A stretch of 26,387 nt of DNA from a virus: the IMG/VR virus record IMGVR_UViG_3300030098_004991, positions 1-26,387 of that record; one strand, written 5' to 3'. Shown here one piece after another: positions 1 to 26,387 of this stretch. The notes under the pieces are model-generated. The model did not search any database, was not told the DNA's origin, and saw nothing but the letters and a program-made list of their open reading frames with translations. The position numbers and the translations under genes were made by a program. Every line of letters begins with the position of its first letter. Position 1 is the stretch's first letter.

Positions 1-2
1 AT

Positions 3-374
3 GCAGAAGGAATACTTGACAAAGTTATTACAACAGACAAAGAAAGAGATGAAGCAAAGCTTGCTCTTAAGCGATTGTTACTCGAAGCCGAAGCAGAAGC
101 TTTTAAGCAAGAAGTCGAAGACAGGAAGAGCGCTCGTGATATGTATAAAGACGATGCGATTATTCAAAAGATACTTGCGACGTTATTTACAATCGCATAC
201 TTTGGATTAAGCTTTATGATGTTTAGATACTTTGTAATGGGTGATCTAGAATTAGGAGAATTTGAGATAAGCTTTATCTCTACAATATTTGGCGCAATGA
301 GCGCAAAAGTTAATACGGTAGTCGACTTCTTTTTCGGCGGATCGTCAAAAAAGAATCAAGAACAAAATAAATAA
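3..374 (+). CDS. Holin-like membrane protein, 5' end outside window
   Basis: The reading frame is open from base 3 to the stop at 372-374, so the true start lies left of the window. 123 residues are visible. Residues 1-50 are highly charged and helical (TTDKERDEAKLALKRLLLEA, then a DRKSARDMYKDDA segment). Two hydrophobic segments follow, about 55-79 and 87-111, and a polar tail containing FFFGGSSKK. A charged helix leading into membrane segments and ending in an aromatic-Phe-Gly-Ser-Ser motif is what I know from three-TM phage/GTA holins, which permeabilise the inner membrane at lysis; the first TM would be upstream. Function is inferred from this resemblance. An internal TTG at 75 could be mistaken for the start, but the upstream in-frame sequence fits the family. 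Arginine codons here are mixed (AGA, CGA, AGG, CGT), unlike the AGA-only neighbours. Confidence 0.72.
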   Translation, partial: AEGILDKVITTDKERDEAKLALKRLLLEAEAEAFKQEVEDRKSARDMYKDDAIIQKILATLFTIAYFGLSFMMFRYFVMGDLELGEFEISFISTIFGAMSAKVNTVVDFFFGGSSKKNQEQNK

Positions 375-382
375 TAAATAAA

Positions 383-1033
383 ATGGGAATAAATTCAACA
401 GAAGTCGCATATGGCTTCGGACAATTAGGAAGTGCTTACTCTGATATAGCTCAAGTAATAGTTCCACCAAAAGATCACGTTATTGTTGCTATTCATTTTT
501 TAGCTGATAATGTACCAACTGTTTTAACTCCAGAAAAATTAGATGGTTCTGGACCTGGATATATTCAAATAGGTTCTACTGCTAGTGATGAACACACCGC
601 GGCTGATAATTATTTTAATTTCAATGGAGTGTTTAGTAGCGATGTTTCAAATAGTAGTTCTCAAAACACAGCAACATTAAGTACTTCAGGTGCTGGAAAA
701 GTTAAAGTTGGACAATACGTGTTATTAGTAAACAATGATGCTCAGGCTGATGGTAATCCAGCTATGGTTATTGACTCTGAGACACCTACTCCAATATACA
801 CTGGACCAGGTGCTCGAGGAGTTAAAGTAATTGCTTTTGATGGCACGACAGGGGTAACACTATCTGGTAATATATCACCGGGTAATCAAACATTAGTGTT
901 TTTAGATGAGTTTCATGGTGCAGGTGGTATAACAGCTGCTTCGCAAACATTTCCAATAGGAACTACAATATACGGTAGATGGACAGAGTTTAAACCATCT
1001 GCAGCTGGTGTAATTTGTTATTTTGGAAAATAA
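383..1033 (+). CDS. Phage structural protein (decoration or fibre type), 216 aa
   Basis: A 216-residue protein, rich in Gly, Ser, Thr and Val and predicted mostly beta. It starts MGINSTEVAYGFGQLGSAYS and ends with IYGRWTEFKPSAAGVICYFG. I recall proteins with this N-terminus and the 'IYGRWT.F.PSA' ending from uncultured marine phages, where they sit among virion genes. Their exact role (head decoration, fibre or baseplate accessory) is not known to me. There is no signal peptide or membrane segment. The ATG follows an A/T leader with no Shine-Dalgarno. The TAA stop shares its last A with the ATG of the lectin-fold gene (TAATG), so the two are probably translationally coupled. Virion location is inferred from composition and neighbours. 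Confidence 0.6.
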   Translation: MGINSTEVAYGFGQLGSAYSDIAQVIVPPKDHVIVAIHFLADNVPTVLTPEKLDGSGPGYIQIGSTASDEHTAADNYFNFNGVFSSDVSNSSSQNTATLSTSGAGKVKVGQYVLLVNNDAQADGNPAMVIDSETPTPIYTGPGARGVKVIAFDGTTGVTLSGNISPGNQTLVFLDEFHGAGGITAASQTFPIGTTIYGRWTEFKPSAAGVICYFGK

Positions 1034-1941
1034 TGTTAGGAGGGAGATTAAATAGAAATATGAGGATGTATAATGCACCGGTCTCATATCCATATGGGAC
1101 TTGGAATCTTTCTCCAATAAATATACCTGATCTAATAGCTTGGTATGATTTTACAGATAGATCAACTCAATGGCAAGAAATAGATAGTTTTACTACTCAA
1201 GTTTCTACCAGTGGTAATCCTATAGGCAGAATTAAAAATAAGGCAACAGGTTCACATAGATTAGGAAATTTTTTAGCGGCTAGTAGTGATGGCGATAGAC
1301 CCACGTGGCAAAATGGTTACGCTAGATTTGATGGAAGTAATGATCACTTATTTGGAAAAGGTCAAGGCAATACTGGTGGGGTAGATGGAAATAATAGTGG
1401 TTTCTTTAGTGACGCGGAGATAGATCCCCATAATATAAGCATTTTTGCGATTGTGCACTCAGATGCAACAACTGTATTATCAGATGAAATAATTTGCGCT
1501 ATTAATGGTTTTTCTAAAAACGACAACGATGAACATATTGGTATAGCTTTAAAGCATGAATCTACTACTTCTGATCCATGTCTTGTTATTGATTACGAAA
1601 GTGAAACAAACGAAGAAATAAACTGGAATACAAATATGTCCACCGATGTTCAATATGTGGGTGTAACAGCTACCAGTGGAACTAATCAAGTAGCGCTATT
1701 TCTTAATGATGGTTCTGACGGACAAGGTACGATTACCAATTCTGGTGGTCGCGTTTTAGAATTTATACATGCTAACAACGGGTTTTGTATTGGGGAGGCA
1801 ACAACTGGTAGCACAGGAACAGTAGGATTAATGAATTACGATGGAGATATTGGTGAAATACTTGTTTATAATAGAACTCTTAATAAAACAGAAAGAATAG
1901 AAGTAGAACGGTATCTTAACGATAAGTATTCTATATGGTAA
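1033..1941 (+). CDS. LamG/concanavalin-like lectin-fold structural protein, 302 aa
   Basis: A beta-rich 302-residue protein. After a short N-terminal linker, residues 34-42 read LIAWYDFTD and the C-terminus (271-302) includes GDIGEILVYNRTLNKTER followed by a VERYLNDKYSIW end. This pair of landmarks, an aromatic 'W.D' opening and a 'G.IGEI.VYNR.L...ER..VE.YL..KY' ending, is characteristic of LamG/concanavalin-A-like jelly-roll domains in phage tail fibres and bacterial surface proteins that bind or process glycans. No catalytic glycosidase signature is visible, so receptor or polysaccharide binding is the likelier role (inferred). I chose the ATG at 1033, which overlaps the preceding stop as TAATG, over an in-frame TTG at 1015 that would add six residues. 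The gene ends 32 bases before the next start. Confidence 0.68.
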   Translation: MLGGRLNRNMRMYNAPVSYPYGTWNLSPINIPDLIAWYDFTDRSTQWQEIDSFTTQVSTSGNPIGRIKNKATGSHRLGNFLAASSDGDRPTWQNGYARFDGSNDHLFGKGQGNTGGVDGNNSGFFSDAEIDPHNISIFAIVHSDATTVLSDEIICAINGFSKNDNDEHIGIALKHESTTSDPCLVIDYESETNEEINWNTNMSTDVQYVGVTATSGTNQVALFLNDGSDGQGTITNSGGRVLEFIHANNGFCIGEATTGSTGTVGLMNYDGDIGEILVYNRTLNKTERIEVERYLNDKYSIW

Positions 1942-1973
1942 AATAAATTAATAATTAAATAAAATCAAATAAA

Positions 1974-2273
1974 ATGGCAAAAGAAAAAACAAAGCAAAAA
2001 GTAGAAAAAATAAGTGAAGAAGATTTAAAAGATCTACAAACTCTTATAAATACAATAAATGGAATCCAATTTAATATTGGAAAAATGGAAGTTCAAAAGG
2101 TATCTGCATTTGACGAAATAAGAAAAACTAAAGCTAGAATCGGTGAAATGCAAGAATTACTTCTTCAAAAATATGGGTCTTATGACGTTAATGTAAATGA
2201 TGGGCGAATTAATTGGCCTAAACCTAAAGTAGAAACTAATGGTGTTGAGGGTTCTAAAAAAGATGAAAAGTAA
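1974..2273 (+). CDS. Small coiled-coil phage protein, 99 aa
   Basis: A 99-residue, highly charged protein with a Lys-rich start (MAKEKTKQKVEKISEEDLKD) and a heptad-like helix through about residue 66 (LQTLINTINGIQFNIGKMEV and onward). It then has LQKYGSYDVNVNDGRINW and a Lys/Glu tail. Similar short proteins with a helix followed by 'YG...VN..DG.I' recur in marine phage structural modules. Their function is not known to me; a small assembly chaperone or virion component is a guess. The start has an A-rich leader (ATCAAATAAA) and no Shine-Dalgarno. The 3' end overlaps the next gene's start by 11 bases. Confidence 0.6.
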   Translation: MAKEKTKQKVEKISEEDLKDLQTLINTINGIQFNIGKMEVQKVSAFDEIRKTKARIGEMQELLLQKYGSYDVNVNDGRINWPKPKVETNGVEGSKKDEK

Positions 2274-2487
2274 TATTATTAGAAAAATCACTATAGGTAA
2301 AGACTATAAAAATGACTCCATGCATTATGCTGTAAATCAAGAAGTATATGGAGGTCATAAGATTTGTGATATAATAGAAGAAGAAGATAAGTATTCTATT
2401 TATATTAGAAAAAATAAAGTAGTTATACCTTGGAAAGATTTTAACAAAAATATGGCTATATCAGTTGAGTATAACTTAGAGTATTAA
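2263..2487 (+). CDS. Small conserved phage protein, 74 aa, unknown function
   Basis: A 74-residue protein beginning MKSNIIRKITIGKDYKND, with a central SMHYAVNQEVYGGHKICDII and several short beta-type stretches. There is no membrane segment. Proteins with an 'IVRK...G.DYK..MHY.V.Q' start are familiar to me from uncultured marine phages, always small and near the packaging genes, without a known function. I chose the ATG at 2263, which overlaps the preceding gene's end. The in-frame ATG at 2239 would add eight residues and lengthen the overlap to 35 bases, so it is less likely. The stop TAA (2485-2487) shares its last A with the ATG of the co-chaperonin-like gene, suggesting coupled translation. 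Confidence 0.6.
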   Translation: MKSNIIRKITIGKDYKNDSMHYAVNQEVYGGHKICDIIEEEDKYSIYIRKNKVVIPWKDFNKNMAISVEYNLEY

Positions 2488-3074
2488 TGAGAGCTTATAA
2501 AGATTTCATAGTATCACCTGTTGGTGAGCGTTATAATAATTCTAAAAAAGTTGGTGATAAAAATTTAATATTAAACACTGATATTTATAATCATCAATTT
2601 GTAAACAGATTAGCAAAAGTAATCGCTACTCCATTATTATTTCAATCACCCATTAACGTGGGTGATGAAGTAATAGTTCATCATAATGTTTTTAGAAGAT
2701 GGAACGATGTTAAAGGTAGAGAAAGAAATAGTAGATCTTACTTTAAAGAAGATAAATATTTAATATCAGAAGATCAAATATATTTATATAAAAAAGATAA
2801 TTGGAAAGCTATGCCTAATTATAGTTTTATCAAACCAATACAATCTGATAATAAGTTTAGCTTTAATAAAGAAAAAGATTTAGTTGGTGTAATTAAATAT
2901 TCAGATGGTGTATTTGATGTTAATGATTTAGTTGGATATAGACCAAATATTGAATGCGAGGATTTTATTAATGGAGAAAGATTATATAGAGTTATGAATA
3001 AATTTATTACTATTAAATATGAATATCAAGGAAACGAAGAAGAATATAATCCAAGCTGGTCACAAAGCGGTTGA
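2487..3074 (+). CDS. Tandem GroES-like co-chaperonin candidate, 195 aa
   Basis: Residues 6-101 follow the GroES plan in order: a first strand (DFIVSP), a flexible stretch holding a hydrophobic tripeptide-like patch (LIL, 27-29) where GroES has its GroEL-binding mobile loop, a VNRLAKVIAT strand where GroES has 'RGEVLAVG', INVGDEVIVHHNVF (56-69) matching 'VKVGDIVIF', and DKYLISEDQIYLY matching 'EEVLIMSESDILAI'. Residues about 113-180 look like a second, more diverged copy (IKPI, LVGVIKYSDG, DVNDLVGYRPN, RLYRVMNKFITIKYEY). GroES and phage analogues such as T4 gp31 cap GroEL so that capsid proteins fold. A cytoplasmic role in folding head or tail proteins is inferred from the fold pattern and position before the terminase. 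The match is by eye and sequence identity is low. The end overlaps the next gene by 56 bases. Confidence 0.55.
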   Translation: MRAYKDFIVSPVGERYNNSKKVGDKNLILNTDIYNHQFVNRLAKVIATPLLFQSPINVGDEVIVHHNVFRRWNDVKGRERNSRSYFKEDKYLISEDQIYLYKKDNWKAMPNYSFIKPIQSDNKFSFNKEKDLVGVIKYSDGVFDVNDLVGYRPNIECEDFINGERLYRVMNKFITIKYEYQGNEEEYNPSWSQSG

Positions 3075-3294
3075 AGAATTAATTAAAGTTGCTAGAGAAG
3101 AAATAGTTGATTCAGATGAAGATATATCAGCTGACAGATTAAAGAATGCTGCGGCTACGAAAAAACTAGCTATATTTGATGCGTTTGAAATATTAAACAG
3201 AATTCACGAGGAGGAAGCAATGTTAGAAGGGAAACCTATAGAAGAAGAAAAGAAAAACACTTTCAAGGGATTTGCAGAAGGAAGATCTAAGTAA
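3019..3294 (+). CDS. Possible small terminase subunit, 91 aa
   Basis: A 91-residue helical, acidic protein: a Lys-rich start (MNIKETKKNIIQAGHKAVEE), then SDEDISADRLKNAAATKKLA and IFDAFEILNRIHEEE. The AADKLKNAAA-like helix and position directly before the large terminase are what I recall for small proteins of marine phages thought to be terminase small subunits, which recognise the genome and load the motor. There is no clear helix-turn-helix, so the role is inferred mainly from position. The start at 3019 is the only plausible one: no ATG, GTG or TTG follows in frame until residue 68. This forces a 56-base overlap with the preceding gene, unusually long here. The stop TAA shares its A with the terminase ATG. 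Confidence 0.5.
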   Translation: MNIKETKKNIIQAGHKAVEELIKVAREEIVDSDEDISADRLKNAAATKKLAIFDAFEILNRIHEEEAMLEGKPIEEEKKNTFKGFAEGRSK

Positions 3295-5528
3295 TGTACA
3301 AACAGACATTATATAAGGTTATAAAACCTATAAAATTAAATACCATTAAAAGATTAAATAAATCTAAAAAATGGGAATATGGTTACAATAAAGAAAATGA
3401 TGTTGTAGTTATATCTAAAACCGGTATGATCGGTGAAATTCTTGAAATACAAGGTTTAAAAATAGCTTTACCAAAAGAACCTAAAGAAATTTATTCTTAT
3501 AGTAAAAATAAATCAGAGCAAAAATGGAAACAATTTCCAGCTAACCCTGATTTTAAAAGAATTAAAACAGTATTTGACTGGCAAGATTATCCAGATGATT
3601 TTAAAGAAAAACATTATGGATATATAGACGAGGAGTTTAGAAGAAGAGAAGAAGGATTTTGGTTTATGAATAATGGTAAATCAACTTATTTAACAGGTAC
3701 ACACTATATGTACTTGCAGTGGAGTAAGATTGATGTTGGTGCTCCAGATTTTAGAGAAGCAAATAGATTATTTTTTATATTCTGGGAAGCGTGTAAGGCA
3801 GATAGAAGAAGTTACGGAATGTGTTATTTAAAAAATAGACGTTCTGGTTTTTCTTTTATGAGTTCAGCTGAAACAGTTAATCAGGCCACACTGGCTAGTG
3901 ATAGTAGATTTGGTATACTATCCAAAACAGGTGCCGACGCTAAAAAGATGTTTACAGACAAAGTGGTACCAATTAGTATTAATTATCCATTCTTCTTTAA
4001 ACCAATACAAGACGGTATGGATCGTCCAAAATCTGAACTAGCATATAGAGTTCCTGCTAAAAAGTTTACTAGAAAGAAAATGAGGGAGCGAGAGGAACAA
4101 GATGATATGGAGGGATTAGATACAACTATTGACTGGAAGAACACAGGTGATAATAGTTACGATGGTGAAAAACTTTCTTTATTAGTACATGATGAAAGTG
4201 GTAAATGGGAGAGACCTGATAATATAAAGAACAACTGGAGAGTTACAAAAACTTGTTTGCGATTAGGTAGTAGAATAATAGGTAAGTGTATGATGGGGTC
4301 AACAAGCAACGCTTTAGACAAAGGAGGTGATAATTTTAAAAACTTATATTATAATTCAGATGTTACAAAAAGAAATAGAAATGGACAAACTAAGTCAGGA
4401 TTATATTCTTTGTTTATTCCTATGGAATGGAATTACGAAGGATTCATTGACGAATACGGACAACCTGTTTTCAATACTCCAAAAGAACAAGCACTTGACC
4501 CACATGGAATAGAAATAGATTATGGTGTTATAGATCATTGGGACAATGAAGCTGATGGTTTAAAAGACGACCAAGACGCTTTGAATGAGTTTTATCGTCA
4601 GTTTCCAAGAACAGAAGAACACGCTTTTAGAGATGAGACAGGTAATAGTTTATTTAATCTAGTTAAGATATATGAGCAAATAGATTATAATGAAGGAAAT
4701 AAAAACTCATCTGTAATAACACCTGGTAATTTTCAGTGGGCAAACGGAGTTAAAGATACTCAGGTTATTTTTAACCCAGATCCAAATGGTAGATTTAGGA
4801 TTAGTTGGACTCCAGATATAAAATTGCAAAATAGTGTTATTATTAAAAATGGCACAAAATACCCAGGTAATGAACACATGGGAGCGTTTGGTTGTGACTC
4901 ATATGATATATCAGGAACAGTAGACGGTACCGGATCGAAAGGAGCTTTACATGGATTAACAAAGTTTTCAATGGAAAACGCTCCAGCTAATACTTTCTTT
5001 TTAGAATATATAGCAAGACCACAAACAGCTGATATATTTTTTGAAGACGTTTTAATGGCACTAGTATTTTATGGTATGCCGATATTAGCAGAGAATAACA
5101 AACCTAGACTTTTATATTATTTAAGAAGAAGAGGGTATAGAGGTTTTAGTATGAATAGACCAGATAAGATTTGGAATAAACTATCAGTTGCAGAAAAAGA
5201 AGTTGGTGGAATACCTAACTCAAGTGAAGATATAAAACAAGCTCACGCGGCTGCAATCGAAATGTATATTAATGACCACGTTGGATTATTAGAAGACGGT
5301 ACTTATGGAGCTATGTATTTTAATAACACATTAAATGATTGGTCTAAATTTGACATAACAAAAAGAACACGCCATGATGCTTCTATAAGTTCTGGATTAG
5401 CAATAATGGCTTGTAATAGACACTTATATAAACCCAATCCAGATAGAGATAAAACACCATTAAACTTAAGTATATCGAGATATAATAATAAAGGATTTCA
5501 ATCAACAATAATAAAACAAAAAGTATGA
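3294..5528 (+). CDS. terL: Terminase large subunit, 744 aa
   Basis: This is the DNA-packaging motor ATPase and nuclease that docks on the portal. The ATPase half shows a deviant Walker A, LKNRRSGFSF at 179-188, a Walker B LSLLVHDE at 294-301 with the acidic pair D300/E301, and a coupling motif GSTSNALDKGGD at 335-346. The RNase H-like nuclease half shows GCDSYD at 533-538 (first acidic residue D535), a central acidic patch EDVLMALVFYG near 584-594, and RTRHDASISSGLA with D695. The region GFWFMNNGKSTYLTGTHYMY (121-140), then FREANRLFFIFWEACKAD, is typical of crAss-like and related marine phages. Length is also normal for that group. The start ATG overlaps the preceding stop (TAATG) and the TGA stop overlaps the portal ATG (ATGA). 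Confidence 0.93.
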   Translation: MYKQTLYKVIKPIKLNTIKRLNKSKKWEYGYNKENDVVVISKTGMIGEILEIQGLKIALPKEPKEIYSYSKNKSEQKWKQFPANPDFKRIKTVFDWQDYPDDFKEKHYGYIDEEFRRREEGFWFMNNGKSTYLTGTHYMYLQWSKIDVGAPDFREANRLFFIFWEACKADRRSYGMCYLKNRRSGFSFMSSAETVNQATLASDSRFGILSKTGADAKKMFTDKVVPISINYPFFFKPIQDGMDRPKSELAYRVPAKKFTRKKMREREEQDDMEGLDTTIDWKNTGDNSYDGEKLSLLVHDESGKWERPDNIKNNWRVTKTCLRLGSRIIGKCMMGSTSNALDKGGDNFKNLYYNSDVTKRNRNGQTKSGLYSLFIPMEWNYEGFIDEYGQPVFNTPKEQALDPHGIEIDYGVIDHWDNEADGLKDDQDALNEFYRQFPRTEEHAFRDETGNSLFNLVKIYEQIDYNEGNKNSSVITPGNFQWANGVKDTQVIFNPDPNGRFRISWTPDIKLQNSVIIKNGTKYPGNEHMGAFGCDSYDISGTVDGTGSKGALHGLTKFSMENAPANTFFLEYIARPQTADIFFEDVLMALVFYGMPILAENNKPRLLYYLRRRGYRGFSMNRPDKIWNKLSVAEKEVGGIPNSSEDIKQAHAAAIEMYINDHVGLLEDGTYGAMYFNNTLNDWSKFDITKRTRHDASISSGLAIMACNRHLYKPNPDRDKTPLNLSISRYNNKGFQSTIIKQKV

Positions 5529-7906
5529 CAGAGTCTGTTGTAAATTTTCCATCTCAATCCGTTAGTGATTTAGAGAAGTTAAGTAAAAAATACGGGGAGC
5601 AAGTTGCTAAAGCTATAAAATATGAATGGTTTACGGGAAGTAATTCCAGATTTGATGGACGATTAAACTCGTTTCATAAACTAAGATTATATGCTAGAGG
5701 CGAACAACCTATACAAAAATATAAGAATGAGTTATCTATAAATGGTGATTTATCATATCTTAATTTAGATTGGAAACCTGTTCCAATTATATCTAAATTT
5801 GTAGATATAGTTGTTAATGGTATGGCACAAAGAACGTTTGAGGTGAATTGTTTTTCACAAGATTCCTACGGTGTAGCTAAGAGAACAGAGTATATGGAAT
5901 CCATGTTAAGAGATATGCACGCTAAAAAGTTTAACGACTTAGTGCAAACAACTTTTAATATGGATCTGTATGAAAATAAAAAAGAAAAACTTCCACAAAC
6001 TGAAGAAGAACTACAATTACACATGCAACTCAATTACAAACAAGCTGTTGAGTTAGCTGAACAACAAGCTATTAATGTTTTAATGGAAGGTAGTGATTAC
6101 GACCTTATAAGAAGAAGAACACTTTACGATATAGTTACTATAGGTATTGGAGCAACAAAAACAACATTTGATTTCAATGACGGAGCTAAAATTAAATATG
6201 TTGATCCAGCTGATCTAGTTTACTCTTACACGGAATCACCTTATTTTGATGATATATATTATATTGGTGAAATCAAAGAGATACCAATAAACGAGTTAGT
6301 TAAGGAATTTCCAGGTTTATCAGAAAGTGAAATAAAAGACATAACAGATAGAACAGGCGATAGATTAGTTCACAGAAAAAATAAAGATAAAAATAAAGTT
6401 CAAGTATTATACTTTAATTATAAAACTCATGCTAATAATGTCTACAAATTAAAAAAGACAGGTACAGGAGCTGATAAGATTATAGAAAAAGATGATACTT
6501 TTAATCCACCTGAAGATAAAGAAGGTGATTTTAGTAAATTAGAAAGAGTTGTTGAAACTCTATATGAAGGTGTTTATATTATTGGTTGTGACAAATTATT
6601 AAGATGGAGAATGGCTCCAAATATGATGAGATCTGAATCAGATTTTTCAAAAGTTAAAATGAGTTACCAAATTGTAGCTCCTAAAGTATACGAAGGAAGA
6701 ATAGAATCACTAGTAAGTAGAATAACTGGTTTTGCCGACATGATTCAATTAACTCATCTAAAATTACAGCAAGTAATGTCAAGAATGGTACCAGATGGTG
6801 TTTATCTTGATGCTGATGGTTTGGCTGAAATTGATCTTGGTAACGGAACAAATTATAATCCACAAGAAGCCTTAAACATGTTCTTCCAAACTGGTAGTGT
6901 TTTGGGTAGAAGTTTTACATCAGAAGGAGATCCAAATCCAGGTAAAATACCAATTCAACAAATACAAAACGGAGCTGGAGGTAATAAAATGCAAACGTTA
7001 ATTCAGACTTATAATTATTATTTACAAATGATAAGAGATGTGACTGGACTTAATGAGGCTAGAGATGCTAGTGTTCCTGATGAAAGAGCTTTAGTTGGTG
7101 TTCAAAAGTTAGCAGCTGCAAATTCTAATACAGCAACTAGACATATCTTAGATGGTATGCTGTATCTAACAGCTGAAGTCGCAGAGTGTTTATCTTTAAG
7201 AATATCTGATATAGTAGAATATTCTCCAACAAGAAAAGCTTTTATACAGGCTATTGGAGCTCACAACGTTGCTACACTTGAAGAAATGAAAGAACTTCAT
7301 CTTTATGATTTTGGTATATTTATAGAACTACTACCAGATGAAGAAGAAAAAGCAGCATTAGAAAATAACATACAAGTAGCATTGGGTCAAGGATTAATTG
7401 ATTTAGATGATGCGATTGATTTGCGTGAAGTTAGAAATATAAAATTAGCTAATCAACTATTAAAGATTAAAAGAAAAAGAAAATCAGAGAGAGATCAAGC
7501 TATGCAGAAAATGAATATGCAATCTCAAGCAGAAGCTAACGCGGCTCAACAACAAGCAGCAGCACAAGCTGAAATAGAAAAGAATGACGCTAAGGTTAAA
7601 TCTGAAAGTGAAATTGAACAAACCAAAAATCAATTAAAGATTCAATATTTACAACAAGAGGCTCAAGTTAAGAAAGATTTAATGAGGTTAGAATTTCAAT
7701 TAAACTCTCAATTAGAACAGATGAAAAATCAAAATTCTAATTTAATGGAAGGAATGAGAGAAAACAGAAAGGATGCTAGAATTGACAAACAAGCAGAGCA
7801 TCAAGCTAAATTAGTAGAAAAAAGAAATGGGGGTGAATCTTTTAAAAAGTTTGAATCCTCAGGTAATGATATAGTTACGGGAGATGCTGGTTTAGACCGG
7901 TTTTAA
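5525..7906 (+). CDS. Portal protein, 793 aa
   Basis: This forms the dodecameric channel at one capsid vertex through which DNA enters and leaves. The N-terminal part has YARGEQPIQKYKNEL (56-70), LSYLNLDWKPVPIISKFVDI (76-95) and VVNGMAQRTFEV, a combination I recognise from portals of crAss-like and related phages. The middle, about 500-570, carries DVTGLNEARDAS and DERALVGVQKLAAANSNTAT, typical of the stem/crown helix region of large portals. From about residue 655 to 770 the protein is a Gln/Lys/Glu/Ala-rich coiled coil, an extended C-terminal barrel or tether. Length is normal for the group. It overlaps the terminase stop by four bases, consistent with coupled expression of motor and portal. 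Confidence 0.88.
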   Translation: MTESVVNFPSQSVSDLEKLSKKYGEQVAKAIKYEWFTGSNSRFDGRLNSFHKLRLYARGEQPIQKYKNELSINGDLSYLNLDWKPVPIISKFVDIVVNGMAQRTFEVNCFSQDSYGVAKRTEYMESMLRDMHAKKFNDLVQTTFNMDLYENKKEKLPQTEEELQLHMQLNYKQAVELAEQQAINVLMEGSDYDLIRRRTLYDIVTIGIGATKTTFDFNDGAKIKYVDPADLVYSYTESPYFDDIYYIGEIKEIPINELVKEFPGLSESEIKDITDRTGDRLVHRKNKDKNKVQVLYFNYKTHANNVYKLKKTGTGADKIIEKDDTFNPPEDKEGDFSKLERVVETLYEGVYIIGCDKLLRWRMAPNMMRSESDFSKVKMSYQIVAPKVYEGRIESLVSRITGFADMIQLTHLKLQQVMSRMVPDGVYLDADGLAEIDLGNGTNYNPQEALNMFFQTGSVLGRSFTSEGDPNPGKIPIQQIQNGAGGNKMQTLIQTYNYYLQMIRDVTGLNEARDASVPDERALVGVQKLAAANSNTATRHILDGMLYLTAEVAECLSLRISDIVEYSPTRKAFIQAIGAHNVATLEEMKELHLYDFGIFIELLPDEEEKAALENNIQVALGQGLIDLDDAIDLREVRNIKLANQLLKIKRKRKSERDQAMQKMNMQSQAEANAAQQQAAAQAEIEKNDAKVKSESEIEQTKNQLKIQYLQQEAQVKKDLMRLEFQLNSQLEQMKNQNSNLMEGMRENRKDARIDKQAEHQAKLVEKRNGGESFKKFESSGNDIVTGDAGLDRF

Positions 7907-7938
7907 TCCTAATTTTTAATATTTTATAAAATTTTATT

Positions 7939-9144
7939 ATGGCAAAAGAAAAAGAAAACGTAGTTGAAGAAACAACTAAACAACCAGTTGAAAAAAAAGA
8001 AAAACAACTGAGAGATAAAAAAGGTAAGTTTAAATCAAAAAATTCTGATGATAATATTACCAAAGTAGATTTGAGTAACCCAAAAGCTCAAGAAGACGAA
8101 GACGTTAAGCAAGAATCTACTGAAGAAGATGTGGTCGTAGTTAATGAGGAACCAAAAACTGAGGAATCAAAAAACGAAGAACCAGTAAAAGAAGAGCAGG
8201 AAGATTCTCCAGTTGTTCAAGATGTAACAGATGAGAAAGTTGAGGAAGAAGAAATTGTAGAGCAAGTTCAAGAAGCTGTAGCAGAGGCAGAAGCAACTGG
8301 AAACCCACTACCTGAAAATATTCAAAAATTAATGAATTTTATGAATGAAACAGGTGGTGATTTAAATGACTACGTAAATTTAAATAGAGACACATCTAAA
8401 ATGGATGACTCTGAAGTATTAGATGAGTATTATCGAACAACAAAATCTCATTTATCACCAGAAGAAAGAAATTTTCTATTAGAAGATACTTTTGGTTACG
8501 ATGAAGAAGAAGATGATGCTAAAACAATACGTAAAAAGAAAATAGCCCTCAAAGAGCAAGTTGCCGAGGCTAGAGCCCACTTAGACAGGCAAAAGTCTAA
8601 ATACTATGAAGAAATTAAAGCTGGGTCAAAGTTGACTCCTGAACAACAAAAAGCTATTAATGACTTCAATAAGTTAACAAAGGAAACTGAAGCACAAAGA
8701 AAGAAAAGTGAAGCTGGTAATAAAATATTTTTACAAAAAACTGAAAAAATTTTCAATGATAAATTCAAAGGTTTTGATTATGAAATTGGAGATAAAAAAT
8801 TTAGGTTTAATGTTAAAGATGTTAATAAAGTGAAAGAAACACAGAGCGATATTAATAATTTTCTTGGTAGATTTGTAGGAGATGACAATGTTACCATAAA
8901 AGATGCTGCTGGTTATCATAAATCTTTATTTACCGCCATGAATGCTGATGTTGTTGCTAAACATTTTTATGAACAAGGAAGAGCTGATGCTATTAAAGGA
9001 CAAGTTGCTAAAGACAAAAATATAAATACGCAATCACGTCAAACACATAGCGAAGTTGATTCTAGTGGATTTAAATATAGACCACTAGGTGTATCTTCTT
9101 CTGATATTAAAAATAGATCCTTTAAAATTAGAAAAAAGAATTAA
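7939..9144 (+). CDS. Head scaffolding protein, 401 aa
   Basis: Position between portal and major capsid protein, composition and length all suit a scaffolding protein, which shapes the procapsid and then leaves. Residues 1-35 are Lys-rich. Residues 50-120 are an acidic low-complexity region of Glu, Asp, Val and Gln. Residues 130-190 are a conserved patch (KLMNFMNETGGDLNDYVNLN, then a SHLSPEERNFLLEDTFGYDE segment) that I recall from scaffold-like proteins of marine phages. Residues 195-275 form a coiled coil. The C-terminus is basic (KNRSFKIRKKN), as in other scaffolds where a basic tail contacts the capsid shell. No protease motif is visible. The leader before the ATG ends in TTTTATT with no Shine-Dalgarno. 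Confidence 0.72.
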   Translation: MAKEKENVVEETTKQPVEKKEKQLRDKKGKFKSKNSDDNITKVDLSNPKAQEDEDVKQESTEEDVVVVNEEPKTEESKNEEPVKEEQEDSPVVQDVTDEKVEEEEIVEQVQEAVAEAEATGNPLPENIQKLMNFMNETGGDLNDYVNLNRDTSKMDDSEVLDEYYRTTKSHLSPEERNFLLEDTFGYDEEEDDAKTIRKKKIALKEQVAEARAHLDRQKSKYYEEIKAGSKLTPEQQKAINDFNKLTKETEAQRKKSEAGNKIFLQKTEKIFNDKFKGFDYEIGDKKFRFNVKDVNKVKETQSDINNFLGRFVGDDNVTIKDAAGYHKSLFTAMNADVVAKHFYEQGRADAIKGQVAKDKNINTQSRQTHSEVDSSGFKYRPLGVSSSDIKNRSFKIRKKN

Positions 9145-9168
9145 TTAACAATTTAAAAAAAATATATT

Positions 9169-10686
9169 ATGGCAATTACTCCAGGGGATAATTTGAATAG
9201 TGTGCCAGCTCCACAACAGCAAGCACTCTCTACAAATTATGTCGATTTTACAAGCTCGGCTACAGAAGGTTGGGCTCAACAATACCTGCCAGACTTAATG
9301 GAGAAAGAAGCAGAAGTTTTCGGTAAGAGAACTATCGCTGGATTTCTTGAAAAAGTCGGTGCAGAAGAGGCTATGCAATCAGATAGGGTTGTATGGTCTG
9401 AACAATCAAGACTACATATATCATTAATTGGTACCGTAAACGAAACTGAAAACGTAGATTCATCAGGAGCCTCTGGTTCATTCACTGTTGTGTCTGACAT
9501 TGATGGCAACATTGCTGGTGATGGTTTTGCTATCGCTAGTCACGGTGTTAGAAATCACGATATTGTTTTATTAGCATCAGCTGGTAAAGTATCAAGATGC
9601 TTAGTTGTAGCTTTTGACAGTACTAACCACCAAAAAATAGGTCTTAAGCCTTATGATTCAGCTGATTTAACTGGTCATTCTACAGCGGCTAGTGGAGCTA
9701 CTTTACTAGTTATCGGTTCTGAATACAAAAAGGGTGATAATTACGATGGCGTATCTCACAGAGGTTATGCTGAGGGAGATTCTGGTGAAGCTTCAAACGA
9801 ACCACAGTTTAAAACATTTACTAACAAACCGATTATAATGAGAGACTTCTATTCTGTTTCAGGATCTGATACTTCTAGAATCGGTTGGGTTGAAGTAACT
9901 AGTGAAGACGGTCAAGGTGGTTATTTATGGTATTTAAAAGCTGAATCTGACACAAGATCTAGATTTAATGATTACTTAGAAATGACAATGCTTGAGGCTG
10001 TTAAAGGTAGTAATTCAACTACTGTTGATGCTGAATTAGGTTTTAGTACAGAATCAGATGCTGGTACTGAAGGTTTATTTGCTGCTATTGAAGATAGAGG
10101 TAATGTAACTTCTGGTGTTACTGGTGTTAACGCTGCTACTGATTTAGCTGAATTTGATGCTATCTTAGCTGAGTTTGATAATCAAGGTGCTATTGAAGAA
10201 AACATGATGTTTGTAAATAGAGCTACTGCTCTTGCTGTAGACGACATGCTTGCTTCAATGAATTCTTACGGAGCTGGAGGTACTTCTTATGGAGTATTCG
10301 ATAACGACGAAGATATGGCATTAAATTTAGGTTTCTCAGGATTTAGAAGAGGTTCTTATGATTTCTACAAGTCTGACATGAGATACTTGAATGACAAAGC
10401 TACTCGTGGCGGTATAAATACTGCTGCTACTAGCGCTGCTATTAGAGGTGTTATGATACCAGCTGGTACATCTACTGTGTATGATCAATCTATAGGTAAA
10501 AACTTAAAGAGACCATTCTTACACGTTAGATATAGAGCTTCGCAAACAGACAATAGAAAGATGAAAACTTGGACTACTGGTTCTGTTGGTGCATCTACAT
10601 CAGCGCTTGATGCAATGGAAATACACATGTTATCAGAAAGATGTTTAGTTACTCAAGGTGCTAACAACTTTATGTTAATGAAGTAG
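9169..10686 (+). CDS. Major capsid protein, HK97-like, 505 aa
   Basis: This is the shell-forming protein of the icosahedral head. Residues 30-85 (WAQQYLPDLMEKEAEVFGKR, then a DRVVWSEQSRLHISL segment) form the helix and strand that open the HK97-type fold in this group. Residues about 88-215 look like an inserted beta domain in the E-loop (HGVRNHDIVLLASAGK, IGLKPYDSADLTG, VIGSEYKKGD). The conserved core resumes with NKPIIMRDFYSVSGSDTSRI (219-238) and a DTRSRFNDYLEMTMLEA helix. The C-terminal domain includes FVNRATALAVDDMLASMNSY and LHVRYRASQTDNRKMKTWTT. Length and layout match capsid proteins of crAss-like and marine relatives. The gene ends at a strong terminator, fitting very high expression. 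Confidence 0.87.
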   Translation: MAITPGDNLNSVPAPQQQALSTNYVDFTSSATEGWAQQYLPDLMEKEAEVFGKRTIAGFLEKVGAEEAMQSDRVVWSEQSRLHISLIGTVNETENVDSSGASGSFTVVSDIDGNIAGDGFAIASHGVRNHDIVLLASAGKVSRCLVVAFDSTNHQKIGLKPYDSADLTGHSTAASGATLLVIGSEYKKGDNYDGVSHRGYAEGDSGEASNEPQFKTFTNKPIIMRDFYSVSGSDTSRIGWVEVTSEDGQGGYLWYLKAESDTRSRFNDYLEMTMLEAVKGSNSTTVDAELGFSTESDAGTEGLFAAIEDRGNVTSGVTGVNAATDLAEFDAILAEFDNQGAIEENMMFVNRATALAVDDMLASMNSYGAGGTSYGVFDNDEDMALNLGFSGFRRGSYDFYKSDMRYLNDKATRGGINTAATSAAIRGVMIPAGTSTVYDQSIGKNLKRPFLHVRYRASQTDNRKMKTWTTGSVGASTSALDAMEIHMLSERCLVTQGANNFMLMK

Positions 10687-10699
10687 TATTTATTTTAGA

Positions 10700-10730
10700 T
10701 AGGGGCAGCTTAATGCTGCCTCTATTTTTT
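10700..10730 (+). terminator. Rho-independent terminator after the major capsid gene
   Basis: A 10-bp stem, TAGGGGCAGC / GCTGCCTCTA with one G-U pair, closes a five-base loop (TTAAT) and is followed by six T. It begins 14 bases after the capsid stop. The next start codon is only 23 bases beyond the T run, so the hairpin probably sets a step-down in expression between the capsid gene and those downstream. Confidence 0.88.
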
Positions 10731-10742
10731 ATTAATTTTTAT

Positions 10743-10756
10743 TATATTATATTATG
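10743..10756 (+). promoter_or_regulatory. A/T leader and start codon shared with a second gene
   Basis: The 14 bases TATATTATATTATG, ending in the start codon of the 281-aa protein, recur exactly at 11698-11711 before the 66-aa protein. The last nine bases (TATATTATG) also precede the capsid gene. No Shine-Dalgarno is present at any of them. A/T leaders without Shine-Dalgarno are the usual translation-initiation context in Bacteroidota. Confidence 0.5.
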
Positions 10757-11599
10757 GCAAAAAAGAAAAAAGAAACAAAGGTTGAGGTAGAAACTCCTCA
10801 AGTAGAAGAAACGGTTGTAATGGAAAAACCGAAGGTTGAAACTCCTAAAGTAGAAGTTAAACCTGAACCAAAGAAAAACAAGTGGGAAATAAAAGATAGG
10901 GTTTATTATTTAAAAGGTAGAACTAGACCATTATCTTACTCAATTAGAGGTGCTAATATTTATTATTTTGACGAAGAAAAAGGATATGAAAGAGAACTTA
11001 AATATTGTCAAAATCAAAAAACACCATTTATTGATGAAATGAAAGGTGATCAAAGATTGGAACATATTATCTTTAGAAATGGGGCACTTCATGTTACTAG
11101 AGAAAAACAAACTTTACAAAAACTTTTATCGTTATATCACCCAGATAGAGACAAATTGTATTATGAATACAAACCAATTGAAGAAGCTAAAGATCAATTA
11201 GATTGGTTAGAAATGGAGGTAGAAGCGCTAAGTGTAGCTAGAACTATAGATATTGATATGGCTGAAGCCATAATGAGAGTAGAAAAAGGTTCTGGTGTGG
11301 CTAGTTTGGATTCTAAAGAACTTAGAAGAGATTTACTACTATTTGCTAGAGAAAATCCAGAATTGTTCTTAGAGTTAACTAATGACGATAATGTTCAACT
11401 TAGAAACTTTGGTATTAAAGCTGTTGAGGCTGGAATAATAAATTTATCTTCAGATCAGAGATATTTTATTTGGAGTTCAAATAAAAGAAAAATTATGACA
11501 GTTCCATTTGACGAGCATCCATACTCAGCATTAGCTGCTTGGTTTAAAACCGACGAAGGTATGGAAATATATGCAAATATAGAAAAGAGATTAAACTAG
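10754..11599 (+). CDS. Conserved head-region protein of unknown function, 281 aa
   Basis: Residues 1-42 are a Lys/Glu/Pro/Val-rich disordered arm with imperfect PKVE repeats (EKPKVETPKVEVKPEPKKNK). The folded part starts at WEIKDRVYYLKGRTRPLSYS (44-63) and includes a helical region LDSKELRRDLLLFARENPEL (185-204), NDDNVQLRNFGIKAVEAGII (210-229) and an ending KRKIMTVPFDEHPYSALAAW plus FKTDEGMEIY. Proteins with the 'ENPELF.EL.NDDNV.LRN.GIKAVE.GII' block are familiar from marine phages, next to the capsid gene. I do not know their function; a head-completion or internal virion protein is possible. An HPD tripeptide at 129-131 is not a J-domain. The gene lies between two terminators, so its expression is insulated on both sides. 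Confidence 0.62.
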   Translation: MAKKKKETKVEVETPQVEETVVMEKPKVETPKVEVKPEPKKNKWEIKDRVYYLKGRTRPLSYSIRGANIYYFDEEKGYERELKYCQNQKTPFIDEMKGDQRLEHIIFRNGALHVTREKQTLQKLLSLYHPDRDKLYYEYKPIEEAKDQLDWLEMEVEALSVARTIDIDMAEAIMRVEKGSGVASLDSKELRRDLLLFARENPELFLELTNDDNVQLRNFGIKAVEAGIINLSSDQRYFIWSSNKRKIMTVPFDEHPYSALAAWFKTDEGMEIYANIEKRLN

Positions 11600-11620
11600 T
11601 AATCTTTTAACTAATATAAG

Positions 11621-11649
11621 TAGCCACCCCGAAAGGAGTGGCTATTTTT
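11621..11649 (+). terminator. Rho-independent terminator with GAAA loop
   Basis: A 10-bp stem, TAGCCACCCC / GGAGTGGCTA with one C-A mismatch, is capped by a GAAA (GNRA-type) tetraloop and followed by five T. It starts 21 bases after the stop of the 281-aa gene and ends transcripts before the connector and tail genes. Confidence 0.86.
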
Positions 11650-11664
11650 ATTTAGGGCTAACCT

Positions 11665-11690
11665 TTTACTTTATTATGTAACTATATAAT
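11665..11690 (+). promoter_or_regulatory. Possible promoter for the connector/tail operon
   Basis: This lies in the longest intergenic gap (109 bases), just after the terminator. A TATAAT (11685-11690) overlaps the 12-mer ATGTAACTATAT (11676-11687), which recurs at the right edge of the window (26376-26387) after the last gene. The best -35-like element (TTTACT, 11665-11670) is 14 bases upstream, shorter than the usual spacing. No Bacteroidota-type TAnnTTTG box is seen. A promoter is expected here because the preceding hairpin should end the upstream transcript, but the assignment is tentative. Confidence 0.35.
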
Positions 11691-11708
11691 AGTAAAATAT
11701 ATTATATT

Positions 11709-11909
11709 ATGAAAAAATCAAATCAATCAAAAGGACTAGGAGATTCAGTTGAAAAATTTACTAAAGCCACCGGTATAAAATCATTAGCAGAATTAGCTAT
11801 GGGTGCAGTTGGTAAAAAAGATTGTGGATGTAAGAAACGAAAAGAATGGCTCAACAATGCGTTTCCTTATAATTATAAAAAAGATTATATAAAAAGTAAA
11901 ACTAAATAG
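11709..11909 (+). CDS. Small CxC-motif phage protein, 66 aa
   Basis: A 66-residue basic protein: GLGDSVEKFTKATGIKSLAE (9-28), then a DCGCKKRKEWLNNAFPY block with C39 and C41. Short proteins with 'GLGD...K.TKATGI' followed by 'CGC..RKE.LN..FPY' recur in phages of Bacteroidota and in marine phages between head and tail genes. I recognise the pattern but not a function. Two cysteines alone would not make a zinc finger, though a metal site between subunits is conceivable. It opens the unit downstream of the second terminator, shares a 14-base leader with the 281-aa gene, and stops two bases before the next ATG. Confidence 0.6.
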   Translation: MKKSNQSKGLGDSVEKFTKATGIKSLAELAMGAVGKKDCGCKKRKEWLNNAFPYNYKKDYIKSKTK

Positions 11910-11911
11910 TT

Positions 11912-12646
11912 ATGGCAATAAGTGTAGATACGGTATATCAAAAGGTTCTAGCTCTAACAAATAAAGAACAGAGGGGTTATATAACACCCCAAGAGTTTAA
12001 CTTAATGGCTGATAGAGCTCAAATGCAAATATTTGATAGTTATTTTCACGACATTAAGTCGGCGTATCACAAGCCTTCAACAAGTATAAATGAAGCAGAT
12101 GAACTTGGTATCTTAGAGGAAAAACTACATCCACATAGGATACGAATGAATTTTAACCAAAATGCCAACGACAATACAATGGCATATTCTTCGGACGTTG
12201 TATATAAGATTAATTCATTAATTATTAATCTTGCTGATGGCACAACAAGATATGTAACACCTGTTAATTTAGAAGAAATTCAATACATAGAAAATAACCC
12301 ACTAACAAAAGCTACTATAGATAGACCTGTTTATGTTAGAACGACTGCGGGTGGTACTGCAAATAACACCGTTACCTTAACAACGTATCCAACACCAACT
12401 GTAGCAACAACATACAATCTAGATTACTTTAGAAGACCAAATAGGCCTGAGTGGGGATATGTTGTTATTAAAAAAAGAGCTTTATATAATCAAAATGCTA
12501 GTACTGACTTTGTTTTACACGACTCGGAGGAAGAGAATTTAGTTTCAATAATACTTAAGTTAGCTGGAGTAGTTATAATGAAACCTGGTTTAGTAGAAAT
12601 TGGTGCTACAGAAATTGAAAATAACAAACAATCACAACAAGATTAG
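11912..12646 (+). CDS. Head-tail connector (ring) protein, 244 aa
   Basis: The protein opens with VDTVYQKVLALTNKEQRGYI (5-24) and TPQEFNLMADRAQMQIFDSY, a helical start I recognise from connector proteins of crAss-like and marine podovirus-type phages. A beta-rich middle follows, including LDYFRRPNRPEWGYV (170-184). It ends with FVLHDSEEENLVSIILKLAG (200-219) and VVIMKPGLVEIGATEIENN. The 'F.L..SEE..LV..ILKLAGV' ending is strongly family-typical. Such proteins form a ring below the portal and receive the tail. Placement directly after the capsid genes and three bases before a second connector-type gene supports this. The exact ring number is not assignable from sequence alone. Confidence 0.7.
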   Translation: MAISVDTVYQKVLALTNKEQRGYITPQEFNLMADRAQMQIFDSYFHDIKSAYHKPSTSINEADELGILEEKLHPHRIRMNFNQNANDNTMAYSSDVVYKINSLIINLADGTTRYVTPVNLEEIQYIENNPLTKATIDRPVYVRTTAGGTANNTVTLTTYPTPTVATTYNLDYFRRPNRPEWGYVVIKKRALYNQNASTDFVLHDSEEENLVSIILKLAGVVIMKPGLVEIGATEIENNKQSQQD

Positions 12647-12649
12647 AAT

Positions 12650-13543
12650 ATGGGACTACTAGACAATCAAACTCAACAATCATATTATACTGGAAATAAC
12701 TTTGGAACATATCAGTTTGTTACGTTAGACAATATAATAAGCGCTTTTATGATAGCCTATGTTGGTGAAAGCAAACTAATAACCAAAGTTAATAGAACTG
12801 ATGTTCAGTTTCACGCTATGAGAGCTATACAAGAATTGTCATACGATGTGTTTAGGTCTGTAAAATCTCAAGAAATAGAAGTGCCTTCAACACTTGTTAT
12901 GATACTTCCTCAAGATTACGTTAATTATGTTAAGTTAGTTAGTGTTGGAGGAGACGGAATTGAAAGAAATTTATATCCAACAGGCAAAACATCAAATCCA
13001 TTTGCTATAGAACAAGATAGTGTTGGTAACTATACTTATTCTGACACAGATCTCGATGGTCAACCTGATTCGCTTGTTGAACAATCATCAAGTGATACTT
13101 GGTCAAGTTACCAATCTAATTCAGTTGTTGATCAAAATGTAAATGCTACAGATTCTTCTGATATAGATTTGGATTATAGAGGTAGAAGATATGGATTAGA
13201 TCCACAGCACGCACATCAACATGGATCTTTTTATATTGATTATTTAAAAGGTTTTATACACTTTAGTTCTAATTTAAGTGGTCAAACTATTATATTAAAA
13301 TATATAAGTGATGGATTAGGAACAGATGCTGAAATGGTAGCTCATAAGTTTGCTGAAGAAGCTATATATAAATGGATAGCATACGGTATATTGTCAACTA
13401 GATCCAATATGCCGGAACATATCATTCAAAGATTTAAAAGAGAAAAGTTTGCTGAAACTAGAAAAGCAAAAATTAGATTGTCTAATATTAAAATGGAAGA
13501 ATTTACTCAGATTTTAAAAGGAATGAGTAAACAAATAAAATAA
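12650..13543 (+). CDS. Head-tail connector/tail-ring protein with Ca-type loop, 297 aa
   Basis: Residues 45-100 contain TKVNRTDVQFHAMRAIQELS, VFRSVKSQEIEVP and QDYVNYVKLVSVG, a pattern I associate with virion proteins between capsid and tail of marine Bacteroidota phages. Residues 190-205 (HGSFYIDYLKGFIHFS) and the C-terminal helices (AEEAIYKWIAYGILSTRSNM, then RFKREKFAETRKAKIRLSN) complete the family plan. A polar insert at about 120-170 carries DTDLDGQPD (132-140), a DxDxDGxxD loop of the kind that binds calcium in EF-hand-like, dockerin and thrombospondin type 3 repeats. A ring role is inferred from family resemblance and from its place between the other connector and the giant tail protein, four bases upstream of that gene. 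Confidence 0.66.
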   Translation: MGLLDNQTQQSYYTGNNFGTYQFVTLDNIISAFMIAYVGESKLITKVNRTDVQFHAMRAIQELSYDVFRSVKSQEIEVPSTLVMILPQDYVNYVKLVSVGGDGIERNLYPTGKTSNPFAIEQDSVGNYTYSDTDLDGQPDSLVEQSSSDTWSSYQSNSVVDQNVNATDSSDIDLDYRGRRYGLDPQHAHQHGSFYIDYLKGFIHFSSNLSGQTIILKYISDGLGTDAEMVAHKFAEEAIYKWIAYGILSTRSNMPEHIIQRFKREKFAETRKAKIRLSNIKMEEFTQILKGMSKQIK

Positions 13544-13547
13544 TACT

Positions 13548-16500
13548 ATGCCAGAAATAAAACATGAATTTTCTGCTGGGAAAATGAATAAAGATCTCGA
13601 TGAGAGATTAGTTCCCAATGGCGAATACAGAGACGCCATGAATATACAAGTCAGAACAACCGAGGCTATCGAAGGTTCTGGTAATGCTGGTACTGTGCAA
13701 AATATAAAGGGAACTAAACAAATTGAAACCGCGAAAATAGACAATAGTATTCCATATATTTTTTATCAAGATGGATCAGGTGATTCAAAAGTTATTGGTA
13801 GTATAGCTAATGAAAAAAATAATACAGCATATTTTTTCGTAGCCTCTCCTCCTTTAGAAAAATTTATAACCAATATTGCGGCTATTAATGGAGAACGACA
13901 TCTCATGGATGTTATTGCTGAAGTAAACACTGGTACTGGCACAAGTGATCCAACAGCTCTTCCAGTTGTTGTTGATAGGTGGGCTACTATGAATACATAT
14001 ATTAACGTTGTAGGCACAATCGAAAACACTGTTACTCCTGTTGGTGAAACTTGGATTCAGTTTAATATTCGCAATGGATGGAAATATAGACCTGGTATGA
14101 CTATATCAGCATATGACAGTCTTGGTAACAACCTATTTAATGAAGGAGCGAAAATACAAAATATAACATCTGCTCCAACTTCCCCACCTACTTGGACCGT
14201 AACTCTATATGATGAACAACCACAAGTTCAGTGGAGTAATATTGCTGCCTTTGTCTTTTTAGCACCAAGAACCTTAAACTTTGACTATGAAAACAAAATA
14301 ACTGGGATAAATATTATTAATGATTTACTTTTCTGGACAGATAATCAAGGTGAACCTAAAAAGATAAATATAAAAAGAAGTAAAGCTGGTTCTCCATCTT
14401 GGGAAACACACACCAGGCTAATGTTAAAGGATCCAAAAGACGACGACTTATTAGTAAGATATGTAGATTCTGATAACAATGATATATCTGGTTTAGATTC
14501 TAATATTGTTAGTGGAGTAGAAGATGCTATGTTTCCAATAGTTAATAATGCTTTAAAAGAAAGACACATAACTGTTAAGAGAAAAGCTCCATCAATGGCA
14601 CCAACTATCCACATGAGAAGGTCTGATAGAGAAAATGAGGCAACAGAGGTGAATGATGGATTTTTTGATTTTTGGCAGTATGATTCAGATGGTCCTACGC
14701 CAGGCGATCAAATAACAATGCCCAATGTAAGTAATGCTAATACTGACGCGTTCATGTTTAATGATGTGGATTATAGGGTTAATGATATATTAAGTTTTAC
14801 ACCATCTAGTGGTGCTGATGTTTGGATAACAACTATTATTGACGACATTAATCCTATAGATTGTTCAACAGAGGGTGAAAACGTAGATTATCTAGAAGGA
14901 ACTACTTGTGATGATTATGATGGAGCTGTTATAATAAATATGACAATACTATCTGTCAACGGTACTATACCGGCACCATCATATAGTTCTTCAGGTATAG
15001 TTTTAGGATCTAATCAACCTGGTTTATGGGATATAACATTAGAACAACGCAAACCTTTATTTGAATTAAAATTTGGAAGATTTAGTACTAGATATAAATA
15101 TGAAGATGGAGAATACTCTAGTTTTGGACCTTGGTCTGAAATAGCATTTTTACCAGGATCATTTGATTACACGCATAAAAAGGGTTATAACAAAGGTATG
15201 GCGAATCAAATGAGGGAACTTATTATTAAAGATTTTATACCACATCAAAGAGTTAGACCTGACGATATGGTAGCAGTTGATTTATTGTACAAAACAACAG
15301 ATAATCAAAATGTCTATGTTGTAAAAACTATAGCTAGAGGAATAGATCCTGAATGGGATTTATTTACAACAAATTTAACAAACACTAGTTTGGCTTTTGG
15401 AGAATTATCCATAACAACAGAGATGATACACAAGGTTTTACCAGCCAATCAACTGTTAAGAGCTTGGGATAATGTACCTAAAAAAGCATTAGGACAAGAG
15501 ATAGCAGCTAATAGACTTGTTTATGCTAATTATGAACAAGGTTATGATTTAAAAGATTCCGTTGGATTAATACAATCTATTAAAAGTAGTGAAGTTGGTG
15601 GTCCAGATAGTCCTAAAAAATCTGTAAAAACTATTAGAGAGTATAAATGGGGAATGATTTTTGGGGATAAATATGGTAGAGAAACTCCAGTTGTTGCACC
15701 AGGATACATAACCGGAGATAGTATAGATAACTACACTTTACTATCTGGAGATGTTTCTGTAGAAAAAAGATTATCTAGATTAAGCAATAAGTTTGAATTA
15801 ACTCAAAATTGGGACAATCCAGCTAATGAGGGCGGTGAACCAGAAAGTTGGATGGACTACGTTAAATACTATGTTAAAGAAACATCGAATGAGTATTATA
15901 ATCTAGTAATGGATAGGTGGTACTACGCGGATGACGGTAATATATGGTTGTCATTTCCTTCTGCTGATAGAAATAAAGTTGATGAAGAAACTTATTTGAT
16001 ATTAAAAAACGCTCATGGTAATGATGACAGTGTTGAAGAAAAAGCTAGATATAAAATCATAGCGATAGAAAACGAAGCTCCAGATGATATTAAAACTAGA
16101 GCTAGAAATCTAGGTAAAATACCTCTCACGGGTGCCACGTTGAATAACTCTCCCTATCAATTAAGTTGGATAATGGGTGACAACTCTGATCCTACTACTA
16201 GTGTTCCACAAGGTATAATGGAAGGATTGGAATTCCGTGTGTCTGATGAGGATTGGCCTGATATATTAGAAAATTTTGAAATACCTAATGAAACAGGTAA
16301 TGAAAGAGGAGATGTACAAGTTAGATTTGGCGCAACAGTTGGTACTAGTGATAAAGACGGTTTATCATGGAGAACACTGTCTGTTTTTTCTGTTGGTAGT
16401 ACTAGTACTTATATGAAATGGGACGATGCATTCGGAAGTGATGTAAACATGTATGATATATTTAGCAACGCTGGTATTAGTACTCCATTTGAATCTATAG

Positions 16501-19500
16501 ACTACTATTTAGAATTACAAGAAATAGTAACAAAAAATTTAGCTGAATTTGATGGCAAGTTTTTTGTTAAAATAGAAAAAGATCAAGTATTAAAATCTAA
16601 AGTATTAAATTTTACTGGAGAAAATGTTGATTATGAATCTTACAAAACTATAACACTAGCTTATATAGAAAACACAGAGGTAAATCCGTCTAGTAATGAA
16701 GATTGTGAATATTGTGATAATACTTACATGCCAAGAAGGAACTATCAATGGCTTGATGATGATACTGTTCCTGCTGTAACATCTGGTGGTGTACTTAACG
16801 CTGGTTTAAATAACGTAGAAGCTGTAAATATTTGGGACGATGGTAATCAATGCGAGGGAACCTCTGGAACTGGTTGTTCTCCTGTTGACGCTATATATCT
16901 TGCTTTAGGATGTTTTGGTGCCGATCAAACAGGAGGTGGTTATGGTGTGGTTGGTTCTAGTGAAAACATTATTAATAGAGCCGAAGAAACTAGAACATTC
17001 TGGTGGTGGTTCAAAGAGTACGCTTCACCTAATTTATCAACAGAATATCTTACAGGAGAAAATCTACCATTTATTGATGGAGCTAGAACTAGATATACTT
17101 GGCAGGAAGGATCATCTTGGATTTGTGATGATGAAGTTGACGCATCTGGTAACTGCTTAGGTAGTGGCCCGGGAACCGGTACTAACGCGGGTAAATATCC
17201 TGCTGATTATTACAAGAGAACAGGGTTGGATCAAGGTGTGTTATATGATCCCGAAGAAGATCAAGGTGAAGGTGCGTTTAGCCCAACAGTAGATGGTGAA
17301 CTTGGTAGAATAGCAATATCAGTGTTGAGTAGAGGTTCTGGATACAGCTGGAATCTTAGTGGTTGGGGTAATAATAACAGTCAAGCTTGGATACTTCAAG
17401 ACAAAATGACACAGCAGGGTACTTTGTTTAAATTTGATGCAGATCCAGAAAGAGATGAATTTGGTAATCCACCTATATACAAAATAGTAAGTTCTTCCAC
17501 TCAAGTAGAGTGGGCAACTGATATAAGAAACTACTCTGTTAATAATGATGAACCATGGCAGGAGTGGCAAGATGTTAACTTTGGTCTTGATTTTTTTGGT
17601 TTCCAGTGTTATCCTGAGGGTGATATTGGCGGTGAAGTTATTGTTGATGGTCAGTGTAATAATTTTCCAATGCAATTTTGGGAACCTGGTTGTCCTTTTT
17701 GTGATATAGAAAACGAATGGGACGTCATGGATTTTACAAATGAAAACACAGCACATCCAGCTGATGCTGATGGCGATGAAGGAAGCATAAGGGTTGGCGG
17801 TTTAATTGGTTCTACATCTGATTACTTTGATACATGGAATGATTCTTACTGTAAAAGATGTGGTACTATTGCTCAAAATCTAGGCTTTTTTTCTCTTGCT
17901 GATATACCTCAATACTGTCAACGAAAAGGATTTAGAGTTGAGTTTAGAAGAATAGATACTTCAACTGGAGATTTAATGGATCAAGGTACTAGAGGTATAA
18001 ATACTGACGTTTGGGATCCTAGAGGTGTTGTTTGTCATGATGGTAGAGAAGCTTTAAATATTTCTCTTGTAAAAGAAAGTATTAGTGGTGGTGAAGTAAT
18101 TATACCAATTGATAATGCTGCTGTTTGGGAAACAGAACCCAAAGAAAACGTTGGTTTAGATATTTACTATGAAGCATCTAATGCTTTCCCTATGAGACTA
18201 AATAATGAAAATACTTTAAATTTTGTTCCATATAATTCTAAAGTTACTTTGAAGAGATGGGTTGATGGTGAAGCTCCTGGTTACGTTAACATTGATCTTA
18301 CTAATTTAGATCACCATGTTTCTCGAGTTGGATATACAACAGCCACTTCTGTGATATCAATATCATCAACATTAGATCAAACATTTTTAGATGCTTCTGT
18401 TCAAGTTTCAACTGGTTTACATACTGATGATATACAAGTAGGAGACTTTTTAGTATTTGAACACCCAGATGGCACTAAAACAATGTCTAAGGTAACACGG
18501 TTCATGAAGAAACTACCTGGTTACCCTTTGGCATCACTTGATTTTCCGTCCTTCGAACCTAATGTACAGGAGACTGTATTTAAAGAACAAGATCAACTTG
18601 ATGACAATGGAGATCCAATAAGAACTGGACACTATGAAATAGATTCTGATGTTTACAAATACCCAATAGAGTTAGCATGGTTTAACTGTTATTCATTTGG
18701 TAATGGTGTAGAATCTAATAGAATTAGAGATGATTTTAATGCACCAACAATAAATAATGGTGTTAAAGTTTCAACAACATTTTTAGATTACGGTCAAGAA
18801 AGAAGAACTAGTGGAATGATATATTCAGGTTTATATAACTCATCTTCAGGTGTTAATGATTTGAATGAGTTTAATATGGCTGAAAAAATAACAAAAGATA
18901 TAAATCCATCATATGGCGCTATACAGAGATTAAAAACTAGAGACACAGATATTGTTATATTTACTGAAGATAAAACGTTAAGAGCAGTAACAAATAAAGA
19001 CGCTTTATATAACGCGGATGGTAATCCTCAATTGGTTGCTTCAAATAGAGTTCTTGGTACAGCTGTTCCATTCTCAGGTGATTTCGGTATGTCAAACAAC
19101 CCAGAGTCTTTAGCGTGGGATCAATATAGATTGTATTGGACTGATATGCAAAGAGGATCTGTATTAAGATTATCTCAAAATGGAATAACACCTATTTCTA
19201 ATGTTGGAATGAAAACTTACTTTAGAGACAACTTAAAGAAAACAAATAGCTTATTAGGTACGTTTGATGCTGTAAATGGTGAATATAATTTAACACTAGA
19301 TTATAAAGTTAACGAAGGGAGAGATACAACTTTATCTTTCAACGAGGGTTCAAAAGGTTGGGTTAGTTTTAAATCATTTATACCTCAGAGTGGACAATCA
19401 GTTGGAGGTAAATATATCACCGCGGCTGCAACAAACTCAGCAAGTGCAGGATACAGTGGATTAGCTTTATGGGAGCATCATGTTGATATAAGAAAAACAG

Positions 19501-20093
19501 ATAGTACTGCTGCTAATTATAATGAGATTATAAATAGAAACGTGTTCTATGTTAGTAACACTGATATTCAAGCAGAGGGTTTAGACATGGAAAGCGGTCA
19601 TACCAATTCAACAATAACCATGTTGTTTAATGACATGCCTGGTTCAGTTAAATCTTTTAACACAGTAAACTATGAGGGTTCACAAGCTAGAGTTAATAGA
19701 TTTTTAAATTCTAATACTGAACAACCTGGTGTAACCACGCCAGATGGCTCGCAGTTTACCAATCAAAATGATAATGAATATTACAATTTACAAAATATTC
19801 CTGGTTGGTGGGTTAGTCGAATAACAACTGATTTATCTCAAAAAGGATCTGTTCATGAGTTTAAAGAAAAGGAAGGTAAATGGTTCAACAAAGTTGATGG
19901 AGATGAAAGAGGAGAAATAACAAATAAAGATTTAAATGAATTTAGTGTTCAAGGATTAGGTAAGTTACCAGCTAATCCAAACTATACTGACGATGAATTG
20001 AATCAAATACAAATTCAAATTACTAGTGACATGATAGATGACGATAGTAATCCATTCTTCCCTAACGCTGATAATAATGCTTGGAACGAATAA
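13548..20093 (+). CDS. Giant tail nozzle/muzzle-type protein, 2181 aa
   Basis: The N-terminus, GKMNKDLDERLVPNGEYRDA (11-30) followed by MNIQV and AGTVQNIKGT, is the hallmark of the large tail (stabilisation, nozzle or muzzle) proteins of crAss-like and marine podovirus-type phages. NDLLFWTDNQGEPKKINIKR lies near residue 257, and a similar strand motif, DQYRLYWTDMQRGSVLRLSQ plus ITPISNVGM, near 1856-1885. In relatives such WTD blades belong to a beta-propeller-like body, so the two ends may fold together. Between them is a very long region holding a Cys/Trp/Gly-rich stretch (about 1050-1440) with three CxxC motifs: CEYC 1053-1056, CPFC 1382-1385 and CKRC 1435-1438. The tail-tube role is inferred from family; the insert's role is unknown. 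No enzyme motif is recognised. Confidence 0.77.
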   Translation: MPEIKHEFSAGKMNKDLDERLVPNGEYRDAMNIQVRTTEAIEGSGNAGTVQNIKGTKQIETAKIDNSIPYIFYQDGSGDSKVIGSIANEKNNTAYFFVASPPLEKFITNIAAINGERHLMDVIAEVNTGTGTSDPTALPVVVDRWATMNTYINVVGTIENTVTPVGETWIQFNIRNGWKYRPGMTISAYDSLGNNLFNEGAKIQNITSAPTSPPTWTVTLYDEQPQVQWSNIAAFVFLAPRTLNFDYENKITGINIINDLLFWTDNQGEPKKINIKRSKAGSPSWETHTRLMLKDPKDDDLLVRYVDSDNNDISGLDSNIVSGVEDAMFPIVNNALKERHITVKRKAPSMAPTIHMRRSDRENEATEVNDGFFDFWQYDSDGPTPGDQITMPNVSNANTDAFMFNDVDYRVNDILSFTPSSGADVWITTIIDDINPIDCSTEGENVDYLEGTTCDDYDGAVIINMTILSVNGTIPAPSYSSSGIVLGSNQPGLWDITLEQRKPLFELKFGRFSTRYKYEDGEYSSFGPWSEIAFLPGSFDYTHKKGYNKGMANQMRELIIKDFIPHQRVRPDDMVAVDLLYKTTDNQNVYVVKTIARGIDPEWDLFTTNLTNTSLAFGELSITTEMIHKVLPANQLLRAWDNVPKKALGQEIAANRLVYANYEQGYDLKDSVGLIQSIKSSEVGGPDSPKKSVKTIREYKWGMIFGDKYGRETPVVAPGYITGDSIDNYTLLSGDVSVEKRLSRLSNKFELTQNWDNPANEGGEPESWMDYVKYYVKETSNEYYNLVMDRWYYADDGNIWLSFPSADRNKVDEETYLILKNAHGNDDSVEEKARYKIIAIENEAPDDIKTRARNLGKIPLTGATLNNSPYQLSWIMGDNSDPTTSVPQGIMEGLEFRVSDEDWPDILENFEIPNETGNERGDVQVRFGATVGTSDKDGLSWRTLSVFSVGSTSTYMKWDDAFGSDVNMYDIFSNAGISTPFESIDYYLELQEIVTKNLAEFDGKFFVKIEKDQVLKSKVLNFTGENVDYESYKTITLAYIENTEVNPSSNEDCEYCDNTYMPRRNYQWLDDDTVPAVTSGGVLNAGLNNVEAVNIWDDGNQCEGTSGTGCSPVDAIYLALGCFGADQTGGGYGVVGSSENIINRAEETRTFWWWFKEYASPNLSTEYLTGENLPFIDGARTRYTWQEGSSWICDDEVDASGNCLGSGPGTGTNAGKYPADYYKRTGLDQGVLYDPEEDQGEGAFSPTVDGELGRIAISVLSRGSGYSWNLSGWGNNNSQAWILQDKMTQQGTLFKFDADPERDEFGNPPIYKIVSSSTQVEWATDIRNYSVNNDEPWQEWQDVNFGLDFFGFQCYPEGDIGGEVIVDGQCNNFPMQFWEPGCPFCDIENEWDVMDFTNENTAHPADADGDEGSIRVGGLIGSTSDYFDTWNDSYCKRCGTIAQNLGFFSLADIPQYCQRKGFRVEFRRIDTSTGDLMDQGTRGINTDVWDPRGVVCHDGREALNISLVKESISGGEVIIPIDNAAVWETEPKENVGLDIYYEASNAFPMRLNNENTLNFVPYNSKVTLKRWVDGEAPGYVNIDLTNLDHHVSRVGYTTATSVISISSTLDQTFLDASVQVSTGLHTDDIQVGDFLVFEHPDGTKTMSKVTRFMKKLPGYPLASLDFPSFEPNVQETVFKEQDQLDDNGDPIRTGHYEIDSDVYKYPIELAWFNCYSFGNGVESNRIRDDFNAPTINNGVKVSTTFLDYGQERRTSGMIYSGLYNSSSGVNDLNEFNMAEKITKDINPSYGAIQRLKTRDTDIVIFTEDKTLRAVTNKDALYNADGNPQLVASNRVLGTAVPFSGDFGMSNNPESLAWDQYRLYWTDMQRGSVLRLSQNGITPISNVGMKTYFRDNLKKTNSLLGTFDAVNGEYNLTLDYKVNEGRDTTLSFNEGSKGWVSFKSFIPQSGQSVGGKYITAAATNSASAGYSGLALWEHHVDIRKTDSTAANYNEIINRNVFYVSNTDIQAEGLDMESGHTNSTITMLFNDMPGSVKSFNTVNYEGSQARVNRFLNSNTEQPGVTTPDGSQFTNQNDNEYYNLQNIPGWWVSRITTDLSQKGSVHEFKEKEGKWFNKVDGDERGEITNKDLNEFSVQGLGKLPANPNYTDDELNQIQIQITSDMIDDDSNPFFPNADNNAWNE

Positions 20094-20108
20094 TTAAATA
20101 ATATTAAT

Positions 20109-22730
20109 ATGTCGGTAAATTACACAGTAACAAGTTTTGAAGTAGAAGTTAGTGGAAGTTCTCCATGGGGATTGCAAGATATTGGTTCATACACGCCTGA
20201 TACGAGTATTTTATCATATAATGATTACTCGTGGATTCCAAATTCTGACCCAGATGCAGGAGTAGTTCCATTGAGAATGACTATATCACCAATAGATCAA
20301 TCTACATATACTGTTTCTGCTGCTAATTTTAGCATGAGAGGTTATTCGTATAATGAGGTTGAGCAAAGTTTACCAATAAATGGATTTACTTGGCTTGCTG
20401 AATCTTTACCAGAAGGCGCTTTACCAGAGGGGGTTGTTAAAGTAACGTTTACCGATACAACTATAGCTGGACAAGTTGGGAATCAAGTGGAAGTTAGAGC
20501 TTGGTTGGATGCATCTTATATGACACCCTTTGTTAGTCAAAACATAACATTAGATATAGATGGTGATGCAGATTTACTTGAAACCCCTCCACCGCAGTAC
20601 ATGTTCTTTGAGTGTCCTTCAATAGTTAACGAAGGAGACACTATAACATATTATCTCATGTACAACAATATGCCTGAGGCTATACCTGGCGCAAACACTA
20701 ATTTTGCTAATGATTACATTACGTATTTTTGGTATATTGACACAGACCAATCAACTGTAACTGGAGGAGATTTAGATTTTGAAGATGAAGATAGTTTATG
20801 TGATCCAAATCTTGAATCAGGTTATGCTTATACAACTGGTACATCTTCTGGTGGAGCTGGAGTATCTGAATTTACTATTGGAGCGTGTATTGATGGAGAG
20901 ATAGAAACTCAAGAGCAAATAACTGTTTGCTTAGAACCATTTGATAGTTATAATATACCAACGGGTGGTATGTGTTGTACTACTTATATTTCGTCAATAG
21001 AAGAATACGTGTATGGCTGTACAGATCCATCAGCACAAAATTACGATCCTAATGCAACTATGAATCAAGTTAGCGATAGTGATACCACTAATCCATGTAT
21101 ATACGAGGGTTGCACTGATCCTAATGCGCCTAATTATAATCCTTTTGCAACAATTGATGATGGTTCGTGTGAACAATCTTATAGTTATGGAATAAGATTA
21201 AGAGTTGATCCAGATTTAGGTTTAGAAGTTTTTACTCCTCCAGTCTACACGTGTGGTGGATCTTGGCAAACACCGGGTACTTCCTCGGGGGCTACTGACT
21301 CCTTCAATGCCAATATTAATCAAGACGCTGGATATTATAGATATCAAGGACCTAATGGCGAAGGTTGTGATACTTATTATACATTATATGGTTCATCAAC
21401 TGATGATCCATACTGTGGAAGTTTTGTCCACCCAGATCTTGGTGAGTCTTGTTGTTACTCTTTCCATGAACTTGGTTATTTACCTGGCACGACGACAGAC
21501 TATGGTTCAACCGAATCAATGACATCAGGTGGAATGGTTAAGTACTGGAATATTGGTCCTAGTGGACCAAATAACGAGTGGGCTTCATTTACAGTGGATG
21601 TTATGGGAGGAAATGCGTATAATATAGATCAAGCAGCTATAGGAAGGTTTAAGCAAGCTTTTATTATAAAACCAAAACCAGGTTTTACCTTATCTAGACA
21701 TAATTTAAGACCAGAGCCAGGTTCTATAGCTTTAACCAGCGAGCGATTAAATAATACAGAAGGAAATAGTTTTCAATACAATCCAGGTGAAGATATAGTA
21801 GAGGGGGGTGTTGAGGAATTTGCACCATTTGGACAAAACCAAATTGAATGGTTCAACTATGGTACTCACACTAATGCTGGTTATGGTTCTAGTGCAAGTA
21901 GAGATGGTAACGCAATAGATACAACAGCTTGTTATTGCTGGAGAATAGATGTAGATGGCACCTATCTTCCTGCTCCAGATGGAGGACCTTGCGAAGAATA
22001 CAATCAGTATAAACCTAAATCACCATATCCTTTATCCTCAAACGATTATAGTCCTTGGGGAGCCCCTTTAAATCATTATGAAATTCATACTAAATATTTA
22101 AACGTTAAATATCGTTTTTTTGATGCAGATGATAATCAAATAGGGGAAGATCAAGAGGTGCCGGTAAATTTAGGAGATGCAAATGAGGATGGGTGTTATG
22201 ATGAAGATAGGGGTTGGGACGGATTAGACAAGAGAGTAAGCACCATACCAAATGCAGATTGCGTTGGAGGGTACGGATCTTTTTGGGAAAATAAAGTCGT
22301 AAGATTACATGACTCTTTATTCCATTATACTGGATCACCCATGACTGGAGATGCTATGTTAGATGATTGTGATAGTTGTCTTCCAGTTCTTATAGATAAT
22401 TGGGGTGATCTCACCGATACAACAACGTTGACAAATATTCAAAATCTAAATAGTCTTCAAGACTTTGAAATGGAAACAGCTTATGGGGTTGGTTTTGAAT
22501 TAAACACACTTTCTATTGGCCAAAATTTCGGACAAACTACTAACTTTGGAACAGCTTCGGATTGGGATGGGAACTTTGTCTTTGTGAGACTTGATAATAT
22601 TCTTGAAGATATAATACCTGCTTCAATTCCAAATTTAGCTTATATAGAAGTGAGAATACTAGGGGCTGCAATGCCTTTAGATGATAGTGACGAAGGAACA
22701 TTAGAATTTAACGTTTCAGTATCAATTTAA
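20109..22730 (+). CDS. Large tail/fibre-type protein with GCTDP repeats, 873 aa
   Basis: A beta-rich, Gly/Asn/Tyr-rich protein with no signal peptide. Residues 1-155 form a domain also present in the next gene (MxVNY start, P...YTV...F...G, then NITLDIDGDADLLE). Residues 303-354 hold two Cys-bearing repeats, GCTDPSAQNYDPNAT and GCTDPNAPNYNPFATIDDGS plus a final Cys, a motif common in secreted proteins of marine Bacteroidota. Residues 524-533 read PGFTLSRHNL and the C-terminus carries GAAMPLD (852-858), both shared with the neighbour. I do not recognise an enzyme domain. A cell-contact or fibre-like virion role is inferred from composition, size, repeats and location after the giant tail gene. 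Cysteine content is high for a phage structural protein. Confidence 0.6.
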   Translation: MSVNYTVTSFEVEVSGSSPWGLQDIGSYTPDTSILSYNDYSWIPNSDPDAGVVPLRMTISPIDQSTYTVSAANFSMRGYSYNEVEQSLPINGFTWLAESLPEGALPEGVVKVTFTDTTIAGQVGNQVEVRAWLDASYMTPFVSQNITLDIDGDADLLETPPPQYMFFECPSIVNEGDTITYYLMYNNMPEAIPGANTNFANDYITYFWYIDTDQSTVTGGDLDFEDEDSLCDPNLESGYAYTTGTSSGGAGVSEFTIGACIDGEIETQEQITVCLEPFDSYNIPTGGMCCTTYISSIEEYVYGCTDPSAQNYDPNATMNQVSDSDTTNPCIYEGCTDPNAPNYNPFATIDDGSCEQSYSYGIRLRVDPDLGLEVFTPPVYTCGGSWQTPGTSSGATDSFNANINQDAGYYRYQGPNGEGCDTYYTLYGSSTDDPYCGSFVHPDLGESCCYSFHELGYLPGTTTDYGSTESMTSGGMVKYWNIGPSGPNNEWASFTVDVMGGNAYNIDQAAIGRFKQAFIIKPKPGFTLSRHNLRPEPGSIALTSERLNNTEGNSFQYNPGEDIVEGGVEEFAPFGQNQIEWFNYGTHTNAGYGSSASRDGNAIDTTACYCWRIDVDGTYLPAPDGGPCEEYNQYKPKSPYPLSSNDYSPWGAPLNHYEIHTKYLNVKYRFFDADDNQIGEDQEVPVNLGDANEDGCYDEDRGWDGLDKRVSTIPNADCVGGYGSFWENKVVRLHDSLFHYTGSPMTGDAMLDDCDSCLPVLIDNWGDLTDTTTLTNIQNLNSLQDFEMETAYGVGFELNTLSIGQNFGQTTNFGTASDWDGNFVFVRLDNILEDIIPASIPNLAYIEVRILGAAMPLDDSDEGTLEFNVSVSI
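21015..21170 (+). repeat. Two GCTDPxAxNYxPxAT coding repeats
   Basis: Copy 1 covers 21015-21059 (residues 303-317) and copy 2 covers 21108-21170 (residues 334-354), separated by a short linker with one Cys. The protein repeat is clear while the DNA has drifted, with different Gly, Cys, Pro and Asn codons, so this is not a recent DNA duplication. Confidence 0.85.
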
Positions 22731-22743
22731 TAAAATTAATAAC

Positions 22744-24651
22744 ATGCCAGTAAATTATAATATAGTAACGAATCCATTGTCAGTTGATCCAAATGTAACG
22801 TGGGGACAAGCTCAAGATAATTTAGGAATAGGACCATACTATAGTTTAACAGCTATTATATATCCTAATGAAGGATATACTGTTAACATGGATGACTTTA
22901 CGATAGCTGGTCAAGAACCAACATTAATACTACCAGCTCCTTTTGGTCCTAATTTTCCTAATAGCTATGGAGTTAGAACGTGGCAAGCTAATAACATATT
23001 TGGCGAGAATGCTACGTTGCCAATAGGTGTAATGAGTGTTCAATTAGCTAATTCAAGTGAAAACGCGGTTAATAATCCAAATAACACTGTGTTGGTGCAT
23101 GCATCAATAGATCCTCTTTATCAAATAAACGATAGTGATATTACTATGACTATAGATATAGATGGAGACGCATCTGAATACATAGATTTTAGTATAGGTG
23201 TACAATCATGGCACATACCAGTTAGATTAATATTAGAAGAAGATAGTAATTTAAGAGTATGTACTGGAATGCAGTACGCTACATTTCCTACTTTTAGCGT
23301 GGCTCCTTATACTAGTATTTCTCCTGATTACGAACCAGAATTGGGACAAGGATTTCCAAATGATACTGTACTTATGTGGAATTGGTTAGACGCTCCTGGT
23401 GTTGCTAACAACTGGATAGGATCATATAATCCAAGTGTTTGGATTGCAAGTGTGGCGGCAGGATTAGCCCCAGAAACATGGAAAAATGCTTGGTTTATAT
23501 TTCCAGAACCTGGCTACTCTATTTCTAGACATAATTTAAGTTTTGAATTTAAATTTCAAGACGTGTTAAATAGCCCGAATAACATAGCAGGTGCGAATGT
23601 AAATACTGGAAGTGGAACTATAACCCAAGGTATCCAATATTGGTTAGACACATGGGGTCCAGGTAGTAATAATAATCCAGGTATATTATCTGCAGATGAA
23701 GTAATAAACCAACTTAATACCGGTGTTTTAATACCGGGCACAGGAATAGATGGAACTATAAATCAACAAGAATTAATAGACATTGGATCAGGTAACCCAA
23801 TGATTCCAAATGGACAACTACATTGGAGAAGGCATGGGAATTGGGGATGTCGAAGCGTGTTATGTGACCTTGCCACAAACACCCCGGGTATTGAGATCAA
23901 TATGGGTTGGGATCAACGATGTTCACGTGGTTGTTATGGAGTAGAAAACCCTAATCCCGATATATACGAAGGATTTTGGCCAGATCCATCGTCCACGCCA
24001 TGTGATGAAAATAATCCGATTACAGATCAAATCCCTGAGACTTATTTGAGTGGTTATGGAACATGGGAGGAGTATGGAGCATCCGGGCAAGATCTTATTG
24101 ATAGTGGTGAGTGTGGTTGTGGAGTAACAGAAACGTATTATTCACCATCAGACGCCTTCTATGGCTTTGGTGGTGGCCCATCTCCATCTTTAGGATATAC
24201 ACTGTATAAATACGTTCACTGGGAACAACATGATCCAAATGACCCTACTCAATTTAAGTATCTTCAAGGCACTGTTCAACCTCCTGGATCGTATAGTAGC
24301 AATAATGCTAATTTTACAAACAAGATAGCGTTAGCTGATAATAAACCAGGTTTACCACTAGAATGGGATTCTAGTTACAGTAACGGCCCACTATTAAATG
24401 ACAATAATTATCCAAATAATGGTTATTTTAACGAAGATACAGCTAACCCTAATGATTATATAGGTAACTATATAAGAGTGTTTGTAAAAGGACATTTTTT
24501 TAGAAACTCTTTAGAATGTCCAAATTGTGAAATTCACGTTAAACTAAAAGGAAAAGCAATGCCATTAGATCCTGTTGAAGAAAATGTTAGCACCGGTTTT
24601 GAAGTTAATATTACAGCTGGTCCTGGTCCAAGTTCAAATCAAGCGAGTTAA
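22744..24651 (+). CDS. Tail/fibre-type protein, paralogue of the preceding gene, 635 aa
   Basis: Same architecture as the 873-residue neighbour but shorter and without the GCTDP repeats. The N-terminal domain (1-145) shares MxVNY, YTVNMDDFTIAG, LPIGVMSV and ITMTIDIDGDA with it. PGYSISRHNL (256-265) matches PGFTLSRHNL, and KGKAMPLD (602-609) matches the neighbour's GAAMPLD near the C-terminus. A Cys-containing region at about 370-465 (WGCRSVLCDLA, CSRGCYG, GECGCGV) may form disulphides or bind metal. No catalytic domain is recognised. A tandem duplication followed by divergence is the simplest reading, with both proteins probably exposed on the tail. It starts 13 bases after the neighbour's stop and ends 12 bases before the next gene. 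Confidence 0.58.
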   Translation: MPVNYNIVTNPLSVDPNVTWGQAQDNLGIGPYYSLTAIIYPNEGYTVNMDDFTIAGQEPTLILPAPFGPNFPNSYGVRTWQANNIFGENATLPIGVMSVQLANSSENAVNNPNNTVLVHASIDPLYQINDSDITMTIDIDGDASEYIDFSIGVQSWHIPVRLILEEDSNLRVCTGMQYATFPTFSVAPYTSISPDYEPELGQGFPNDTVLMWNWLDAPGVANNWIGSYNPSVWIASVAAGLAPETWKNAWFIFPEPGYSISRHNLSFEFKFQDVLNSPNNIAGANVNTGSGTITQGIQYWLDTWGPGSNNNPGILSADEVINQLNTGVLIPGTGIDGTINQQELIDIGSGNPMIPNGQLHWRRHGNWGCRSVLCDLATNTPGIEINMGWDQRCSRGCYGVENPNPDIYEGFWPDPSSTPCDENNPITDQIPETYLSGYGTWEEYGASGQDLIDSGECGCGVTETYYSPSDAFYGFGGGPSPSLGYTLYKYVHWEQHDPNDPTQFKYLQGTVQPPGSYSSNNANFTNKIALADNKPGLPLEWDSSYSNGPLLNDNNYPNNGYFNEDTANPNDYIGNYIRVFVKGHFFRNSLECPNCEIHVKLKGKAMPLDPVEENVSTGFEVNITAGPGPSSNQAS

Positions 24652-24663
24652 AATTAAAATACA

Positions 24664-25944
24664 ATGAAAGATACTTTAAGAAATAATAATGAAATAGAAA
24701 TCTTAGGAAAAAATGGCAGATTGGTTACTAAAGAGACAATTCGCTCGGGTTTTTCTGATGAACAAAAAGTGTTTAAAATAAAAGGTAGAGTCGCAAAAGG
24801 TAAACCAACAATTATTGGTAGCTTAAAATTAACTGCGGCGCAGAATAGAAAATTTTTGAAAGCTCCAAATTTAAAACGAAACAAATCAAATAATATGTTG
24901 GGATTGGATAGCACTTTAAAAATGCGTAAAACAGGTGTAGACAAAGATGCTAATAACAATATAATAGCTTATTCGTACGACTTAATATATACCGGTAAAG
25001 AAACCACTGGCAAAGCAAAGGTATTAAAATATGATTTAATAAATAATTCAAGTAAAATTATTAATAAAATAAATGGAATAGATAAAATTGAAGTTGGTAA
25101 AAGTCTTATTAATAGTCAAGGTGAAAAAAGAAAAATAACTATTAAGGGATATCCTAATACTAATTTTAAGTTAGCTATAAATAAGGTTGATTTCTCTGTA
25201 GATAATAATAATAACTATAGAATTGTTGATACATTTGAATCATCTATATTAAAAGAAAACGTATATAACTCTACTCATAATACGCATGAAAAAACTATAG
25301 ACATAATTAATGGTTATCTAAATAAAGATGGTAATTTTTCTTTTATTCAAAAATTTGACAAAGTAACCTCTTTAAGTAGATACAATATACGTTTTTATCC
25401 ATCGGTTGTTTCTAGAAGATTTAAACCAGCTGGATGGTTTAAAGGCGATCGTGGATGGGAGGATTATTATACCAAAACATTTGTTCAACGTATAAATCCT
25501 ACTTTAACGTTTAGAGTTACTAAAACAAATAGCAACTATGGTATTAATGGTGGAGCTGTTGGTGTACACACTTATGATGATTTGTTTACTGGTAGTTATA
25601 GAGGAAATATAAGTGCGAGAAATTCATCTACATTTACATTAACGTATGTTTTACAAAGTAGTAGTGCAAAAACACTTTCAACATCTTCAGGAGCTAGTGG
25701 TGATGATTTATCGGGAACAAGAGGATTACCAGTTTTTTCTAATACAGATTCAAGTGCATCTGATTGGACAAATTCTGTTTCCACAACAAATGGTGAGTGT
25801 CATGTTGATATAAATAATATTGCTGCTACTGGGTCTGGAACAACAACATACACATTAACACTTAATGTTGATATTAAGAATTTTGGAACAAGAGATACGG
25901 TTATGGCATTAGACTTAGATGACGTAATAAATGTGTCTGCATAA
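24664..25944 (+). CDS. Structural protein of unknown function, 426 aa
   Basis: A Lys/Asn-rich, mainly beta protein with no signal peptide or membrane segment. The N-terminal third (about 1-90) is basic (VFKIKGRVAKGKPTIIGSLK, then AQNRKFLKAPNLKRNKSNN). The C-terminal 120 residues are Ser/Thr/Gly-rich, ending TYTLTLNVDIKNFGTRDTVM, as in many phage fibre ends. LSRYNIRFYP (237-246) resembles the LSRHNLRPEP and ISRHNL motifs of the two preceding proteins, hinting at a third, diverged member. I do not recognise a named family. A virion or tail accessory role is inferred from composition and the surrounding genes. It starts with an A/T leader (TTAAAATACA) and no Shine-Dalgarno. Confidence 0.5.
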   Translation: MKDTLRNNNEIEILGKNGRLVTKETIRSGFSDEQKVFKIKGRVAKGKPTIIGSLKLTAAQNRKFLKAPNLKRNKSNNMLGLDSTLKMRKTGVDKDANNNIIAYSYDLIYTGKETTGKAKVLKYDLINNSSKIINKINGIDKIEVGKSLINSQGEKRKITIKGYPNTNFKLAINKVDFSVDNNNNYRIVDTFESSILKENVYNSTHNTHEKTIDIINGYLNKDGNFSFIQKFDKVTSLSRYNIRFYPSVVSRRFKPAGWFKGDRGWEDYYTKTFVQRINPTLTFRVTKTNSNYGINGGAVGVHTYDDLFTGSYRGNISARNSSTFTLTYVLQSSSAKTLSTSSGASGDDLSGTRGLPVFSNTDSSASDWTNSVSTTNGECHVDINNIAATGSGTTTYTLTLNVDIKNFGTRDTVMALDLDDVINVSA

Positions 25945-25960
25945 TTTAAATAAATAAAAA

Positions 25961-26365
25961 ATGGCTGAAATAATACTACAACTTCCTTACCCCATAAACG
26001 TTTCTTGTCAAACTGGAGACATAGCTTATTACATAAACGCCGGCAACACTGTTGGAGGATTTTCAGTTAATCCAATAACAGAAGATATAACTGAAATAGG
26101 TGTTATAAAACAGATATGTCACGGAACAATTAACAATGGTGTATGTAGTGAAAACGAAAACTCTCTTCTTGTTCAAATTTTGTGTGAAATAAATATTAAT
26201 ACGGCACTTCCTACTTTTAATGATTTCATATTATTTGCTAAAGATAGGTCTGTTAATGAATCCTCAATACTTGGATATTATAGTGAAATGGTTTTTGAAA
26301 ACAACTCGCGTAGTAATGCTGAGTTATTTGCTGCTGCCGCTGGAATATCAGAAAACAGTAAATAA
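25961..26365 (+). CDS. Small conserved virion-module protein, 134 aa
   Basis: A 134-residue protein starting MAEIILQLPYPINVSCQTGD, with four cysteines (C16, C40, C48, C62 approximately) and a C-terminal block DFILFAKDRSVNESSILGYY (81-100), then SEMVFENNSRSNAELFAAAAGISENSK. Short marine-phage proteins with this 'FI.F.KD...N.SS.LGYY.E......S...AELFA....ISESSK' ending are familiar to me from structural regions, with no established role; a small head or tail accessory is likely. The gene follows an A-rich leader (AAATAAAAA) and is the last in the window, with 22 bases after the stop. Confidence 0.58.
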   Translation: MAEIILQLPYPINVSCQTGDIAYYINAGNTVGGFSVNPITEDITEIGVIKQICHGTINNGVCSENENSLLVQILCEININTALPTFNDFILFAKDRSVNESSILGYYSEMVFENNSRSNAELFAAAAGISENSK

Positions 26366-26375
26366 TTAGTAAAAA

Positions 26376-26387
26376 ATGTAACTATAT
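26376..26387. repeat. 12-mer ATGTAACTATAT, second copy at window edge
   Basis: Identical to 11676-11687 in the gap before the 66-aa gene. Both copies lie outside coding sequence, in positions where a promoter for the next unit could sit. A partly overlapping 12-mer (GTAACTATATAA) also occurs inside a gene at 24464-24475, so chance is not excluded. Confidence 0.3.

Follow-up and report, generated by a model that had tools for sequence, protein, structure and literature searches.

The window (the whole stretch of DNA analysed, a virus record of 26,387 bases) is a podovirus late region from a virus infecting bacteria, in which two related, fast-changing proteins, referred to here as P1 and P2, are encoded inside a tail gene that is broken into pieces. 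These proteins probably help the virus to grip its host. With somewhat better than even confidence, we read them as variable subunits of an adhesion cassette linked to the muzzle, the tail protein whose gene is broken, and as candidates for receptor contact with a presumed location in the virion.

Late gene order and the detached end of the muzzle

The window terminase shows 63% identity to that of MW202828, an uncultured spring phage, and 46% to those of the Flavobacterium elemo phages, and it also matches Cellulophaga phages of the phi38:1 kind. The genes follow the order terminase, portal, capsid and tail genes, a muzzle homologue of 2181 aa, P1, P2, P3 and P5. From the muzzle to P5, neighbouring genes are separated by 12 to 16 bases (13 bases between P1 and P2). 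The relevant features are as follows:

13548..20093, + strand: muzzle body, 2181 aa, without the C-terminal domain of cultured relatives (phrog_14478, E = 6.6e-107; crAss_MUZ_C, E = 0.0017, below the curated cut-off)
19605..19895, + strand: stretch matching crAss_MUZ_C near the end of the muzzle body, residues 2020-2116 (sub-threshold match)
20109..22730, + strand: P1, 873 aa, expanded D1-D2 slot protein (ORF; relatives' profile)
20109..20582, + strand: P1 domain 1 (D1), Ig-like beta-sandwich, residues 1-158 (profiles, AlphaFold)
21015..21170, + strand: two GCTDP-type Cys repeats of P1 in the D1-D2 linker, residues 303-354 (sequence)
21630..21728, + strand: first half of P1 domain 2 (PGFTLSRHNL), residues ~ 508-540 (profiles)
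22554..22727, + strand: second half of P1 domain 2 (GAAMPLD), residues ~ 816-873 (profiles)
22744..24651, + strand: P2, 635 aa, D1-D2 slot protein (ORF; relatives' profile)
22744..23184, + strand: P2 domain 1 (D1), residues 1-147 (profiles, AlphaFold)
23464..23559, + strand: first half of P2 domain 2 (PGYSISRHNL), residues ~ 241-272 (AlphaFold, profiles)
23848..24120, + strand: Cys-rich stretch of P2 within the domain 2 insertion, residues 369-459 (sequence)
24454..24618, + strand: second half of P2 domain 2 (GKAMPLD), residues ~ 571-625 (AlphaFold, profiles)
24664..25944, + strand: P3, 426 aa, partner domain, joined to D1 in one polypeptide in most relatives (profiles, loci)
25961..26365, + strand: P5, 134 aa, C-terminal muzzle domain, detached (P5 profile against muzzle ends)

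The gene upstream of P1 was named a crass-type muzzle because the profile of its family (four sequences) matches crAss001 gp44 (hhalign E = 2.2e-5, probability 76, 222 columns) and because crAss_MUZ_C is present, well above the cut-off, in the homologues from phi38:1 and elemo (1.1e-18, 67.9 bits, and 1.2e-17, 64.6 bits, respectively); in the window protein itself, the same model scores 19.2 bits against a curated cut-off of 27 (E = 0.0017). The profile of P5 matches the muzzle C-terminus of phi38:1 (residues 1221-1323 of 1324, E = 1.1e-13), of elemo (1365-1470 of 1470, E = 1.2e-17) and of locus L037 (2281-2414 of 2414, E = 9.7e-33), and P5 is also the last muzzle domain in one further contig, L148, of the set of loci anchored on P5. 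When aligned with phi38:1, the window muzzle stops close to the start of the P5 domain. The muzzle of the window is broken before its P5 domain, with a slot holding P1, P2 and P3 between the body and P5.

Two further observations concern small genes. Behind the muzzle or the P5 domain, cultured and uncultured relatives encode a small gene (L002:24710-25108, L003:16423-16848, L004:15202-15612), which carries an acetyltransferase subunit annotation in MW202828; those of L002 and L003 are unrelated to P5, P3 or D1. At the start of the window (383-1941), small proteins of 216 and 308 aa are encoded, for which Pfam and NCBIfam gave no match. The 308-aa protein, for which no PDB relative was found by sequence, may be lectin-like.

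Homology of P1 and P2 and their doubled Ig-like domain

The first question is whether the two neighbouring proteins are related at all. An earlier sequence-only reading had described proteins of 873 and 635 residues at 20109-24651 that share a series of motifs in the same order; these coordinates and lengths are exact, and every motif was found, namely MSVNY/MPVNY, YTVSAANFSMRG/YTVNMDDFTIAG, LPEGVVKV/LPIGVMSV and IDGDA in both, followed with the order kept by PGFTLSRHNL/PGYSISRHNL and then GAAMPLD/GKAMPLD. The uneven decoration described there is equally real, with two GCTDP units in P1 (residues 303 and 334) against none in P2, which has its own Cys-rich region (ten Cys, seven of them within residues 369-459). 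BLASTP of P1 against P2 returned three collinear pieces (E = 1e-4, 1e-3 and 0.011), the best of 31.6 bits, a score reached by 0 of 1000 P1 shuffles. A profile built from the single-copy proteins of five relatives (L087, L088, L089, L091 and L006), from which both P1 and P2 were left out, recovered both proteins with their blocks in order (E = 1.9e-25 for P1, 1.9e-16 for P2); the region after D1 alone gave 7.8e-12 for P1 and 1.1e-7 for P2, and 0 of 500 shuffles in each case scored as high. Chance likeness among beta-rich phage proteins, in whose favour the weak direct pairwise score could be cited, is ruled out for all practical purposes by the five-relative profile and the shuffles, and by these measures P1 and P2 should be regarded as true homologues.

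Both proteins contain D1, PG[FY]xxS[RK]xN and G[KAS]AM in this order and lie between the muzzle and P5, adjoining P3, as members of the D1-D2 slot family do. Clear homologues of the two genes were also found in related genomes, among them L087 to L091 (obtained via P5 anchoring), which encode single proteins of 443-617 aa with the P1/P2 frame. P3 had also been considered as a third paralogue, with SRYNIRF and MALDLD taken as the same frame, and was rejected as such: it belongs to a separate domain family, of which 54 stretches were collected by iterated profile search.

The frame shared by P1 and P2 consists of two copies of a single Ig-like beta-sandwich domain. Copy 1 (D1) is formed by the N-terminal block, and copy 2 (D2) is divided into two halves, PG[FY]xxSRHNL and [KA]AMPLD, by a large insertion (~ 280-300 residues in P1 and P2); P1 adds a long Cys-rich linker between D1 and D2. 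The D1 profile also finds a second region in L007 (E = 1.4e-6 and 1.4e-5), L006 (2.9e-5) and L005 (0.002), where the E-values refer to a set of ten proteins. Moreover, the central block (alignment of P1, P2 and L006) aligns to D1 columns 32-54 with an hhalign score of 26.4 against a permutation maximum of 13.7, and the terminal block (five-protein alignment) aligns to columns 84-120 with 23.8 against 15.1 (100 column permutations each); the two blocks fall in register on the two ends of D1. With the D1 profile alone, D2 was not found in P1, where 193 of 710 control ORFs score equally high. For P1, the second copy is based on the five-relative profile together with the joint profile of the block alignments.

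AlphaFold models of P1 and P2 have a confident D1 core (block pLDDT 81-95, loops lower) with the same strand order, so the shared N-terminal domain proposed in the sequence-only reading holds, the two folds not being different. In the model of P2, residues 249-275 show the strand pattern of D1 residues 35-54, and both ends of the second copy are predicted as well. The insertions and the linker have block pLDDT values of mostly 25-45 and no resolved structure. In L005 (13670-17993), both slot proteins carry an insertion of ~ 185 residues in domain 1, at the loop that corresponds to the insertion site in domain 2 of P1 and P2.

In database searches, P1 and P2 had no match reaching threshold in Pfam, PHROG or NCBIfam (none in Pfam at E up to 1), the D1 and P3 domain families matched no Pfam or PHROG entry, and no match in PDB, Pfam, PHROG or NCBIfam gave a binding or enzymatic function. 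A tblastn search of 50,697 phage records found no relative of P1 or P2, and single-sequence scans of IMG/VR with the two proteins were empty because only distant relatives exist; relatives were obtained by anchoring on the muzzle and on P5. In structure searches at E of 0.001 or better, neither model matched a PDB entry, and the P2 model matched nothing in BFVD. The N-terminal domains are predicted to be beta-rich, and their best neighbours include fimbrial Ig-like subunits at Z ~ 3.4-4.2, which is below the level separating relatives from a common arrangement; the absence of a fold match does not show that the fold is new.

The slot in related genomes and the origin of the pair

Slot architecture was compared in two sets of loci, one of 80 muzzle-anchored loci, of which 50 hold both the muzzle end and P5, and one of 80 P5-anchored loci, of which 77 were usable (3 were without a muzzle). 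The profiles were trained on the first set, and five contigs, by contig name, are common to both. D1 and P3 form one gene in 21/50 loci of the first set and 45/77 of the second, and separate genes in 5/50 (L005 and L009 with two D1 genes) and 7/77 (one being the L005 contig, with two D1 genes). P3 occurs without detected D1 in 12/50 and 9/77 loci and D1 without P3 in 2/77, while D1, P3 or both are borne by the muzzle in 5/50, and muzzle-borne forms account for 7/77. The order of the slot is not fixed, since the P3 gene follows P5 in 4/50 loci, in one of them with P5 fused to the muzzle; the second set includes one locus with P3 after P5 and one in which P5 is fused and P3 follows. The cassette is not universal in the group, since neither D1 nor P3 was detected in 3/50 and 5/77 loci, nor at the slot position in phi38:1 or elemo. 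Tandem D1 genes are rare, as across both sets they were seen side by side only in the window, L005 and L009. A further split point is found in L032 (17877-19693), where the D1 and P3 protein is broken within P3 into 257 and 345 aa.

In the muzzle-anchored set, 7 loci have GCTDP-type repeats near the muzzle C-terminus, and the only other occurrences are in slot proteins (window and L026). The muzzle proteins of L036 (10001-18691) and L083 (10164-17885) carry five or six such repeats near the C-terminus. A literature search for GCTDP as a motif word found no paper.

How fast does the slot change in comparison with its surroundings? Between the window and L006, identity is 90% for the terminase, 80% for the capsid, 73% for the portal and 69% for a 297-aa tail protein, and 43% for the muzzle, 42% for P5 and 28% for P3; the alignable length is 6% for P1 and 9% for P2. 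We also compared 61 pairs, which are not independent, from 18 loci of the one-gene form with capsid identity of at least 70% (the eight rows of L078, a copy of L072, were left out). Median identities were 74 for the capsid, 61 for the 297-aa protein, 45 for the muzzle, 43 for P5, 36 for D1 and 29 for the remainder of the slot protein, with D1 higher than the remainder in 55/61 pairs. By these identities, the slot is the fastest-diverging part of the late operon, and such divergence can also stem from relaxed constraint. Within the proteins, comparison with the three closest single-copy relatives gave 43-54% for D1, 50-58% for the centre and 59-64% for the C-terminus, against 32-56% for the linker and 37-50% for the insertion. 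The expectation that the middle varies faster than the shared blocks is therefore supported (frame 43-64%, linker and insertion 32-56%), clearly in two of the three pairs, and together with the models this agrees with the view of a conserved frame carrying variable middle modules.

Another question is how one genome came to hold two such genes. The pair had been described as duplicated; homology holds, but the tree does not place P1 and P2 as sisters, and duplication in place is unproven, a clade of the two not being rejected either (p-AU 0.267). The relationship of the two was not resolved in an initial tree built from D1 only. Alternatively, the second gene may have been acquired from a related phage, P1 and P2 then being two alleles of one slot gene, an origin to which we assign a chance only slightly short of even. 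The single-copy proteins of L087, L089 and L091 are the weakly supported neighbours of P2 (73/89), and P1 has its highest identity to L089 (35%) and not to P2; by contrast, copies pair together in L005, where they are sisters (98/97) and hence arose separately, and in L009 (17165-19236), where two tandem slot genes are 54% identical and look like a recent duplication independent of the window pair. Acquisition is weakened by the same p-AU value, by the long branches and by the highest identity of P2 being to P1 (31%). Such an origin is compatible with an adhesion cassette linked to the muzzle.

Possible role of P1 and P2 and comparison with known systems

The slot domains are tied to muzzle assembly by their repeated fusion to the muzzle and by the Cys repeats shared with the region near the muzzle C-terminus (7 loci), and a host-facing surface would suit their strong divergence, their modular insertions and the fact that they are occasionally multiplied. 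In the adhesion cassette, D1, which is compact and comparatively conserved, would dock on the muzzle or P3, while the diverged D2 insertion and the Cys-rich linker of P1 would face the host surface. The two versions could provide two specificities or a mixed assembly. What has been observed is the homology, the doubled domain, the position in the slot, the fusions in relatives and the strong divergence; that P1 and P2 are in the virion, sit on the muzzle, touch a receptor and confer dual specificity is inferred. For crAss001, the authors of the muzzle structure propose the distal muzzle domain as the part that touches the cell surface (PMC10172136); judging from the residue ranges given there, this cell-facing domain is an internal insertion from which the chain returns to the propeller. 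A C-terminal appendage therefore need not be at the tip and may sit on the flank. Of the "receptor-binding or fibre" system suggested in the sequence-only reading, receptor binding by P1 and P2 is plausible from divergence and position, whereas the fibre finds no support and the evidence points to the muzzle.

A different explanation, which we consider rather unlikely, is that the slot proteins serve the muzzle structurally, as a spacer, clamp or plug, diverging under little constraint and playing no part in host recognition, the real receptor-binding proteins being fibres encoded outside the fragment. Fusion to the muzzle in relatives suits a structural role, no binding fold was found, and phi38:1 encodes an endosialidase-chaperone protein and a tail protein elsewhere. 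Nevertheless, P1 and P2 are less conserved than P3 and P5, which share their slot, and a surface role accounts better for swapped modules, decoration with Cys repeats and the presence of several copies. In its most far-reaching form, which we hold to be unlikely, the adhesion reading makes the muzzle a breakable polypeptide (body-D1-P3-P5) whose outer, hypervariable cassette has repeatedly been fused, split and multiplied, with two different D1-D2 adhesins forming a mixed tail end in this phage and giving it two host specificities at once.

The adhesion cassette would offer a candidate adhesin for a large group of mostly uncultured phi38:1-related phages, encoded at a constant and readily located position between the muzzle and P5, which enables host prediction and swap experiments. 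It also presents a conserved tail protein broken at a domain boundary, making room for fast-changing modules.

Among known systems, phi38:1 gp97 and its Flavobacterium elemo counterpart share the order from terminase to muzzle, and P5 is their last muzzle domain; their muzzle of 1324-1470 aa (2181 in the window) is unbroken before P5 and is without D1 or P3 slot genes. The upstream gene is homologous to gp44 of crAss001 (Crassvirales), relatives of that gene carrying crAss_MUZ_C, but no D1, P3 or P5 was detected in gp44 and seven neighbouring proteins; Ig-like domains and variation through insertions are described for the crAss001 muzzle (PMC10172136). In the present system, by contrast, extra domains are joined to the muzzle or encoded downstream of it, and the terminal muzzle domain has a gene to itself. 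BACON domains of crAssphage are Ig-like tandem repeats adjoining tail genes in Bacteroidota phages, with a proposed role in host binding (PMC6949934); P1 and P2 match no BACON model in Pfam, and each has two copies of its domain, the second of which holds a large insertion. Tentaclins are variable phage proteins with Ig-like domains and proposed receptor binding, which, as described, start with a C-type lectin domain that a retroelement can vary (PMC10743442). None was seen in P1 or P2, whose N-terminal domains are predicted to be beta-rich. Zeta crAss-like phages are described with lectin and Ig-like fibres (PMC12386605). In the literature searched, with most subscription journals beyond reach, no split muzzle, slot, D1-D2, P3 or P5 family was found. 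The closest precedents in print are the muzzle itself, BACON repeats beside tail genes and Ig-like receptor-binding proteins.
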